NCBI RefSeq assembly: GCF_000703045.1
Contig: NZ_JNLJ01000001.1
Span: 434,001 to 498,000 of the forward strand
Direction of reading: 5' to 3'
DNA: 64,000 bases
Origin: Persephonella sp. IF05-L8
Lineage (GTDB): Bacteria; Aquificota; Aquificia; Aquificales; Hydrogenothermaceae
Position numbers and translations under genes: made by a program. The notes under the pieces are model-generated. The model was not told where the DNA came from. It worked only from the letters and a program-made list of their open reading frames with translations, and ran no database searches. Shown in pieces: positions 1 through 64,000 of this stretch; position 1 is the first letter of the stretch, and every line of letters begins with the position of its first letter.

Positions 1-1976
1 GCCTTTACAATAACCATGAGACCAGGAGCCAAAAGAACGAGAGCTGCAGCGGCTCTTGCAGCATCAGTTGCATTTGAAACCGCGATACCACAATCAGCCT
101 TCCTTAAGGCAGGAGCATCATTAACTCCGTCTCCTGTCATTCCGACTATGTGGTCAGCCTTCTGGAGTTTATCAACAATAAAGTATTTGTCCTCCGGAAA
201 AACTTCTGCAAAACCATTTGCTTTTTCTATTATTTTTATAATTTCTGACTCGTGTTTTTTTACTATTCCACTGGAAAGTTTAGTGTTTTCAAGCTCTTTT
301 TTAACCAGTTCGGATATTTCCCTTGCCTTTTTCTCTGCTTCTTCAGGAGATAAACCCTTTTCTACCTGAAGTAGTGCTTTTGATATTATCTGAGCCAGAA
401 TAACGTACTCCTCATAGGTTTCTCCTCTCAACTCTCGGGCACTATAGATTTTTTCTCCAATACCCAGTAATTTTGCTATGTATCTGGCAACGGCTATGTT
501 ATCGCCAGTTACCATTTTTACTTCTACACCATATTTTTTAGCCTCCTGTATAGCAGGTTTAGAATCTTCACGGGGAGGGTCAAATAGAGGGATTAAACCA
601 ATAAAGTGAAATTTTTCTTCATCTGGATTTTTATACGCAACCCCAAGTGTTCTAAATCCATTTTCTGCAAATTCTTCTACCCTTTGATAAGCTACATTTT
701 TATCAAATTCTGAAGGGTCACACAGTTCTATAATTACCTGTGGTGCTCCTTTCGTAACTACAATTTCTTTTCCTTCACATTCTACCCATGCTTCAGTTCT
801 CTTTCTCACAGGGTCAAAAGGAATAAATTTTTTCTGTTTACAGACCTTTATTTTTTCATAAAGTCCATGTTCTTTTAACCAATCAAATATTGGAATTTCT
901 ATAGGGTCTTTGTTTTCTTCTTTAGAGGCTAAAGCAGCGTAAAACATAAGGTCTTCCGATTTATATCCATCCACAGTAAAGGGAACGGATATTGTCATCT
1001 GATTTTTTGTTAAAGTTCCTGTCTTATCTGAGCAGAGGATATCTACACCTGCAAGTTCCTCAATAGAAGCAAGTCTACTTACGATGACCTGCCGTTTCGC
1101 AAGATATAAAGCACCTATAGCCATTGTAACTGTTAAAACAGCAGGTAAAGCAACAGGAATTGATGCAACTGTTAGAACAAGGGAAAATCTAAGAAGTTCT
1201 TCCCAATTAGCTCCTCTATTTAACTCTACTAATATCATTATCGCTACAATAATAAGGGTTAAAATTATCAAGAAATTACCAACCTTAATGACCATTTCTT
1301 GAAAATGTGAACGCCCTTCTTTCTCTGCCTTTGCAACCAGCTTTACAGTTTTTCCAAAATATGTATTCAGACCGGTAGCAACTACGACGGCAACTATTTC
1401 ACCCTGTTTAACCACAGAATTCGCATAGGCCACATCACCCACTTTTTTTGTAACTGGAAGAGACTCACCTGTGAGAGCAGACTGGTCTACAAGGATGAAA
1501 TCTCCCTGTATCAGCTTTACATCGGCAGGGATAATATCTCCAATCTTAAGCTTTATAATATCTCCTGGGACTATATATCGGGCATCAATTTCCTTCCATA
1601 CTCCATTTCTCAGGACTATACTTTTTTTTGCAAGTTTTTCCTTTAGAACCTTTAGAGCTGAAAGTGCTTTATGCTCCTGCCAGAAATCAACTCCTGCATT
1701 TACAAATAGTAGAATTAGGATAATTGTGAAATCTTCCCATTTCTGAACAGCTGCTGATAAAATAGCTGCAATCTCTATCATCCATGGAATAGGACCCCAA
1801 AACCGTCTGAATATTCTGTGCCAGAGAGGTTCTTCTTTTTCTGGTATTTCGTTTAATCCATATTTTTTTAATCTTTCTTTGACTTCTTCTTCAGTTAAAC
1901 CTTTATTTAAATCTGTTTGTAATTCTTTTAGAACTTCATCCACAGACTTGTCTTTATACTCATCTATGGTAGCCAA
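1..1976 (-). CDS. Plasma-membrane-type P-type cation ATPase (P3A-like), C-terminus cut by window edge
   Basis: About 658 residues are visible and the C-terminal membrane helices lie outside the window. Reading from a TTG at 1976, the protein has an N-terminal cation-ATPase domain, the actuator motif TGES (about residues 169-172), the helix-4 motif ASIPVALPAV (about 271-280), the phosphorylation motif SDKTGTLT (Asp about 317) and the hinge motif TGDGVNDAPAL near the edge. The helix-4 sequence resembles proton pumps of the Pma1 group (P3A) more than Ca2+ or heavy-metal pumps, so it probably exports H+ or another monovalent cation. TTG is chosen because AGGAGGG lies 7 bases upstream (1984-1990) and no ATG fits the conserved N-terminus. 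It follows a 40-codon gene almost without a gap. Ion specificity is inferred. Confidence 0.88.
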   Translation of the reverse strand, partial: MATIDEYKDKSVDEVLKELQTDLNKGLTEEEVKERLKKYGLNEIPEKEEPLWHRIFRRFWGPIPWMIEIAAILSAAVQKWEDFTIILILLFVNAGVDFWQEHKALSALKVLKEKLAKKSIVLRNGVWKEIDARYIVPGDIIKLKIGDIIPADVKLIQGDFILVDQSALTGESLPVTKKVGDVAYANSVVKQGEIVAVVVATGLNTYFGKTVKLVAKAEKEGRSHFQEMVIKVGNFLIILTLIIVAIMILVELNRGANWEELLRFSLVLTVASIPVALPAVLTVTMAIGALYLAKRQVIVSRLASIEELAGVDILCSDKTGTLTKNQMTISVPFTVDGYKSEDLMFYAALASKEENKDPIEIPIFDWLKEHGLYEKIKVCKQKKFIPFDPVRKRTEAWVECEGKEIVVTKGAPQVIIELCDPSEFDKNVAYQRVEEFAENGFRTLGVAYKNPDEEKFHFIGLIPLFDPPREDSKPAIQEAKKYGVEVKMVTGDNIAVARYIAKLLGIGEKIYSARELRGETYEEYVILAQIISKALLQVEKGLSPEEAEKKAREISELVKKELENTKLSSGIVKKHESEIIKIIEKANGFAEVFPEDKYFIVDKLQKADHIVGMTGDGVNDAPALRKADCGIAVSNATDAARAAAALVLLAPGLMVIVK

Positions 1977-1991
1977 TTTTTATCCCTCCTT

Positions 1992-2114
1992 CTATTCTTG
2001 TTTTTTTCTTTTCATCCAGTCCATAAATATGAAAACTCCTGCCAATAAAGCTCCTCCTATTGATACATAACCAAAATAGTAGAATATGCAAAACAAAATA
2101 TCTTTTTCACACAT
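1992..2114 (-). CDS. 40-residue single-helix membrane peptide
   Basis: This is a 40-codon frame from ATG to TAG. It has a short acidic N-terminus (MCEKD), one hydrophobic segment of about 25 residues and a positively charged tail ending KRKKQE, which predicts one membrane helix with the tail inside. A strong AAAGGAGGGG site (2120-2130) precedes the ATG and overlaps the ppsA stop codon. Its own stop abuts the ribosome-binding site of the P-type ATPase. This tight linkage suggests translation coupled to both neighbours. I do not recognise the family. A small regulatory or assembly subunit of the pump, in the manner of KdpF for KdpABC, is a hypothesis only. Confidence 0.7.
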   Translation of the reverse strand: MCEKDILFCIFYYFGYVSIGGALLAGVFIFMDWMKRKKQE

Positions 2115-2128
2115 CTAAACCCCTCCTT

Positions 2129-4576
2129 TTATGAAGGATTTTTATCATTTTGATGTAAGTTCAGTTTCCTCTCTATTTCATAAATTGCTTTTGTGGTGGT
2201 AATTATTGCATCTGGATTTATTGATATAGTATCTATTCCTTGCTCCACCAAAAACTGTGCAAAATCTGGATGGTCTGATGGTGCCTGCCCACATATTCCG
2301 ATTTTTTTTCCTACCTTTTTGGCCTTATGAATTGCCAGAGCCACCATCTCTTTAACTGCCTCATTTCTTTCATCATACAGATGGGCAACAAGATTTGAAT
2401 CTCTATCTAATCCAAGGGTTAACTGGGTTAAGTCATTTGAGCCTATAGAAAATCCATCAAAATACTGGGCAAATTTTTCCAGAAGAATTACATTAGAAGG
2501 TATTTCTGTCATAACATAGACCTGCAAACCATTTTCTCCTCTTTTAAGACCATATTCTTCCATTACCTCTTCTACCTTCTTTCCTTCTTCAACTGTTCTA
2601 CAGAAAGGTATCATCGTTATTACATTATCCAAGCCCATTTCTTCTCTAACTTTTTTAATTGCTTTACATTCAAGGCCAAAAGCTTCTTTGAACTGGGGAG
2701 AGTAATACCTGGATGCACCTCTCCATCCAAGCATTGGATTTTCTTCTTTAGGTTCAAAATAATGACCTCCCAGCAGATTAGCATATTCATTTGATTTAAA
2801 ATCGGAAAATCTAACTATAACTGGTTTTGGATAAAATGCAGCTGCTATTTTTGCTATACCATAAGAAAGTTTATCTACATAAAATTGAACACAGTTGTCA
2901 TATCCAAATGTCCTAACCTCTATTTCCCTCGCAAGATGAGGGTCTTTTTCTTTTATTTCTTCAAATTTAAGTAATGCGTTAGGATGAATTCCAATATAGT
3001 TGTTTATAATGAATTCCTCCCTGGCAAGACCCACCCCTGCATTAGGGAAAAATGAGTAAGCAAAAGCATTTTCTGGAGTGGCAATATTCATCATGATAGG
3101 GGTTTTTGTTTTAGGTAATTTTGTAAGGTCAAATTCCTCCTCTTCATACTCAATTTTTCCGTCATAAACGTATCCTGTGTCCCCTTCAGCACAAGACACT
3201 GTTACAAGCTGACCATTTTTTAATATCTCTGTTGCATTATGAGTTCCAACAACAGCAGGAACTCCAAGTTCTCTTGCAACAATGGCAGCATGACATGTTC
3301 TTCCCCCTCTATTTGTTACAATAGCTGCTGCCTTCTTCATAATTGGTTCCCAGTCTGGGTCTGTCATATCTGTAACAAGAACATCCCCTTCTTTGAAATT
3401 CTCTCCTTCTTCTGGAGACATAAGTATTTTTACCTTTCCTGAAGCTATTTTGTTTCCTACAGCGATACCGGTAACCAAAATTTTCTTTCTTCTTTCCTCT
3501 GGTGGTTCTGTAATTTTATAAACTTTAATTTTTGTATGGTCTTTTCGTGAATGAACTGTTTCCGGTCTTGCCTGAACAATAAATAGCTCATCTAATTCTC
3601 CATCTTTTGCCCATTCTATATCCATAGGTGTCCATCTGCCATTTCTTTCTGAGTAATGCTCTTCAATAAGCATTCCCCATCTGGCAAGTTTCAAAATTTC
3701 TTCATCTTTTAGGGAAAATTGTTTTCGCTGCTCTAAAGGCACAGAAACTATTTTTGTTTTTTCTTCTCCTTCCCCATAAATCATTTTTTTGTCTTTATGC
3801 CCCAGTTTCTTTTCAATGATTGCTTTATATCCTTTTTTTAAGGTTGGCTTGAAGACAAGAAACTCATCGGGAGTTACGATACCACCTACAATCAGTTCTC
3901 CAAGTCCATATATACTGGTGATTAAGACAACGTCTTTAAATCCACTTTCTGTATCCAGTGTGAACATAACTCCGGAAGAGCCCTTGTCTGAACGAACCAT
4001 TTTTTGAACTGTAGCTGATAAAGCTACAGAGAAATGGTCAAATCCAAATGTTTCTCTGTAAGAAATAGCTCTATCTGTAAACAGGGAGGCATAACATCTT
4101 TTGATAGCATCAAGAAGAGCTTCATCTCCTTTTATATTCAGGTATGTTTCCTGCTGACCTGCAAATGATGCTTCTTCTGTATCTTCAGCAGTTGCAGAGG
4201 AACGGACAGCAACATCAACATATTTCTGTCCATATTCTTCACTGAGCTTATGATAGTAATTAAGAATTTTTTCCCGAAGGTCTGGAGGAAATTCTCCTCC
4301 TCTGATAAGGTTTCTTACTTTGATACCATGCTGATGTAGATTGTTCACATCATTGATATCAAGGTCTTTCAGAACTTCTCGGATTTTTTCTCGAAGATTG
4401 TTGTAATCAAGGAAATACCAGTAGGCTTCAGACGTTGTAGCAAACCCATTGGGAACATTTATACCTTTCGAGGAGAGAGCATTTATCATCTCTCCAAGGG
4501 AGGCATTTTTACCACCAACCAGCGGGACATCTTCCATGGTAACTTCTTTTAGCCAGACTACTAATTTCCTATCCAT
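2129..4576 (-). CDS. ppsA: Phosphoenolpyruvate synthase
   Basis: The 815-residue enzyme converts pyruvate, ATP and water to PEP, AMP and phosphate, the gluconeogenic entry expected of an autotroph. The N-terminal nucleotide-binding domain opens with LVGGKNASLGEM. The swivelling domain carries the phosphohistidine motif GGRTCHAAIVARELG (His about 429). The C-terminal TIM barrel carries GSNDLTQLTLGLDRDS and the catalytic cysteine in IGICGQAPSD. Length fits the family (about 790-870). The start at 4576 (MDRKL) is preferred over an earlier in-frame codon because AGGGGG lies at 4584-4589. It is the first gene of a minus-strand operon that continues into a membrane peptide and a P-type ATPase. Confidence 0.96.
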   Translation of the reverse strand: MDRKLVVWLKEVTMEDVPLVGGKNASLGEMINALSSKGINVPNGFATTSEAYWYFLDYNNLREKIREVLKDLDINDVNNLHQHGIKVRNLIRGGEFPPDLREKILNYYHKLSEEYGQKYVDVAVRSSATAEDTEEASFAGQQETYLNIKGDEALLDAIKRCYASLFTDRAISYRETFGFDHFSVALSATVQKMVRSDKGSSGVMFTLDTESGFKDVVLITSIYGLGELIVGGIVTPDEFLVFKPTLKKGYKAIIEKKLGHKDKKMIYGEGEEKTKIVSVPLEQRKQFSLKDEEILKLARWGMLIEEHYSERNGRWTPMDIEWAKDGELDELFIVQARPETVHSRKDHTKIKVYKITEPPEERRKKILVTGIAVGNKIASGKVKILMSPEEGENFKEGDVLVTDMTDPDWEPIMKKAAAIVTNRGGRTCHAAIVARELGVPAVVGTHNATEILKNGQLVTVSCAEGDTGYVYDGKIEYEEEEFDLTKLPKTKTPIMMNIATPENAFAYSFFPNAGVGLAREEFIINNYIGIHPNALLKFEEIKEKDPHLAREIEVRTFGYDNCVQFYVDKLSYGIAKIAAAFYPKPVIVRFSDFKSNEYANLLGGHYFEPKEENPMLGWRGASRYYSPQFKEAFGLECKAIKKVREEMGLDNVITMIPFCRTVEEGKKVEEVMEEYGLKRGENGLQVYVMTEIPSNVILLEKFAQYFDGFSIGSNDLTQLTLGLDRDSNLVAHLYDERNEAVKEMVALAIHKAKKVGKKIGICGQAPSDHPDFAQFLVEQGIDTISINPDAIITTTKAIYEIERKLNLHQNDKNPS

Positions 4577-4703
4577 TTTAAAACCCCCTATTCTATTGAA
4601 ATGCAACCACACCTATAAATATAAGAATATTTTTATACTTTGTGTAGGGATATTAAATGAGATTAAAACTCAATTTAAAGTATTATGACAATCATCACAG
4701 ATA

Positions 4704-4732
4704 TTGAGATTAAATATCAATTATGATAAAAT
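4704..4732 (+). promoter_or_regulatory. Sigma-70-type promoter for the 32-aa peptide and outer-membrane protein
   Basis: TTGAGA (4704-4709), a 17-base spacer and TAAAAT (4727-4732) precede a plus-strand pair of genes. The expected start of transcription is near 4740, leaving a leader of about 20 bases to the ATG at 4759. Read by eye from consensus. Confidence 0.5.
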
Positions 4733-4758
4733 AAAAAACAGGATGGATTGATAATGCT

Positions 4759-4857
4759 ATGGAGTACATTTTGGTTGGTATTTTTCTTCTGTTTTCAACC
4801 TATTTTCTTTACAAAAAAGTTTTTAGAAAGAAAAGATGTTCTAAGTGTGGGGAATAA
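4759..4857 (+). CDS. 32-residue membrane peptide with C-terminal CxxC
   Basis: This short frame (ATG to TAA) has a hydrophobic helix of about 18 residues (YILVGIFLLFSTYFLY), then a basic stretch (KKVFRKKR) and a terminal CSKCGE. The arrangement resembles the small Cys-rich membrane peptides annotated as FeoB-associated, though no feoB is visible here. Its stop lies 3 bases before the ATG of the outer-membrane protein, whose GGGG ribosome-binding site (4849-4852) falls inside this gene, so the two are probably co-translated. The ribosome site for this peptide itself is weak (GGATGG at 4741-4746, rather far). Function is unknown. Confidence 0.45.
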   Translation: MEYILVGIFLLFSTYFLYKKVFRKKRCSKCGE

Positions 4858-4860
4858 AAT

Positions 4861-5859
4861 ATGAGAAAAAACTTATTGATTATTATTGGATTTGTTCTCT
4901 TTTCCTATGTTGGCTTTGCTCAAGAACCTCAAAAACCATTTATACTTGAACATACATTTCATAAACATAGAATTGATATTGTTAATTCTACTGTATATCA
5001 GCAAATAGGTGAATATGGGGCTATCTATAATAACTCTAATCTTTTTACATTGTTTAAATTTACATCTAACGATGAATTATTCGTTAATGCTTCAATAACA
5101 TTTGGAAATGGAATTATATATAAACTGGAAAGAAAAGGATACTCTCTCTTTTCTACTGCTGCTGACCTTGAAGACTACCTGGAGGATATAAACAATACAG
5201 GTAGACCTTATTTACTTGAGTTTTATTATCAAAGATATTTAGGAAAATTAATATTTGCAGCGGGATTTATAGATGCTACTGCTTATGTTGATGCAAATAA
5301 ATTTGCAAATGATGAGAATACACAGTTTTTAAATGATGCTTTTGTTAATAATCCAATAGCTGTTTTACCTTCTTATAATCCCGGAATATATCTTTCTTAC
5401 AAAATTTTCAATACTATGGGAATTTCAGGGGTTTATATGCAAAATAAACCAGATAAAGGGAATGTTGGAATTATAGAAATAGAATATGAAACAGTTAGCT
5501 TTTCTATAAGACCTTATTATTACTACTTATTCGGCACTTATGAAAACAAAGGGGCTGGAGTTTCAGCAGATTACTCTTTCACAAAGAATAAGGGTTTTTT
5601 CTTTAGAGGAGGGTTATCTAACTATGAATATAATTATTTTGTAAGCGGTGGATTTCAGATATATAGTCTGTTTTTGGATGACCAGCTTGGTTTTGGAATT
5701 GGATATATTCATAAGAATAATGCTGAAGATATAACAGTTTCAGAAGCTTACTATAAAATTAATATGTCTAAAATGGTTTCTTTTACGGTAGATATTCAAT
5801 ATATGGATGAAAATATAAGAGATTTTATATATGGTGGAAGGCTGTATTTTTCCTATTAG
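4861..5859 (+). CDS. Putative outer-membrane beta-barrel protein
   Basis: The 332-residue protein starts with a Sec signal peptide (MRKNLLIIIGFVLFSYVGFA, cleavage likely before QEPQ). The mature part is rich in alternating aromatic and polar strands (YYYYLFGTYENKGAGVSADYSF and similar) and ends in GGRLYFSY, with a C-terminal aromatic residue typical of BAM-inserted barrels. This suggests a porin-like or carbohydrate-selective barrel of roughly 14-16 strands. No specific family is recognised and the substrate is unknown. It is co-transcribed with a 32-aa membrane peptide upstream. Its TAG stop overlaps the TAA of the convergent radical SAM gene by four bases. Confidence 0.7.
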   Translation: MRKNLLIIIGFVLFSYVGFAQEPQKPFILEHTFHKHRIDIVNSTVYQQIGEYGAIYNNSNLFTLFKFTSNDELFVNASITFGNGIIYKLERKGYSLFSTAADLEDYLEDINNTGRPYLLEFYYQRYLGKLIFAAGFIDATAYVDANKFANDENTQFLNDAFVNNPIAVLPSYNPGIYLSYKIFNTMGISGVYMQNKPDKGNVGIIEIEYETVSFSIRPYYYYLFGTYENKGAGVSADYSFTKNKGFFFRGGLSNYEYNYFVSGGFQIYSLFLDDQLGFGIGYIHKNNAEDITVSEAYYKINMSKMVSFTVDIQYMDENIRDFIYGGRLYFSY

Positions 5860-6758
5860 TCTTTCACAATGTTTAAACCTACTTTTTCTGCATATTCTAA
5901 TGCATCAAAATACTCCTTTGTTGTAATTCTTCTGCTTAATTCAGGATAATCATAGGCTTTATAATAGGGGTGGTATTGTGCCATTATGTTTACATGCATA
6001 GTAGGTGAAATAGATTTAAGAAAGTCTATCACCTCTTTTGTTGTTGAAATATCATTAGGCAGAACAAGATGTCTGACCAGTAAGCCTCTGTAAGCTATTC
6101 CATTTTTATCTGTTTTCAGGTCTCCTACCTGTCTGTGCATCTCTTTTATAGCTTCTTTGGCGACCTGGGGATAATTTTTTACCTTTGAGTATTTCCTGCC
6201 GTATTCTTCATTCAGATATTTCAGGTCTGCAAGATAGATATCCACTATCCCATCAAGTAATTTCAGGCTTTCTATACTGTCAAAAGAAGAAGTGTTATAA
6301 ACAATTGGAATTTTAAGTCCTTTTTGGGCTGCTATGTATGTAGCTTCTATAAGCTGGGGAACGATATGGGAAGGGGTTACCCAGTTTATGTTGTGGCATC
6401 CTTCTTCCTGTAGGTAAAGCATAATTACTGCAAGTTCTTCAGGAGATATTTCTTTGCCCTCTCCTAACTGGCTTATATCGTAATTCTGGCAGTATACACA
6501 TCCAAGATTGCAGTATGAGAAAAATATTGTTCCACTTCCGTGATTTCCTCTAATTGGGAATTCTTCTCCGTGATGGGGAAAGAAGGAAGCCACATAAATA
6601 TTTTTACCTGTTTTGCAAAAACCTGTTTTGTTTTCACGTCTATTAACTTTACAATCTCGAGGACAAACTATGCACTCTGATAACATCTTTTTTGCTTTTT
6701 CTACCCTATCTTTCAGTTCCCCAGTTTCAAGAAGTCTTATGTAAGCTGGATTTTTCAT
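5856..6758 (-). CDS. PflA-like radical SAM protein (COG1313 type)
   Basis: The 300-residue protein has an N-terminal cysteine set (CIVCPRDCKVNR...GFC, about residues 30-50) followed by the radical SAM cluster motif YCNLGCVYCQN (CxxxCxxC). It matches the stand-alone PflA/PflX-type radical SAM family of unknown substrate, often linked to glycyl-radical or Memo-like systems; neither is seen here. The ATG at 6758 is chosen because AAAGG lies 6 bases upstream; a TTG two codons earlier is the alternative. It converges on the outer-membrane protein gene, sharing a four-base stop overlap. Confidence 0.85.
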   Translation of the reverse strand: MKNPAYIRLLETGELKDRVEKAKKMLSECIVCPRDCKVNRRENKTGFCKTGKNIYVASFFPHHGEEFPIRGNHGSGTIFFSYCNLGCVYCQNYDISQLGEGKEISPEELAVIMLYLQEEGCHNINWVTPSHIVPQLIEATYIAAQKGLKIPIVYNTSSFDSIESLKLLDGIVDIYLADLKYLNEEYGRKYSKVKNYPQVAKEAIKEMHRQVGDLKTDKNGIAYRGLLVRHLVLPNDISTTKEVIDFLKSISPTMHVNIMAQYHPYYKAYDYPELSRRITTKEYFDALEYAEKVGLNIVKD

Positions 6759-6895
6759 AAACAACCTTTGCTGAAAAATTTTTTAAAAATTTATACCCTG
6801 TGGGAAAATCCGCAATCTTTCTGATTAATTTCATTTGAATTTCATAAAATCTGTATAAAATTATCTTGTGTTAAACAAATTTTTTTAGGATTGGT

Positions 6896-8200
6896 ATGGA
6901 AAAACTGAAAGTTGCTTTTTCAACTTTAGGATGCAGAATGAACCATTTTGAAACCTCTGCTATGGAAGAGGAGTTTGAAAATAAAGGATATATTCTGTCT
7001 GAATTTGAGGATAAGGCTGACATATATGTGATAAATACCTGCACAGTTACAAATGATGCTGATAGAACTTCAAGAAAAACAATCAGACAGGCTAAAAGAA
7101 GAAATCCTGAAGCCATTGTGGTTGCAACCGGCTGTTATGCACAGGTTTCTCCAGAAGAACTGGCAAAAATGGAAGAGGTTGACCTTGTTATTGGAAATTC
7201 CCATAAAACAGCTGTTTTGGAACTGGTTGAGCAGTATATAAATGAAAGAAGACAGGACAAAGTTTTTATAGATAATATATTCAGGAAAAATGAGTTTGAA
7301 ACATTCCAGATAAGCACTTTTTATGAAGGTGCCCGTCCTATCCTGAAAGTTCAGGAAGGATGCAACAGTTTTTGCTCATTCTGTATAATTCCTTTTGCAC
7401 GAGGAAAGGTCAGAAGTGCAAAAATAGACCAGATTGTCCAGCAGGTGAAAATCCTTGTTGATAGAGGCTTTAAAGAGATTGTTTTAACAGGAACACAGCT
7501 CTCCCAGTTTGGATACGACCATAAAGAAGGATTTTTATATGATTTGCTAAATCAGCTTATTAAAATAGATGGGCTTTATAGAATAAGGCTTTCCTCAATG
7601 GGAATTAATGAGATAGATGACAAACTTCTTGATTTGATAACATCAGAGGAAAAAATTGCTCCCCATTTTCATCTGTCTATCCAGTCTGGTGATGATAAAG
7701 TTCTGAAAGATATGAAAAGAAATTATACCGTTTCCCAATATGCACAGGTAGTTAATGAAATTATCAAAAGGAGACCTGATACAGCAATAGGAACAGACCT
7801 TATAACGGGCTTTCCAACTGAAGATGAAAAGGCTTTTGAAAATACTGTAAAAGTAATACAAGAACTACCCTTTGCCTATATTCATGTGTTTACATACTCA
7901 GAAAGAAAAGGAACAGCAGCCCAGAAAATAGGGGATAAGGTTCATCCTCAGGAGAAAAAAAGAAGAACAAAAATAATAAGACAGATTTCAGAAGAAAAAA
8001 ATAAAAAGTTTAGGGAAAAATACTTAGGCAAACCGCTGGAAGTTCTTGTTATATCAGAAAGAGACGGAAAAAAAGTAGGACTTACAGGGAATTATATCCA
8101 TATAAAATTTAATTCCCAAAAATCTGTAAACAGCATAACAGAGGTTGTTTTAACGGAGGTAGGGGATGAAAGGGAAAATAATATTGGAAAGGAGATTTGA
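6896..8200 (+). CDS. mtaB: tRNA (N6-threonylcarbamoyladenosine37-C2)-methylthiotransferase MtaB
   Basis: The 434-residue enzyme adds a methylthio group to t6A37 of tRNAs reading ANN codons. The N-terminal UPF0004 domain holds three cluster-binding cysteines in STLGCRMN (C13), NTCTVT (C49) and ATGCYAQ (C80). The radical SAM domain has CNSFCSFCIIPFARG (C156, C160, C163), and a TRAM-like tail follows. STLGCR and NTCTVT point to MtaB rather than MiaB or RimO. AGGA lies just before the ATG. It is the first gene of a plus-strand run that continues with a TlpA-like protein. Confidence 0.93.
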   Translation: MEKLKVAFSTLGCRMNHFETSAMEEEFENKGYILSEFEDKADIYVINTCTVTNDADRTSRKTIRQAKRRNPEAIVVATGCYAQVSPEELAKMEEVDLVIGNSHKTAVLELVEQYINERRQDKVFIDNIFRKNEFETFQISTFYEGARPILKVQEGCNSFCSFCIIPFARGKVRSAKIDQIVQQVKILVDRGFKEIVLTGTQLSQFGYDHKEGFLYDLLNQLIKIDGLYRIRLSSMGINEIDDKLLDLITSEEKIAPHFHLSIQSGDDKVLKDMKRNYTVSQYAQVVNEIIKRRPDTAIGTDLITGFPTEDEKAFENTVKVIQELPFAYIHVFTYSERKGTAAQKIGDKVHPQEKKRRTKIIRQISEEKNKKFREKYLGKPLEVLVISERDGKKVGLTGNYIHIKFNSQKSVNSITEVVLTEVGDERENNIGKEI

Positions 8201-8201
8201 G

Positions 8202-8768
8202 ATGAAAAAGATAATAATGGTATTTTTAACAATTTTTTCTTTTAGTTTTGCATTTGATAACACCCTTGTAGGAAAAGAGTTTAGAGATTTTACCTCTATT
8301 GATGAAACCGGAAAAGTGGTAAAAGCATCTCAGGTAATTGACCATAAACCTGCTGTGATTATATTTTTTGCCATAGGTGACCAGCCAGGAACATTTAAAT
8401 TCCTACCACATATGAACGAGCTTTATGACAAATACAAAGACAAGGTCGTGTTTATGGCTGTTCTGCTAAGCAGGTCTGATAAAAAAGAGGTTCAGGAACT
8501 GAAAAAAATGCTTCCACTTAAAATTCCTGTCTATCTTGGATATAAAGATGCAATTGATAACTACAATATTAGAAAGGTAGATGTCCCTCTTATTATTCTT
8601 GTTGATAAAGATGGTCTGATTACAAATATAGTTGCAAGACCTGAATCAGAGATGGAAGAAGTTTATCCGTTTGAAAAGGATTTACAGAAAAAAGAAACAA
8701 TAGAAGAAAGAACTGCCCAGAGCATAAAACTTTTAGACAAATATATTCAAAAACTGATACAGGAGTAA
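8202..8768 (+). CDS. Secreted TlpA/thioredoxin-fold protein lacking the CxxC motif
   Basis: The 188-residue protein has a signal peptide (MKKIIMVFLTIFSFSFA) and a thioredoxin-like fold: VIIFFAIGDQPGTFKFLPHMN occupies the place where TlpA/ResA proteins have FWATWCPPC, and a cis-proline-like VDVPLIILVDKDG follows. Both redox cysteines are absent, so thiol exchange chemistry is unlikely and a binding or structural periplasmic role is more plausible. The ATG at 8202 has GGAG about 8 bases upstream; an earlier in-frame start inside mtaB is less likely. The next gene starts 3 bases after the stop. Confidence 0.75.
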   Translation: MKKIIMVFLTIFSFSFAFDNTLVGKEFRDFTSIDETGKVVKASQVIDHKPAVIIFFAIGDQPGTFKFLPHMNELYDKYKDKVVFMAVLLSRSDKKEVQELKKMLPLKIPVYLGYKDAIDNYNIRKVDVPLIILVDKDGLITNIVARPESEMEEVYPFEKDLQKKETIEERTAQSIKLLDKYIQKLIQE

Positions 8769-8771
8769 GAT

Positions 8772-9041
8772 ATGGAAGATGTTAAGCAGATTATGATAGT
8801 TCTAAATGACATAGATATAGAACAGTTAGACGAGGATAAACTGACAGATGTTCTTATGGATGCTTTTAAAGAACAGGGATATACACCAACTGACAGACCA
8901 GTTGTTGTTAGAAAAGGTAAAATCAGCTCTATAAGGGCTATTGAAAATGATACTCAGGAAGAAGTGGAAATATACGCACTTGCACAGGTGTTAAATAAAA
9001 ATGGCAAAACAAAGACTGTCATAACAGGTAGAGTGGTATAG
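8772..9041 (+). CDS. Conserved-looking small protein, unknown function
   Basis: This is an 89-residue, acidic, soluble protein with no signal peptide or membrane helix. It looks like an alpha/beta fold (MEDVKQIMIVLNDIDIEQL..., ending KTKTVITGRVV). AGGAG sits 8 bases upstream and overlaps the end of the TlpA-like gene, so it is in the same operon. I recognise no family. The following 116 bases to the ankyrin gene hold no convincing gene, only a short basic open frame without a start codon. Confidence 0.65.
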   Translation: MEDVKQIMIVLNDIDIEQLDEDKLTDVLMDAFKEQGYTPTDRPVVVRKGKISSIRAIENDTQEEVEIYALAQVLNKNGKTKTVITGRVV

Positions 9042-9157
9042 ATTTAAATATAGAGGAATATTACATTAAAAGGTGTGAGAGAAAAGCTTGGAGAAAAAGA
9101 AATAAATGATAATCTTGGATACAAAGATAAACATAAAATAGTTCAAGGAGGGTCATT

Positions 9158-9637
9158 ATGGAAAAGGTAAGACTACTCAAAAAGCTGATTGATGCAGTGA
9201 TGGAAGGGGATTATGACGAGGTTTATAGACTTGTTGAACTAATAAAGGTAGATTTAAATCAGATTTATGAATATGAAGGAAGCCCTTTACATGTTGCTGT
9301 TAAAGAAGGAGATATAGAATTAGTCAAATATTTCTTAGATAACGGAGCAGACCCTAATATAAAAGGAGCTTTTGGAGAAACACCTCTGCATATTGCTGTT
9401 GATAGAGGATATCTTGATATAGTTAAACTGCTTCTTGAAAAAGAAGCAGACCCAAACGTCCAGAGTAATGAAGGAAATACACCTCTCCATCTATCAGTTA
9501 TAGCAAGCTCCGCAGATATAGCCTATGAGCTTATATCCCATGGTGCCAATAAGGAAATAAAAAATAAATTTGGAAAAACACCCTTAGATTTAGCAATGGA
9601 ACTCAATGATGAGAAGATGATTAAGATTTTATCCTAA
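9158..9637 (+). CDS. Ankyrin-repeat protein
   Basis: The 159-residue protein carries four to five ankyrin repeats with clear consensus pieces: GSPLHVAVKEGDIELVKYFLDNGADPN (about residues 45-72), GETPLHIAVDRGYLDIVKLLLEKEADPN (about 78-105), GNTPLHLSVIAS...ELISHGANKE and GKTPLDLAMELND. There is no signal peptide, so it is probably a cytoplasmic protein-binding module with an unknown partner. A strong AAGGAGGG site precedes the ATG. The queE gene starts 8 bases after its stop, so it opens the queE/QueC-like/channel operon. Confidence 0.9.
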   Translation: MEKVRLLKKLIDAVMEGDYDEVYRLVELIKVDLNQIYEYEGSPLHVAVKEGDIELVKYFLDNGADPNIKGAFGETPLHIAVDRGYLDIVKLLLEKEADPNVQSNEGNTPLHLSVIASSADIAYELISHGANKEIKNKFGKTPLDLAMELNDEKMIKILS

Positions 9638-9645
9638 AGGGTTAA

Positions 9646-10275
9646 ATGCAAAAAATAAGAGTAGTAGAGATATTTTCTTCCATAGAAGGTGAAGGCAGGC
9701 TAATAGGATATCCAGTTTCTTTTATCAGGCTGGAAGGATGCAATCTCAGATGTTCCTGGTGTGATACCCCTTATTCCTATGATACAGAGAACTATAAACT
9801 GATGTCTATTGAAGAAATACTAACTGCAATAAAAGATTTTTCCAATAAAAAAGTATGTATAACAGGGGGAGAACCTCTTTTTAATGAAAAATTTGATATT
9901 TTACTGGAAACTTTACTTAAAGAAGGATATTACATAATAATTGAAACAAACGGAACTATTTACAGAAATATTATAGGAAGTCTCTTTCCTTCTTACAAAA
10001 ATGTTCTTTATATAGTTTGCTCACCGAAGCCAGCAAGTAATTATATGGTTCATGAAAATTTAAAACCTTTTGTTTCTGAAATAAAGCTTGTGGTTGACAA
10101 TAATCTGACTGAAAATATTGTGGCTGCATTTAAAGATTTTCCTATCACTCTACAACCAGAAGGAAACAAGCAAGAATATTTTATAAAAGCACTAAATATA
10201 CAAAAATCTCTTGTCAAAAGAAACATAGAAGTCAGAGTAATTCCCCAGATACATAAGATTTTTAATATTGATTAA
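9646..10275 (+). CDS. queE: 7-carboxy-7-deazaguanine synthase
   Basis: The 209-residue radical SAM enzyme makes 7-carboxy-7-deazaguanine from 6-carboxytetrahydropterin in the preQ0/queuosine pathway. It shows IFSSIEGEG (about 9-17), the cluster motif CNLRCSWCDTPYSYD (C32, C36, C39) and ITGGEPLF. Length fits short QueE proteins. It sits between an ankyrin gene and a second QueC-like gene, while the canonical queC lies far away at 25169-25849. The stop falls 13 bases before the next ATG. Confidence 0.92.
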   Translation: MQKIRVVEIFSSIEGEGRLIGYPVSFIRLEGCNLRCSWCDTPYSYDTENYKLMSIEEILTAIKDFSNKKVCITGGEPLFNEKFDILLETLLKEGYYIIIETNGTIYRNIIGSLFPSYKNVLYIVCSPKPASNYMVHENLKPFVSEIKLVVDNNLTENIVAAFKDFPITLQPEGNKQEYFIKALNIQKSLVKRNIEVRVIPQIHKIFNID

Positions 10276-10288
10276 CAGGTGTACAGCA

Positions 10289-10909
10289 ATGAAAGGAATG
10301 TTATTTAGTGGAGGAACTGAAAGCACACTTTTGATGAACAAATTGCTCCAGGAAAACAATGATATTTTTGCTATATATATAAGATTTGGATTTGAGTGGG
10401 AAGAAGCAGAATTAAATCACGCCTCAAAAATCATTGAGTATTACAAAAAGTATCACACTGATAGAAGTATAAAGTTTCAGGTAATTGATGCCAGAAATGT
10501 TGTTCCTGTCAGAAGTTTGGGAAAAGTTAAATCAATTAAAGACAATATTATCCCTTTGAGAAATCTAAATCTGATAACTATAGCAACTAATGTTTTGGTG
10601 TATCACAATATTTATACTCTTTCCCTGGGTGCTGTTTATATCCCAGGATATCCAGATTTATCTGAAGAATACTTTAAACTTTTAGAAGAAGTTATAAATA
10701 AAGGGTTATTGGAAAATAAATTTAAAATAGAGCTTCCATTTTTTTATCTTTCTAAGGATGAAATATTAAAAAAATATTCCTCAGGAGCACCTATAGACCT
10801 GATATTTTCCTGTGCAAACCCTGTAAATGGTAAAATGTGTGGTGAATGTTATAAATGTGTATCCCTAAAAGAAGCAAAGAAAAAAGTTAATATATATGAA
10901 AAAAAATAG
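10289..10909 (+). CDS. Divergent QueC-like PP-loop protein (second copy)
   Basis: The 206-residue protein has an altered PP-loop FSGGTEST (SGGMDS in QueC), NIIPLRNLNLITIA (matching the QueC TVPMRNLNFLAIA segment) and a C-terminal zinc-site pattern SCANP...CGECYKC. These mark the QueC/ExsB superfamily, which activates a carboxylate with ATP; QueC itself turns 7-carboxy-7-deazaguanine and ammonia into preQ0. A clear canonical queC exists elsewhere in the window, so this copy may act on another substrate or product, or have lost activity. The ATG at 10289 is preferred since it begins at the PP-loop strand; an in-frame start overlapping queE is the alternative. It overlaps the channel gene by 14 bases. 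Confidence 0.72.
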   Translation: MKGMLFSGGTESTLLMNKLLQENNDIFAIYIRFGFEWEEAELNHASKIIEYYKKYHTDRSIKFQVIDARNVVPVRSLGKVKSIKDNIIPLRNLNLITIATNVLVYHNIYTLSLGAVYIPGYPDLSEEYFKLLEEVINKGLLENKFKIELPFFYLSKDEILKKYSSGAPIDLIFSCANPVNGKMCGECYKCVSLKEAKKKVNIYEKK

Positions 10910-12899
10910 ATTTAAACTTTTTGGATTGATTGCTATTTTTTTAGGAGGAATATTTTTAGCAGGGTCTATCTTATTCTTCAAAAAAAGTAATAAACCCATA
11001 ATTTTACTTGTGGAAGATTTATCAAGTTCTAAAGATAAAGATTTTCAGATAACAAGAAAAGCCTATAAAGATTTAGAAAGTTTCCTGAGCCAAAAGTTCC
11101 CTGATTTTAGATTTAAACATATTCCCATATATAAAGAAGATAAAAAAAATATAAGACCTTTAAAAAATTTCCTTGAAAAGAATAAAGATAAAATCGTCTT
11201 AATCGTAGCCAATAACAGTTCAAGTTCACATAAGCTTTACTACAAATATATCCCAGACAATATTCCTGTTATAACCACAATAGGCTCTGTAGGTCTTATA
11301 GAAAACTCTCCTTTTCCTTTGTTTTCTATATACGAAACAAGTTATTCCCGAGCATTAATTCTTCTGAAATTAATAAATTCAGAAAATCCAGATATTACCG
11401 TTTTCCTTTATGAAAACCCAGATACATATACCAAAGAAGTCTGGAATTTTATACAAAAAGGAATACCTGAAAGCAAAGTAAAATCTATAAACTGGAAAAA
11501 TATATCAAACCTTTACCCCCAGATAGAAAACAAGAAAATTATTTTTGTAATAGGAGAAAGCTCAACCCAGACACAACTGGAGCTTTTTAAAAAATTAACT
11601 TCAAAGTATAAAAGCAACCACTACAGCATCATTTTTATACGAAGTTTTTCCAGCTCAATAAATGCTGAAAATAAAATATATTCTGTTATGAATACTATAC
11701 CATCAGCATTTCTGGATATACCGGATAGAGAGATTAAAAGAAATACCCTTTTATTTTGTAAAAAGAAGCAAAAAAGACTTTCTTACAATGAGTGTCTGAA
11801 TGTCTATTCTTATAATTTTGACCTTGGATACGAACAAACATTGGTTTCTTTAAGAGATGTAAATGTTGAAGAAAAGTCCATTGCAGATATTCGCAAAAAT
11901 ATATTTAAAAATCTAAAAAGAACCAATATAGAAAACCCTTATTACAATATTTTTGTGTTTGGTTTTAAAAAAATTTCCCCGTTCTCAAAAAATGGATATA
12001 TAAATCAGATGCTTAATACTGGTATTTATCCACGGTTTGTGGCAAGGTTAGACAAAAAAGTGGTAAGACTTTCCGATTATCAATTTATATCAGGGGAAAT
12101 TCCGGTTGTTTATCTATCAATGGATATAAAAAAGATATACATAGAAGATATTTCTGCTTCTTCAGCCTATGTAGAAGGATATATAAGTATAATTTCTGTT
12201 ATTGATATCTTTCCTGAAGAAGACTTCAAGATAGATTACATAAACCAGGAAAAAGGTAAAATAAATATCTCCCTTATTAAAGATGATGGCAAGATTAAAA
12301 TTTATAAATTTGATGGACACTTTAAAATAAATAGTAAAGGAGAATTATATAACTTTCCCTTTGATACCCATATATTAGAAATTAAAATTTCACCTGCAAA
12401 TTTTTTTGAGAAACCTTTTTATATTCAACCATTTTTCAAAACAGATATTGATAAGGTATCTATAAATAGCGTATGGAGTATAATTGAAGCCGCCCCTTCT
12501 TTTTCCCTTAATTATGCAAATGTTGAATACCTATCCCGTATATTTAATTCAGAAAGAGATTTTAATTCAGTAAGCGTTATTCCAACCGTTTCCTTTGCTT
12601 TCGTTCTTGAGAGAAAAGGAGGAGCAGATATTCTAATAAAGTATGTTCTTCCTTCTTTAATATTATTTATTATTGCTTTGCTGTCCTCATTTTTAATCTT
12701 TAACAGGAATATAGATGCAAAAGTAGATATCCTCGTTAACATGATTATAGCTATTATATCCATATATTTTATATTCAGTTTGCTTATCAGCATTGATGAA
12801 CTAATATACATTGATTACCTTTATCTTATTTTTATAGGAACCACTTCTTTGTTTTTACTGGTTTCTATAGTTTTTTATAGACGACATTCCAGAGAATAA
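10896..12899 (+). CDS. Periplasmic-binding domain fused to a pentameric ligand-gated ion channel (Pro-loop receptor)
   Basis: The 667-residue protein starts with an uncleaved-looking signal/anchor (about 8-28). Residues 34-380 resemble a type 1 periplasmic-binding fold (IILLVEDLSS..., VLIVANNSSSS..., IPVITTIGS). Residues about 385-575 look like the beta-sandwich of Cys-loop/Pro-loop receptors: YLSMDIKKIYIEDISASSAYVEGYI, then the Pro-loop NFPFDTHILEIKI (486-497), then VSFAFVLERK leading into the membrane. Hydrophobic helices match M1 (about 579-602, KYVLPSLILF), M2 (608-631) and M3 (637-660, starting YIDYLY). The protein ends seven residues later, so no M4 helix is visible. The likely role is a ligand-gated ion channel sensing a solute in the periplasm. 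This is inference from motif pattern, not a database hit. Confidence 0.72.
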   Translation: MKKNRFKLFGLIAIFLGGIFLAGSILFFKKSNKPIILLVEDLSSSKDKDFQITRKAYKDLESFLSQKFPDFRFKHIPIYKEDKKNIRPLKNFLEKNKDKIVLIVANNSSSSHKLYYKYIPDNIPVITTIGSVGLIENSPFPLFSIYETSYSRALILLKLINSENPDITVFLYENPDTYTKEVWNFIQKGIPESKVKSINWKNISNLYPQIENKKIIFVIGESSTQTQLELFKKLTSKYKSNHYSIIFIRSFSSSINAENKIYSVMNTIPSAFLDIPDREIKRNTLLFCKKKQKRLSYNECLNVYSYNFDLGYEQTLVSLRDVNVEEKSIADIRKNIFKNLKRTNIENPYYNIFVFGFKKISPFSKNGYINQMLNTGIYPRFVARLDKKVVRLSDYQFISGEIPVVYLSMDIKKIYIEDISASSAYVEGYISIISVIDIFPEEDFKIDYINQEKGKINISLIKDDGKIKIYKFDGHFKINSKGELYNFPFDTHILEIKISPANFFEKPFYIQPFFKTDIDKVSINSVWSIIEAAPSFSLNYANVEYLSRIFNSERDFNSVSVIPTVSFAFVLERKGGADILIKYVLPSLILFIIALLSSFLIFNRNIDAKVDILVNMIIAIISIYFIFSLLISIDELIYIDYLYLIFIGTTSLFLLVSIVFYRRHSRE

Positions 12900-12946
12900 A
12901 ATTGCGATATATGTTATATTTTCTAAAAAAAGCAGGAAGGTGAGAG

Positions 12947-13327
12947 ATGAAAAAAATTGCAATAGTTTTGGGGATTTTAATTTTTGCAAAAGCTTTTGCT
13001 TATACTGATGTTTCAGCTGAAGAATTTGCAAAACTTATGAAGGAAAAGGATGTTGTTGTGTTAGATGTTAGAACACCAGATGAGTATTTTAAAGATGGTC
13101 ATATAAAAGGTGCCAATCTAATTCCTGTTCAACTTTTCCAGTATATATTTCTTGGTGGAAAAGGGTTTAAAGGCAAAAAGGTTTTAGTTTACTGTAGAAG
13201 TGGCAACAGAAGTGTTACAGCCAGTAAAATGCTGGAACAGATGGGGTTGAAACATGTTTATAATCTGAAAGGCGGCATTTTAGAATGGAAAGCTAAGAAC
13301 CTTCCTGTTGAGTATAATCAGAAATAA
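12947..13327 (+). CDS. Periplasmic single-domain rhodanese
   Basis: The 126-residue protein has a signal peptide (MKKIAIVLGILIFAKAFA) and one rhodanese domain: VVVLDVRTPDEYFKDGHIKGANLIP and the active-site loop VYCRSGNRS with Cys 83. It would carry a persulfide in the periplasm, in keeping with sulfur chemistry in this group. GGAAGG precedes the ATG. Its last 35 bases overlap the end of the convergent ybeY gene. The sulfur donor and acceptor are unknown. Confidence 0.9.
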   Translation: MKKIAIVLGILIFAKAFAYTDVSAEEFAKLMKEKDVVVLDVRTPDEYFKDGHIKGANLIPVQLFQYIFLGGKGFKGKKVLVYCRSGNRSVTASKMLEQMGLKHVYNLKGGILEWKAKNLPVEYNQK

Positions 13328-13754
13328 CCTTTTCAAATATTCTGTCCTGCAGGTCAAACATTCTTTTGGCTTCTGCAGGGCAGGTTTCATGGTCATAGCC
13401 AAGTAGATGTAAAATTCCGTGGGTTAGAAGCCTGACTATTTCTTCTTTGTAGGACAGACCTATTTCTTCTGCCTGTTTTTTTGCATAAGGAAGGGAGATA
13501 ATCACATCTCCCAGTATTTTGTATTTATATCCTGGAGGTTTTTCATCTATAGGGAAGGATAAGACATCTGTTGGTTTGTCCTTTTTTCTCCACTCTTTAT
13601 TAATCTGTTGTATTGTATCGTTGTCTGTCAGGGTTATACTGAGTTCCACATTGTCCAGATTAAGCTCTTTCAGGATTTTTTCTGCAACTTCTTTCACAAA
13701 CTTTTTTGTGATATGTCTGTCGTATATATCTTTACTTATTAGGATTTTGTTCAT
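13293..13754 (-). CDS. ybeY: Endoribonuclease YbeY (16S rRNA maturation)
   Basis: The 153-residue metalloprotein has the family signature HGILHLLGYDHE, supplying the three zinc-binding histidines, plus DKPTDVLSFP. It takes part in 16S rRNA 3' processing and ribosome quality control. It overlaps the phoH 3' end by 23 bases, the usual phoH-ybeY pairing, and is the last gene of the long gatC-recA operon. Its 3' end overlaps the convergent rhodanese gene by 35 bases. Confidence 0.94.
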   Translation of the reverse strand: MNKILISKDIYDRHITKKFVKEVAEKILKELNLDNVELSITLTDNDTIQQINKEWRKKDKPTDVLSFPIDEKPPGYKYKILGDVIISLPYAKKQAEEIGLSYKEEIVRLLTHGILHLLGYDHETCPAEAKRMFDLQDRIFEKVISDYTQQEGS

Positions 13755-14709
13755 TTTCTTTTTCCCTTTCGTATTTGTCGTAAGCTGTGATAATTCTCTG
13801 GACTACAGGATGTCTGACCACATCTTTTTCAGAAAATCTGCATATTCCTATGCCTTTTACATCCTTGAGGACTTGGAGGGCTTCTACTAAACCTGATTGG
13901 CTTACTTTTGGTAGGTCTATCTGTGTTATATCACCTGTAATAACTGCCTTTGAACCAAAACCTATTCTGGTGAGAAACATCTTCATCTGTTCTTTTGTTG
14001 TGTTCTGTGCCTCATCAAGAATGATAAAAGCATCATTAAGGGTTCTTCCTCTCATAAATGCCAGTGGTGCAATTTCTATAATATTTTTTTCCAGCATATC
14101 TCTAATCTTGTCAGGGTCAACCATTTCATATAAGGCATCGTATAAAGGTCTAAGATATGGGTCAACCTTTTCTGTTAATGTTCCCGGTAGAAATCCAAGT
14201 TTTTCTCCTGCTTCAACTGCTGGTCTTGTTAGGATAATTCTGTTTACTTTTTGTTGTTTCAGGTATGAAACAGCCATAGCCATTGCAAGATATGTTTTAC
14301 CTGTTCCTGCAGGACCTACTCCAAAGGTTATATCATTTTTCTTTATAGTTTCTATGTATGCCTTCTGGGAAGGAGTTTTGGCCATTATTGGTTTTTTTCT
14401 GTGGGTAAACAAAATCGCTTCGTAGTTTCCAACAATCTGCTGCTGAGGAGTTTCATTTTTGTATCCAACGGCCAGATTTCTAACATCCTGAGGTGATAGC
14501 TGATGACCTCCTTCAAAATAAGATGCCACTTTTTGCATAAAATCCTCAAATCTGTCTAATTCTTCTTCTGTCCCTTCTGCAATCAGACTTGTTCCTCTGG
14601 CAAATATATCAACCCCGAATATATCCTCAAAGAACTTTATATTTTCGTCTTTATTCCCAACTATGCTCCAGAAAGCTTCCTGTGGAATTTGAACCTCTAA
14701 TTTTAAAAT
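13732..14709 (-). CDS. phoH: PhoH-family ATPase, apparent AUU start
   Basis: The P-loop ATPase paired with YbeY in RNA metabolism shows GVGPAGTGKTYLAMA (Walker A) and AFIILDEAQNTT (Walker B). The first ATG (14538) would give 268 residues and drop the conserved N-terminal KH-like domain. That domain is present upstream in the same frame (EVQIPQEAFWSIVGNKDEN...FGVDIFARGT), giving about 325 residues, the usual length. The only start candidate before an in-frame stop with a good ribosome site is ATT at 14707-14709, with AGGAGGT at 14717-14723, 7 bases away. An AUU start is therefore proposed. It lies between rimM and ybeY. Confidence 0.85.
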   Translation of the reverse strand: MLKLEVQIPQEAFWSIVGNKDENIKFFEDIFGVDIFARGTSLIAEGTEEELDRFEDFMQKVASYFEGGHQLSPQDVRNLAVGYKNETPQQQIVGNYEAILFTHRKKPIMAKTPSQKAYIETIKKNDITFGVGPAGTGKTYLAMAMAVSYLKQQKVNRIILTRPAVEAGEKLGFLPGTLTEKVDPYLRPLYDALYEMVDPDKIRDMLEKNIIEIAPLAFMRGRTLNDAFIILDEAQNTTKEQMKMFLTRIGFGSKAVITGDITQIDLPKVSQSGLVEALQVLKDVKGIGICRFSEKDVVRHPVVQRIITAYDKYEREKENEQNPNK

Positions 14710-14772
14710 CTTTCTTACCTCCTTTTTATTTATCTACGGTGATAATTTATTCATTTTTAAAAATTTTCAACT

Positions 14773-15276
14773 TTAAAGTGAAAACCAGCCTTCCGGTGGC
14801 TGAATATAAATTTTTTTATTTTCCACATCTATTTCCTTCACAAACTCGTTGATAAATGGTAGATGCCTGATTTTTTCATCGGTGCATTTTATAATGAGAT
14901 AAGCTGTTGATAATCTGTCGTCCACTTTTATGATTTTTCCTACAACTTTGTCATTATAAATAACATCGGCATCTATAAGCTGGTATTCGTAGAATGTATC
15001 TTTTTCAGGTTTTGGAAGTCTGGATGTTTCCACATAAAAGTATTTATGTTTTATTTTTTTTGCTTTATCTAAATCATCATATCCCTTAAATCTGATTAAG
15101 CCTTTTTTTCTTGAAAATGCTTCAACTTCAAGAGGCTGAAAATTGCCTTCTTTATCTTTTACATAAATAATTTCAGGCAGTTTAAAGTTAGGGGGGAATA
15201 TCTCTATTTTTAAATCTCCTCTTACCCCATGTGTTCCGTGTATTTTCCCAGCAATGACCATTTCCTCTTTAGTCAT
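14773..15276 (-). CDS. rimM: Ribosome maturation factor RimM
   Basis: The 167-residue protein has the N-terminal RimM barrel (VIAGKIHGTHGVRGDLKIEIF) and the C-terminal PRC-barrel part (YEYQLIDADVI...LPFINEFVKEIDVENKKI). It assists 30S head assembly by binding ribosomal protein S19. Its ATG overlaps the exbD stop (TAATG), so translation is probably coupled. It sits between exbD and phoH in the long minus-strand operon and not in the usual rpsP-rimM-trmD cluster. Confidence 0.93.
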   Translation of the reverse strand: MTKEEMVIAGKIHGTHGVRGDLKIEIFPPNFKLPEIIYVKDKEGNFQPLEVEAFSRKKGLIRFKGYDDLDKAKKIKHKYFYVETSRLPKPEKDTFYEYQLIDADVIYNDKVVGKIIKVDDRLSTAYLIIKCTDEKIRHLPFINEFVKEIDVENKKIYIQPPEGWFSL

Positions 15277-15674
15277 TACTGTCCACCTCTCCTTGTGGCT
15301 ATATTTATTTCTTCTACGCCATTTTGTTTTGCAATATCCATTAGATGCACAACTTTACCATATTCAACTCTTCTGTCAGCTATAACCACAAGGGATTTTG
15401 CATTTTTTGATTTTAGAAACTGGACAATTTCTGCGTCTGTTACTTTTTGACTGCCAATATAGTAATTTCCATCTTTATCAACAAATATCTTTACAGGTTC
15501 TATTGATGTTTTTTCTGCTGTTGCCTGTGGTAGTTCCACATTTATTGATGATATTGGAGCAAGTGTGCTTACTATTCCCAGAAATAATATAATTATAAAG
15601 GCAATATCAACAAGAGCTGTCATATCAACAACAAAGCCTGTATCCTGTGTTTTCATATATTTTCTAAAATTCAT
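15276..15674 (-). CDS. exbD: ExbD/TolR-family biopolymer transport protein
   Basis: The 132-residue protein has one N-terminal membrane helix carrying the proton-channel aspartate in TGFVVDMTALVDIAFIIILFL and a periplasmic domain ending IATRRGGQ. With ExbB it forms an inner-membrane motor driven by the proton gradient. No TonB or TolA is visible nearby. The partner may be elsewhere, or may be the large TPR protein encoded just upstream of exbB. It follows exbB with a 2-base gap. Confidence 0.9.
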   Translation of the reverse strand: MNFRKYMKTQDTGFVVDMTALVDIAFIIILFLGIVSTLAPISSINVELPQATAEKTSIEPVKIFVDKDGNYYIGSQKVTDAEIVQFLKSKNAKSLVVIADRRVEYGKVVHLMDIAKQNGVEEINIATRRGGQ

Positions 15675-15676
15675 TT

Positions 15677-16315
15677 TTACTTACCTTCCTTATTGGAAAG
15701 TTCTGTAAGTTGATATATAAGCTCTATAGCAAGATTTTCCATCTGGGAAACAATAAATGATAATTTAGACCTGAAATACCAGTAGGCTGCAAGGGTTGGA
15801 ATGGCAATAGAAAGACCAAAAGCCGTGGTTATCAATGCCTGTGATATTCCTGAGGATAACACCTGTGGATTTGAAAGTCCTTCAACAGATAGTGCTTCAA
15901 AAACCTGTATCATACCGACAACTGTTCCAAGGAAACCAAGTAATGGGGCTATGGCAGCAATAGCTCCTATTGCATTTATATATCCTTCAAGTTTAGGAAT
16001 TTCAGCCCTTGCAATTTCCTCTGCAACAGTTTTAAGCTGTTCTTCGTCTTTTCTTCCTTTTATGTATGCTTCCAGAACTCCAGCTACAAGGGCTGTTGCC
16101 ACAGAGTTTGTATTTTTAGCTATTGTTATTGCTTCTGCAAATCTACCTTCCTGTATGTAAAAGGATATTTCTTCTAATTTTCTGACAGGAAAGGTTTTCC
16201 TTGAGGAAAGGGAGTATAACCGTTCAATAATAAATGCTATTGCCAGTATCCCCAGAAATAGAAGGGGATACATTATAGGTCCACCTTTCTGGAAAACTTG
16301 AATTATATATTCCAT
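15677..16315 (-). CDS. exbB: ExbB/TolQ/MotA proton-channel protein
   Basis: The 212-residue protein has three membrane helices. The first is near the N-terminus (GGPIMYPLLFLGILAIAFII) and the last two carry the conserved segments LLGFLGTVVGMIQVFEAL and SQALITTAFGLSIAIPTLAAYWYF of the MotA_ExbB family. It would form the pentameric stator around an ExbD dimer. An AGGAGG-type site sits before the ATG. It lies 13 bases after the TPR protein and immediately before exbD. Confidence 0.92.
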   Translation of the reverse strand: MEYIIQVFQKGGPIMYPLLFLGILAIAFIIERLYSLSSRKTFPVRKLEEISFYIQEGRFAEAITIAKNTNSVATALVAGVLEAYIKGRKDEEQLKTVAEEIARAEIPKLEGYINAIGAIAAIAPLLGFLGTVVGMIQVFEALSVEGLSNPQVLSSGISQALITTAFGLSIAIPTLAAYWYFRSKLSFIVSQMENLAIELIYQLTELSNKEGK

Positions 16316-16328
16316 CTTTTATCCTCCT

Positions 16329-19124
16329 TTATCTACATTGGGGAAGCCCTTGTTGTAGTTGTTTTAACTTTTGTTGCAGGGGAGGGCTGAGGTTATATTT
16401 TTTAAGAGGTTTCAGCATACATGCGGCTTCCTGTTTATGACCTTTACTTTTCATTATTTCGGCTGCTTTAATTCTGGCCTTTATCACAAATTCCTTAGCT
16501 TCAGGATAAAGATAAACCACATTTACAAAATTGTTAAGGGCTTTTTCCAGATTACCTTCCTGCTGGTATATCAGCCCAAGGAGATAATAACTTTCTGCTA
16601 CATGGTTGTAATCTGAGCCATTTACAGCTTCTTTTAGATATTTTTTAGCAAGTTGTGGATATCCCAGTTTTAGCTGGATTTTTGCCAGATAGTAGGCTAT
16701 ATCATTTCTGTATTTAGGAAATCTGGTGTAAAGGTCTTCAAAATAGCTTTTTGCCTGTGTTAAATCCCCTAATTTGTAGTATAAAATTGCAAGTTGATAT
16801 CTGTTTTCATCTGTATCTGGCATCTGTTTAAGGACTTCAATGGCTTTTTTCAGGTCTTTTTGTTTAATATAAATTTTCACCAATAGGGATTTTGCATTCA
16901 GGGAATACTCACCCTGTGGATATTTTTCCAGATACTGTCTGAGGGTGTTAATCGCATCAGGATAATCATTTTTCAGGTAGTAGAGATATCCCAGCTTATA
17001 AAGGGCGTAATCACTTTCTTTGATATCCTGTTCTATAATCTGGGAGTATAACTTCTCAGCCTCGTCAAATTTCCCTTTGCTAAGGTAATAGTCTGCAAGC
17101 TGAATTTTAAGAAGATTTACAAATGGGTAATCCGGATATTTTTCAATAAATTTCTTAATCTGGGTTGCCACATCCGTATCTTTTGAATTTTTCATCTCAA
17201 GGAGTGTTAACTGGTAAGCAGCATCTATAGCCTCAGGACTATCTGCATATTTCTCAATAAACTGCCTGTATATCTCCCTTGCTTTTTCGGTTTCTCCTGC
17301 ATTGTAATAGCTATTTGCCATTCTGAGAATTGCCTGCTTTCCAAGCTTTGTATCTGGGTATCTGTTTGCAAAGTTTTCAAACTCCTGTGCAGCTGTAAGG
17401 TAATCTCCCTGTAAAAAGTATGTATAGGCATATAAATAGCTTGCTTTCTGGGCTATCTCATCATCTCCTTGAGATAATTCTTCCAGCACTTTTCTGGCCA
17501 GTTCAGGTTGTTGTTTTTTGATGAATATGTAGGCAATCAGGAGTTTGCTTTTTCTGTCATTGATTTTCTGGGCTATCTGGAGGGCTTCATCAAGAAGTCC
17601 TGCATTGAAAGCTGATATTGCCTTTAGATATGGGTCTTTAAAGGCTTGATATGCTTTTTTATATTCTTTTTTAATAAAGAAGTACCATCCCAGTAAATCT
17701 CTCGCGTAATCCTCGTCATACTGGCTTATCTCTTTTACAACCTGTAGATATTTTTTGTATTGTTTAAGCTGGAAGTATATATCTGCAAGGTATTTTAGTG
17801 CCTGCAGCTTTTTCTCTGGGTCTGTCAGTCCGTCTAATGCCTTTTCTATGTATTTTGCTGCTTCCTGTGGTCTGTCTAACTTCAGGAGGGCATATCCTGC
17901 ATAAAGGTCAAACTCTGGCTGGTTTATGGATTTAAACATCAAGAATGCATATCTGTATTTGCCTGAGTTATAGGCAGTTATAGCAAGCTTTTTCTTGAGA
18001 TATTCAACATACTTTCCACCTGTTAATGCAGATTTTTGGAGGAGGACAAAGGCTGTTTCAAAATCTCCTTTGTCAGATAGAATTTCTGCTATTTTTATGT
18101 ATAAATTTTGTGCAAGGGTTTTATCTCTTGTTTCAAGGACACCTGCTTTTTCAAGGGCTGACTTGATATTACCTTTTTTCAGGTCTATTATCCCAAGGCC
18201 ATAAATCGCATAGGCTGCCATTGGGGTGGCAGTGCCGTATCCTTCAAGATATTTTTTGAAATAGCTTTCTGCCTTTGCATAATCTCCCAGACGTAAATAG
18301 GAGAAACCTTTTATCAGGAGAATATGTCTCCAGTAATCAGGGGATTTAATCTCGTTTAATGTCTCAACTGCCTTTTCAAACTGTTTATTGGCAAAATAGA
18401 GATAACCCTTCATATATTTGCAGTAATCTATAAACTCAACATTCAGATTTTCACATTTAACATCTTTAATCAGATTAAATGCTTCTTTATATTTCTTGTT
18501 ATGGGCAAATATTACTCCGTGCCAGAACAGAAAGTTTTCATCAGGGGTTTCTGCATTTTTGAGGAGCTGGTCAGCTTCTTTTATTTTTCCGTAGTCCAGT
18601 AATAGTATTGCAGCAGATAAACAGGCTTTGTCTCTGATTGGGCTTGTTTCTTCTGTTTTACAGGTATTTTCAAACTGTTTTAGGGCTTTTTCTTTTTCAC
18701 CAAGTTTGTAATACACAAGACCAAGAAGATATTTGGCTTCTGTTTTAAATTTTACATCTGGGTATTTTTTCAGTAGTTTTATCAGCTTATCCCTTGCTGA
18801 TAAATATTTTCCGTTAAAGAAATCATCTATAGCATCAGCCATAAGGGCATTTTCTTCAGGAATACCCATAAATGAGGACGGTTTTTCAAGAGAGATTGAT
18901 GAGGGTTCCACATTGTAAGGGGGAATTGGTGGGAATTCTTCAACAAATAACTGGGTTTCTATTCTCTGGCTTATTCTCAGTTTGTCTGGAGGTTGCAGAA
19001 AAGGTTTTTGTTCTATTTTTTCAACGGTTATTTCCACTGGAAATGTAACTTCCGGGACTTTTACCTGTGAAGCAAAAGATAGACTAAATATCATAACTAA
19101 TATTAAAAAAGCTGTTTTTTTCAT
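16329..19124 (-). CDS. Large periplasmic TPR-repeat protein
   Basis: The 931-residue protein has a signal peptide (MKKTAFLILVMIFSLSFA), a proline-rich linker (about 20-85) and then some 20 tetratricopeptide repeats up to the C-terminus. Examples are KFKTEAKYLLGLVYYKLGEK near the start and LAILYYKLGDLTQAKSYFEDL near the end. Repeats of this type bind other proteins. The gene touches ribF upstream (4-base overlap) and is 13 bases from exbB, so a periplasmic partner for the ExbB/ExbD motor or for outer-membrane and cell-wall assembly (compare CpoB and BamD) is reasonable. That role is inference. Confidence 0.88.
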   Translation of the reverse strand: MKKTAFLILVMIFSLSFASQVKVPEVTFPVEITVEKIEQKPFLQPPDKLRISQRIETQLFVEEFPPIPPYNVEPSSISLEKPSSFMGIPEENALMADAIDDFFNGKYLSARDKLIKLLKKYPDVKFKTEAKYLLGLVYYKLGEKEKALKQFENTCKTEETSPIRDKACLSAAILLLDYGKIKEADQLLKNAETPDENFLFWHGVIFAHNKKYKEAFNLIKDVKCENLNVEFIDYCKYMKGYLYFANKQFEKAVETLNEIKSPDYWRHILLIKGFSYLRLGDYAKAESYFKKYLEGYGTATPMAAYAIYGLGIIDLKKGNIKSALEKAGVLETRDKTLAQNLYIKIAEILSDKGDFETAFVLLQKSALTGGKYVEYLKKKLAITAYNSGKYRYAFLMFKSINQPEFDLYAGYALLKLDRPQEAAKYIEKALDGLTDPEKKLQALKYLADIYFQLKQYKKYLQVVKEISQYDEDYARDLLGWYFFIKKEYKKAYQAFKDPYLKAISAFNAGLLDEALQIAQKINDRKSKLLIAYIFIKKQQPELARKVLEELSQGDDEIAQKASYLYAYTYFLQGDYLTAAQEFENFANRYPDTKLGKQAILRMANSYYNAGETEKAREIYRQFIEKYADSPEAIDAAYQLTLLEMKNSKDTDVATQIKKFIEKYPDYPFVNLLKIQLADYYLSKGKFDEAEKLYSQIIEQDIKESDYALYKLGYLYYLKNDYPDAINTLRQYLEKYPQGEYSLNAKSLLVKIYIKQKDLKKAIEVLKQMPDTDENRYQLAILYYKLGDLTQAKSYFEDLYTRFPKYRNDIAYYLAKIQLKLGYPQLAKKYLKEAVNGSDYNHVAESYYLLGLIYQQEGNLEKALNNFVNVVYLYPEAKEFVIKARIKAAEIMKSKGHKQEAACMLKPLKKYNLSPPLQQKLKQLQQGLPQCR

Positions 19125-20041
19125 GTTTTTACCTCTAATGCGTTAATTGCTTTCTGTATGTCATTTTTAATCTGTTTTTGAAGCTCCTGGATGTTGTTGA
19201 ATTTTTTTTCTTCTCTGATAAATCTTTTAAAAAATATCTTTACTTCTTTTATATCTTTTTCTAATTTTTCGCCTATAATGTGAGCTTCTATAAATGTTTT
19301 CTTTCCATCAACAGTTGGCCTTGTTCCATAGTTTATAACTGCTGGGTAAAGTTTGTGGTCAAAGGATACATATCCCATATAAACACCTTTTTTCAGGCAT
19401 AAATCATTATCAGGAAGGATATTTATTGTAGGAAATCCTATTTTGTGTCCAAGTCTATCCCCTTTAATTACTTTACCTTTTATACAGTAAGTTCTTCCCA
19501 GATATTTTTCTGCTTCATCTACTCTACCTTCTTTTAGAAGTTTTCTGATTTCTGTGCTGCTTATTCTGGTGCTGTCAATTTTTATAGGAGGGATTACTTC
19601 AACTTCAAAACCTGCTTTTTTTCCATATTCTGATGCAAATTCCACACAACCTTTTCCACCATAACCGAAACGCCAGTCATGACCAACGATAATCTTTTTG
19701 CATTTAAGTTTTTGAGACAGAAAATCTAAAAATGATTTTGCAGATTTTTTTGCATATTCCTCTGAAAAATTTATTACATAAACATAATCTATATTTTGAT
19801 ATCTCAAAAGCTCTAATTTTGTAGGTAAGTCTGTTATACGGCAGGGAGCCTTTTCCGGATATAAAATCTTTTTTGGATGTGGCTCAAATGTAATTACCAG
19901 AGATTTCCTTCCTGTTTTTCTTGCTTCTTCCTTAGTTTTTTCAAGCAGATAAGTATGTCCAATATGAAAACCATCAAAACTTCCTATTGTGCATACAGTT
20001 TCTTCCTTTAAGGGTAAATCCTGTTCCGTGAGAACTTTCAT
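19121..20041 (-). CDS. ribF: Bifunctional riboflavin kinase / FAD synthetase
   Basis: The 306-residue protein has an N-terminal nucleotidyltransferase domain (TIGSFDGFHIGHTYLLEK, HDWRFGYGGKG) that makes FAD from FMN, and a C-terminal kinase domain (GKVIKGDRLGHKIGFPTINI, KKGVYMGYVSFD, AVINYGTRPTVDG, IEAHI) that phosphorylates riboflavin. Length is typical. Its ATG overlaps the recX stop and its stop overlaps the TPR gene start, so translation is coupled on both sides. Confidence 0.95.
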   Translation of the reverse strand: MKVLTEQDLPLKEETVCTIGSFDGFHIGHTYLLEKTKEEARKTGRKSLVITFEPHPKKILYPEKAPCRITDLPTKLELLRYQNIDYVYVINFSEEYAKKSAKSFLDFLSQKLKCKKIIVGHDWRFGYGGKGCVEFASEYGKKAGFEVEVIPPIKIDSTRISSTEIRKLLKEGRVDEAEKYLGRTYCIKGKVIKGDRLGHKIGFPTINILPDNDLCLKKGVYMGYVSFDHKLYPAVINYGTRPTVDGKKTFIEAHIIGEKLEKDIKEVKIFFKRFIREEKKFNNIQELQKQIKNDIQKAINALEVKT

Positions 20042-20454
20042 TCTTCCTCGTTTAGAAATTTATTAGCCGCCTCCTGAATTACACTGTAAGAAAATCCTCT
20101 ATTCTTTAAAAATTTTACTACATCGTAGAAATTTTTTTGTTTTTTGTATTTGTTTCTAAGCAGATTGAGTGCTGCTTCAAGTTCTTCTTCATAAGAAAAG
20201 TCTACCTGAGATATCCCTTTCTGATACAGTTTTTTCCGGAGATATAAAGGGCTTTTTCCTTTCTGTATGGTAAGTTCCTTATGCCTATACAGTAGTTTCT
20301 CATCATTTATATAACCTTTTTCTTCCAGTTCATCCAGAACTTTATCTATCTGAGTTTCATTAAATCCTTTTTTCAAAAGTTTTTGTTTTAATTCTTGCCT
20401 GTAATAATCCTTTTTTGCAAGTAGTTGAAATGCTACAGACTTTATTTTTTCCAT
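20038..20454 (-). CDS. recX: RecA regulator RecX
   Basis: The 138-residue all-helical protein shows RecX-type three-helix repeats: AFQLLAKKDYYRQELKQKLLKKGF, IDKVLDELEEKGYINDEKL and YLRKKLYQKGIS. RecX binds RecA filaments and limits their extension. The position two genes downstream of recA, in the same operon, supports the call. The ATG at 20454 overlaps the last base of pilT. Confidence 0.88.
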   Translation of the reverse strand: MEKIKSVAFQLLAKKDYYRQELKQKLLKKGFNETQIDKVLDELEEKGYINDEKLLYRHKELTIQKGKSPLYLRKKLYQKGISQVDFSYEEELEAALNLLRNKYKKQKNFYDVVKFLKNRGFSYSVIQEAANKFLNEEE

Positions 20455-21572
20455 TAAATATTTCCATCAAAACCATACAAACCTGCGTCATATTCTCCAG
20501 AAGATACACCTTTGATTTTCAGGTCAAGGTCTGATGGATTTGTAGCATACGCAAGGGCGTCTTTGTAAGAAATCCAGCCTTTGTTATAAAGCTCTAAGAT
20601 TGCCATATCAAAGGTTTGCATTCCGTATTCTGTCTTTCCTTTTTCCATAAGGTCTGTAATATGCTCAAATTTATCAGGGTCTACAATAGCATCAAATATT
20701 GCTCCTGTATTAATCAGTATTTCAACAGCTGGAACAATGCCTTCTCTGTCAGCTCTTGGAATTAATCTCTGGGATATGATTGCTTTCAGTGTAGAGGCAA
20801 GCATAAGCCTGATATGGTTTTTAGCCTCAAGTGGAAACATATCAATAATTCTGTTTATTGTTTCTTTTGCATCCTGTGTATGAAGTGTAGAGAAAACAAG
20901 GTGTCCGGTTTCAGCTGCTCTCAGGGCAGTTTCTATGGTTTCAATATCCCTCATCTCACCAACCATGATAACGTCAGGGTCTTCCCTGAGAGCTGCTCTT
21001 AGGGCTGTTGAAAATGTTGAGGTATCAAGTCCAATTTCCCTCTGAACTATATATGATTTTTTGTCTCTGAAAACATACTCAATTGGGTCTTCAATGGTAA
21101 TGATAACATCTTCCATATTTTGATTTCTGTAATCAATCATTGCAGCAAGGGTTGTTGACTTACCTGTTCCTGTTGGACCAGTAACAAGGACAAGGCCTCT
21201 TCTTTCAAGGGCTATATCTGCCAGTTTCGGAGGAAGGTTAAGCTCTTCAAATGATGGAATTCTTGTTTTTAAAATCCTGAATGCAAAAGCGTAAGTCCCT
21301 CTCTGTCTGTATATATTTACCCTAAACCTACTTACTTTTGGAATTGAATAAGATATATCAAGTTCTCCTTTTTTAATCAGCTCTGCTTTTTTTACTTCAC
21401 TTTTTACAACCTGATTTATAAAATTAACAACATCTTGTTCTGTTATTTTTCCAAAACTTTCAATATTTACCAGTTTTCTGTTTATCCTGAAAATCGGATA
21501 TCTTCCGATTTTCAGATGTATATCTGTTGCATTACTTTCAACCGCCTTTGTTAAAACTTCATTAAGTTCCAC
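20454..21572 (-). CDS. pilT: Twitching-motility / pilus retraction ATPase PilT
   Basis: The 372-residue hexameric ATPase has an N-terminal PAS-like domain ([20 protein letters not shown]), Walker [11 protein letters not shown] (about 135-144), an Asp box [11 protein letters not shown] and the Walker B region [11 protein letters not shown], then [12 protein letters not shown]. It powers retraction of type IV pili, used in twitching and DNA uptake. It overlaps the recA 3' end by 11 bases. No other pilus gene lies in the window. Confidence 0.93.
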
Positions 21573-22575
21573 CTGTGATAGCCTCCCTTATTTTCTGTTC
21601 TATTTCTTCCCTTATTTCAGGATTTTCTTTCAGGAATTCTCTGGCTTTTTCTCTACCCTGTCCAATTTTCATATCTCCATAAGAATACCATGCACCGCTT
21701 TTCTTGATAATTCCCAGTTCCTCCCCAAGGTCAAGGATTTCTCCTTCTTTAGAAATACCCTCTCCGTAAATAACATCAAATTCTGCCTCTTTAAATGGAG
21801 GTGCCAGTTTATTTTTAACAACTTTTACTTTTACCCTGCTTCCTACTTTTTCACCGGCATCTTTTATGTCTTTTTTTCTGACTTCCAGCCTCATATCTGC
21901 AAAAAATTTGATAGCCCTTCCACCTGTTGTTGTTTCAGGGTTTCCAAACATTACACCAACTTTTTCTCTTATCTGGTTTATAAGGACTAAAGCTGTATTT
22001 GATTTGTTTACTGCTCCTTTTAAAACTCTCATTGCTTTAGACATAAGCCTTGCATGTAGTCCCACATTTGAGTCTTCAATATCCCCTTCTAATTCTGCCT
22101 TTGGAACCAGTGCTGCAACAGAGTCAATAATTACAACATCTACAGCACCGCTTCTGATGAGTGTTTCCGCAATCTCAAGTGCCTGTTCACCGTAGTCAGG
22201 TTGGGAAACTATCAGGTCTTCTATATTAACTCCGATTGCCTTTGCATATTTAGGGTCAAATGCGTGTTCTGCATCTATGAAAACAGCTTTGCCCCCTCTT
22301 TTTTGGGCTTCTGCTATGAGGTGCAGGGTAAGTGTTGTTTTTCCTGAGGATTCAGGTCCATATATTTCTGTAACTCTTCCCCTTGGTATTCCTCCAATTC
22401 CTGTGGCAAGGTCAAGGGTTAAAGAACCTGATGGAATTGCCTCTACAGATTTTACTGCTTCATCGCTGAGGGTCATTACAGACCCTTTGCCAAATCTTTT
22501 TTCTATCTGGGCAAGGGCACTCTCAAGCGCCTTTCTTTTTGCTTCTAACTCTTTTTGATTAATGGTTTCTTCCAT
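21562..22575 (-). CDS. recA: Recombinase RecA
   Basis: The 337-residue protein has the full RecA core: FGKGSVMTL, Walker [30 protein letters not shown], loop 2 [19 protein letters not shown] and the tail EIEQKIREA. It forms filaments on single-stranded DNA and catalyses strand exchange. The start at 22575 (MEETIN) is chosen since AGGAGG lies 11 bases upstream and family length fits; an earlier in-frame codon at 22611 would overlap gatC. It is the second gene of a long minus-strand operon. Confidence 0.97.
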
Positions 22576-22594
22576 CTTCTGAATATCCTCCTTT

Positions 22595-22885
22595 TTACTC
22601 AGCTGAAACAACCCTTGGGACTACAAAAAATCCGTCTTTTTCCTGTGGTGCATTTTTAAGGGCTTCTTCCCTTGAAAGCCCTTTTTCAGGTATATCGTCC
22701 CTCATAGGTGTTTCCTGCTGAATTAATTCATAGAAAGGTAATATATTTTCTGTGTCTAATTCTTCAAGTTTTTCTACAAACTTTATTATTTCTGGCAGTT
22801 GTTTGGAAAACAGTTCTATTTCTTCTTCTGTAAGGTTTAGTTTTGCAAGTTTCGCCACATCAATTACTGTTTCCTTATCTATCAT
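22595..22885 (-). CDS. gatC: Asp-tRNA(Asn)/Glu-tRNA(Gln) amidotransferase subunit C
   Basis: The 96-residue protein (from MIDKETVID) has the GatC pattern [21 protein letters not shown], a helical core, then PMRDDIP and a tail ending [11 protein letters not shown]. It stabilises GatA in the GatCAB amidotransferase, which makes Gln-tRNA and Asn-tRNA from mischarged tRNAs. GGAG lies 7 bases before the ATG at 22885; an ATG 15 codons earlier lacks a ribosome site and exceeds family length. It is the first gene of the recA operon. Confidence 0.92.
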
Positions 22886-22988
22886 CTCTTTTCTCCTTTT
22901 TTGTATTTTCGGACTAACAAATTTTAACATTATTCAGCTGTCTTTAAAATCCCAGCTTTACTATAAGTTATTGGAAAGCTTGGTATTT

Positions 22989-23017
22989 TTGAGGTTTTAT
23001 TATTTTCAACCTAATAT
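22989..23017 (+). promoter_or_regulatory. Sigma-70-type promoter for a candidate small RNA
   Basis: TTGAGG (22989-22994), a 17-base spacer and TAATAT (23012-23017) lie on the plus strand in a region where both flanking genes are on the minus strand. Transcription would start near 23024 and run about 110 bases to a factor-independent terminator at 23106-23133. Confidence 0.45.
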
Positions 23018-23023
23018 TATGAT

Positions 23024-23133
23024 AAAAATCATTCCTAATAAGCAAATATACTTATATATTAATATCACCCTAAGTTAGCATCCCCCTCCCTCCCCTCCAT
23101 TTCCTGCGGGTCTGCAATAGACCCGCCTTTTTT
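23024..23133 (+). ncRNA. Candidate small RNA with a C-rich, anti-Shine-Dalgarno segment
   Basis: A promoter match, an AT-rich 5' part, a pyrimidine-rich single-stranded-looking stretch (CCCCCTCCCTCCCCTCC, 23082-23098) and a strong hairpin with a T tract form a complete transcription unit of about 110 bases. There is no open frame worth noting. The C-rich stretch can pair with AGGAGG-type ribosome sites, as in known small RNAs that block translation. It does not match 6S, tmRNA, SRP RNA or RNase P RNA as far as I can see. No expression evidence is available. Confidence 0.4.
23106..23133 (+). terminator. Factor-independent terminator on the plus strand
   Basis: An 8-base-pair perfect stem GCGGGTCT / AGACCCGC (23106-23113 and 23119-23126) with loop GCAAT is followed by C and TTTTTT. 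The T tract is only on the plus strand, so it ends a plus-strand transcript and not topA, whose stop codon lies inside the T tract on the other strand. Confidence 0.7.
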
Positions 23134-25168
23134 ATTTTTTTCTCATTTTTTTGAAATAACTATCAAGCCATTTTAATGCTTTTTCCGGTTTATCAATCAG
23201 GTCTTCTTTCCCGTTTTTAATTAATATAGCCTTTTGTTTTTCAGAAAGCTGGTAAGTTTTCATTGCTTCTTTTTTGGCTTTGTTTATCCATTTTTTGATT
23301 TTCTCTTTATCCTCTAAAACATCTTCTGGCAGCTCAATACCTGTTTTTTCTGCAAGGGATTTTGCGTATGCTATCTGTTTTTCTGTCGGTTTTGTTTCTT
23401 TGTGCTGGTCTATGAATTTTTTCAGTTCTTCTGGGTTGTCAAGTATGTCTGATATATCTTTACCATGTTTTTTTGCAAGGTCAAGGGCATAGTTTAGCAT
23501 CTTTTTGGATATTACTGCTTTCTGTGAGGACTGGGTTTTATCGTATAGCTCTTTTACAAATTCCTTCCAGTCTTTTTTCCTTTGTTCTACATAGTCAAGG
23601 AATTCTTCCATTTTTTTGGTGAAATCATAATCAACAACCCAGTGGTATTTTTTGTCCAGATAATCTATAAGTTCATAAGCTGCCTGTGTAGGCTTAAGGG
23701 CATTTCCTTCTTTTACCACATAGCCTCTGTCTTTGATTGTTTTCATAATTGTTGCGTAAGTTGAAGGTCTTCCTATTCCCAGTTCCTCAAGCTTCTTAAC
23801 CAGTGAACCTTCTGTGTATCTTGGTGGGGGTTTTGTCCATTTTTCCTCAAGTTTCTGGTCAACTTTTTTGAGCTTTTCTCCTTTTTTTAGAGGTGGAAGT
23901 TGTTGTGTTTCCTCTTTATCTTCTATATTGTAAAGTCTTTTATATCCATCAAATTTCAGAACAGAGCCGGTGGTTTTAAATCTGTATCCTTTTATATCAA
24001 ACAGTGCTGTTGTTCTTTCATAAATAGCCTCTTTCATCTGTGAGGCTATTGTTCTTTGATAAATCAGTTTAAGCAGTTTGAAATGGTCTTCTGTCAGGCC
24101 TTTTTCCTGAACAAGCTGTTTTTGTTTTTCCAGAGGAACAAAGTTAGTTATTCTTATTGCTTCGTGGGCATCTGCCTGTGTGTTTTTGGATTTGTATTTT
24201 TTAGCTTTTGGAGGTAAATATTCCTCTCCGAACTGCTCTTTTATAAACTTTCTGATATTTTTGATTGCTTCATCTGATATTCTGACGCTGTCAGTTCTGT
24301 GGTATGTAATAAGACCGTTTTCAAATAAATCCTGTGCCAACATCATTGTTTTTTCAGGAGAAAATCTCAGCTGTGAGTTGGCTGTCTGCTGTAATACAGA
24401 GGTTGTAAATGGTGGCTTTGGGGATTGTTTGACCTGTTTTTTGGTTATATCAATTACTGTTGCGGTATCTTCTGTTTTTATATCGTTGAATATCTTTTCT
24501 GCTAATTCTTTGTCTTCAATTCTCTGTTTTTCATAAAATGCTGTGAATTTTATATTGTTTTTTTCTAAGATTGCAGATAAGACGTAGTAAGGGGTGGGTT
24601 TGAAAGACTGAATTTCCCTTTCCCTTTCCACCACCAGCCTGACAGCAGGGGACTGAACTCTACCTACGCTAAATCTACCGCCGATTTCTTTTGAAGCTAC
24701 AGGAGAAAGTATATAACCGACTATTCTGTCCCCTACCCTTCTACCTAAGAATGCGTCAAACAGACCAAAATTTGTTTCTTCAAATTTAGGGGCTTTTTTT
24801 ATTACTTCTTTTATATGTTTTGGTGTTATTTCGTGGAATTCTGCCCTTTTAATCTCTTTTGCTTTCTTCTTTAGCTCATCATACATAAAGTATCCAATGG
24901 CATATCCTTCTCTATCTGGGTCGGTTGCTATATAAACCTCTGCATTTTCAGCTAATTTTTTTAACTCTGAAAGTATTTTTTTATGGTTTTTGGATTTTAT
25001 TACAAATTTTGGTTTAAATGTTTTCAGGTCAACGCCCATTTCTTTTTCTGGTAGGTCTTTAAAATGACCTATTGTTGCCTTAACAGAATACTCCTTACCT
25101 AAAAATTTTTGTATTTCCCTTGCCTTTTTTGGAGATTCTACAATTACTATTTTTTTTGATTTTGCCAT
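23132..25168 (-). CDS. topA: DNA topoisomerase I without zinc fingers
   Basis: The 678-residue type IA topoisomerase relaxes negative supercoils. The Toprim domain shows IVESPKKAREI and ATDPDREGYA (acidic residues about 83, 85, 88). The catalytic tyrosine is in LITYHRTDS (about Tyr 289; YMRTDS is more usual), and GIGRPSTYATIM follows. The C-terminus lacks any CxxC zinc finger; from about residue 550 it has three degenerate helical repeats of the type TEKQIAYAKSLAEKTGIELP. It follows queC without a gap (stop 25169, start 25168). Confidence 0.94.
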   Translation of the reverse strand: MAKSKKIVIVESPKKAREIQKFLGKEYSVKATIGHFKDLPEKEMGVDLKTFKPKFVIKSKNHKKILSELKKLAENAEVYIATDPDREGYAIGYFMYDELKKKAKEIKRAEFHEITPKHIKEVIKKAPKFEETNFGLFDAFLGRRVGDRIVGYILSPVASKEIGGRFSVGRVQSPAVRLVVEREREIQSFKPTPYYVLSAILEKNNIKFTAFYEKQRIEDKELAEKIFNDIKTEDTATVIDITKKQVKQSPKPPFTTSVLQQTANSQLRFSPEKTMMLAQDLFENGLITYHRTDSVRISDEAIKNIRKFIKEQFGEEYLPPKAKKYKSKNTQADAHEAIRITNFVPLEKQKQLVQEKGLTEDHFKLLKLIYQRTIASQMKEAIYERTTALFDIKGYRFKTTGSVLKFDGYKRLYNIEDKEETQQLPPLKKGEKLKKVDQKLEEKWTKPPPRYTEGSLVKKLEELGIGRPSTYATIMKTIKDRGYVVKEGNALKPTQAAYELIDYLDKKYHWVVDYDFTKKMEEFLDYVEQRKKDWKEFVKELYDKTQSSQKAVISKKMLNYALDLAKKHGKDISDILDNPEELKKFIDQHKETKPTEKQIAYAKSLAEKTGIELPEDVLEDKEKIKKWINKAKKEAMKTYQLSEKQKAILIKNGKEDLIDKPEKALKWLDSYFKKMRKK

Positions 25169-25849
25169 TTATTTACCTTCTCTTTTTATTTTCCATGGGT
25201 CTGTTAACCCAAGTCCTTCAAATGCTTCTTCCCTTTGCTGACAGGTTGCACATTCGCCACATGGTGGAATTGTGCCTTTATAACAGGAATAGGTCTTTTC
25301 GTACGGAACTCCCAGCTTCATACCTGTTTTTAAAACATCAGTTTTTGTCATTCCCAGAAATGGTGTCCAGACGGTTATCCTGTTTTTTCTCTTTGCAACC
25401 ATTACTGATGAAGCATTTATGGCTGCTTCTGCTGCTGAAGCAAATTCTGCCCTACAATCTGGATACGGGCTATCAACAGAGTGTATTCCTATACCGATTG
25501 TTTCTATCTCGTACACATCTGCAAATGAGGCAGCTATTGCAAGGAAGTTCAGATTTCTCATTGGAACAGTTGTTATTGGTGGTTCATCTGGATAGCTTTC
25601 TGATGGAATTTCTATCTTTTCATCTGTTAAAGCTGAACCTTCTATTCCTTTTAGATGTGGAACTTCTACTATGAAATGTTTTTTTACTCCTGCTTCTTTA
25701 GCTAACTCTTTTGCAAAATCAAGCTCTATTCTGTGCTTTTGTCCGTAATCAAATGAGATTGCATATACCTCTTTAAATTTTTCTTTTGCAAGCCACAGGA
25801 GTGTGGCACTGTCCATTCCACCTGATACAAGGATTATTGCTTTTTCCAT
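25169..25849 (-). CDS. queC: 7-cyano-7-deazaguanine synthase
   Basis: The 226-residue enzyme converts 7-carboxy-7-deazaguanine, ammonia and ATP to preQ0. It has the PP-loop LVSGGMDSATLL, YGQKHRIEL, TVPMRNLNFLAIAASFA and the zinc site YSCYKGTIPPCGECATCQQREEAF. All key residues are in place, in contrast to the divergent copy at 10289-10909. The start at 25849 (MEKAII) has AAGGA upstream; an upstream in-frame codon would overlap prfB. It lies between prfB and topA. Confidence 0.95.
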   Translation of the reverse strand: MEKAIILVSGGMDSATLLWLAKEKFKEVYAISFDYGQKHRIELDFAKELAKEAGVKKHFIVEVPHLKGIEGSALTDEKIEIPSESYPDEPPITTVPMRNLNFLAIAASFADVYEIETIGIGIHSVDSPYPDCRAEFASAAEAAINASSVMVAKRKNRITVWTPFLGMTKTDVLKTGMKLGVPYEKTYSCYKGTIPPCGECATCQQREEAFEGLGLTDPWKIKREGK

Positions 25850-25850
25850 A

Positions 25851-26966
25851 TTATTCCTTATGATTTTGTTGGTTTGCATTCCATTTTAGATAGCTTTCAA
25901 TAAATTCATCAAGTTCACCATCCATAACAGCCTGAATATTTCCTGTTTCGTGGCCTGTCCTCAGGTCTTTTACCATCTGGTATGGATGGAAAACATAAGA
26001 CCTAATCTGACTACCCCATGTTATATCCTTTTTCTCACCTTCCAGCTCTTTCTGTTTTTCTCTCTGTTTTTCCAGTTCATACTGATATAGCTTGGCTTTT
26101 AGCATCTGCATTGCTTTTGCTCTATTTTGTATCTGAGACCTTTCACTCTGACAGGATACTGTAATTCCTGTCGGGATATGGACAATTCTAACGGCTGAAT
26201 CTGTCGTGTTAACGTGCTGTCCACCTGCCCCTGAGGCTCTGAATGTATCTATTCTCAGGTCTTCCTCTTTAATCTCAACTTTAACATCTTCTCCAATCTC
26301 CGGTATTACAGAAACAGCAGAAAAAGATGTATGTCTTCTTTTGTTTGAGTCAAATGGTGAAATTCTTACAAGTCTGTGAACTCCCTGCTCCCCTTTTAGA
26401 TATCCGTATGCATAAGGACCTTTTATTATAAGGGTTGCACTTTTTATACCTGCAACATCATCAGGCTGGTAATCTACCATCTCTATTTCAAAGCCATTTT
26501 TTTCTGCCCATCTTAGATACATTCTGAGAAGCATTTCTGTCCAGTCGCATGCTTCTACACCGCCTGAGCCAGCCTGAAGTGTAAGTATTGCGTTTTTAAA
26601 GTCATACTCTCCAGATAACAGGCTTGCTGTTTCCAGTCTGTCTATCTCTTTTTCAAGGATTTTAAGTTCTTTTGATATTTCTTTTTCTGTATCTTCATCA
26701 TATTCCATTTCAAGAAGCTGGATATATTCATCAATATCTGTAAGCTTTTTCTCTACAGCTTTGATTTCTTCCAATTTGTTTGCAATGGAGTTTCTCTTAC
26801 TTGCTATTTCCTGAGCTTTTTTCTGGTCTTCCCAGAAATCAGACTGCCCCATCAAATTATCAAGCTTGCTGAGCTCTTTTTCTAACTCTTCAGGTTTAAG
26901 AATATCTTTTATGTTTTCAAACCTATTTGTAAGCTCTTCTAATTTTTCTTTAAGTTCTACTATCAT
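25851..26966 (-). CDS. prfB: Peptide chain release factor 2
   Basis: The 371-residue factor ends translation at UGA and UAA. It shows the SPF anticodon-like tripeptide ([18 protein letters not shown]) and the catalytic GGQ loop ([18 protein letters not shown]). The frame is continuous: there is no in-frame UGA near codon 25, so the autoregulatory +1 frameshift found in many bacteria is absent. No Shine-Dalgarno site is visible before the ATG at 26966, although a strong promoter lies just upstream. It is followed by queC one base away. Confidence 0.96.
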
Positions 26967-27000
26967 GGCTGTTTTTTATTTTAGTGTTTTTTTTGCCAAT

Positions 27001-27028
27001 ATAATATGGAAAATTATAAAGCTGTCAA
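27001..27028 (-). promoter_or_regulatory. Near-consensus sigma-70-type promoter for prfB
   Basis: On the minus strand TTGACA (27028-27023), a 16-base spacer and TATTAT (27006-27001) precede prfB, with a predicted leader of about 28 bases. The -35 box overlaps the stop codon of the upstream membrane protein gene. Confidence 0.6.
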
Positions 27029-27402
27029 CCTTTGGATGTTGTAAAATATGCCCACAATCCGCCAGCCATAACAAAAACGGGTAGTATTAAAACAACTGTT
27101 ATTATAAATCCTGCAACTACGGCTATAACTGTTTTTAGCAGATTTTCCCTGAAAAAAAGATGGACAAGAATTCCTTCTATTATAAGCCCCATCAAAATAG
27201 GGAGCCATAGCATTCCCGGCTTATAGTAGCCTGTATATATTAGAACAGCCCTTGCTGCCCCGATACCCACATATCCAATTAGTGTTATTATGAACGCCTT
27301 TTTTAGTGTAATGCTTCTTATAAGTGCAAGTCTGCCTGCGTACCACAGGGAAAAACTACCTATTCCTAAAATAACAATTGACATAAGTAGAGTTTCTAAC
27401 AT
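27025..27402 (-). CDS. Small integral membrane protein, unknown function
   Basis: The 125-residue hydrophobic protein has about four membrane helices: at the N-terminus, about 38-58, about 64-84 and about 88-115. It has no recognisable motif. It stands alone between midA and prfB; its stop codon lies inside the prfB -35 box, so prfB is probably transcribed separately. Function cannot be assigned. Confidence 0.65.
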   Translation of the reverse strand: MLETLLMSIVILGIGSFSLWYAGRLALIRSITLKKAFIITLIGYVGIGAARAVLIYTGYYKPGMLWLPILMGLIIEGILVHLFFRENLLKTVIAVVAGFIITVVLILPVFVMAGGLWAYFTTSKG

Positions 27403-27451
27403 AATTTCTCCATCTTGAAGGATTTAGGAAATATTAATTATACATTACTCT

Positions 27452-28606
27452 TCAAAGTTTATATCTATCGCTGGCGTAAGGGAGCATTTCAAGTCCTTGA
27501 ATTTGTGGATTTTCAACATTTTTATGCTGAACTAAGACCTTGAATTTTTCTCCCATTCCTTTTGGAAGAACAAGAGTTTTCAGTCTGTTCAACCTTTCAT
27601 AGGCCTCTATATCATTTTGTTCCTGTAGTTGTGCAAAGATATCCATAAGACCTAAATTTGTTAAAAAGTGTGCCTGGTCTGTGAAACCTGTAAAGTCTAA
27701 TCCTGCAACATGTCCGTAATATTTCAGTGCAGAAAAGTTAACGTGGGAAGTAATATCCTGCATTCCTACATTTTCATAAAAGTTTTCAGAATATCTATGC
27801 CTGTAATAACAGAGGAGTGTTCCCCTCATTCTGTAAGGTTTATAAAGCTCTGCAGAGGGATAGCCGTAATCTATTGTAATCACATATCCCTTTTTTAGTT
27901 TTCTACCTATTTTTTTTATATAATCAACTGCATCCAGATTTATTTCTGTTTGCATACCCTCTGGAATATTGATATTTAGCTCCCTTAGATATCTAAGGAT
28001 ATCTTCGTTTGCTTCTTCCAGAATTTCTTTAACTTCCTCATTTTCATCAAGGGTTATAAATACTTCGTAAATTTTGCCTTTTATTTTTCTAATCAGATGA
28101 ACAGGGAAGGCATCAAACAGTTCATTGGAAAAAATCACACCTTTTATGCTTTCATCCTCAAAATCTATTATGTCCTGAACCCATTTTACATTTTCAAATT
28201 CTGAAAGTAGTTTTTTCTGGGTCTGGATATGATAAGGAGATTTTTCAATGATTATGTATTCAGTTTTTTGATAAATATCTGGATAATGGGATTTCAGGTA
28301 GTTCAAGATATCGTAGGCAAGGTATCCTTTACCTGCTCCCAGTTCAACAAGTTGAAATTTATCTGTTTCAAGTTTGTGGTATATCTCAACAAACTGCTTT
28401 GTTAGGAGCTCCCCGAAGGCTCTATCCAGCTCTGAAGCTGTGAAAAAATCCCCAAAACCACCTATTTTTTCCTCAGGTGATGTGTAATATCCCAGTTCCG
28501 GATAATAAAGGGCAATGTCCATAAAATCCCTGAATGATATCTTCCCTTCAGATTTTATTCTGTCTTTGATTATTGATATAAGCTCTTCTTTACCTGTAAG
28601 TTTCAT
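27452..28606 (-). CDS. MidA/NDUFAF7-family SAM-dependent methyltransferase (COG1565)
   Basis: The 384-residue protein carries the family N-terminus (SFRDFMDIALYYPELGYYTSP, GGFGDFFTASELDRAFGELL) and the SAM-binding motif FQLVELGAGKGYLAYDIL, then IIEKSPY, GVIFSNELFDAFPVHLI and VITIDYGYPSAELY. In mitochondria the homologue NDUFAF7/MidA methylates an arginine of the complex I subunit NDUFS2 (NuoD) and is needed for assembly. Here it lies directly downstream of nuoI and nuoCD, which supports the same substrate. It has its own likely promoter overlapping the terminator after nuoI. Confidence 0.9.
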   Translation of the reverse strand: MKLTGKEELISIIKDRIKSEGKISFRDFMDIALYYPELGYYTSPEEKIGGFGDFFTASELDRAFGELLTKQFVEIYHKLETDKFQLVELGAGKGYLAYDILNYLKSHYPDIYQKTEYIIIEKSPYHIQTQKKLLSEFENVKWVQDIIDFEDESIKGVIFSNELFDAFPVHLIRKIKGKIYEVFITLDENEEVKEILEEANEDILRYLRELNINIPEGMQTEINLDAVDYIKKIGRKLKKGYVITIDYGYPSAELYKPYRMRGTLLCYYRHRYSENFYENVGMQDITSHVNFSALKYYGHVAGLDFTGFTDQAHFLTNLGLMDIFAQLQEQNDIEAYERLNRLKTLVLPKGMGEKFKVLVQHKNVENPQIQGLEMLPYASDRYKL

Positions 28607-28639
28607 AAAAGAACCACCAGTTAGAAATTAAGGTGAAAT

Positions 28640-28667
28640 ATTATAAAGCAAAGAAAGGGGACTGCAA
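28640..28667 (-). promoter_or_regulatory. Promoter for the MidA-like gene, overlapping a hairpin
   Basis: On the minus strand TTGCAG (28667-28662), a 16-base spacer and TATAAT (28645-28640) lie before midA. The -35 box is in the loop of the terminator-like hairpin at 28656-28674. Confidence 0.45.
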
Positions 28668-28674
28668 ATCCCCT
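28656..28674 (-). terminator. Hairpin terminator after nuoI
   Basis: The inverted repeat AGGGGA / TCCCCT with a 7-base loop lies just downstream of the nuoI stop. It is followed by TTTCTTT on the minus strand and by GTTTTTTATT on the plus strand, so it could work in both directions. Confidence 0.5.
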
Positions 28675-28679
28675 GTTTT

Positions 28680-29381
28680 TTATTGCTGGTCTGCGTAGTT
28701 GGGTCCAAGTTTTGGAGGATTGTTATCCCATGCTTTTGCCCTTGCGGCATCAGCATCATCCCAGATTTTCTGCCAGTCTGGCCATTCTGATTTGTCGTCG
28801 TATTTTTCTTTTCCTCTTCTTGCTATAAAGTCATCAGCAATTTTAGATAGAACATCTTTATCCAATACCCATCCTCTTCTTGTGTAGGAAGACAGGTCGT
28901 AAATATCAGTATGAATAATACATATTGTTGGACATGCCAGAGTGCATAATCCACAGAACATACATTTGGATAAATCCATATCAAACTGGCTTAAAACCTT
29001 TAAGCCATGGTGGGGGTGGTCTTCTGGAACATCAAGCTTTTCTGCTTTGATTATAAATATCTCAGGGACTGGGCAGGCAGCCTGACAGAATTTACACGCA
29101 ATACATCTGGTTTCTCCCATTTCAGGGGGCTTAATTTTCAACTTTTTTACCCATGCTTCAAAGTCATCTTTTTCCGTTCCGTCAACATTTCTAAGACCGT
29201 GAACACCTCTAAATCTTGGGGCAGGTTCTACCAGCTCAAAAGGGAAATCTACTGTTATTACTTTTCGGAACAGGTGTTTTATTGTTGTTTTCAGCCCTTT
29301 CATAAAATCAAGGAAAAATATTTTTTCAGCTATAGTCTGAGGCTGAACATTTCTATTTAAACCGACTTTTTTAATCCCCAT
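28680..29381 (-). CDS. nuoI: NADH-quinone oxidoreductase subunit I (2 x 4Fe-4S ferredoxin)
   Basis: The 233-residue subunit carries two 4Fe-4S binding motifs, CIACKFCQAACP and CMFCGLCTLACP, which hold clusters N6a and N6b of complex I. It has an N-terminal membrane-associating part (FMKGLKTTIKHLFRKVITVDFPFE) and a charged C-terminal extension of about 60 residues beyond the ferredoxin fold. The start at 29381 has AGGAGG upstream; an earlier in-frame codon overlaps nuoCD. It lies 10 bases after nuoCD. Confidence 0.93.
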   Translation of the reverse strand: MGIKKVGLNRNVQPQTIAEKIFFLDFMKGLKTTIKHLFRKVITVDFPFELVEPAPRFRGVHGLRNVDGTEKDDFEAWVKKLKIKPPEMGETRCIACKFCQAACPVPEIFIIKAEKLDVPEDHPHHGLKVLSQFDMDLSKCMFCGLCTLACPTICIIHTDIYDLSSYTRRGWVLDKDVLSKIADDFIARRGKEKYDDKSEWPDWQKIWDDADAARAKAWDNNPPKLGPNYADQQ

Positions 29382-29391
29382 TTTTAGCCTC

Positions 29392-31128
29392 CTATCTGTC
29401 TGTTTCCCCAACAACTGGGTCAATTGTTGAAAGGATTGTTATAGCATCTGCAATTGGTCTTCCTATCATAAGTTTTGGGAATATCTGTAGATTATAAAAT
29501 GCTCCAGACCTTAATCTAAATCTGTGCGGTTTTATACCATCTTTTGGCATGTAAATATAAACACCAAGTTCACCTCTTGGGTTGTCTGCCCCTGCGTAAA
29601 CCTCACCTTTGAACAGTTTTGTCCCTCTACCGTCTATTGTGATTTTCATCTTTTTGTCTTCTGGCTCATAGAAGAATGGGTCATTCTTTGACATCTTTCT
29701 CAGTTTTTCAATACACTGTTCAACAATCCTTGCAGACTGTTTCATCTCTTCTATTCTGACCAGATATCTGTCGTAAGAGTCTCCTTTTTCTCCAACAGGC
29801 ACGTCAAACTCAACTTCACCGTAAGCATCATATTTGTCTATAATTCTCAGGTCGTAAGGAACTCCTGAAGCTCTTGCAACTGCACCTGTAAGCCCGTAAT
29901 CATAAACATCTTTTTCTGTAATTATTCCAACATCTATATTTCTTTTGAGCCATATTCTATTTCTTGTAAGTAATGTTTCATAATCATTTAATCTTGTTGG
30001 GAACTCTTTTATAAAATGCTCAATGGCATCTAAAGCCCCATAAGGCAGGTCTGCATAAACGCCGCCTACCCTAAAGTAGTTTATAGTAAACCTTGCACCT
30101 GAGATACCCTCAAAAATATCCATAATTTTTTCCCTTTCCCTGAATGTGTAAAGGAACATTGTCAGGGCTCCCAGGTCAAGGGCATAAGTTCCAAGCCATA
30201 GCAGGTGTGAGTTTATTCTGGAGAGTTCAGCAAGCATTGTTCTGATATATTTTGCTTTTTCAGGGATTTTTTCATGTATACCAAGGAGTTTTTCTGCTGC
30301 AACACATACAGAATGATTTTCATTCATTGAGGCGATATAGTCCATTCTGTCTGTATAAGGGATTATCTGCTGAACATTCAGGTTTTCGGCCAGTTTTTCT
30401 ACACCTCTGTGGAGCTGTCCAATGATAATATCGCACTCCTGAACATACTCACCTTCCATATCAAATAAAAACCAGATTGTCCCGTGGGTTCCTGGATGGA
30501 GAGGCCCCCAGTTCAGAACAACCTGTGATTTTTTATTTGGTAATCTTTTTTTCTGGGTTATTTCAAGGTCTTCAAGTGTTGGCAGGGCTGTATGCATTCG
30601 TGAGTAGTTTTGAAGACCTTCAAGCTGGTCCATTCTCTCTTTTTCGTTTAGAGATGGCAGTTCAACCTCTTCATGTCCTCTTAACGGGAAATCTTTTCGG
30701 AGAGGATGATATGGGTAAGTTTCCCACATAAACATTCTGACCAGGTTTTCATGACCTTCAAACTTTATACCGAACATATCCCAGGCTTCTCTTTCTGCCC
30801 ATTTTGCACCTGGCCAGATATCTGTCAGGGTTGGGAGGGTTTCATCTATAGCCCAGGATTTAACAATTATTCTTTCTTTATGTTCAGGTGAAAACAGGAT
30901 TAATACACCTTCAAATCTTGGGTCTGCTTTTACTCCATGGTCTATAATTGTCCAGTCTATAAACATTTTAAAGCTATATTCTGGGTCAGTTTTGAGGAAT
31001 TTAAGGAAATCTTTTAGGTTTTCTTTTGGAACACTTACAGAGTGGAAACCTTTATCACTTTCATTTATTTCTACATAATCAAATCTTTCTTTCAGTTTAT
31101 TTATCTTGTCAAGACTTATCCAGGACAT
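29392..31128 (-). CDS. nuoCD: NADH-quinone oxidoreductase subunits C and D (fused)
   Basis: The 578-residue fusion has NuoC in residues 1-170 (WPGAKWAEREAWDMFGIKFEGH, HPLRKDFPLRG) and NuoD from about 200 (NWGPLHPGTHG, IGQLHRGVEKLAEN, MDYIASMNENHSVCVAAEKLL, ending PVVGETDR). The pair forms part of the quinone-binding Q-module of complex I. Only nuoCD and nuoI are here; subunits A, B, E-H and J-N must be elsewhere. A good promoter lies upstream and a MidA-like assembly methyltransferase downstream. Confidence 0.95.
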   Translation of the reverse strand: MSWISLDKINKLKERFDYVEINESDKGFHSVSVPKENLKDFLKFLKTDPEYSFKMFIDWTIIDHGVKADPRFEGVLILFSPEHKERIIVKSWAIDETLPTLTDIWPGAKWAEREAWDMFGIKFEGHENLVRMFMWETYPYHPLRKDFPLRGHEEVELPSLNEKERMDQLEGLQNYSRMHTALPTLEDLEITQKKRLPNKKSQVVLNWGPLHPGTHGTIWFLFDMEGEYVQECDIIIGQLHRGVEKLAENLNVQQIIPYTDRMDYIASMNENHSVCVAAEKLLGIHEKIPEKAKYIRTMLAELSRINSHLLWLGTYALDLGALTMFLYTFREREKIMDIFEGISGARFTINYFRVGGVYADLPYGALDAIEHFIKEFPTRLNDYETLLTRNRIWLKRNIDVGIITEKDVYDYGLTGAVARASGVPYDLRIIDKYDAYGEVEFDVPVGEKGDSYDRYLVRIEEMKQSARIVEQCIEKLRKMSKNDPFFYEPEDKKMKITIDGRGTKLFKGEVYAGADNPRGELGVYIYMPKDGIKPHRFRLRSGAFYNLQIFPKLMIGRPIADAITILSTIDPVVGETDR

Positions 31129-31173
31129 ATCGCCTCTCCATCCTTTTCAGAATTTTTTAAAACAGTGTTATAA

Positions 31174-31202
31174 ATTTTAAATCTTAAAAAATTTTTTATC
31201 AA
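31174..31202 (-). promoter_or_regulatory. Sigma-70-type promoter for nuoCD-nuoI
   Basis: On the minus strand TTGATA (31202-31197), a 17-base spacer and TAAAAT (31179-31174) lie about 40 bases before the nuoCD start. The rest of the 31129-31252 gap must also hold the divergent pgpA promoter, which is less clear (TATAAT at 31212-31217). Confidence 0.5.
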
Positions 31203-31252
31203 CTTTATGGTTATAATTACTTAGTTTAAAACTGGTTTTCAGGAGAGGAAAA

Positions 31253-31792
31253 GTGGAAAAACAGGAAGTTCAGCAACAGGAAAACACACAAAATCAAACT
31301 CCTCAGGAACAGGCTCCAGATGATTTTAAAACTATGGTTGCTTTTATGCTTTCTACAGGGCTGTTTGTTGGTAAAATTCCTATTGCCCCCGGAACTATTG
31401 GAACACTTGTTGGAATTTTCCCAATTCTTATTTACTGGACAAGGGGTGGAGAATATCAGCTCTGGAACCAGATTTTTATTACTCTTGCTGTTTTCTTAAT
31501 TGGTATCTGGGCTTCTACCGTTGTGGTAGAAACTTTTAAAGACAAAGACCCTGAATATGTTGTGATTGATGAGATAGCAGGGTATATGGTATCAATGATA
31601 GGATTTTATCCATCCTGGCAGCATCTTTTAATAGCTTTTATTTTGTTCAGAATTTTTGATATCCTCAAACCTCCACCAATCAAAATGTTTGAAAAACTCC
31701 CTTCAGGTTTAGGAGTTATGGCCGATGATATTATTGCAGGGATTTATACCTGGATAATTATGTTTATTCTGGTTAAGTTTTTTGGGATATGA
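31253..31792 (+). CDS. pgpA: Phosphatidylglycerophosphatase A
   Basis: The 179-residue membrane enzyme dephosphorylates phosphatidylglycerol phosphate in phospholipid synthesis. After a Gln-rich hydrophilic N-terminus (about 25 residues) come the family signatures KIPIAPGTIGTLVG, DPEYVVIDEIAGYMVSM and FDILKPPPIK...GLGVMADDIIAGIYT, with three to four membrane helices. The start is GTG, with GGAGAGG 4 to 11 bases upstream. The stop overlaps the L,D-transpeptidase start by four bases. Confidence 0.92.
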   Translation: MEKQEVQQQENTQNQTPQEQAPDDFKTMVAFMLSTGLFVGKIPIAPGTIGTLVGIFPILIYWTRGGEYQLWNQIFITLAVFLIGIWASTVVVETFKDKDPEYVVIDEIAGYMVSMIGFYPSWQHLLIAFILFRIFDILKPPPIKMFEKLPSGLGVMADDIIAGIYTWIIMFILVKFFGI

Positions 31793-32685
31793 GGTATTTA
31801 TTAGCAGTTTTATTTCTGATATCAATGGCTTCAGCTCAAGGGCTTTTATATGGAAATGTTATTTATCTTCCACCTACAGAAAGGGCTGTTGTTGTAAGTA
31901 AATCAAAGCAAAACCTGATTGTGGTTCAGATTAAAAATGGAATTCCTGAAGTTGTGGACAGTTCTGTTGCAATCACAGGCGTTAAGTTTGGAGATAAGAA
32001 AGAGCTTGGAGATATGAAAACACCTGAAGGTGTTTATTTTCCAAAAAGTTATAAACCTAAAAATCAGCTTCCACCTGCCTATGGGATAGGTGCCTATCCA
32101 TTAAACTATCCGAATGCCCTTGATAAATATATCATCCACAGGAATGGGGATGGTATCTGGATACATGCAACGGATAAGGAAAATCCTTTATTTTTTAGCT
32201 CAAAGGGATGTGTAATTCTTACAAATAGGGATTTTGCAAAAATATCAGACTACATAAAGATTAACAAAACACCTGTTATTATTCAGGAAAATTTTGTAAT
32301 GCTGGATGAGAATAAGTATAAACAGCTTAGACAGAGTATTGATGATTTTCTAAATAGATGGCAGAGAGTTCTCCTTGATATTTATAAAGGCAAAACAAAT
32401 GGAATATTTTCCGTTTATTCTCCTTATTTCAATTTCGCAGGTGGAGATATTTTTGACCTGAAAAAACAGTTTAAAAAAGAGTTTTACTCAATAAACAATA
32501 ATGAACCTTTTGTGCATATACTCAATAAAAAGGCTTTTTTAGATAAAAGAAGAAACCAGACCTATTATGTAATTGCCTTTAAACTTGCTTATCTTTCAGG
32601 GGATGAAATAAAGGCAGTAAACAAAGTATTATATTTAATCCGTGATAAAGGACAGCTAAAAATTATTACAGAAGAAAATCTTTAG
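31789..32685 (+). CDS. L,D-transpeptidase (YkuD family)
   Basis: The 298-residue protein has a short signal peptide (MRYLLAVLFLISMASA) and a YkuD catalytic domain: KTPEGVYFPKSY, IIHRNGDGIWIHATDKENP and SSKGCVIL with the catalytic cysteine. It would make or remodel 3-3 peptidoglycan cross-links or anchor proteins to the wall. The C-terminal 110 residues (after about 185) look like an NTF2-like or SnoaL-type domain found in related proteins (YQ..RQSIDDFLNRWQRVLLDIYKG). It is translationally coupled to pgpA. Confidence 0.88.
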   Translation: MRYLLAVLFLISMASAQGLLYGNVIYLPPTERAVVVSKSKQNLIVVQIKNGIPEVVDSSVAITGVKFGDKKELGDMKTPEGVYFPKSYKPKNQLPPAYGIGAYPLNYPNALDKYIIHRNGDGIWIHATDKENPLFFSSKGCVILTNRDFAKISDYIKINKTPVIIQENFVMLDENKYKQLRQSIDDFLNRWQRVLLDIYKGKTNGIFSVYSPYFNFAGGDIFDLKKQFKKEFYSINNNEPFVHILNKKAFLDKRRNQTYYVIAFKLAYLSGDEIKAVNKVLYLIRDKGQLKIITEENL

Positions 32686-32695
32686 GAGAAGAAAG

Positions 32696-33718
32696 ATGCT
32701 CAGTTATAAAGATGCAGGTGTTGATATAGAAAAGGCAGATAGATTTGTCCAGCAGATAAAAGGATTTGTAAAGGAAACATTTAACAAAAATGTCATTACT
32801 CCAATCGGTGGATTTGCAGGGGCATATCTGCTGGAAATCGCAAAGTATAAAGAACCTGTTATAACCTCTTCAACTGATGGTGTAGGAACAAAGCTGAAAA
32901 TAGCCCAGATACTTGATAAGCACGACACAATTGGTATAGACCTTGTTGCAATGTGTGTTAATGACCTTGTGACAACTACTTCAAAACCTTTATTTTTCCT
33001 TGATTATTTTGCTACTGGAAAACTTAAGCCTGAAGTTGCTGTAGATGTTGTAAAAGGCATAGCTGAAGGTTGTAAACAGGCTGAATGTGCACTGATAGGT
33101 GGAGAAACTGCCGAGATGCCGGGGATGTATGATGAAGGAGAGTATGACCTTGCAGGATTTGCTGTTGGTGTTGTGGAAAGAGAAAAAATGCTTGATGGCT
33201 CCAAAACACAGGAAGGGGATATTCTGATAGGGATTGCTTCTTCGGGAATTCATAGCAATGGCTACTCCCTTGTCAGAAAGCTGATAGAAATGAAAGGCTA
33301 TTCTTATGATATGTATATAAAAGAGTTTGGTAAAAAACTTGGGGAAGAGCTTTTAACATCTACAAAGATATATGTAAAAACGGTTCTGTCCCTTGCCGAA
33401 AAAGTTGATATACATGCTATAGCTCATATTACAGGTGGGGGAATTCCAGGTAATCTAATAAGGGTTATAAATGACGGATTAAAGGCTGTTATCCAGAAAG
33501 GAAGCTGGGAAGTACCACCTGTATTCAAATGGATACAGAAAGAAGGGAATGTTCCTGAGGAAGAGATGTTCAGGACATTTAATATGGGCATAGGCTTAAT
33601 ACTTGTAGTTCCGCCAGAGGAAAAGGATAAAGCAGTGGAGATATTGGAAAAACAGGGAGAAAAATTCTTTGTTATAGGGGAGCTGGCAAAGGGTGAAAAA
33701 TCCGTTGATATAGTGTAA
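32696..33718 (+). CDS. purM: Phosphoribosylformylglycinamidine cyclo-ligase (AIR synthetase)
   Basis: The 340-residue enzyme closes the imidazole ring of AIR in purine synthesis. It shows TSSTDGVGTKLKIA, GIDLVAMCVNDL, ALIGGETAEMPGMY, GIASSGIHSNGYSLVRK and the C-terminal AHITGGGIPGNLIRV and FNMGIGLILVV. Length is typical. AGGAGAAG lies before the ATG. The purN gene, another step of the pathway, lies 2 kb downstream on the other strand, and purD is at 42893-44176. Confidence 0.96.
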   Translation: MLSYKDAGVDIEKADRFVQQIKGFVKETFNKNVITPIGGFAGAYLLEIAKYKEPVITSSTDGVGTKLKIAQILDKHDTIGIDLVAMCVNDLVTTTSKPLFFLDYFATGKLKPEVAVDVVKGIAEGCKQAECALIGGETAEMPGMYDEGEYDLAGFAVGVVEREKMLDGSKTQEGDILIGIASSGIHSNGYSLVRKLIEMKGYSYDMYIKEFGKKLGEELLTSTKIYVKTVLSLAEKVDIHAIAHITGGGIPGNLIRVINDGLKAVIQKGSWEVPPVFKWIQKEGNVPEEEMFRTFNMGIGLILVVPPEEKDKAVEILEKQGEKFFVIGELAKGEKSVDIV

Positions 33719-33722
33719 AGCC

Positions 33723-35792
33723 ATGCCTTTGAAAGAATATATAGATAAAGCCAAACAAATTTTAGACAAAAACTGGACTGGTGAATATACCGTTCCATCC
33801 GTCCATCTATACCCTCATCAATGGAACTGGGATAGTGGTTTTATAGCTATTGGATATTCAAGATATAACTTTGAAAGGGCTGTAAAGGAATTAACTTCAC
33901 TGTTTAATGCCCAGTGGAAAAATGGGATGCTTCCCCATATTGTTTTCAACCAGAAAAATCTGGGAAAATACTTCCCTGAACCTGACTTCTGGCAGGCTGA
34001 AAAGTCAGGACTTGTTCCAGATGGATTTATGACCTCAGGAATAACACAGCCCCCAATCCATGGATATGCAGCACTAAAAATATATGAAAATGCACCTGAC
34101 AAAGAAAAAGCAAAGGAATTCCTTAAGTGGATTTATCCAAAACTTATAAAGCTCCACATGTATTTTTATCTTGAGAGAAATCCAGACGATAACGGGCTTA
34201 TTTATATAAGACATCCATGGGAATCCGGAATGGATAACTCCCCTATGTGGGACAGCGTTCTGGAGAAGATAGACCTGTCTAAAGTAGAAGTTCCCTATTT
34301 TGAAAGAAAAGACAACAAAATAATTGACCCTGAACACAGGCCAAAGGATGAGGATTATTACAGATATATATATCTGGTTGACCTGTTTAGAAAAAATAAC
34401 TATCAAGAAGAAAAAATATTTAAAGAGAGCCCATTTATAGTTTTTGACCCTATGTTTAATTCTATACTGGCAGCTTCAAATGAGGCTCTGGTAAAAATAG
34501 CAGACATAATTGGTGAAGACTATAAAAAGCCAGAAGAATGGTATTATATGACCACAAAAGCAGTAAGGGATAATCTTTTCAGCAATGAAAAAAATATTTT
34601 CTTTGCTTACGACTATATAGATAAAAAACTGATTGAGGTTGAAACTGCAGCAGGATTTGTTCCACTTTTTGGTGGTGTTGCTTCAACCCATCAGGCTTTA
34701 AGACTTTTTCATCATATCAATTCCTTGAACTTCTGTCAGATAGGAGAAAAGAACTGCTTTGCAATTCCCAACTATGATAAAACGAAAAAAGATTTTAAAA
34801 GTAATAATTACTGGCGGGGTCCAATCTGGATAAATATAAACTGGTTGATATATCACGGCCTTAAGAGATATGGATTTAAACAAAAAGCTGAACATCTTGA
34901 AAAGACAATTCTGGAACTGCCTATAAGATTTGGGTTTTATGAGTATTTTGACTGCTTTAAAGGAACAGGATACGGAACAAAGGATTTCTCGTGGAGTGCA
35001 GCATTATTTATAGACCTGATTTATGACACATTTAGAGAAAAACCTAAGAGTAAAAGGAAATTAAACCAGACCCTTTTAATGAATACCAATGGCAATACTG
35101 TTCTCGTTGAGGATACACCACAACTGATACAGGATTTTTCTTACTTTTTCAAAAAAATAATAAGTCAGTATGCTAAAAAAGGTTCTGTTGATTATAAAAA
35201 AATACAGCTTTCCCCTGAATACAAAATTCTTCAATCTGTTGTTTCAAAATTTAATCACAAGGATGTGGTTAACTACACAAATGGAAACTCCCAGAAAGCA
35301 TTTTTGATAAATTTGTATAACTTTATGGTTATTGATTTTGTGATTAAGATGAAAATACAACACTCTGTTAAAGAGATTGATGGATTTTTCACAAAACTAA
35401 AATACAAGATAGGAGGCAGAGAGTATTCACTGGATGATATAAAAGCAAAGCTGTTTGAGTTTGGAGATAAAAGGGTGCCTTTTGCCCTTGTTAAAGGAAC
35501 TGCTTCATCCTCGGCTCTCAGATTTGTTGATAGCAATCATATAGAAAAAATCCTTGACCAGATAGCAGCTGATTTTATAAACAGCCCTGAAGTTATTATT
35601 GTTCCAGAGAAGCAGACTGTTTTAATATCAGAATTTTTCAGATGGAACGAAGACTACTTTTCAACAGATAAAGATATATTTGATTTTATTGCAAAATACA
35701 TAACAGATGATAAGAAAAGGGAATTCCTTCAGAATAATCAGAACATTAAAATAAGATACATATCTTATGACTGGAATTTAAATAGAGATTAA
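33723..35792 (+). CDS. GH63-type glycosylglycerate hydrolase-like enzyme fused to a DUF547 domain
   Basis: The 689-residue protein has two parts. Residues 1-440 form an (alpha/alpha)6 glycosidase with GH63 mannosyl/glucosylglycerate-hydrolase motifs QWNWDSGF (33-40), HPWESGMDNSP (164-174), YWRGPIWININW (363-374) and FSWSAALF (422-429). Residues about 500-689 match DUF547: KAFLINLYNFMVI (525-537), GGREYSLDDIKAKLF (564-578), GTASSSALR (592-600) and the closing YISYDWNLN (679-687). The usual cysteine of the DUF547 segment is serine here. There is no signal peptide, so it probably acts in the cytosol on compatible solutes or glycogen-like sugars. The fusion is unusual. It starts 5 bases after purM. 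Confidence 0.83.
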   Translation: MPLKEYIDKAKQILDKNWTGEYTVPSVHLYPHQWNWDSGFIAIGYSRYNFERAVKELTSLFNAQWKNGMLPHIVFNQKNLGKYFPEPDFWQAEKSGLVPDGFMTSGITQPPIHGYAALKIYENAPDKEKAKEFLKWIYPKLIKLHMYFYLERNPDDNGLIYIRHPWESGMDNSPMWDSVLEKIDLSKVEVPYFERKDNKIIDPEHRPKDEDYYRYIYLVDLFRKNNYQEEKIFKESPFIVFDPMFNSILAASNEALVKIADIIGEDYKKPEEWYYMTTKAVRDNLFSNEKNIFFAYDYIDKKLIEVETAAGFVPLFGGVASTHQALRLFHHINSLNFCQIGEKNCFAIPNYDKTKKDFKSNNYWRGPIWININWLIYHGLKRYGFKQKAEHLEKTILELPIRFGFYEYFDCFKGTGYGTKDFSWSAALFIDLIYDTFREKPKSKRKLNQTLLMNTNGNTVLVEDTPQLIQDFSYFFKKIISQYAKKGSVDYKKIQLSPEYKILQSVVSKFNHKDVVNYTNGNSQKAFLINLYNFMVIDFVIKMKIQHSVKEIDGFFTKLKYKIGGREYSLDDIKAKLFEFGDKRVPFALVKGTASSSALRFVDSNHIEKILDQIAADFINSPEVIIVPEKQTVLISEFFRWNEDYFSTDKDIFDFIAKYITDDKKREFLQNNQNIKIRYISYDWNLNRD

Positions 35793-36436
35793 AAATCCTC
35801 TAAGGCAGGATTTACAGGAATTGTGCCGTATCTGGCATCTTCAACAATAACTTTTCTTCCTTCTATTTTGACCCTTCCTTCAGAAATCCATTTTATTGCC
35901 TGTGGATAAATTCTGTGTTCAAACTTAAGGATTTTTTCAGAAAGGGTTTCCTCTGTGTCTTCCGGAGTAATGGGGACAACTGCCTGAACTATAACGGGCC
36001 CAGTATCCAGCTCTTTGGATACAAAATGAACTGTGCAGCCGGAAAACTTCGCTCCATATTCTATTGCCTGTTTTTGTGCTTTGAGCCCTGTAAAAGACGG
36101 AGTTAGAGATGGATGTATATTTATAAGTTTTCCCTCAAATGCATCAATAAACTCATCTGATAATATCCTCATATAACCTGCCAGAACAACAAGCTGTGGA
36201 TTTTCCTTTTTTATTCTGTTTATCAGGTGCCTGTCATATTCAAGTCTGTTATCAAATTTAGATGGGTCATGAAATTCTGCAGGAATACTATATTTTTTTG
36301 CTATTTCCAGACCTTTTGCATCCCTTTTATTTGATATAACTAATTTTATTTTTCCCTGAATTTTGCCGTCCTTATATGCCTTTGCTATAGCCTCTAAATT
36401 TGAGCCTCTCCCTGATATTAAAACAACTATATCCAT
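35789..36436 (-). CDS. purN: Phosphoribosylglycinamide formyltransferase
   Basis: The 215-residue enzyme transfers formyl from 10-formyl-THF to GAR. It has ISGRGSNLEAIAKA, the catalytic region LAGYMRILSDEFIDAFEGKLINIHPSL and GCTVHFVSKELDTGPVI. The converging GH63-DUF547 gene shares the TTAA stop overlap (35789-35792). Its likely promoter (TATAAT at 36471-36466 on the minus strand) interlocks with the divergent DUF2914 promoter. Confidence 0.95.
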   Translation of the reverse strand: MDIVVLISGRGSNLEAIAKAYKDGKIQGKIKLVISNKRDAKGLEIAKKYSIPAEFHDPSKFDNRLEYDRHLINRIKKENPQLVVLAGYMRILSDEFIDAFEGKLINIHPSLTPSFTGLKAQKQAIEYGAKFSGCTVHFVSKELDTGPVIVQAVVPITPEDTEETLSEKILKFEHRIYPQAIKWISEGRVKIEGRKVIVEDARYGTIPVNPALEDF

Positions 36437-36457
36437 CTATAACCTTCTAATTTGGTT

Positions 36458-36486
36458 TGAAACAATTATAACACCCGCTTTATATT
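36458..36486 (+). promoter_or_regulatory. Sigma-70-type promoter for the DUF2914 gene
   Basis: TTGAAA (36458-36463), a 17-base spacer and TATATT (36481-36486) lie 36 bases before the ATG. A minus-strand TATAAT for purN lies within the same spacer. Confidence 0.5.
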
Positions 36487-36521
36487 AATATCAGAATAAT
36501 AATAAGCTGGAGGGTTCAATA

Positions 36522-36911
36522 ATGCGCTGGTTAATGGTTTTTCTATTAGTGTTTTCTTTTTCATTTGCCCAGAATATTCAGGTTGAGGATATGAAATTTG
36601 CAGTGGCTATTCAGGATAGGGAACCTATAGGAATATCTGAAAAGTTTCCGCCAGATATAGGACGGATTTATTGCTGGACAAAAGTTATTGCAACCAAAGT
36701 TCCTACAAAGATTTATCATGTATGGATTTATAAAGGAAATGAAATGGCAAGGGTTGAACTGGGAATTACATATCCAACATTTAGAACATGGAGTTCCAAG
36801 AAAATACTCCCTACCCAGACAGGTAAGTGGACTGTTGTTGTGGAAGATGAAGAGGGCAACAAAATTGCGCAGAAATCATTTGAAATAACAGAGAACTGGC
36901 AGGAGCCTTAA
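36522..36911 (+). CDS. Secreted DUF2914 protein
   Basis: The 129-residue protein has a signal peptide (MRWLMVFLLVFSFSFA) and a compact beta domain of the DUF2914 type: RIYCWTKVIA, IYHVWIYKGNEMARVELGI, TWSSKKILPTQTGKWTVVV and DEEGNKIAQKSFEI. Its function is unknown; the fold is Ig-like. A GGAGGG site lies 8 bases upstream. It converges with the nitronate monooxygenase gene through a TTAA stop overlap. Confidence 0.85.
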   Translation: MRWLMVFLLVFSFSFAQNIQVEDMKFAVAIQDREPIGISEKFPPDIGRIYCWTKVIATKVPTKIYHVWIYKGNEMARVELGITYPTFRTWSSKKILPTQTGKWTVVVEDEEGNKIAQKSFEITENWQEP

Positions 36912-38017
36912 GGCTCCTCCTGCCCTGATGGTATTCCTTCCACAAGCTCTCTCATCAGGTCTTTAACATGAACCAGTTTTTTAATTCTGTACCCGTTTGA
37001 ACCACTGAAAAACAGACCTGTTTCTTTTCTTCCCAGATACGCATCTCCAAGTCTATCAGCTATACAATATCCAACCTTTTTGGCTTCCTCTCCATGATTA
37101 CATGGCACAACACAGTTTGAAACACATTTAACCTCAGGGGCTTTACCTTCTTCTATATCTTTTATCAGCTGGGTTACTATTCCCCTTGCTGGATAACCAA
37201 CAGGAGATTTTAGTAAAACGATATCCTCTTTTTTTGCATTTATAATAACCTGCTTAAACTCATCAGAAGCATCACATTCATAAGTTCCAACAAATCTTGT
37301 TCCCATCTGGACACCGGCAGCTCCAAGGCTAAGGTAATACTCTATATCCTTTTTATCCCATATTCCTCCGGCTGCTATTACAGGGAAATCTCCCCACTTA
37401 TCCCTTTCCTTAATTACCTCAGGAACAAGATTTTCCAGCTGAAACTCAGGTTTAAAGCAATCCTCATATGGTATTCCCTGATGACCACCTGACTTTGGAC
37501 CCTCAACCACTACAGCATCAGGCAGCCTGTTGTATTTTTTCTTCCAGTGTTTGCATATAACCCTTAATGCTCTGGCAGATGAAACTATAGGAACAAGTGC
37601 AACATCCTCTTCAGGTGCATATTTCGGCAGTGTAAGGGGCAGTCCTGCTCCTACAAAAAGTATATTTGCTCCTGCTTCAATAGAATCACGGATAACTCTA
37701 CCAAAATCTGTGATTGCATATAGGATGTTTACCCCGATTACAGCTTTTTCCCCGCCTGCTATCTCTTTGGCATCACGAATAATACGTTGCAGAGCCTCTT
37801 TATTGTGTATATATTTACTTCCTACCGGTCTACCATCTTTGAGACGGACATAATTAGGATGTCTATACCCTGTTCCTACAGAAGATACTATACCGAGGCC
37901 TCCATGCTTGCTAACACTTCCTGCAAGGTTTTCCCACGATATACCAACTCCCATTCCTCCCTGGACTATTGGATATTGTATTTCATATTTACCTATTCTG
38001 AGTGGTGGCAGTGCCAT
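36908..38017 (-). CDS. Nitronate monooxygenase / FabK-like flavoprotein
   Basis: The 369-residue TIM-barrel flavoprotein shows YPIVQGGMGVGISWENLAGSV, GANILFVGAGLPLTLP, VVVEGPKSGGHQG (with the family histidine), PVIAAGGIWDKKDIEYYLSLGAAGVQMGTRF. Members oxidise alkyl nitronates or, as FabK, reduce enoyl-ACP. A C-terminal stretch (CVSNCVVPCNHGEEAKKVGYC) with several cysteines is typical of one subgroup. A FabL-type enoyl reductase is encoded at 51529-52314, so fatty acid synthesis need not rely on this gene. Its ATG overlaps the stop of the 141-aa upstream protein. Confidence 0.83.
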   Translation of the reverse strand: MALPPLRIGKYEIQYPIVQGGMGVGISWENLAGSVSKHGGLGIVSSVGTGYRHPNYVRLKDGRPVGSKYIHNKEALQRIIRDAKEIAGGEKAVIGVNILYAITDFGRVIRDSIEAGANILFVGAGLPLTLPKYAPEEDVALVPIVSSARALRVICKHWKKKYNRLPDAVVVEGPKSGGHQGIPYEDCFKPEFQLENLVPEVIKERDKWGDFPVIAAGGIWDKKDIEYYLSLGAAGVQMGTRFVGTYECDASDEFKQVIINAKKEDIVLLKSPVGYPARGIVTQLIKDIEEGKAPEVKCVSNCVVPCNHGEEAKKVGYCIADRLGDAYLGRKETGLFFSGSNGYRIKKLVHVKDLMRELVEGIPSGQEEP

Positions 38018-38442
38018 TATTCCTTCTCCTTTATTTCAGGTAGTATTTTTTTTGCTTTTAAGATTTTGGATATTGTGTTGTAGTACTCCGGTTCACCTGC
38101 TCTGAAAGCCAGTTCGTCTATAACAACATTATCTTTATTGTCTATATGTCCCTTTCCTATAAAATCAGCGATAAAAGTTCCAGGTTTACGTTTATGCTCA
38201 TATGCAATTGCCCCTAAAACACCTATCTCTTTTTGGTCATTTTCTTTAAAAACAATATCCATTCCTAATATCTCTTTTACTGCAAAGTTATAAAGTACAT
38301 ATTCTTCAACTCCTTTCCTTACTTTGTCATTAAAGGTTTCAGCAGAAAAGATATTTTTGACAGTAGATGGGTTTTTAACTTCGGATTTTTGCTGATTATT
38401 TTCATCTTCTTGAGTTTTATTAAACTTTATGATTTTACCCAA
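38017..38442 (-). CDS. Unknown cytoplasmic protein, TTG start
   Basis: This is a 141-residue charged soluble protein. The first 45 residues look disordered (KTQEDENNQQKSEVKNPS); the rest is predicted mixed helix and strand (IGVLGAIAYEHKRKPGTFIADF, EPEYYNTISKILKAKKI). The start codon is TTG at 38442 with AGGT upstream. It overlaps the nitronate monooxygenase start by one base, so the two are co-translated. I recognise no family. Confidence 0.65.
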   Translation of the reverse strand: MGKIIKFNKTQEDENNQQKSEVKNPSTVKNIFSAETFNDKVRKGVEEYVLYNFAVKEILGMDIVFKENDQKEIGVLGAIAYEHKRKPGTFIADFIGKGHIDNKDNVVIDELAFRAGEPEYYNTISKILKAKKILPEIKEKE

Positions 38443-38526
38443 TTTCAGACCTCTTTCTCTGTTATTTCAAATTATTATACATAGATTGTTATAATATATG
38501 ACACAAAAATAAAAATAGGATAAAAC

Positions 38527-40233
38527 ATGGCCGCAGGACTTTCAGGAAGAAGATGGATAATAATATCAGAGAAAAACAAGGCACCACAGGAAGTAGTGCA
38601 GAATTATGGCCATGTTTTAGGACAGCTAATATACAACAGGAGAGAACTCTTTAATAATAATCTAAATGAAGATAATATATATCCATCTCTCCAAAAGCTC
38701 TTAGACCCTCAGCTTTTCTTTGATTTAGATAGAGTAGCCCAGAGGATTTCAAGCCTGATAAAACAAAAAAAGAAATTTGTTATTTACGGTGATTATGATG
38801 CTGATGGTATTACCAGTACAGCTTTACTGGTAAACTTCTTCCGTGATATAGGGGCAGATGTTAAGTATTACATCCCAAGCAGGTTTGGTGAAGGATATGG
38901 CCTTAACACAAAGGCTATCCGTAAAATAAGCCAGCTTGCCGATGTCCTTATTGTTGTAGATAGTGGAACCAATGCCCATGAAGAACTTTTACTGGCAAAA
39001 AAACTTGGACTTGAAGTGTTTGTTCTTGACCATCATGAACCTGAAAATCCAGACTGGCAGGAAGAAAAAATATTAATTCTTAACCCGAAGCTTCATTCAG
39101 ATATAAATCCGTTATTCAAGCATCTGGCATCTGTTGGTATATCTTTTTATTTACTGATAATGCTAAGAAGATTATTAGGAATTGACGTAAAACTAAAACC
39201 TTATCTTGATATTGTTGCCATAGGCACTGTTGCCGATGTTGTTCCATTATCCCTTATAAACAGAATATTTGTAAAAAAAGGAATAGAAGAAATAAATAAA
39301 AGGAAAAGACCAGGGATAAAAGCTCTACTAAAAAGTATATCGGTAGAAAAGGTTTCCTCATTTGAAATAGGCTTCAATATAGCCCCCCGTTTAAATGCAG
39401 CAGGAAGACTGGATGATGCCAAAAAAGCAGTCAAACTGTTAATAACCACAAAGGAATCCACAGGAAAACAGATATCCAATGAACTGGAATTTTTAAACAA
39501 AAAAAGACAGAAATTTACTGAACATGCATTTAAAGAGGTAGAACAAAAAATAAAGAAAGAAAAAGAGTTAAACAGTATAGTTGTAGCAGATGAAAAATGG
39601 CATCCTGGAATAGTTGGGATAGTGGCAGGTAGACTGGTAGAAAAATATAAAATGCCCGCTATTGTCCTTGCCAAGAAAAATGGTAAAGCTGTTGGTTCTG
39701 CCAGAAGTATCCCTGGACTAAATATATACGAAATAATGCAGCAACACTCCCATCTATTTGAGAGGTTTGGAGGACATGCCCTTGCAGCAGGATTAACCAT
39801 AAAAACCCAGAACATACCTAAACTAAAACAGGCTATATCAAATACACTAAAAGAGATATCCCCTGATGAGCAACTTCCTGTTATAGAAATAGATATGGAA
39901 GTTCCACTTTCTTACTGGACACCTGAAAAGGTTCGTCAGCTTTCAATTCTTGAGCCGTTTGGAGAAGGAAATCCTTATCCTGTTTTTATGGCAAAAAATC
40001 TAAGAATAAGTGATTTTATTACTGTAGGCCCCACCAACCAGCATCTTAAATTCTGGTTTATAGATAAGCAAAAAAATGCCTTTCAGGGTCTTTGGTGGAA
40101 CTTTGCAGAACATATAAAAAATCTGTCTGTTGGAATGTATGTTGATATTGTCTACACACCAAAAATATCAAACTGGAACGGTAAAACAACAGTAGATTTT
40201 ATAATTAAAGATATAAAACCTTCCCAGATATGA
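38527..40233 (+). CDS. recJ: Single-stranded-DNA-specific exonuclease RecJ
   Basis: The 568-residue nuclease has the DHH motifs VIYGDYDADGITSTALL, LIVVDSGTNAHEELL and FVLDHHEPE, the DHHA1 part GIVGIVAGRLVEKYKMPAIVL and RFGGHALAAGLTI, and a C-terminal OB domain. It degrades single-stranded DNA 5' to 3' in repair. The second motif reads DSGTN where DCGIS is more usual. AGGA lies before the ATG. It is divergent from the 141-aa unknown gene. Confidence 0.94.
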   Translation: MAAGLSGRRWIIISEKNKAPQEVVQNYGHVLGQLIYNRRELFNNNLNEDNIYPSLQKLLDPQLFFDLDRVAQRISSLIKQKKKFVIYGDYDADGITSTALLVNFFRDIGADVKYYIPSRFGEGYGLNTKAIRKISQLADVLIVVDSGTNAHEELLLAKKLGLEVFVLDHHEPENPDWQEEKILILNPKLHSDINPLFKHLASVGISFYLLIMLRRLLGIDVKLKPYLDIVAIGTVADVVPLSLINRIFVKKGIEEINKRKRPGIKALLKSISVEKVSSFEIGFNIAPRLNAAGRLDDAKKAVKLLITTKESTGKQISNELEFLNKKRQKFTEHAFKEVEQKIKKEKELNSIVVADEKWHPGIVGIVAGRLVEKYKMPAIVLAKKNGKAVGSARSIPGLNIYEIMQQHSHLFERFGGHALAAGLTIKTQNIPKLKQAISNTLKEISPDEQLPVIEIDMEVPLSYWTPEKVRQLSILEPFGEGNPYPVFMAKNLRISDFITVGPTNQHLKFWFIDKQKNAFQGLWWNFAEHIKNLSVGMYVDIVYTPKISNWNGKTTVDFIIKDIKPSQI

Positions 40234-40336
40234 GAAATGTCATTACAAACCTAATCAAGAACAATTACCATTAATGTAGATTTTACAAAAATAAGCTAAA
40301 ATTAATTAATAGTAAAAATTAAAGGAGGTAAGGAAT

Positions 40337-40939
40337 ATGTCAGAAATTATTTTAGTAGGTCAAGAAGTTCCAGATTTTGAAATGGAAACTTACGAACCTG
40401 AAACAGGAAAATTCGGAACATTTTCACTTAAAAAAGCTAAAGAAGAAGGAAAATGGACAATTCTCTTCTTTTATCCAGCAGACTTTACATTTGTATGTCC
40501 AACAGAATTGGCTGACCTTGCAGAAGTTTATCCAAAACTCAAAGAGCTTGGAGCTGAAGTTGTTTCAGTTTCTACAGATACAAAATTCGTTCACCTTGCA
40601 TGGCACAAAGATGAAAAACTTCTTGAAAATGTAAAATACCCAATGGGTGCTGACCCAACAGGAAAAATTTCAAGAATGTTTGGTGTTTATGATGAAAATA
40701 CAGGACTTGCACTCAGAGGAACATTCATCATATCTCCAGAAGGAAAACTTGTAGGTTCTGAAGTTAACTTCTACAATGTTGGAAGAAATGCTGATGAGCT
40801 TCTAAGAAAAATGGAAGCCAATGCTTACCTTATTGGACACCCAGAAGAAGCTTGCCCAGCTAAATGGGAACCTGGTAAGAAAACGCTCAAACCTTCTGAA
40901 GAGCTTGTTGGACACGTTTACGAAGCTCTCAATGAATAA
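40337..40939 (+). CDS. 2-Cys peroxiredoxin (AhpC/Prx1 type)
   Basis: The 200-residue peroxidase reduces H2O2 and alkyl peroxides. It shows FYPADFTFVCPTEL with the peroxidatic cysteine, VSVSTDTKFVHLAWH, ALRGTFIISPEGK and a C-terminal resolving cysteine in EEACPAKWEPGKKTL. It has an excellent AAAGGAGG site and is followed by a hairpin terminator, which suggests a strongly expressed single-gene unit. A TTTACA-like and TAAAAT-like pair upstream is a possible promoter. Its reductant is not encoded nearby. Confidence 0.94.
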   Translation: MSEIILVGQEVPDFEMETYEPETGKFGTFSLKKAKEEGKWTILFFYPADFTFVCPTELADLAEVYPKLKELGAEVVSVSTDTKFVHLAWHKDEKLLENVKYPMGADPTGKISRMFGVYDENTGLALRGTFIISPEGKLVGSEVNFYNVGRNADELLRKMEANAYLIGHPEEACPAKWEPGKKTLKPSEELVGHVYEALNE

Positions 40940-40946
40940 TAAACTT

Positions 40947-40969
40947 GCCCCCAGACGGGGGCTTTATGT
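40947..40969 (+). terminator. Hairpin terminator after the peroxiredoxin gene
   Basis: A 6-base-pair GC stem GCCCCC / GGGGGC with loop AGAC (40947-40962) is followed by TTTATGTT. The T tract is broken, so efficiency is uncertain. Confidence 0.6.
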
Positions 40970-41004
40970 TATAATAATTAAAAAAAGAAAGGATGTGAGC
41001 TTAT

Positions 41005-41325
41005 TTGAGCCATTTCAGGCTTGAAAGATTTTATCCAACCAAATTAGAGATAACCATAACACCTCAACAACTTATCTCTATGTTCCCTATAGAAGTTCAG
41101 GAACATCCTACCATGGGATTAATATCCCGAATATGGAAATCAAATCAGGAAATATTTTCGGTGGATACTTTACCTTCAGAGGATATTGAAGACCTGACCA
41201 CTACCAAAAAATATCTAAAAGTTAAAGAACCTAAAATGCTTGAAATTTTACAGAGCTTAGATAATTTTGAGATTGTTTTGTATTACGAGGATAAGGAAGA
41301 TATTTACAGGGTGACAAAACTTTGA
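41005..41325 (+). CDS. Unknown small protein, TTG start
   Basis: This is a 106-residue soluble protein that seems to hold an alpha/beta fold (HFRLERFYPTKLEITITPQQL, FEIVLYYEDKEDIYRVTKL). The TTG at 41005 is the only start between an in-frame TGA (40996) and the first internal Met. An AGGA about 11 bases upstream gives weak support. I recognise no family. Its stop codon overlaps the -35 box of the rpsU promoter. Confidence 0.55.
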   Translation: MSHFRLERFYPTKLEITITPQQLISMFPIEVQEHPTMGLISRIWKSNQEIFSVDTLPSEDIEDLTTTKKYLKVKEPKMLEILQSLDNFEIVLYYEDKEDIYRVTKL

Positions 41326-41351
41326 CACAGATAGATAAACTGTTTTATCCT
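41322..41351 (+). promoter_or_regulatory. Promoter for rpsU-yqeY-cvpA
   Basis: A perfect TTGACA (41322-41327) with TATCCT 18 bases on (41346-41351) lies 45 bases before rpsU. The -35 box contains the TGA stop of the gene upstream. Confidence 0.4.
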
Positions 41352-41395
41352 ATAAAAATTAATAAAAATCTTAAATAAAGGAGGACTGATATTAG

Positions 41396-41596
41396 ATGGC
41401 AGTAGTTAGAGTTCAGGAAGGAGAAAGCTTTGAAAAAGCTTTAAAAAGATTTAAAAAAATATGCGAAAAAGAAGGTATCATCACAGAAATGAAAAGAAGA
41501 GAGTTCTATGAGAAGCCTTCTGTTAAAAGAAAGAGAAAACAAAGAGCAGCAAGAAAAAGATTAATCAAGGCACTCAAGAAAAAAGGTCTCTTATAA
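41396..41596 (+). CDS. rpsU: Ribosomal protein bS21
   Basis: The 66-residue, very basic protein matches S21: [50 protein letters not shown]. It binds the 30S platform near the anti-Shine-Dalgarno region. AAAGGAGG precedes the ATG. It is the first gene of rpsU-yqeY-cvpA, a common order. Confidence 0.96.
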
Positions 41597-41606
41597 GGAG
41601 TTTATA

Positions 41607-42056
41607 ATGGCTGAGCTTCTCAAGAAGCTGCAGGATGAGATGAAAGCCGCTATGAAAAGCGGCCAGAAAGATAGATTATCTGTTATTCGTATGCTTATAT
41701 CTGAGATTAAAAAAGTTCAGATAGATAAGAAAAAAGAGTTGTCAGATGAGGAAATAATAGAAGTTTTACAGAGATACGCAAAACAGAGAAAGGAAGCTAT
41801 AAAGCAATACAGGGAAGCTGGCAGAGAAGACCTTGCCCAAAAGGAAGAATTTGAGCTCAGTGTTGTTCAGGAGTTCTTGCCCCAGCCTCTTTCTCAGGAA
41901 GAACTGGAAAAAATCGTTGATGAAACAATAGCAGAGCTGGGTGCTTCCTCTATGAAGGATATGGGCAGGGTTATGAAAGCTGTCCTTGACAAAGTCAAAG
42001 GTAGAGCTGACGGGGCAACTGTCAGTGCTATAGTTAAAAATAAACTTTCTGGGTAA
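41607..42056 (+). CDS. yqeY: GatB/YqeY-domain protein
   Basis: The 149-residue helical protein has the YqeY pattern: LLKKLQDEMKAAMKSGQKDRLSVIRML, VLQRYAKQRKEAIKQYREAGREDLAQKEEFEL and ELGASSMKDMGRVMKAVL, with the tail matching the tRNA-binding domain of GatB. It may aid tRNA-linked processes; its exact role is unknown. Its stop overlaps the cvpA-like ATG. Confidence 0.93.
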   Translation: MAELLKKLQDEMKAAMKSGQKDRLSVIRMLISEIKKVQIDKKKELSDEEIIEVLQRYAKQRKEAIKQYREAGREDLAQKEEFELSVVQEFLPQPLSQEELEKIVDETIAELGASSMKDMGRVMKAVLDKVKGRADGATVSAIVKNKLSG

Positions 42057-42487
42057 TGGTGCTTGATTTAATTTTATCTGTTTTACTTTTATATCTTCTT
42101 TTGCTGGGAGCATACAGAGGATTTACTGAGCTTTTTATAAAAAGTATAGGAATAGGAACTGGGTTTTTTGTAGCCCTTTATTATGAAAAACCTTTTGCCG
42201 GCTTTTTATCAAATTATTTCAAAACTTCCCAGCTGATACTTTCTTTTTTTTCCTTTTTTCTGATTTTAATTACTTTTTTCAGCCTTTCTTTTTTTATTTA
42301 CAGACATATAAAAAGTCATATTTACAAAAAGAAAAAATTTTCTATTGCAGACAGGACACTTGGAGCTATTGGAGGTTTTTTGGTGTTCCTGATTATTCTC
42401 TCTACCGTTTACTACTTTTCTATAACCAATAACTTTATTGGACAGCTTACCGCTGACTCTAAAATTCTGGAATTGATGAAAAGATGA
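42056..42487 (+). CDS. cvpA: CvpA-family membrane protein
   Basis: The 143-residue protein has four hydrophobic helices and the CvpA-type signature FSIADRTLGAIGGFLVFL; the N-terminus DLILSVLLLYLLLLGAYRGFTELFIKSIG also fits. CvpA proteins affect envelope homeostasis and colicin V export in Escherichia coli. It overlaps both neighbours by a base or four, in line with co-translation from rpsU onward. Confidence 0.85.
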   Translation: MVLDLILSVLLLYLLLLGAYRGFTELFIKSIGIGTGFFVALYYEKPFAGFLSNYFKTSQLILSFFSFFLILITFFSLSFFIYRHIKSHIYKKKKFSIADRTLGAIGGFLVFLIILSTVYYFSITNNFIGQLTADSKILELMKR

Positions 42488-42870
42488 AAAGGATTTTTAT
42501 CTCTATTTTTCTTTATACTCTTTTCTTAGGAGGATTTATTTCTGTTATAACAGGTTATTATTTTTTAAATATTGATGAGCTGTCTTTATATAAGAAATTT
42601 ATCCCTGAAAATAAAACTGTTAGTATTGTTTTATATGATGGAAAGCATTTAAGCGGTCAGATAAAAGCAATAGAAAGAAAAAATGATAAGATTGTTTTAT
42701 CTGTTGATGGTCAAAAAATTCCTGTGGAAAAAATTAGGTTTATCGATAAAACAGATATAAATAGTATCGTTATTAATCAGCTCTCCCATAATGGAACAAT
42801 AGGAATAATACTGGCAGGTTTTGGTGGTTTTTTTATGATTTTGTCTGTTTTATTGAAAGATTATATATAA
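42484..42870 (+). CDS. Unknown two-helix membrane protein
   Basis: The 128-residue protein has one N-terminal helix (about 5-28) and one C-terminal helix (about 103-122). Between them is a soluble domain of about 60 residues that reads like a small beta barrel (TVSIVLYDGKHLSGQIKAIERKNDKIVLSV), reminiscent of Sm-like or LSM folds. The topology would put that domain on the periplasmic or cytoplasmic side with both ends opposite. No family is recognised. It overlaps cvpA by four bases. Confidence 0.65.
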   Translation: MKRIFISIFLYTLFLGGFISVITGYYFLNIDELSLYKKFIPENKTVSIVLYDGKHLSGQIKAIERKNDKIVLSVDGQKIPVEKIRFIDKTDINSIVINQLSHNGTIGIILAGFGGFFMILSVLLKDYI

Positions 42871-42872
42871 AA

Positions 42873-42891
42873 CAGGGGAGTATATCCCCTG
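42873..42891 (-). terminator. Terminator between convergent genes, mainly for purD
   Basis: A 7-base-pair stem CAGGGGA / TCCCCTG with loop GTATA is followed on the minus strand by TTTTATATATAA. It lies directly after the purD stop and just after the plus-strand membrane gene stop. Confidence 0.6.
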
Positions 42892-42892
42892 C

Positions 42893-44176
<1,284 letters not shown>

Positions 44177-45463
44177 CTATTTCACCTCTCCATCTATATT
44201 ATTTAAAGCATCTAATTCAGGCTGAACAATATAGTCATAAGTTTCCCTTTCTCTAATCAGATATGCCCTGTTGCCATCTATTAGAACTTCTGCTGCTCTG
44301 GGTCTTGTGTTATAGTTTGAGGCCATTGAAAATCCATAGGCGCCTGCACTCATAACAGCAAGAAAATCTCCCCTCTGGACATTGTCTATCTCCCTATCAA
44401 GTGCAAAGAAATCCCCTGTTTCACAGATAGGTCCCACTATATCAGCCACTAATTTTTCCTTCTTCTTTTCTACAGAAATAATATGATGGTAAGCGTTATA
44501 CATTGCCGGTCTGAGCAGGTCATTCATACCAGCATCTATTATGATAAAGTGTTTATCTCCTTTGTCTTTCAGGAATAATACCTGAGATACCAGTATGCCA
44601 GCCTCTCCTATTAAAGACCTTCCCGGCTCAATAAGCAGTTTAAGTCCAGTTTCACGAACTGCTGGAATGACTACTTCTGCCAGTTCTTTCGGATGGGGTG
44701 GATTGTCTTCAGGTTTGTATTTAATTCCAAGTCCACCACCAATATCTATATGCTTAAGATTTATTCCCTTTTTCTGTAGTTTTAATACCAGTTCCACAGT
44801 TTTTTCAACAGCTTCTTTATATGGGGAAACATCCATAATTTGTGAACCAATATGACAGTGGATACCAACAAGATTAAGATTTGGCAGTTTATCTGCTTTT
44901 AAAAATGCCTCTTCAGCATCTTCCATATCTATGCCAAACTTACTTTTTTTCATTCCTGTTGAGATATAAGGATGTGTTTTCGGGTCAACATCAGGGTTTA
45001 TTCTAATAGACACATTTGCTTTTTTACCTAATTTTCCAGCAAGTTCATTTAAAACATCCAGTTCCATTAAACTCTCAACATTAAAGGAAAGTATTCCTGT
45101 ATCAATAGCCTGAATTAGCTCATTATCCGTTTTACCTACCCCTGCATAAACAATTTTATCTGGAGGAAATCCTGCCTTTAATCCTCTGTAAAGCTCTCCT
45201 CCCGAAACAATATCAAGCCCAAGTCCATGTTTGTTAAATATTTTTAAAATAGACAGATTAGAGTTTGCCTTTGCTGCATAACATATCTGGGTTGGATAAC
45301 CTGAAAAAGCCTCTTTATATTGCTTTATTTTGTTTTCTATTGCCTTTTTGCTGTATATATAAACAGGAGTTCCATATTCAGCAGTGATATCTTTAACAGA
45401 AATATCTTCACAAAAAAGTTGATTTCCTTTATATCTAAAATAAGAGTTGAAAGGTTCTTCCAT
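44177..45463 (-). CDS. lysA: Diaminopimelate decarboxylase
   Basis: The 428-residue PLP enzyme makes lysine from meso-DAP. It shows YGTPVYIYSKKAIENKI, ICYAAKANSNLSILKI (PLP lysine), HCHIGSQIMD, DIGGGLGIKYKPEDNPP, LLIEPGRSLIGEAG and GPICETGDFFALDREI. The AGGA before the ATG is adequate. It is divergent from minC, with about 90 bases between. Confidence 0.96.
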   Translation of the reverse strand: MEEPFNSYFRYKGNQLFCEDISVKDITAEYGTPVYIYSKKAIENKIKQYKEAFSGYPTQICYAAKANSNLSILKIFNKHGLGLDIVSGGELYRGLKAGFPPDKIVYAGVGKTDNELIQAIDTGILSFNVESLMELDVLNELAGKLGKKANVSIRINPDVDPKTHPYISTGMKKSKFGIDMEDAEEAFLKADKLPNLNLVGIHCHIGSQIMDVSPYKEAVEKTVELVLKLQKKGINLKHIDIGGGLGIKYKPEDNPPHPKELAEVVIPAVRETGLKLLIEPGRSLIGEAGILVSQVLFLKDKGDKHFIIIDAGMNDLLRPAMYNAYHHIISVEKKKEKLVADIVGPICETGDFFALDREIDNVQRGDFLAVMSAGAYGFSMASNYNTRPRAAEVLIDGNRAYLIRERETYDYIVQPELDALNNIDGEVK

Positions 45464-45488
45464 ATTTTTCAGGAATTCCTCCTATAAA

Positions 45489-45518
45489 TTGAAATCTTAC
45501 TCTAAGGTATATTATGAT
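45489..45518 (+). promoter_or_regulatory. Possible promoter for minCDE
   Basis: TTGAAA (45489-45494) and TATGAT (45513-45518), separated by 18 bases, precede the minC start by about 36 bases. It is the only decent match in the lysA-minC gap. Confidence 0.35.
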
Positions 45519-45553
45519 AGTTTATATACAAAAATTACTCAAGAGAGATAACT

Positions 45554-46165
45554 TTGGGATTAGAGATTAAAGGTGTCACTGTTCCAGCTTTACTTATTAA
45601 ATTAGACAAAAATAAATCCCTTGAAGAAAATTTAAAAGAATTAGAGGAAAAATTATCCTCTGCATTTTTTAAAGGTTCTGTTTCAATACTTGATATATCC
45701 GATATAGACTATTCTGATGAAGAAATACAAAAAATTGAAGAATTACTAAAAAAATACAATACTAAAGTTTTAGGCTACAAAAACGAAAAAAAGGAAAAAC
45801 CAAAGAGACAGATACCTGAAATCACAGAAAAGAAATCACTGAAAATTATTAACAAAACCCTGAGAAGCGGCCAGAGAATAGAGTATGACGGAGATGTCCT
45901 TGTTATAGGAGATGTCAATCCTGACGCATATATAATTGCTTCAGGAAACATCATAGTAATGGGTGCCCTCAGGGGTGTTGTTCATGCAGGAGCTAACGGG
46001 GATGAAACAGCAACTGTTATGGCACTTAAGTTAATGCCACAGCAGTTAAGAATAGCAAGCTTCTATACAAGAGCTCCTGATAATATTGAGCAACAAGAAA
46101 TGCCTGAGTATCCAGAAAAGGCATACATTGATGGAAATAGCATTGTTATAGAAAGTATCAAATAA
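45554..46165 (+). CDS. minC: Septum site-determining protein MinC
   Basis: The 203-residue division inhibitor blocks FtsZ assembly at the poles. The N-terminal domain is divergent; the C-terminal beta-helix is clear: KTLRSGQRIEYDGDVLVIGDVNPDAYIIASGNIIVMGALRGVVHAG. The start is TTG at 45554 with AAGAGAG upstream, since no ATG precedes the conserved part. It is followed by minD and minE. Confidence 0.93.
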   Translation: MGLEIKGVTVPALLIKLDKNKSLEENLKELEEKLSSAFFKGSVSILDISDIDYSDEEIQKIEELLKKYNTKVLGYKNEKKEKPKRQIPEITEKKSLKIINKTLRSGQRIEYDGDVLVIGDVNPDAYIIASGNIIVMGALRGVVHAGANGDETATVMALKLMPQQLRIASFYTRAPDNIEQQEMPEYPEKAYIDGNSIVIESIK

Positions 46166-46187
46166 ACAAGAAGTAGGGGTATTAATT

Positions 46188-46973
46188 ATGACAGCAAGAG
46201 TTTTTGTTGTAACATCAGGAAAAGGTGGGGTAGGAAAAACCACAGTAACAGCCAATATAGCCACAGCACTGGCTAAAATGGGAAAAAAGGTGCTTACAAT
46301 AGATGCAGATATAGGACTTAGAAATCTGGATATGATACTGGGACTGGAAAACAGAATTGTTTATGACATTGTGGATGTTGTTGAAGGAAGAGTTCCGGCA
46401 AAAAAAGCACTGGTTAAGGATAAGAGAGGAAATCCACTTTATCTACTACCAGCTGCACAGACAAAAGATAAAGATGCAGTTAAACCTGAGCAGTTACAAG
46501 AAGTTGTTGATGAGCTCAGAGAGGAATTTGATTATATATTTATAGATTCTCCAGCTGGTATAGAAGGGGGATTTAAAACAGCTGCAACCCCTGCCGATGA
46601 AGCACTTGTAGTCACAAATCCAGAAGTATCCTCTGTTAGAGATGCAGACAGGATAATTGGCTTGTTAGAGAAAATGGAAAAGGAAAACATAAAACTAATT
46701 ATTAACAGAATAAGACCTCATCAGGTCAAGAAAGGAGAGATGTTATCTGTTGAAGATATAGAAGAGATACTCCAAATTCCAAAAATAGGAATAGTTCCGG
46801 ATGAAGAAAAAATGGTGGATTTTACAAACAAAGGAGAACCTATAGTTCTCCATGAGGAATATGCAGCAGGAAAAGCATTAATGAATATCGCAAGAAGACT
46901 TGAAGGGGAAAACATCCCATTTAATGAATTAGAAGTTAAAAAAGGATTTTTTGCAAGGTTATTTGGGAGGTAA
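46188..46973 (+). CDS. minD: Septum site-determining ATPase MinD
   Basis: The 261-residue deviant-Walker ATPase shows VTSGKGGVGKTTVTANIATALA, IDADIGLRNLDMILGLENRIVYDIVDVV and FIDSPAGIEGGF, and ends in an amphipathic membrane-targeting helix (KKGFFARLFGR). It recruits MinC to the membrane and cycles with MinE. It lies 2 bases before minE. Confidence 0.96.
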   Translation: MTARVFVVTSGKGGVGKTTVTANIATALAKMGKKVLTIDADIGLRNLDMILGLENRIVYDIVDVVEGRVPAKKALVKDKRGNPLYLLPAAQTKDKDAVKPEQLQEVVDELREEFDYIFIDSPAGIEGGFKTAATPADEALVVTNPEVSSVRDADRIIGLLEKMEKENIKLIINRIRPHQVKKGEMLSVEDIEEILQIPKIGIVPDEEKMVDFTNKGEPIVLHEEYAAGKALMNIARRLEGENIPFNELEVKKGFFARLFGR

Positions 46974-46975
46974 TA

Positions 46976-47227
46976 ATGTCGTTATTTGACCTGTTTAAAA
47001 GAAAAAAATCGTCCGACGTAGCCAAAAAAAGATTAATGATGGTTTTATCTTATGAAAGGAAAGGGCTGCCACCAAATTTTGCAGAAATACTGCAAAAGGA
47101 TTTGATACAGGTGTTTTCAAAATATCCCCAGTTTGATTCCCATAGAATAGAAGTTGAGATAAAAAATGATGGTTATGTAGACCAGCTGTGGATTAGTATA
47201 CCATTTGCCAAGGAAGAAAGCGAGTAA
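46976..47227 (+). CDS. minE: Cell division topological factor MinE
   Basis: The 83-residue protein has the N-terminal membrane/MinD-binding segment (MSLFDLFKRKKSSDVAKKRLMMVL) and the dimerising domain (LQKDLIQVFSKYPQFDSHRIEVEI). It stimulates MinD ATPase and sets pole-to-pole oscillation. The intact minCDE set implies mid-cell division by the oscillating Min system. hisG starts 3 bases later. Confidence 0.93.
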   Translation: MSLFDLFKRKKSSDVAKKRLMMVLSYERKGLPPNFAEILQKDLIQVFSKYPQFDSHRIEVEIKNDGYVDQLWISIPFAKEESE

Positions 47228-47230
47228 TCT

Positions 47231-47866
47231 ATGGAAAAGCTGACAGTTGCTTTACCTAAGGGAAGACTGTTTGACCAGACTATACAAATTTTTAAAGAGA
47301 GTGGTATTTTAGAGGAAGAAGTTCAGCAGAACTCAAGGAAACTTATTCTGGAAACTACTGATTTCAGGTTTTTACTTGTCCGAGCAAAAGATGTTCCAAC
47401 CTATGTGGAATATGGTGTTGCTGACCTTGGGGTAGCCGGTGATGATTTATTAATGGAACTGAAACCAGATGTTTACAGACCTGTTGATTTAGGTATTGGA
47501 GCCTGCACAATTATGGTTGCAGGACTTCCACAGGATAGGGAAAAATATTTTTCTAATCCAACATCTCTAAAAATCTCAACAAAATACCCAAATATAGCAA
47601 GGGAGTTTTTTAGTAAAAAAGGTATAGAAGCTCAAGTTATAGAGCTTTACGGTTCAATAGAACTTGCCCCACTGGTAGGTCTTTCTGAGTTTATTGTGGA
47701 TATTGTTGAAACAGGAAGAACTCTAAGGGAAAATGGTCTGGTGGTTATAGAAGAGATAGCTCCATCTTCAGCAAAATTAATTGTTAACAGGGCAACCTAT
47801 AAAACTAAAAATCAAAAAGTTATGGATATTATAGAAAAACTTGAAAATACACTTGTTAAGGGGTAA
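47231..47866 (+). CDS. hisG: ATP phosphoribosyltransferase, short form
   Basis: The 211-residue catalytic subunit starts histidine synthesis (ATP + PRPP). It shows VALPKGRLFDQTIQIFKESGI, LLVRAKDVPTYVEYGVADLGVAGDD and the PRPP loop IVDIVETGRTLRENGL. It lacks the C-terminal regulatory domain of long HisG, so it should need HisZ, which is not in the window. hisD lies at 62441-63733, so his genes are dispersed. Confidence 0.95.
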   Translation: MEKLTVALPKGRLFDQTIQIFKESGILEEEVQQNSRKLILETTDFRFLLVRAKDVPTYVEYGVADLGVAGDDLLMELKPDVYRPVDLGIGACTIMVAGLPQDREKYFSNPTSLKISTKYPNIAREFFSKKGIEAQVIELYGSIELAPLVGLSEFIVDIVETGRTLRENGLVVIEEIAPSSAKLIVNRATYKTKNQKVMDIIEKLENTLVKG

Positions 47867-47869
47867 CAA

Positions 47870-49324
47870 ATGGGACACCACCATGAAAAGCATATAGCCA
47901 TAATACTGGCAGCAGGAAAAGGAACCAGATTTAAATCTAAAAAGCCCAAGGTAATTCATAAAATCCTTGGGAAACCTATGATACATTATGTTTCCCTTGC
48001 TGCACGATGGAGCAACCCAGAAAAAATCATATATGTTGTAGGTCATGAAAAACGGCAAGTAATTAAAGCAATAAACTGTCTTAATTGTGTTTATGTAGAA
48101 CAGGAAGAACAACTGGGAACAGGTCATGCTGTAGCCCAAACCAAACCTTACTGGGAAAATTTTGATGGAATTATTATGGTTCTCAACGGAGACTTACCCC
48201 TCGTTGAAGGGGAAACATTGAAAAACGCAGTTAAATATATGGAAGCCTTACTTAAATTTGAAGGGGCTTTTGTTGAGGGAAATGTTGACCCCAACTACCG
48301 AAATGAAAATATTGCAGGTGTTGTGATAACAACAGTAGTTCCAAATCCTCTGGGATATGGAAGAATTATAAAAGACAAAAACCACAGAATAATAAAAATA
48401 GTTGAAGAAAAGGATGCTACACCTGAAGAACAGCAGATAAACGAAATAAATACAGGAATTTATCTATTCTATGCCCCCTATCTAAAACAGGTAATAGATA
48501 AACTGGAAAATAACAACGCACAGAAAGAATACTATCTTACAGATGTGATACAGCTTCTAAATGAGATGGGCAAAGAGGTTTATGCTCTCCTTATCCCAGA
48601 TTACACTCAGTTTATAGGGGTTAACGACAGATGGGATTTAGCAAAAGCAGAAAATATCCTCAGGATGAAATATCTCCAGTTCTGGTCTTATGCAGGAACC
48701 ACATTTCACAATCCTGAAACAGTTTATATAGAGTTTGATGTGGAATTATCTCCAGATGTTGAGATATATCAAGGTGTATCCCTGAAAGGCAGAACAACAA
48801 TAGGGGAAGATACTGTAATAGAAGAAAATGCCACAATTATAAACTCTAAAATAGGCAAAAATGTAAAAATTCTGAAAGGTTCAATAATAGAAAACTCCGT
48901 AATAGAAGACAATGCTGTTGTTGGGCCATACGCAAGAATAAGAAACAACTCTGTTATAAAACAAAATGCCCAGATAGGCAATTTTGTAGAGGTAAAAAAC
49001 TCCACAATAGGAGAAAACACCGCAGCCAAACATCTTACTTATCTTGGTGATGCAGAGATAGGAAAGGATGTAAATATTGGGGCAGGAACAATAACATGCA
49101 ATTACGATGGTTTCCAGAAGCATAAAACTGTAATAAAAGACAAAGCCTTTATCGGCAGTGATACTATGCTTGTGGCTCCTATAACAATAGGGGAAGAAGC
49201 AATAACAGGTTCAGGTTCAGTAATAACCAAGGATGTTCCAGACAAAGCCCTTGCTATAGAAAGAAATCAGCAAAAAATAATAGAGAATTATGCAGAAAAA
49301 AGGAAAAAGAAACATGAAAAATAG
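47870..49324 (+). CDS. glmU: Bifunctional GlcN-1-P acetyltransferase / GlcNAc-1-P uridyltransferase
   Basis: The 484-residue enzyme makes UDP-GlcNAc for peptidoglycan and LPS. The N-terminal pyrophosphorylase shows ILAAGKGTRFKSKKPKVIHK, EQLGTGHAVAQ, LNGDLPLVEG; the C-terminal left-handed beta-helix from about residue 265 has hexapeptide repeats and KHLTYLGDAEIGKDVNIGAGTITCNYDG. It starts with a short His-containing tail (MGHHHEKH). It ends 11 bases inside the next gene. Confidence 0.96.
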   Translation: MGHHHEKHIAIILAAGKGTRFKSKKPKVIHKILGKPMIHYVSLAARWSNPEKIIYVVGHEKRQVIKAINCLNCVYVEQEEQLGTGHAVAQTKPYWENFDGIIMVLNGDLPLVEGETLKNAVKYMEALLKFEGAFVEGNVDPNYRNENIAGVVITTVVPNPLGYGRIIKDKNHRIIKIVEEKDATPEEQQINEINTGIYLFYAPYLKQVIDKLENNNAQKEYYLTDVIQLLNEMGKEVYALLIPDYTQFIGVNDRWDLAKAENILRMKYLQFWSYAGTTFHNPETVYIEFDVELSPDVEIYQGVSLKGRTTIGEDTVIEENATIINSKIGKNVKILKGSIIENSVIEDNAVVGPYARIRNNSVIKQNAQIGNFVEVKNSTIGENTAAKHLTYLGDAEIGKDVNIGAGTITCNYDGFQKHKTVIKDKAFIGSDTMLVAPITIGEEAITGSGSVITKDVPDKALAIERNQQKIIENYAEKRKKKHEK

Positions 49325-50174
49325 ATTAATAACTCTGATTACATTGCTTTTTATAGGGTTTGCTCCTGCAAAGGATAATATCCAGCTTTTTGACAAAATA
49401 GTTATGGTGGTAAACGGATATCCTGTTCTCCAGTCAGAGCTGGAACTGGCAATGCAGTGGTTTGGAACAACAGACAAAAAACAGGCAGCCCAAAAACTAA
49501 TAGACCAGATACTTGTAGCACAGACAGCTGAAAAATATGGAATAAGAGTTTCCCCAGATGAAATAAATCAGGCAATTCTACGAATGGCAAAAGCAAACGG
49601 AATAAACAGTATAGAAGAATTTAAGAAAAAGCTTGAAAGCCAGAATATATCCTTTAGTGAGTTTAAAGACCTTGTAAAAAGAGAACTCCTTGTCCAGAGA
49701 TACATTCAGATTTATATAAGAAGAAGTATGTTTGGTGGAATTAAAGAAGGCAAGGAAGAAAAACTCAGAAAAATCAGAATAATATTCCTCTCAAGCCAGA
49801 AGCCAGATTTTAAAGAAAAATATAATCTGATTAAAGAAAAACTTACTCCTGAAAATTTTGCAGAAATGGCAAAAAAATACTCCGATGACCCTTTAACAGC
49901 AGAAAAAGGAGGTTTACTGGGAGAAGTCAAAAAGGGCGACCTGGTATCATCCCTTGATGAAAGAATATGGCAGCACAAAGTAGGGGATATATTTGAAGTA
50001 CCAGACAAAAAAGGAATTTATTTTGTTTATATTGAAAAAGAAGAAAACAAAATGGTTCAACAACCACCAAAAGGTGAAGAAATTCAAAAACAGCTTAAAA
50101 AAGAGTTTGAAATACAGCTTAAAAAGCTCAGACAGCAGGCATCTATAGAGTATTTAGATAAATCTCTACAGTAG
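49314..50174 (+). CDS. SurA-like periplasmic peptidyl-prolyl isomerase
   Basis: The 286-residue protein has a signal peptide ([18 protein letters not shown]), a SurA_N-like helical chaperone part ([41 protein letters not shown]) and one PpiC rotamase domain (about 150-240: [24 protein letters not shown]). It would escort outer-membrane proteins in the periplasm. The ATG at 49314 has AGGAAAA upstream; an earlier in-frame codon (49290) lies deep in glmU and would spoil the signal peptide. Confidence 0.88.
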
Positions 50175-50182
50175 GGGAAAAA

Positions 50183-51193
50183 ATGATTAAAGAGCTGATA
50201 AGAAAAATTACTGAATTTAAGGATTTATCTCCTGAAGAAACGGAAAATCTTTTTTCTTTACTTATGAAAGGGGAACTCACAGATGCCCAGATAGGTGCCG
50301 TCCTCGTTGGACTTAAAATGAAAGGCGAGACAGTTGATGAAATATCCTCTGCCGCCAAAATAATGAGAAAAAATGCAGTTAAAGTCCCTGTTAAAGATAA
50401 ATCAAATCTTGTTGATACCTGTGGGACTGGTGGAGATAAAATAAATACTTTTAATGTGTCCACAATAACTGCATTTGTTGTTGCAGGAGCAGGGGCAAAG
50501 GTTGCAAAACACGGAAACAGGTCAGTTTCCTCAAAATGTGGCAGTGCAGATATAATGGAAGCCCTTGGTATCAATATAGAAATGCCTCCTGAAAAGGCAG
50601 CAAAAGCCCTTGAAGAAATCGGACTGGCATTTCTATTTGCACCTATCTATCATCCTGCAATGAAGAATGTAATTAGACAAAGAAGGGAGATAGGTGTCAG
50701 AACTATTTTTAATATACTGGGTCCCCTTTCAAATCCAGCTGAAGCAAAATATCAGCTTATGGGAGTTTATGACCAAAAACTGGTTGAACCTTTATCCAGA
50801 GTTCTGGTCAATCTCGGCATAGAGAGGGCATTTGTGGTTCACGGTATGGAAGGACTTGATGAGGTATCAATAACAGGAGAAACCCTTGTAGGAGAAGTGA
50901 ATGAAGGTGAAATAAATATCTATACTGTAAGACCGGAAGATTTTGGACTTAAATCAGCCTCTCTACAGGATATTCAGGGCGGAGACCTTGAGTATAATCT
51001 GAAAATTGCCCTTTCAATTCTTGAAGGAAAGGATAACTCTCCTAAAACAGATTTTGTTGCAATAAATGCTGCTTTTGCCCTGAAGGTGGTAGGAATTGTA
51101 GATAATATCAAAGAAGGTATTGAACTTGCAAAGGAAACCATATATTCTAAAAAGGCATACAGGGTTCTTGAAAATCTGAGAGATTTTAATTAA
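50183..51193 (+). CDS. trpD: Anthranilate phosphoribosyltransferase
   Basis: The 336-residue enzyme joins anthranilate and PRPP in tryptophan synthesis. It has the PRPP motif [40 protein letters not shown] and [30 protein letters not shown]. It is the only trp gene seen. GGGG lies before the ATG, 8 bases after the SurA-like gene. Confidence 0.96.
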
Positions 51194-51204
51194 GGAGGGT
51201 AAAA

Positions 51205-51516
51205 ATGGAGCTAATTCTATCTATCATTATAGCAGCTGCTTTTTTAGTACTGATGATAATAATGTTTATCCTTGGATATAAAGAAGCTCTTAAGACAAAA
51301 GTTGAAGACCCTCTTGCTCTAACAGATTTAGAAATAGTTGGAGAAGGATGGGACAAGGATACTTTCATTGAGTTTGAAAAGATAATTGATATTTTAGGTA
51401 GAGAACCTAATGAAGATGAGATGAGAATTTTCCTCAATCTTGTGGAAGAAGGATATCACGGGGATACTCTTTTACACAAATTCTTAGAAGAATTAAAAAA
51501 ACATCAGCATCACTAA
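51205..51516 (+). CDS. Unknown single-helix membrane-anchored protein
   Basis: The 103-residue protein has one N-terminal membrane helix (ELILSIIIAAAFLVLMIIMFIL) and an acidic helical cytosolic part (WDKDTFIEFEKIIDILGREPNEDEMRIF), ending in a His-rich tail (KKHQHH). AAGGAGG precedes the ATG and AAAGGAGG follows its stop for fabL. No family is recognised. It lies in an operon between trpD and fabL. Confidence 0.7.
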   Translation: MELILSIIIAAAFLVLMIIMFILGYKEALKTKVEDPLALTDLEIVGEGWDKDTFIEFEKIIDILGREPNEDEMRIFLNLVEEGYHGDTLLHKFLEELKKHQHH

Positions 51517-51528
51517 AGGAGGATATAA

Positions 51529-52314
51529 ATGGCCTGTAAAGAGCTTGAGGGAAAACTTGCATTTATAACAGGGGGAAGCAGAGGAATAGGTAAAGCTATT
51601 GCCCTTAAACTTGCTGAAATGGGGGCAGATGTAATAATTAACTACTACAAAAACAAAGAAAAAGCTGATGAAGTTGTAAAGGAAATAGAAAGTAAAGGTG
51701 TAAAGGGATACGCAATTCAGGGAGATTTTGGAAAAAAAGAGGATATAGACAGGGTTTTTGATGAGATAAAAGAAAAATTTGGATATCTGGATATTTTTGT
51801 CAGCAATGCAGTTGCTTCTGGAAGGGAAGTTGTAGGTGGATTTGCACCATTTTTAAGACTTAAAGAAAAAGGAACAAGAAGGATTTTTGATATAACAGTT
51901 ATGGGTTTTATCTGGAGCACACAGAGGGCTGTTCCTCTTATGGAAGGAAGAGAAGGAAAAATTATAGCTATCTCTTCTACAGGAACCAGAGATTATATGC
52001 CTAATTATGCAATACATGGTGCAGCAAAATCAGCATTGGAAGCATTAGTTAGATATGCGGCTGTTGAGTTTGGACCTAAAGGAATTAATGTAAACACAGT
52101 TTCAGGGGGACCCATAGATACAGAGGCTATCCAGCTGTTCCCTAACTACGAAGAGGTAAAAGAAGGAACAATAAAACTGACACCCCTTGGAAGAATGGGA
52201 ATGCCTGAGGATATTGCAGGGGTTGTTGGATTTCTCTGTACACCTGATGCAAAATGGATACAGGGACAGACTATTATAGTAGACGGTGGATTATCTCTTG
52301 TAAGGGGGCGTTAA
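51529..52314 (+). CDS. fabL: Enoyl-[acyl-carrier-protein] reductase, FabL type (SDR)
   Basis: The 261-residue short-chain dehydrogenase has the cofactor site ITGGSRGIGKAIALKLAEMGADV and SNAVASGRE. The tyrosine and lysine are spaced Y-x6-K (YAIHGAAKSALEALVRY) and the region SGGPIDTEAIQLFPNYEE is typical of FabL, not of FabG (Y-x3-K). It likely catalyses the last reduction step of fatty acid elongation using NADPH. It converges with a minus-strand gene through a TTAA stop overlap (52311-52314). Confidence 0.88.
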   Translation: MACKELEGKLAFITGGSRGIGKAIALKLAEMGADVIINYYKNKEKADEVVKEIESKGVKGYAIQGDFGKKEDIDRVFDEIKEKFGYLDIFVSNAVASGREVVGGFAPFLRLKEKGTRRIFDITVMGFIWSTQRAVPLMEGREGKIIAISSTGTRDYMPNYAIHGAAKSALEALVRYAAVEFGPKGINVNTVSGGPIDTEAIQLFPNYEEVKEGTIKLTPLGRMGMPEDIAGVVGFLCTPDAKWIQGQTIIVDGGLSLVRGR

Positions 52315-52799
52315 TTTTCTACTGCCCCTTTCTCAATCATTCTTGATAAATGACCAAATGTCATTGATATCTCATTTATCATATTAAATACTTCAGGGTT
52401 TACAGCCTTTAGTTTTTCAGGGGTTTCAATAAACTCATCAAACTCAAGTAGTAGCTCCCCAAGGACATCAATTATATGGCGGTCGTAAACTATTAAGTTT
52501 TCCAGAAAGACAGGCATTGAGGGCTCTATGGCAGGTAAAGTGAACATAATCCACGCCACAGTTTCTGAGGAAATTATTGATATAGTTCTGAGGGTATCTC
52601 TGTCATTTATTTCTTGGGAAAGCTGAATAAGGTCTTTTGTTTTGCTGAGGCTGTTTGAGAATTTATCAAAGATAAAAACACTATCCTGCACACTTATTTT
52701 TTTCTGATTGTTTATCAGCTTTTCTATTTTATTTCTGTTATCTATAACATAACTTTCCAGTTCGCCTATCAAGTAATGTATATAAACATTTTTCTCCAT
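52311..52799 (-). CDS. Unknown helical protein in the flhF-flhG-fliA operon
   Basis: The 162-residue, mostly alpha-helical soluble protein has no signal peptide (HYLIGELESYVIDNRNKIEKLINNQKK, FLENLIVYDRHIIDVLGELLLEFDEFIETPEK). It starts immediately after fliA, with no gap. No family is recognised; the helical-bundle look and location make a flagellar, chemotaxis or sigma-factor-associated role possible, but that is only context. It converges with fabL, sharing a stop overlap. Confidence 0.7.
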   Translation of the reverse strand: MEKNVYIHYLIGELESYVIDNRNKIEKLINNQKKISVQDSVFIFDKFSNSLSKTKDLIQLSQEINDRDTLRTISIISSETVAWIMFTLPAIEPSMPVFLENLIVYDRHIIDVLGELLLEFDEFIETPEKLKAVNPEVFNMINEISMTFGHLSRMIEKGAVEN

Positions 52800-53525
52800 T
52801 TAGTCCTTATCTATGTATTTTCTAATCATATTTTTAATTTTCATCATTGTTTTTGTATGTATCTGTGAAATTCTTGACTCTGTAAGCCCTAAAATCTCAC
52901 CTATCTCTTTCATAGAAAGCTCTTCATAGTAATAAAGGGTTATAACCAGTCTTTCCCTTTCTTTCAACTTAGATATTATATCAGTTATTATTCTTTTCAA
53001 CTCTTCTTCTTCTACATATTTGTCAGGAGTATCATCATTAATTGATATAATTTGCCACAGGCTTGTTGTTCCATCCTCATCGGAACCAACTTTACTGTCT
53101 ATTGATACAAGACCGCTATTGGATATCTTTTCTGCATATTTCATATATTCCTCTACATCCATACCCAGATACTCTGCTATCTCTTCAGGAGAGGCTTCTC
53201 TACCGAGTTTTTGTTCTACTTCCAGAATAGCTGTTTCTATATGTCTTGCTTTTTGTCTAACATTTCTTGGCACCCAGTCAAGTTTTCTTAAGCTATCTAT
53301 GATATGTCCTCTAATTCTTATTTCTGCGTATGTGGATAGTTTAACCCCTTTGTTAGGGTCATATTTATTTATTGCATCTATTAGACCAAGAACTCCTGTA
53401 TTAACAAGGTCTTCTTCTGTGATTGTAGGAGGTAAATTTTCCTGCTTTATAGACTGGACTATATAATGAATTTTTGGAAGGAATTCCATTATTATTTCAT
53501 TTCTTTCTTCCGTGGATATTTTCAT
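52800..53525 (-). CDS. fliA: Flagellar sigma factor sigma-28 (FliA)
   Basis: The 241-residue sigma factor has region 2 (DLVNTGVLGLIDAINKYDPNKGVKLSTYAEIRIRGHIIDSLRKLDWVPRNVR), region 3 (KLGREASPEEIAEYLGMDVEEY) and region 4 (ERERLVITLYYYEELSMKEIGEILGLTESRISQIHTK). LDWVPR is a FliA signature. It directs late flagellar gene transcription. GGAGGAGAGG precedes the ATG. No FlgM is seen in the window. Confidence 0.95.
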   Translation of the reverse strand: MKISTEERNEIIMEFLPKIHYIVQSIKQENLPPTITEEDLVNTGVLGLIDAINKYDPNKGVKLSTYAEIRIRGHIIDSLRKLDWVPRNVRQKARHIETAILEVEQKLGREASPEEIAEYLGMDVEEYMKYAEKISNSGLVSIDSKVGSDEDGTTSLWQIISINDDTPDKYVEEEELKRIITDIISKLKERERLVITLYYYEELSMKEIGEILGLTESRISQIHTKTMMKIKNMIRKYIDKD

Positions 53526-53536
53526 GGCCTCTCCTC

Positions 53537-54400
53537 CTAATCAAGTTTTAAGTTTTTAAGATTATTTAGAAATCTATTCCAGAAATTTTCTTTCCTTATT
53601 GGTCTTTTGCCATCAATAATGTATCTGGCGATTGCTTCAACATCCTGACTGTAAGTAGCCTTGGGATTTACAGCAGATAAGACATATCTGTCTCTTACAG
53701 ATTCTGATAGCTTTTTATCCTTTCTGATAAATCCGTAATAACTGATTTCTTTTCCTGTAAACTCTCTGAGGATATTGTTCATTCCTCTATACATTTTTTC
53801 TGCTTCTTCTTCGCTTTCCACCAAATTTACAACAAGACCTAAATCCATATTGTCTGATTTGTAGTTTAGAAGTATTCTTGATATTGCATAAGAGTCTGCC
53901 AGTGCTGTTGGGTCAGGAGTAGTTATAACAATTGTTCTGTCTGAAGCAAGGCAGAAATTAATCACATTTTCAGATATTCCTGCTGATGTATCTATCAGCA
54001 TTATGTCAAAGTTGTAGTAAATTTCCTGGAAAGAGTTTATTATCTGTATCTGTTTTTCCTGTGGAAGATTTGCCAGTTCTTCAAATCCAGAGGATGCAGG
54101 GATGAATTTTATTCCGTATTTTGATTCCCATATAATCTCATTTATATTTTTTTCTCCTGATAAAAGATGAAGAAGGTTATATTTGGGACGTTCTCCCAGA
54201 ATAATATCCACATTTGCAAGGGCAAGGTCAGCATCAAGTATAAGAACACTCTTACCAGCTTTTTGAAGCTGATAGGCCAGATTTACAGTGAAACTTGTTT
54301 TTCCAACACCACCTTTACCTGAGGTTACAGATATAACCTGGAAATCAAGAGATTTCTTATTTTTCACCATATTTCTCAGTTTTTCTGCCTGGTCTTTCAT
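53537..54400 (-). CDS. flhG: Flagellar number regulator FlhG/FleN (MinD-like ATPase)
   Basis: The 287-residue ATPase has the N-terminal activation helix (KDQAEKLRNMVKNK), the deviant Walker A VTSGKGGVGKTSFTVNLAYQLQ, ILDADLALANVDIILGERPKYNLLHLLSG and LIDTSAGISENVINFC. It limits flagellar number by stimulating FlhF GTPase. Its ATG meets the flhF stop at 54400 and fliA follows after 11 bases. Confidence 0.94.
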   Translation of the reverse strand: MKDQAEKLRNMVKNKKSLDFQVISVTSGKGGVGKTSFTVNLAYQLQKAGKSVLILDADLALANVDIILGERPKYNLLHLLSGEKNINEIIWESKYGIKFIPASSGFEELANLPQEKQIQIINSFQEIYYNFDIMLIDTSAGISENVINFCLASDRTIVITTPDPTALADSYAISRILLNYKSDNMDLGLVVNLVESEEEAEKMYRGMNNILREFTGKEISYYGFIRKDKKLSESVRDRYVLSAVNPKATYSQDVEAIARYIIDGKRPIRKENFWNRFLNNLKNLKLD

Positions 54401-55356
54401 CAGTTAATCACCTCTGCAATTCTGGATAAGATTTCATCGGCAGTTGTAATATCCTGTGGAACTTCAAGTCCATTTGTTATATAGCTAATCTTGTAATCGT
54501 AATGGGAGAGGATAAAGTAAAGTGGGGTATAGGTTTGTATCTCATCATATTTGGTTAATATTAGATGATGTATCTTAAATTTGCTGAAATATCTAATATC
54601 TTTATCAATAAGTGATTCTTTTTTTGTTAAAGGTATTGTTAAGATATTTTCTGCGTCTGGACTGGAAGTAATAAATGTCATTAACTTTTCAATTTCAGGT
54701 AGATTTTTTATATTCCCCGGTGTGTCAAAGACGATATGCTCATACTCATCAAAAGCATTTTTATAAAGGATTAATTCTTTTTCATTTTTTATAAAGAAGA
54801 AGGGTATCTGCATCATTTCTGCAAAACGCTTTAAACTTTCTGAACCGCCAACTTTGTAATAATCAAAGGATGCCACTGCTATTTTTTTGTTCCTTTCAAA
54901 GTTCAGGATTGAAGCCAGTTTTGCAATGGTTGTACTTTTTCCTGATGAGATATTTCCAAGAATATTTATATATTTTTTCTGCAGGGGGGCTCTTTCTATT
55001 TTGTTTAAAATATTTATTTTTTTAATCCCTTCTATAATAGGAGTATAAACTTTGAAAATCTCGTCCTGAATTTCAGTCAAAACTTTATCACGTATATCTG
55101 TGTTTTTTAGTTTTGTGAGTAAATCTATTAGTTTTTCGTATCCTGATATATCTTTTTCATCCTTAAATGATTTTTTAAAGGTTTCATAAAGAAGATTTTT
55201 AGGTTTCTGAATGTTTTTTTCAGGGCTGGCTGCTATTATTTCAAATTCACCGTTAATCTCTTTAATAGAAACAATAATAGCATCTTCGCCCAACTCTTCC
55301 CTTATTAGCATCCACCCTTCTTGTAGATTTCTAACAAAGTATTTTTTCATTTTCAT
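54400..55356 (-). CDS. flhF: Flagellar SRP-type GTPase FlhF
   Basis: The 318-residue GTPase has a KKYFVRNLQEGWMLIREELGEDAIIVS N-terminus and a C-terminal SRP-type G domain: P-loop LGNISSGKSTTIAKLA, the lysine-tyrosine region VASFDYYKVGGSESLKRFAEMM, G3 as FDTPGNIKN (DTAGR is usual) and G4 LTKYDE. It fixes the site of flagellum assembly with FlhG. AGAGGGG lies 7 bases upstream of the ATG at 55356. It is the first gene behind a sigma-54 promoter. Confidence 0.9.
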   Translation of the reverse strand: MKMKKYFVRNLQEGWMLIREELGEDAIIVSIKEINGEFEIIAASPEKNIQKPKNLLYETFKKSFKDEKDISGYEKLIDLLTKLKNTDIRDKVLTEIQDEIFKVYTPIIEGIKKINILNKIERAPLQKKYINILGNISSGKSTTIAKLASILNFERNKKIAVASFDYYKVGGSESLKRFAEMMQIPFFFIKNEKELILYKNAFDEYEHIVFDTPGNIKNLPEIEKLMTFITSSPDAENILTIPLTKKESLIDKDIRYFSKFKIHHLILTKYDEIQTYTPLYFILSHYDYKISYITNGLEVPQDITTADEILSRIAEVIN

Positions 55357-55384
55357 GATTTATCCCCTCTTGCGACATTTTATA

Positions 55385-55400
55385 AGCAATAAGCGTGCCA
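55385..55400 (-). promoter_or_regulatory. Consensus sigma-54 promoter for the flhF operon
   Basis: On the minus strand TGGCACG (55400-55394), four bases and TTGCT (55389-55385) match the RpoN -24/-12 consensus in every defining base. Transcription would begin near 55374, about 18 bases before the flhF ATG. Flagellar control by RpoN is well known in other bacteria. RpoN and its activator are not in the window. Confidence 0.85.
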
Positions 55401-55451
55401 AAATGCAAGTTATTGAAATTTAACGGATTTTATAATAGATGTCGGAAAAGG

Positions 55452-55469
55452 TGCAGTAAAATTACTGCA
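55452..55469 (-). promoter_or_regulatory. 18-base palindrome: possible activator site or acpS terminator stem
   Basis: TGCAGTAA / TTACTGCA is a perfect 8-base inverted repeat around a two-base centre. It lies directly after the acpS stop and about 86 bases upstream of the predicted flhF start, a normal distance for a sigma-54 enhancer. No strong T tract follows it, so a terminator is less likely. Confidence 0.4.
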
Positions 55470-55850
55470 TTAAACTATGTAGATTATAACTGTTGCAACA
55501 GAGTAGTTTCTTTCGTGGGATATGGAAAGGGTATATTTTAAGCGATTTTGATAAGTGTCGTCTGTAAATCCCTGATAGTGCAGCAAAATTTGTGCAGGTT
55601 TGTTGTATCTACCTAATATTTCTATATCTTTGTATGAAAGATTTTTCCCAAATGCCTGATTGAATGCCTTTACAAATGCTTCTTTAGCTGCAAATCTTGC
55701 AGACAGGCAGGGGATAGGGTCTGTTTTTTTAAGGCAGTATTCCTGTTCCTTTTGGGTGTATATTCTGTCTAAAAATCTTTTACCATATTTTTTGTAAGCC
55801 TTTTCTATTCTGTTGTTTTCTACTATGTCTATCCCTGTAAAGAGTTCCAT
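55470..55850 (-). CDS. acpS: Holo-[acyl-carrier-protein] synthase
   Basis: The 126-residue enzyme loads the phosphopantetheine arm on acyl carrier protein. It shows GIDIVENNRIEKAYKKYG, RFAAKEAFVKAFNQAFG and LSISHERNYSVATVII. It overlaps the aroK end by 22 bases, so both are probably translated together. Confidence 0.94.
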   Translation of the reverse strand: MELFTGIDIVENNRIEKAYKKYGKRFLDRIYTQKEQEYCLKKTDPIPCLSARFAAKEAFVKAFNQAFGKNLSYKDIEILGRYNKPAQILLHYQGFTDDTYQNRLKYTLSISHERNYSVATVIIYIV

Positions 55851-56338
55851 TTATCTAAAATCTCCTGTGCTATTTCTTCTGGGGATTTGTTTTCTGCTTT
55901 TATATGGATATCGGCCATAGAATATACTTTCTTTCTATCTTTATACAGTTTTTCAATCTTTTCCCTTGGATTTTTCAGTAATGGTCTTTCTGTACTGTCT
56001 TTTTCTGTTCGTTTTAGGATTTCATCAAGGGAAACATCAAGCCAGACAACTGTCCCTCTTTTTTTCATTTTTTCCATATTCTCAATATCAGCCCCAAGAC
56101 CTCCTCCTGTTGAGACTATATATCCTGATTTTTTAGTAAATTCCTGTATAATCTGTTTTTCCAGCTGTCTGAAATATTTTTCCCCCTGTTCTTTAAAAAT
56201 CTGGGGTATCGTTTTATTTTCCCTTTCTTCAATAAGCTTATCTATATCAACAAATTTATACCCTGTTTTATAGGCAATTATTTTTCCTACTGTAGATTTA
56301 CCACTTCCCATAAAACCAACAAGATAAAGATTTCCCAT
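55829..56338 (-). CDS. aroK: Shikimate kinase
   Basis: The 169-residue kinase phosphorylates shikimate in aromatic amino acid synthesis. It shows the P-loop LVGFMGSGKSTVGKIIA, FVDIDKLIE, FREQLEK, STGGGLGADIENM and RPLLKNPREKIEKLY. Length is typical. A membrane protein gene lies 9 bases upstream. Confidence 0.94.
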   Translation of the reverse strand: MGNLYLVGFMGSGKSTVGKIIAYKTGYKFVDIDKLIEERENKTIPQIFKEQGEKYFRQLEKQIIQEFTKKSGYIVSTGGGLGADIENMEKMKKRGTVVWLDVSLDEILKRTEKDSTERPLLKNPREKIEKLYKDRKKVYSMADIHIKAENKSPEEIAQEILDKWNSLQG

Positions 56339-56347
56339 TAAAACCTC

Positions 56348-56608
56348 CTATCTAAGCACAAATAATACAGAAACAAGGAGAATAAAACTCAGAAATGCAA
56401 ATATGCCAGCCCTAATGACACATAATCTAAACAAAAATTTATTTACAGCAAAGGTAATTATAAATCCTGCTATTGCAACAACAATGAAAGCAAACCAGTA
56501 CATATTTTTTAATATTTCTTCAGGAATTATCTGTCCTGAAAAAATAAAAACAGACAGATATATAAAAGCTCCAGATAGTAAGACAACAATATTTCTAAAA
56601 ATTTCCAT
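56348..56608 (-). CDS. Unknown small membrane protein (three helices)
   Basis: The protein of about 86 residues has three hydrophobic helices (about 10-27, 38-58 and 63-84). Neither candidate start (56608 ATG or 56629 ATG) has a clear ribosome site; 56608 is chosen because it leaves room for divergent promoters before yggU at 56649. No family is recognised. It precedes aroK. Confidence 0.6.
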   Translation of the reverse strand: MEIFRNIVVLLSGAFIYLSVFIFSGQIIPEEILKNMYWFAFIVVAIAGFIITFAVNKFLFRLCVIRAGIFAFLSFILLVSVLFVLR

Positions 56609-56648
56609 GATAGAATTTAATTTTAACATTGATTTTAAAGGGGCTTAA

Positions 56649-56870
56649 ATGATTATCAAGGTAAAGGTTAAACCAAATGCCAAGAAAAATGAGATAAAAC
56701 AGATAGAAAAAAACTTTTATGAAATCAGGGTTACTGTGGTTCCAGAAAAAGGAAAGGCAAATAAAAAGGTAATAGAACTACTCTCTAATTACCTTAAGGT
56801 GCCTAAATCCAGAATAAAATTAATTCGTGGGGAAACATCGCGGGAAAAGGTGTTTGAAATACAGGATTAA
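56649..56870 (+). CDS. yggU: DUF167/YggU-family protein
   Basis: The 73-residue protein shows the DUF167 pattern: IKVKVKPNAKKNEIKQIE, YEIRVTVVPEKGKANKKVIELLSNYLKVPKSRIKLIRGETSREKVFEI. Function is unknown although widely conserved. Its stop abuts the convergent lptB stop (56871). Confidence 0.93.
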   Translation: MIIKVKVKPNAKKNEIKQIEKNFYEIRVTVVPEKGKANKKVIELLSNYLKVPKSRIKLIRGETSREKVFEIQD

Positions 56871-57605
56871 TCAGGTTAGAGTAAACTCATCACCAAGGAA
56901 TATTTTTCTGACTGTCTGGTCTTCAACTATTTCTTGAGGTGTTCCTTCTGCGATTACTCTTCCGTGAGCCAGAATGTATGCCCTATCTGTGATTTTTAAT
57001 GTTTCTCGGACATTATGGTCTGTGAGAATTACACCTATATCCCTTTTTATAAGGTCTTTTATCAGTCCATTTATATCCTGAACAGATACAGGGTCTACCC
57101 CTGCAAAAGGTTCGTCCAGGAGTAAAAAAGAAGGGTTTATTATCAGGGAACGGGCTATTTCCAGTCTTCTCCTTTCTCCTCCTGATAGAGTTGATGCTTT
57201 CTGGTCTTTCAGGTGGTATATGCCGAACTCATCTAAGAGGGATTTTGCCTTTTCCTCAATCTCTATTCTGTCATTTGTCTGAAACTCAAGGAACATAACT
57301 ATATTTTCCCAGACTGTAAGCTCTCTGAATATTGAGCTTTCCTGAGGAAGAAAAGATATACCTTTTCTTGCCCTTTCGTAAACAGGCAGGTCTGTGATAT
57401 CTTCTCCATTTAAAAAAATGTTCCCATCATCTGGTTTTATAAATCCAAGGAGCATACGAAATGTTGTTGTCTTCCCTGCACCGTTGGGACCCAATAACCC
57501 TATAATCTCACCTTCCTGAACATAAAGTGAAACATCATCAACAACAGTTCTTTCTTTATATATCTTTTTAAGATGTTTTACCTCAAGTGTTGAAAGCTGT
57601 TTCAT
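56871..57605 (-). CDS. lptB: LPS export ABC ATPase LptB
   Basis: The 244-residue ATPase has Walker A GLLGPNGAGKTTTFRML, a Q-loop FLPQES, signature LSGGERRRLEIARSLI and Walker B LLLDEPFAGVDP, in the LptB-type arrangement (LTDHNVRETLKITDRAYILAHGRVIAEGTP). It drives lipopolysaccharide transport to the outer membrane with LptFGC. It overlaps the aminotransferase gene by four bases; no lptA or lptC is here. Confidence 0.95.
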   Translation of the reverse strand: MKQLSTLEVKHLKKIYKERTVVDDVSLYVQEGEIIGLLGPNGAGKTTTFRMLLGFIKPDDGNIFLNGEDITDLPVYERARKGISFLPQESSIFRELTVWENIVMFLEFQTNDRIEIEEKAKSLLDEFGIYHLKDQKASTLSGGERRRLEIARSLIINPSFLLLDEPFAGVDPVSVQDINGLIKDLIKRDIGVILTDHNVRETLKITDRAYILAHGRVIAEGTPQEIVEDQTVRKIFLGDEFTLT

Positions 57606-58834
57606 CCAACCTGAGCCTGCTGTCTGTATTTTTTGAAAAACTTTTTAATATTCCTTACTGCCTGTCTTATCCTTTTATCATTTTCTACCACTGCAAATCT
57701 TACATAACCTTCTCCATGTTCACCAAAACCAACTCCAGGGGCAACTGCAACATTTGCTTCTGTAAGGAGTTTTTTACTGAATTCTATTGAGCCCATATGC
57801 TGAAAATCTTCTGGAATTTTAGCCCACAGGAACATTGTGGCTTTTGGTTTTTCTACAGGCCAGCCTGCTTTATTCAACCCATCAACAAGTATATTAAGTC
57901 TTTCGTTGTATGTATCCCTTGCTTCCTCAACAATAGAGTAATCACTTTCCAGTGCTATTATGCTTGCCACCTGAATAGGTGTAAATGTTCCATAATCAAG
58001 ATAGCTTTTAAGTCTTTTCAGATTGTAGATTAAGGTTGGATTTCCAAGGACAAAGCCAACTCTCCATCCTGCCATAGAAAAGCCTTTAGTCAGGGAGTAA
58101 GTTTCAACAGCAATATCCTTTGCTCCTTCTACCTGCAGAATGCTTGGTGCCTGATATCCATCAAAACAAAGGTCTGCATAGGCAAAATCATGAATAATCC
58201 ATAGATTTTTTTCACGGGCAAATTTGACTATCTCTTTGAAAAATTCTATATCAACGGTCATCGTTGTTGGATTATTAGGAAAGTTTAGTATAAGCACTTT
58301 TGGCTCAGGATAGCTGTCTTTGTAGGATTCATAAATATTTTTTAAAAATTGTTCCTGTTTTTCACTATCAGAACCTTCCAGTGGAAGGGGAACTGTAAGG
58401 ACAGAGGCTCCTGCTATAACAGGTGCATAGTAGTGGATAGGATATCTTGGGGAAGGAACCAGAACCATATCCCCTGGGGATAACATTGCCAGCATTAGAT
58501 GGGACAAGCCTTCTTTTGAACCTATTGTGACTATTGCTTCTTCTTCAGGGTCAAGCTCTACTCCGAATCTATTTCTGTAAAAATCTGTTATAGCTTTTCT
58601 TAATCTTGGAATACCCTGGGACATAGAATATCTATGGGTTGTCTTTTTTCTGGCAGACTCACATAGTTTGTCAATTATATGCTGTGCTGGTCTAAGGTCA
58701 GGGTTTCCCATACCGAAATCTATGATATCTTCACCTTCTTTTCTGAGCCTTGCTTTCAGGTCATTAACTATGGCGAATACATACTCTGGAAGTCTTTTTA
58801 TCCTTGGAAATTCCTGATACTTTTTTCCTTCCAT
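57602..58834 (-). CDS. Class I/II aminotransferase, AlaC-like
   Basis: The 410-residue PLP enzyme has IDFGMGNPDLRP, PSPRYPIHYY, LNFPNNPTTMTVD, HDFAYADLCFDG and the PLP lysine in SLTKGFSMAGWRVGFVLGN. It resembles AlaC (YfdZ), the glutamate-pyruvate aminotransferase, more than aspartate aminotransferase. The alternative is an LL-DAP aminotransferase-like activity. It is followed directly by lptB. Confidence 0.88.
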   Translation of the reverse strand: MEGKKYQEFPRIKRLPEYVFAIVNDLKARLRKEGEDIIDFGMGNPDLRPAQHIIDKLCESARKKTTHRYSMSQGIPRLRKAITDFYRNRFGVELDPEEEAIVTIGSKEGLSHLMLAMLSPGDMVLVPSPRYPIHYYAPVIAGASVLTVPLPLEGSDSEKQEQFLKNIYESYKDSYPEPKVLILNFPNNPTTMTVDIEFFKEIVKFAREKNLWIIHDFAYADLCFDGYQAPSILQVEGAKDIAVETYSLTKGFSMAGWRVGFVLGNPTLIYNLKRLKSYLDYGTFTPIQVASIIALESDYSIVEEARDTYNERLNILVDGLNKAGWPVEKPKATMFLWAKIPEDFQHMGSIEFSKKLLTEANVAVAPGVGFGEHGEGYVRFAVVENDKRIRQAVRNIKKFFKKYRQQAQVG

Positions 58835-58882
58835 TTTTACCTCAAAATCGGGAAATTTATATAGATAATATATTCTAACAGT

Positions 58883-60133
58883 TTATCTCTGGGATTTGTT
58901 TAGAAATGCAAGGGGGTCAACAGGTATGGCATTTTTTCTAATCTCAAAATAAAGGCCACATCCGTTAATATTTTCCATTTCACCTGTGTATCCTATAATT
59001 TCTCCTTTTTTGACTATCTGACCTTCCTTTACAGTTATCTTTCCTAAATGCCCGTAAACTGTATTGAATTTTCCCCCATGCCTGATTATTACCAGATTTC
59101 CATAAGGTTTAATACTTGTTCCTGCGTATATTACTTTTCCACTTTCTGATGCTTTTACAGGGGTTCCACAATCTGTAGCATAATCCAGTCCCAGATGACG
59201 TTTATATGGAGTATTTGCAAATTTATTTATGATTTCTCCTTTTACAGGGTGTATAAACTTAAATGGAGTTCCTCCCTTTTTTACAACCTTTTCTATATAG
59301 CTGACTTCTGTTTTTTCAATTTTTAGTTTTTGCCCAGGATGTATTATGTAAGGTTTCTTCAATCTATTAAGTTTTGCTATTTTTGATACAGTTGTCCCGT
59401 ATTTTTTTGCTATCTTTGCAAGATTTTCCCCTCTTTTTACCCTGTGTATAACAATCTTTTTTCTAACAACTCTTTCTTTTTTGATGTATATATCTTTGGA
59501 ACCTGAAGGAGATTTTTTTACTGAGGTGGCTATATTATTAGAAGAAGATTTTACTCCTTTCCTTACACATAAAATCTGACCTGGATATATACGATTGCTT
59601 TTTAGATTGTTCATTAATTTAAGGCTTTTAAGTGATAAACCATACCTGCTGGCTATTAGTGACAGGCTTTCTCCTCTTTTTACTTTATGTTTTACCTTGC
59701 AGTAGGTCTGGTATTTTCTAATTTTTTTGGAGGATACTTTTTTAGGTTTTGCCTTTACAGGTATTTTTAGCTTTTGTCCAACATACAGGCGATAGGGTTT
59801 CTTCAGGTTATTAAGCCGAATTATATCCTTTGTAGAAACATTATATTTTTTGGCTATTTTGATTAGACTTTCTCCTGATTTTACTCTATGAATTATTATT
59901 TTGATATTTTTTTTTGCTTTTGTATTTTTTTTAACCGGAATTTTTAGTTTCTGTCCAGGATAAATTATGTAAGGTTTCTTTAGGTTATTGGCTCTTACAA
60001 TCTCTTTGACTGAAACACCGTATCTATTTGCTATTTTTACAAGGGAATCCCCTGGTTTTACAGTATATGTTAAAGCAGTTGCAGTTATGTTTATTATAAG
60101 AAATAATACAAAAACTTTAATAAAGAATTTCAA
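58883..60133 (-). CDS. Secreted protein with four LysM repeats and a degenerate M23 (LytM) domain
   Basis: From a TTG at 60133 (GGGGG 10 bases upstream) the protein has 416 residues: a signal peptide, four LysM repeats (about 13-56, 71-116, 140-180 and 219-262) each with (Y/H)xVKxGxxLxxIAxxY and IYPGQxLxI, and an M23-like domain (about 286-402). HLGLDYATDCGTP and VYGHLG keep two zinc-site parts, but the closing HxH motif is replaced by GLYFEI. The loss suggests no peptidase activity, as in the amidase activators EnvC and NlpD. Another TTG at 60163 is the alternative start. It overlaps acyP. Confidence 0.87.
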   Translation of the reverse strand: MKFFIKVFVLFLIINITATALTYTVKPGDSLVKIANRYGVSVKEIVRANNLKKPYIIYPGQKLKIPVKKNTKAKKNIKIIIHRVKSGESLIKIAKKYNVSTKDIIRLNNLKKPYRLYVGQKLKIPVKAKPKKVSSKKIRKYQTYCKVKHKVKRGESLSLIASRYGLSLKSLKLMNNLKSNRIYPGQILCVRKGVKSSSNNIATSVKKSPSGSKDIYIKKERVVRKKIVIHRVKRGENLAKIAKKYGTTVSKIAKLNRLKKPYIIHPGQKLKIEKTEVSYIEKVVKKGGTPFKFIHPVKGEIINKFANTPYKRHLGLDYATDCGTPVKASESGKVIYAGTSIKPYGNLVIIRHGGKFNTVYGHLGKITVKEGQIVKKGEIIGYTGEMENINGCGLYFEIRKNAIPVDPLAFLNKSQR

Positions 60134-60386
60134 AGTCTGTGAAACCCCCTTCTTTATCTTCAAACTGGTATCTGATATCGGTTACTTCTGCCAGAGGTGG
60201 GCCCTGCTCAATTGCTTTGAGAAAATTTCTTAATGTTTGTTCATCTCCTTCTGCGACTACCTCAACTGTGCCGTCTGGTAAATTACGGACATATCCTTTA
60301 ACACCCATTCCTTTTGCAATATTTCTGACGAAATATCTAAATCCCACACCCTGAACTGTGCCTGCAAATACAGCATAGAGCCTCAT
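60117..60386 (-). CDS. acyP: Acylphosphatase
   Basis: The 89-residue enzyme has the motif VFAGTVQGVGFRYFVRNIAKGMGVKGYVRNLPDGTVEVVAEG, with the phosphate-binding arginine and asparagine. It hydrolyses acyl phosphates such as carbamoyl phosphate and 1,3-bisphosphoglycerate. Its end overlaps the start of the LysM protein. Confidence 0.94.
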   Translation of the reverse strand: MRLYAVFAGTVQGVGFRYFVRNIAKGMGVKGYVRNLPDGTVEVVAEGDEQTLRNFLKAIEQGPPLAEVTDIRYQFEDKEGGFTDFEILY

Positions 60387-60418
60387 TGTCTACCTCTCAT
60401 TGATATCAGGAATAAATA

Positions 60419-60934
60419 TTATAAATCCTTTTGTTTTTTTAGATAATACTTTTCTATGTATTCGGCAAATTCGGTAGGATTATTAATATCAAAGGTTTTT
60501 CTATAAGAGTAGTAATCTGTTATTACTCCTTTAAGTCCATCATTTTCGGAAATAATAAGCTCCCTGTTTTCATCTTTTCTTATTACTTCATATTTGTCTG
60601 TGTTTTTGTAAGATTTAAATCCTTCTATAATGATTAAATCAAGGTCTTGAAGCATATAAACATTTATAAGGTCATCAACAGTGTAATCTAAATCTCTCAC
60701 GAAAGAAGTAATTCTATTTGGAGAAGCCAGAATTACCTGTTTTGCTCCGGCTTCAAACATTTTATAACTGTCTTTACCAGGGGTATCATGCTGGGCTTTA
60801 CCTTTAGGGTCATGTTTTATTGCCCCAATTTTATAGCCCTTTGAAGACAGAATGTTAATAACAGCAGATATGAATGTGGTTTTGCCGCTATTATGGGCTC
60901 CAACAATGCTGATGACAGGGGTTTTCTTATCCAT
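60419..60934 (-). CDS. mobB: Molybdopterin-guanine dinucleotide biosynthesis adaptor MobB
   Basis: The 171-residue P-loop protein has SIVGAHNSGKTTFISAVINIL, GAIKHDPKGKAQHDTPGKDSYKMFEAGA and LIIIEGFKSYKNTDKYEVIRK, the MobB signature. It aids MobA in attaching GMP to molybdopterin. No other molybdenum gene is visible nearby. Its start overlaps accD by 8 bases. Confidence 0.92.
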   Translation of the reverse strand: MDKKTPVISIVGAHNSGKTTFISAVINILSSKGYKIGAIKHDPKGKAQHDTPGKDSYKMFEAGAKQVILASPNRITSFVRDLDYTVDDLINVYMLQDLDLIIIEGFKSYKNTDKYEVIRKDENRELIISENDGLKGVITDYYSYRKTFDINNPTEFAEYIEKYYLKKQKDL

Positions 60935-61763
60935 GAAGCTGCTTAATTAGTGTATAAACTGTTTTTTTCAGATTTTTTCTGTCAACAACCATGTCTATCT
61001 GTCCTTTTTCCAGCAGGAATTCTGACCTCTGGAAGCCTTCAGGAAGTTGTTGTTTAATTGTTTGCTCTATAACTCTGGGGCCTGCAAATCCTATCAAAGA
61101 TTCTGGCTCAGCAATAATAACGTCACCTAAGAATGCGAAACTTGCAGAAACACCTCCCATTGTTGGGTCTGTAAGGATAGATATATATAAAATCCCTGCT
61201 TTATTCATTTTATCAACAGCTATAGATGTTTTTGCCATCTGCATAAGGGAGATAATACTCTCCTGCATTCTGGCACCGCCGGAAGCTGTTATGGCGATAA
61301 ACGGAATTTTTTTCTCAATTGCATATTCAGCTCCCCTTACAAATTTTGCCCCTACAACACTACCCATACTTCCGCCCATAAATCTAAAATCCATAGGAGC
61401 AAGAACAACTTCTCGGTCATATATCTTTCCATGTGCAATAATTATTGCATCATTTAATCCTGTTTTATTTTGTGCTTCTTTTAGCCTGTCTTTGTATTTT
61501 TTGGTATCCTTGAAACCAAGAATATCAACAGGTTTTATCCTTGGGAAAAGGTCATAAGAAAAAATTTCATCAAGAAACATCTCAACCCTTTCCTGTGAGT
61601 TCATACGGAAATTAAATCCACAGTGGGGGCAAATTTTCATATTTTTTTTCAGGTCTTCGCTATATAAGAGGGTCTTACACTTGTCACATTTTATCCATTC
61701 ACCTTTTTCTATCTGCAATTTTCTTTTCCCTGTAAATTTGTTTATAAGCTCCTTTAACCCCAT
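60927..61763 (-). CDS. accD: Acetyl-CoA carboxylase carboxyltransferase subunit beta
   Basis: The 278-residue subunit has the zinc finger CDKCKTLLYSEDLKKNMKICPHCGF and the crotonase-like core: GSMGSVVGAKFVRGAEYAIEKKIPFIAITASGGARMQESI, TMGGVSASFAFLGDVIIAEPESLIGFAGPRVI. With AccA it moves the carboxyl group to acetyl-CoA. It lies directly after pgeF (61764) and before mobB. Confidence 0.96.
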   Translation of the reverse strand: MGLKELINKFTGKRKLQIEKGEWIKCDKCKTLLYSEDLKKNMKICPHCGFNFRMNSQERVEMFLDEIFSYDLFPRIKPVDILGFKDTKKYKDRLKEAQNKTGLNDAIIIAHGKIYDREVVLAPMDFRFMGGSMGSVVGAKFVRGAEYAIEKKIPFIAITASGGARMQESIISLMQMAKTSIAVDKMNKAGILYISILTDPTMGGVSASFAFLGDVIIAEPESLIGFAGPRVIEQTIKQQLPEGFQRSEFLLEKGQIDMVVDRKNLKKTVYTLIKQLHG

Positions 61764-62390
61764 CTACTCCTCCAACCATGCAAATGTTAAAACTCTTTCA
61801 TTAAAGTTTCCTTTTCTATATGAAAATAAACTATCACTGCATATTGTACATATAGATAAATCTTCCACCTGTTTTACTCCATATTTTCTTAATATATCGG
61901 TTGCAAGTTCAGACATTGCAAATGTAAGTTTATTATTTTCTTTGTAAATATATTTTTTTTCAATACCATTTTTTTCAATAAAATCTTGTTGAACTTCATA
62001 ACAGCATTTTCTTGCGTGGGCTCCTATGAAAGCATAAATATTTTCCTTTTTTTCAAAGAATTCAATGCCTTTTTGGATTATTCCTGATAAAAGACCTTTC
62101 CAGCCAGCATGTATCACAACCAGTCTATTAAAATCTGTCAAAACCACAGGCATACAGTCTGCTGTAAGAACACCTCCGGCTATATTCTTTTCCTCTATTA
62201 CAATCCCATCAGCTTCTTGGTTTATATTTTCGGGGAATATTATGTTTGCTGTATGTTTCTGATTAGGGATTAGCAGACTTTTAATTGGGAATTTATTAAC
62301 TAATTTTTCCCTATTGGAAGGCTCCCTCATATTCCCGTCTTTCTTTTCTGTAAAGACGATATTAAGATTTTTAATCTTTAAATGCTTCAT
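61764..62390 (-). CDS. pgeF: PgeF/YfiH-family copper-type oxidoreductase-fold protein
   Basis: The 208-residue protein shows LLIPNQKHTANIIF, VLTADCMPVVLTD, VIHAGWKGLLSGIIQKGI and FIGAHARKCCYEVQ. These carry the His and Cys metal ligands. Members remove mislinked amino acids from peptidoglycan precursors or act as purine nucleoside phosphorylases. The sequence itself does not say which. It precedes accD with no gap. Confidence 0.9.
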   Translation of the reverse strand: MKHLKIKNLNIVFTEKKDGNMREPSNREKLVNKFPIKSLLIPNQKHTANIIFPENINQEADGIVIEEKNIAGGVLTADCMPVVLTDFNRLVVIHAGWKGLLSGIIQKGIEFFEKKENIYAFIGAHARKCCYEVQQDFIEKNGIEKKYIYKENNKLTFAMSELATDILRKYGVKQVEDLSICTICSDSLFSYRKGNFNERVLTFAWLEE

Positions 62391-62440
62391 GTTAAAAATG
62401 TTATCATATTTGAAATATTTTCTATAAATAGAGGGTAGCC

Positions 62441-63733
62441 ATGAAGATAGTAGATTTAAGAGGCAAAAGCTATCTACATAGTAAAGAGCTGGATAATCTT
62501 ATAAAAAGAAGTGAGATGGAAGTTGAACAGTTTGAAGGTTCTGTAAAGGAAATACTGAAAAATGTAAAAGAAAGAAGAGATAAGGCAGTAATTGAATATA
62601 CAGAAAAATTTGATGGTGTAAAACTTACCCCTGAGGAGTTAATTGTTCCTTTCTCAGAGCTGGAAAAGGCTTATGAAAGTATAGATGAGGATACAAGATG
62701 GGCTCTTGAAGTAGCTTACGAGAGGGTAAGAAAGTTTCATGAAGCACAGAAGGAAAACTCGTTCTTTGTAGAAGAAGAGGGAATGCTCCTTGGTCAAAAG
62801 GTTATCCCTATGGAAAGGGCAGGTTTATATGTTCCCGGTGGTAAGGCGGCATATCCTTCAACTGTAATTATGAATGCAGCTCCAGCTATTGTTGCAGGTG
62901 TTAAGGAGATTGTAATGTGCTCTCCTAATCCTAATGTTTATACCCTTGCAGCTGCATATATATGTGGGATAGAAACAGTTTACAGAGTAGGTGGTGCACA
63001 GGCTATAGGGGCGATGGCTTACGGAACAGAAACTATAAAAAAAGTTGATAAAATTGTAGGTCCCGGAAATATATTTGTTGCCCTTGCCAAAAAAAATGTT
63101 TATGGATATGTGGATATAGATTCTATAGCAGGTCCCTCAGAAATTCTTGTTATAGCTGATGAAACAGCAAAACCTGAATGGGTTGCAGCAGACCTGCTAT
63201 CCCAGGCAGAGCATGATGAACTTGCTGCAGCGATACTAATTACAACATCAGAAAAACTGGCAAATGAAGTAAAAGATATTATCTACAACAAATATCTGGT
63301 GAACTTCTCCAGAGAGAGTATTGCCAGAAAATCTCTTGAAACTTATGGCCATGCTTTTATTGTTGATGACCTTGAAACAGCAACCGAGGTATCAAACTAT
63401 ATAGCGCCTGAACATCTTGAGATTATTACACAGGAACCATTCAGGCTTCTTGATAAAATTAAACATGCTGGTGCCATCTTCCTTGGTGAGTATGCAACAG
63501 AGCCACTTGGTGATTATATACTGGGACCTAATCATGTTCTACCAACAGGTAGAGCTGCAAGATTTTCTTCACCTCTGGGGGTTTATGATTTTGTAAAAAA
63601 ATCCTCTGTTATCTATGTTACAGAGGAAGGATTTAACAGAGTTGAAAAATATGCAAGACAGCTTGCAACTGCAGAAGGACTGGAAGCCCATAGACTTGGG
63701 GTGGAGGTAAGACTAAAAGATAAAAAATCATGA
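62441..63733 (+). CDS. hisD: Histidinol dehydrogenase
   Basis: The 430-residue NAD enzyme makes histidine from histidinol. It shows [85 protein letters not shown] (zinc-site glutamine and histidine) and [13 protein letters not shown] precedes the ATG. Its stop TGA overlaps the ATG of the next gene (ATGA at 63730-63733). Confidence 0.96.
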
Positions 63734-64000
63734 AAGAATTTTTGAAAATAGCAGAAGAACTATATCAGATAGGATTAACCCATAAAGGGAAAAAAAGAGA
63801 ATTTTATTTTCGTTCCGCGGTAAGTAGAGCTTACTATGGAGTCTTATGGCATATAAGGAGTTTTTATGGATTAAACACTACAGATTTACATGGAGCTACC
63901 AGAGCAGTTCTTGGGCAGAAAAATCCAGAATTAAAGAGACTTTTAGATATACTTGGAAGAGGAAGAAATTATGCAGATTATAATCCTAATCCACCTATAA
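63730..64000 (+). CDS. HEPN-domain protein, partial (C-terminus beyond window)
   Basis: The first 90 residues read [15 protein letters not shown], then FYFRSAVSRAYYGVLWHIRSFYG and later LLDILGRGRNYADYNP, which match the UPF0332/HEPN pattern (SRAYY...H and RNxADY). The RxxxxH-like part here is RAYYGVLWH. HEPN proteins include RNase toxins paired with minimal nucleotidyltransferases, but also harmless members. The frame is open to the window edge. It shares ATGA with the hisD stop, so expression is coupled. The partner gene, if any, is beyond 64000. Confidence 0.75.
   Translation, partial: MKEFLKIAEELYQIGLTHKGKKREFYFRSAVSRAYYGVLWHIRSFYGLNTTDLHGATRAVLGQKNPELKRLLDILGRGRNYADYNPNPPI

Follow-up and report, generated by a model that had tools for sequence, protein, structure and literature searches.

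A three-helix protein of Persephonella remotely related to pentameric ligand-gated ion channels

Results

The window, a 64,000-nucleotide stretch of DNA from Persephonella (Aquificota), a thermophile of vents, contains at positions 10896-12899 of the + strand an intact open reading frame (ORF) that begins with ATG, has zero internal stops and encodes a protein of 667 amino acids. The initial annotation described this protein as a type 1 periplasmic-binding (PBP-I) region joined to the sandwich and helices M1-M3 of a pentameric ligand-gated ion channel (pLGIC), with the fourth helix missing. Its landmarks NFPFD (residues 486-490), KYVLPSLILF (from residue 582) and YIDYLY (638-643) were all found at the residues indicated. 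Hydropathy analysis revealed four hydrophobic helices, one N-terminal (residues ~8-31) and three C-terminal.

From the N-terminus, all on the + strand, the features are as follows. A hydrophobic helix (residues 8-31; 10917-10988), modelled as a helix at residues 3-27 by AF2 and also present in the relative L003 (see below), is a putative signal anchor or an unusually long signal peptide. It is followed by an alpha/beta domain (residues 33-395; 10992-12080) of alternating strands and helices, best modelled at residues 35-129 and possibly PBP-I-like, an assignment that is unproven. A pLGIC-like extracellular beta-sandwich (residues 402-578; 12099-12629) was delineated with hhalign, both from this part alone and in the full alignment; compared to GLIC, it is shorter between beta2 and the Pro-loop. 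The Pro-loop motif FPFD (residues 487-490; 12354-12365), which is FPFN in L003, aligns to YPFD of GLIC. The sequence LER (residues 571-573) precedes M1 (residues 581-602; 12636-12701), assigned by hydropathy and alignment, and the M1 proline P586 is kept in L003. The candidate pore helix M2 (residues 607-630; 12714-12785) carries D-2', D2', N6', I9', S13' and F16' when placed in register with GLIC M2 by hhalign. M3 (residues 639-661; 12810-12878) is followed by the basic tail YRRHSRE and the stop codon, ~7 residues past the end of the last predicted helix, with no M4. The M1-M2 loop is basic as well, and these charges are consistent with the topology.

To define the distribution of the protein, 136 Aquificota genomes were searched. 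It was present in only 4, all Persephonella: two assemblies of the window species, G006 and G001. Its occurrence is thus patchy within the genus (4 of 14 genomes). A second assembly of the window species contains a near-identical gene on a MAG contig (L002; 5 base differences over 2004). The relative in G006 (L003) has 714 amino acids, shares 30% identity with the window protein and resides at a different locus, whereas that in G001 (L004) is a C-terminal fragment of 58 residues, located where its contig ends. Note that the full-length sequences compared are two, the window protein and L003. No classical pLGIC was detected above the cut-off in the 136 genomes; sub-threshold matches were short and weak, several of them broken by stops. 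The viral contigs searched contained no relatives.

Neither the window protein nor L003 matched the Pfam families Neur_chan_LBD or Neur_chan_memb, a search proposed in the initial annotation, whether they were used entire or divided into parts, and NCBIfam and PDB sequence searches returned no significant match. A Legionella pLGIC used as positive control was recognised where the window protein was not. In profile-profile comparison with hhalign, the query was an alignment of the window protein with L003, restricted to their C-terminal parts. The pLGIC profile contained 4 sequences, 2 of them partial: GLIC (full length, identical to PDB 8i41 residue for residue), stretches of ELIC and sTeLIC, and the Legionella protein. 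The alignment scored 50.9, with a probability of 90.4 (local) or 95.4 (global), and was colinear over 231-260 columns, with no rearrangement between beta1 and M3. In contrast, the best of 200 shuffles, in which sandwich and membrane composition were kept apart, reached 24.7, and the reversed control 15.5. The sandwich part alone was significant (32.5, versus a maximum of 24.0 in 200 shuffles), while the membrane part alone was marginal (19.0, versus 18.7 for the best shuffle). Compared on its own, the window protein scored 34.2 over 160 columns, ranking first among 297 ORFs of its own genome (runner-up 26.8). The best of a further 504 ORFs scored 28.2 over 50 columns, below the window protein. 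This background of ~800 ORFs covers ~1.25 Mb of a genome of 1.83 Mb. L003 alone scored 30.0 at the same place. Leaving out one template at a time gave scores of 34.6-50.3, and single templates mostly failed (GLIC alone 15.7, ELIC alone 15.8). Known pLGICs scored 145-174 in the same test, compared to 51 for the window protein.

Structure prediction with AF2 from the single sequence, without an alignment, produced a poor model (pLDDT 42.6, pTM 0.30) that does not confirm the fold. Foldseek matches of the poor models of the whole protein and of the N-terminal domain, such as KaiC and TIM, were discarded as meaningless.

Given that no significant family or PDB sequence match was obtained and that the membrane part alone is marginal, the protein might be unrelated to pLGICs, a periplasmic alpha/beta domain, a beta-sandwich and three helices having come to resemble a channel by convergence or chance. 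We consider this distinctly unlikely, because the combined profile score is about twice the best of 200 shuffles, the window protein comes first of ~800 ORFs and L003 scores independently at the same place. Moreover, the Pro-loop, LER, M1 proline, M2 pattern and helix spacing occur in the correct order, the distance from the M1 proline to the M3 aspartate being 53 residues versus 51 in ELIC. Note that the canonical WxP motif of loop A is absent from residues 430-470, where the sandwich is shortened. As judged by profile-profile alignment with null controls, which supports the proposed Pro-loop-receptor-like sandwich and M1-M3, the relationship to pLGICs is real but very remote. This shows that some relatives of pLGICs escape the family models now in use.

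We next consider the C-terminus. L003 and L004 both end with FRLK, shortly past M3 like the window protein, and the gap from the stop codon to the next gene is 47 bases in the window and 23 bases at L003, where the next gene is the antisense purQ. A sequencing error or truncation was ruled out by the agreement of the second assembly of the same species and the two other species, and a frame-shifted or downstream M4 by the short distances to the next gene. A four-helix domain with a C-terminal M4 is found in neither the window species, L003 nor L004. Since the relatives end at the same point and there is no room downstream, M4 is absent by design. The absence of M4 is genuine across three species. 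Thus, the reported stop seven residues after M3 is a property common to independent relatives; homologues with an M4, which would have pointed to a truncated copy, were not what the search returned. A literature search, with most subscription journals outside its coverage, returned no natural pLGIC without M4 and none in Persephonella, and the three-helix state appears to be new within the literature searched.

Glycine receptor subunits lacking TM4 are reported to yield functional channels only when the absent portion is provided, TM4 being needed for pentamer formation, and laboratory-made two-part glycine receptors work in vitro (PMC6110938). By analogy, the Persephonella channel might be split, with M4 provided by a separate small gene. 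However, the neighbours at the two loci are QueC, rhodanese, a thioredoxin-like gene and purQ, with no small membrane-protein gene beside the channel at either, rendering a split channel, for which the initial annotation had suggested looking, very improbable.

Among segments of similar or greater length, conservation between the window protein and L003 is highest in M2, with 65% identity over residues 609-631, compared to 35% in M1, 24% in M3, 31% in the sandwich, 27% in the N-terminal domain and 35% in the N-terminal helix. M2 of L003 carries D-1', D2', G6', L9', S13' and F16' (hhalign register). Both proteins have polar pore-facing positions in M2 and hydrophobic gates at 9' and 16'. Such conservation would be expected of a pore helix, whereas a mere anchor is unlikely to be the most constrained part of a protein. 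In pLGICs, an acidic inner pore mouth goes along with cation selectivity. The GLIC-like acidic inner mouth (D-2' and D2' in the window protein, D-1' and D2' in the relative) suggests, by analogy, that the putative channel may be cation selective.

These features of M2 also bear on whether the protein conducts at all. A non-conducting pLGIC descendant could serve as a membrane-anchored solute receptor, its three helices signalling to or assembling with another protein. The loss of M4, required in glycine receptors for pentamer formation, would be consistent with such a role, as would the fast sequence divergence and sporadic occurrence (4 of 14 genomes of the genus). However, M2 is the most conserved segment and has a pore-like polar/hydrophobic pattern that an anchor would not need, and no partner gene is common to the two loci. 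A non-conducting receptor is therefore unlikely in our view.

The N-terminal helix was overlooked in the initial annotation. In both full-length members it comprises a hydrophobic stretch of ~21-24 residues with basic residues on the cytoplasmic side, and, if uncleaved, it would bring the number of membrane helices back to four. This helix might replace M4, a special case of the channel model favoured below: the stretch exceeds the usual signal peptide and would run from in to out, the same direction as M4. On the other hand, a cleavable signal peptide is possible (AGS and VFS before hydrophobic residues), the alpha/beta domain of the window protein begins only a few residues past the helix, which would place it beside the channel and near the membrane, and the helix sequence is weakly conserved (35%). 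We regard replacement of M4, with four membrane helices per subunit, as rather improbable. The same holds for a pLGIC lineage with a rearranged membrane domain, in which an N-terminal signal anchor would stand in for M4, the C-terminus would be cytoplasmic and the sensor would be tethered at both ends; we view this as doubtful.

In the single-sequence AF2 model, residues 35-129 of the N-terminal domain show alternating beta and alpha elements with moderate confidence, the rest being poor. The order of the motifs IVLIVANNSSSS, IPVITTIG and ITVFLYENPDTYT is PBP-I-like by eye. Among the weak Foldseek matches of this poor model are glucose- and ribose-binding proteins and GluD N-terminal domains, outranked by TIM barrels. 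Pfam and NCBIfam searches gave no match for the N-terminal domain. Profile comparison to Peripla_BP_6 and ABC_sub_bind proteins of Aquificota gave scores within the shuffle range, and thus failed to establish PBP-I identity. The type 1 periplasmic-binding region proposed for residues ~34-380 is consequently backed by neither the profile nor the structure test. An alpha/beta sensor domain is plausible based on the alternating beta/alpha structure and the motif order, and its identity as PBP-I is plausible and unproven.

The start of the channel gene overlaps the end of a QueC-like gene by 14 bases (window 10896-10909), which suggests that the two are co-translated, in the window species only. 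The channel gene and its relatives are not syntenic, with different loci in the window species and in G006, where the channel gene is flanked by a thioredoxin-like gene and purQ. The run of genes ankyrin-QueE-rhodanese-YbeY is unbroken in G006 and G001, and neither QueC nor the channel is part of it. Compared to the window genes, identity is 95-98% for ankyrin and YbeY and 79% for QueE in both genomes, and for rhodanese 96% in G006 and 79% in G001. Because the channel of the relatives is located elsewhere, its deazaguanine context is confined to the window species. The suggested link to deazaguanine enzymes thus amounts to a species-specific gene order, absent where the relatives occur. The strong divergence of the channel (30% identity) beside near-identical flanks suggests that its gene may have been acquired by transfer or replacement rather than by vertical descent.

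The QueE-QueC-channel segment (window 9646-10909; L090, L091) looks like a variable spot between the near-identical ankyrin and YbeY flanks. The ankyrin-repeat protein (window 9158-9637) keeps its synteny with rhodanese and YbeY across most genomes of Persephonella.

Discussion

Of the fusion originally proposed, the pLGIC-like sandwich, M1-M3 and the absence of M4 were upheld by our analysis, while the PBP-I assignment and the deazaguanine link were not. From the sequence comparisons, the protein is probably a subunit of a homopentameric, pLGIC-descended channel that has genuinely lost the C-terminal M4 and carries a predicted solute-sensing periplasmic domain. Within this model, pentamer formation, gating and selectivity are inferred, as are the identity of the N-terminal domain and its role.

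The periplasmic N-terminal alpha/beta domain would sense a small solute, thereby altering the packing of the pLGIC-type beta-sandwich. This repacking would shift the M2-M3 linker and open the pore lined by M2, for which the aspartates at -2' and 2' (in the relative, at -1' and 2') predict selectivity for cations. In contrast to classical pLGICs, the C-terminus would lie in the cytoplasm. The place facing the lipid that M4 normally takes would be either vacant and filled by lipid, or occupied by the N-terminal helix. Since glycine receptor subunits lacking TM4 form no functional channels, some compensation for the loss of M4 would be needed here; it may be provided by tight packing of M1-M3, by lipid, or by an uncleaved N-terminal helix running in the direction of M4.

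Sandwich, Pro-loop, M1 proline, M2 pattern and M3 follow each other as in GLIC (Gloeobacter), ELIC (Dickeya/Erwinia) and sTeLIC, and the acidic inner pore mouth resembles that of GLIC (E-2'). In contrast, these channels lack the extra N-terminal domain, have M4 in full, and score 145-174 among themselves versus 51 here. DeCLIC (Desulfofustis) has the usual four helices. Like the window protein, DeCLIC possesses an additional domain at the N-terminus, a proposed modulator of the channel, but its N-terminal lobes are beta-sheet and calcium-binding, whereas the N-terminal domain of the window protein looks alpha/beta (PMC12664993, PMC9897478). As the initial annotation noted, extra N-terminal domains are known in prokaryotic channels. 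Such sensor domains on bacterial pLGICs, PBP-I included, have been on record since 2004: Tasneem et al. described PBP-I-fused pLGICs (ART-LGICs) in Magnetospirillum and Bradyrhizobium, and their account gives the prokaryotic proteins they found, PBP-I fusions among them, a signal peptide and, at the C-terminus, a 4-TM domain (PMC549065). Compared by description, ART-LGICs likewise place a putative N-terminal solute-binding domain before the pLGIC sandwich and channel helices; however, they are described as 4-TM proteins and are found by sequence profiles, while the window protein lacks M4, has much weaker similarity, and its PBP-I identity is unproven. Subunits ending after M3 are also known from glycine receptor alpha1 lacking TM4 (oscillator mouse, human R316X; PMC6110938). 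In those cases a four-helix protein has lost its function by mutation, whereas the three Persephonella species carry the shortened form as a fixed state.

An ordinary four-helix pLGIC on a Legionella adelaidensis plasmid (L010:2779-3726) is annotated as a hypothetical protein. It was the sole plasmid-borne match in a PLSDB search with the pLGIC queries used.

M4 counts as part of what defines a pLGIC. The three helices would be the new element, N-terminal sensor domains on bacterial pLGICs being already known. If true, a natural family without a C-terminal M4 would offer a tool to test the role of M4 in assembly, lipid sensing and gating, and the protein, coming from a thermophile, may be stable enough for structural work.
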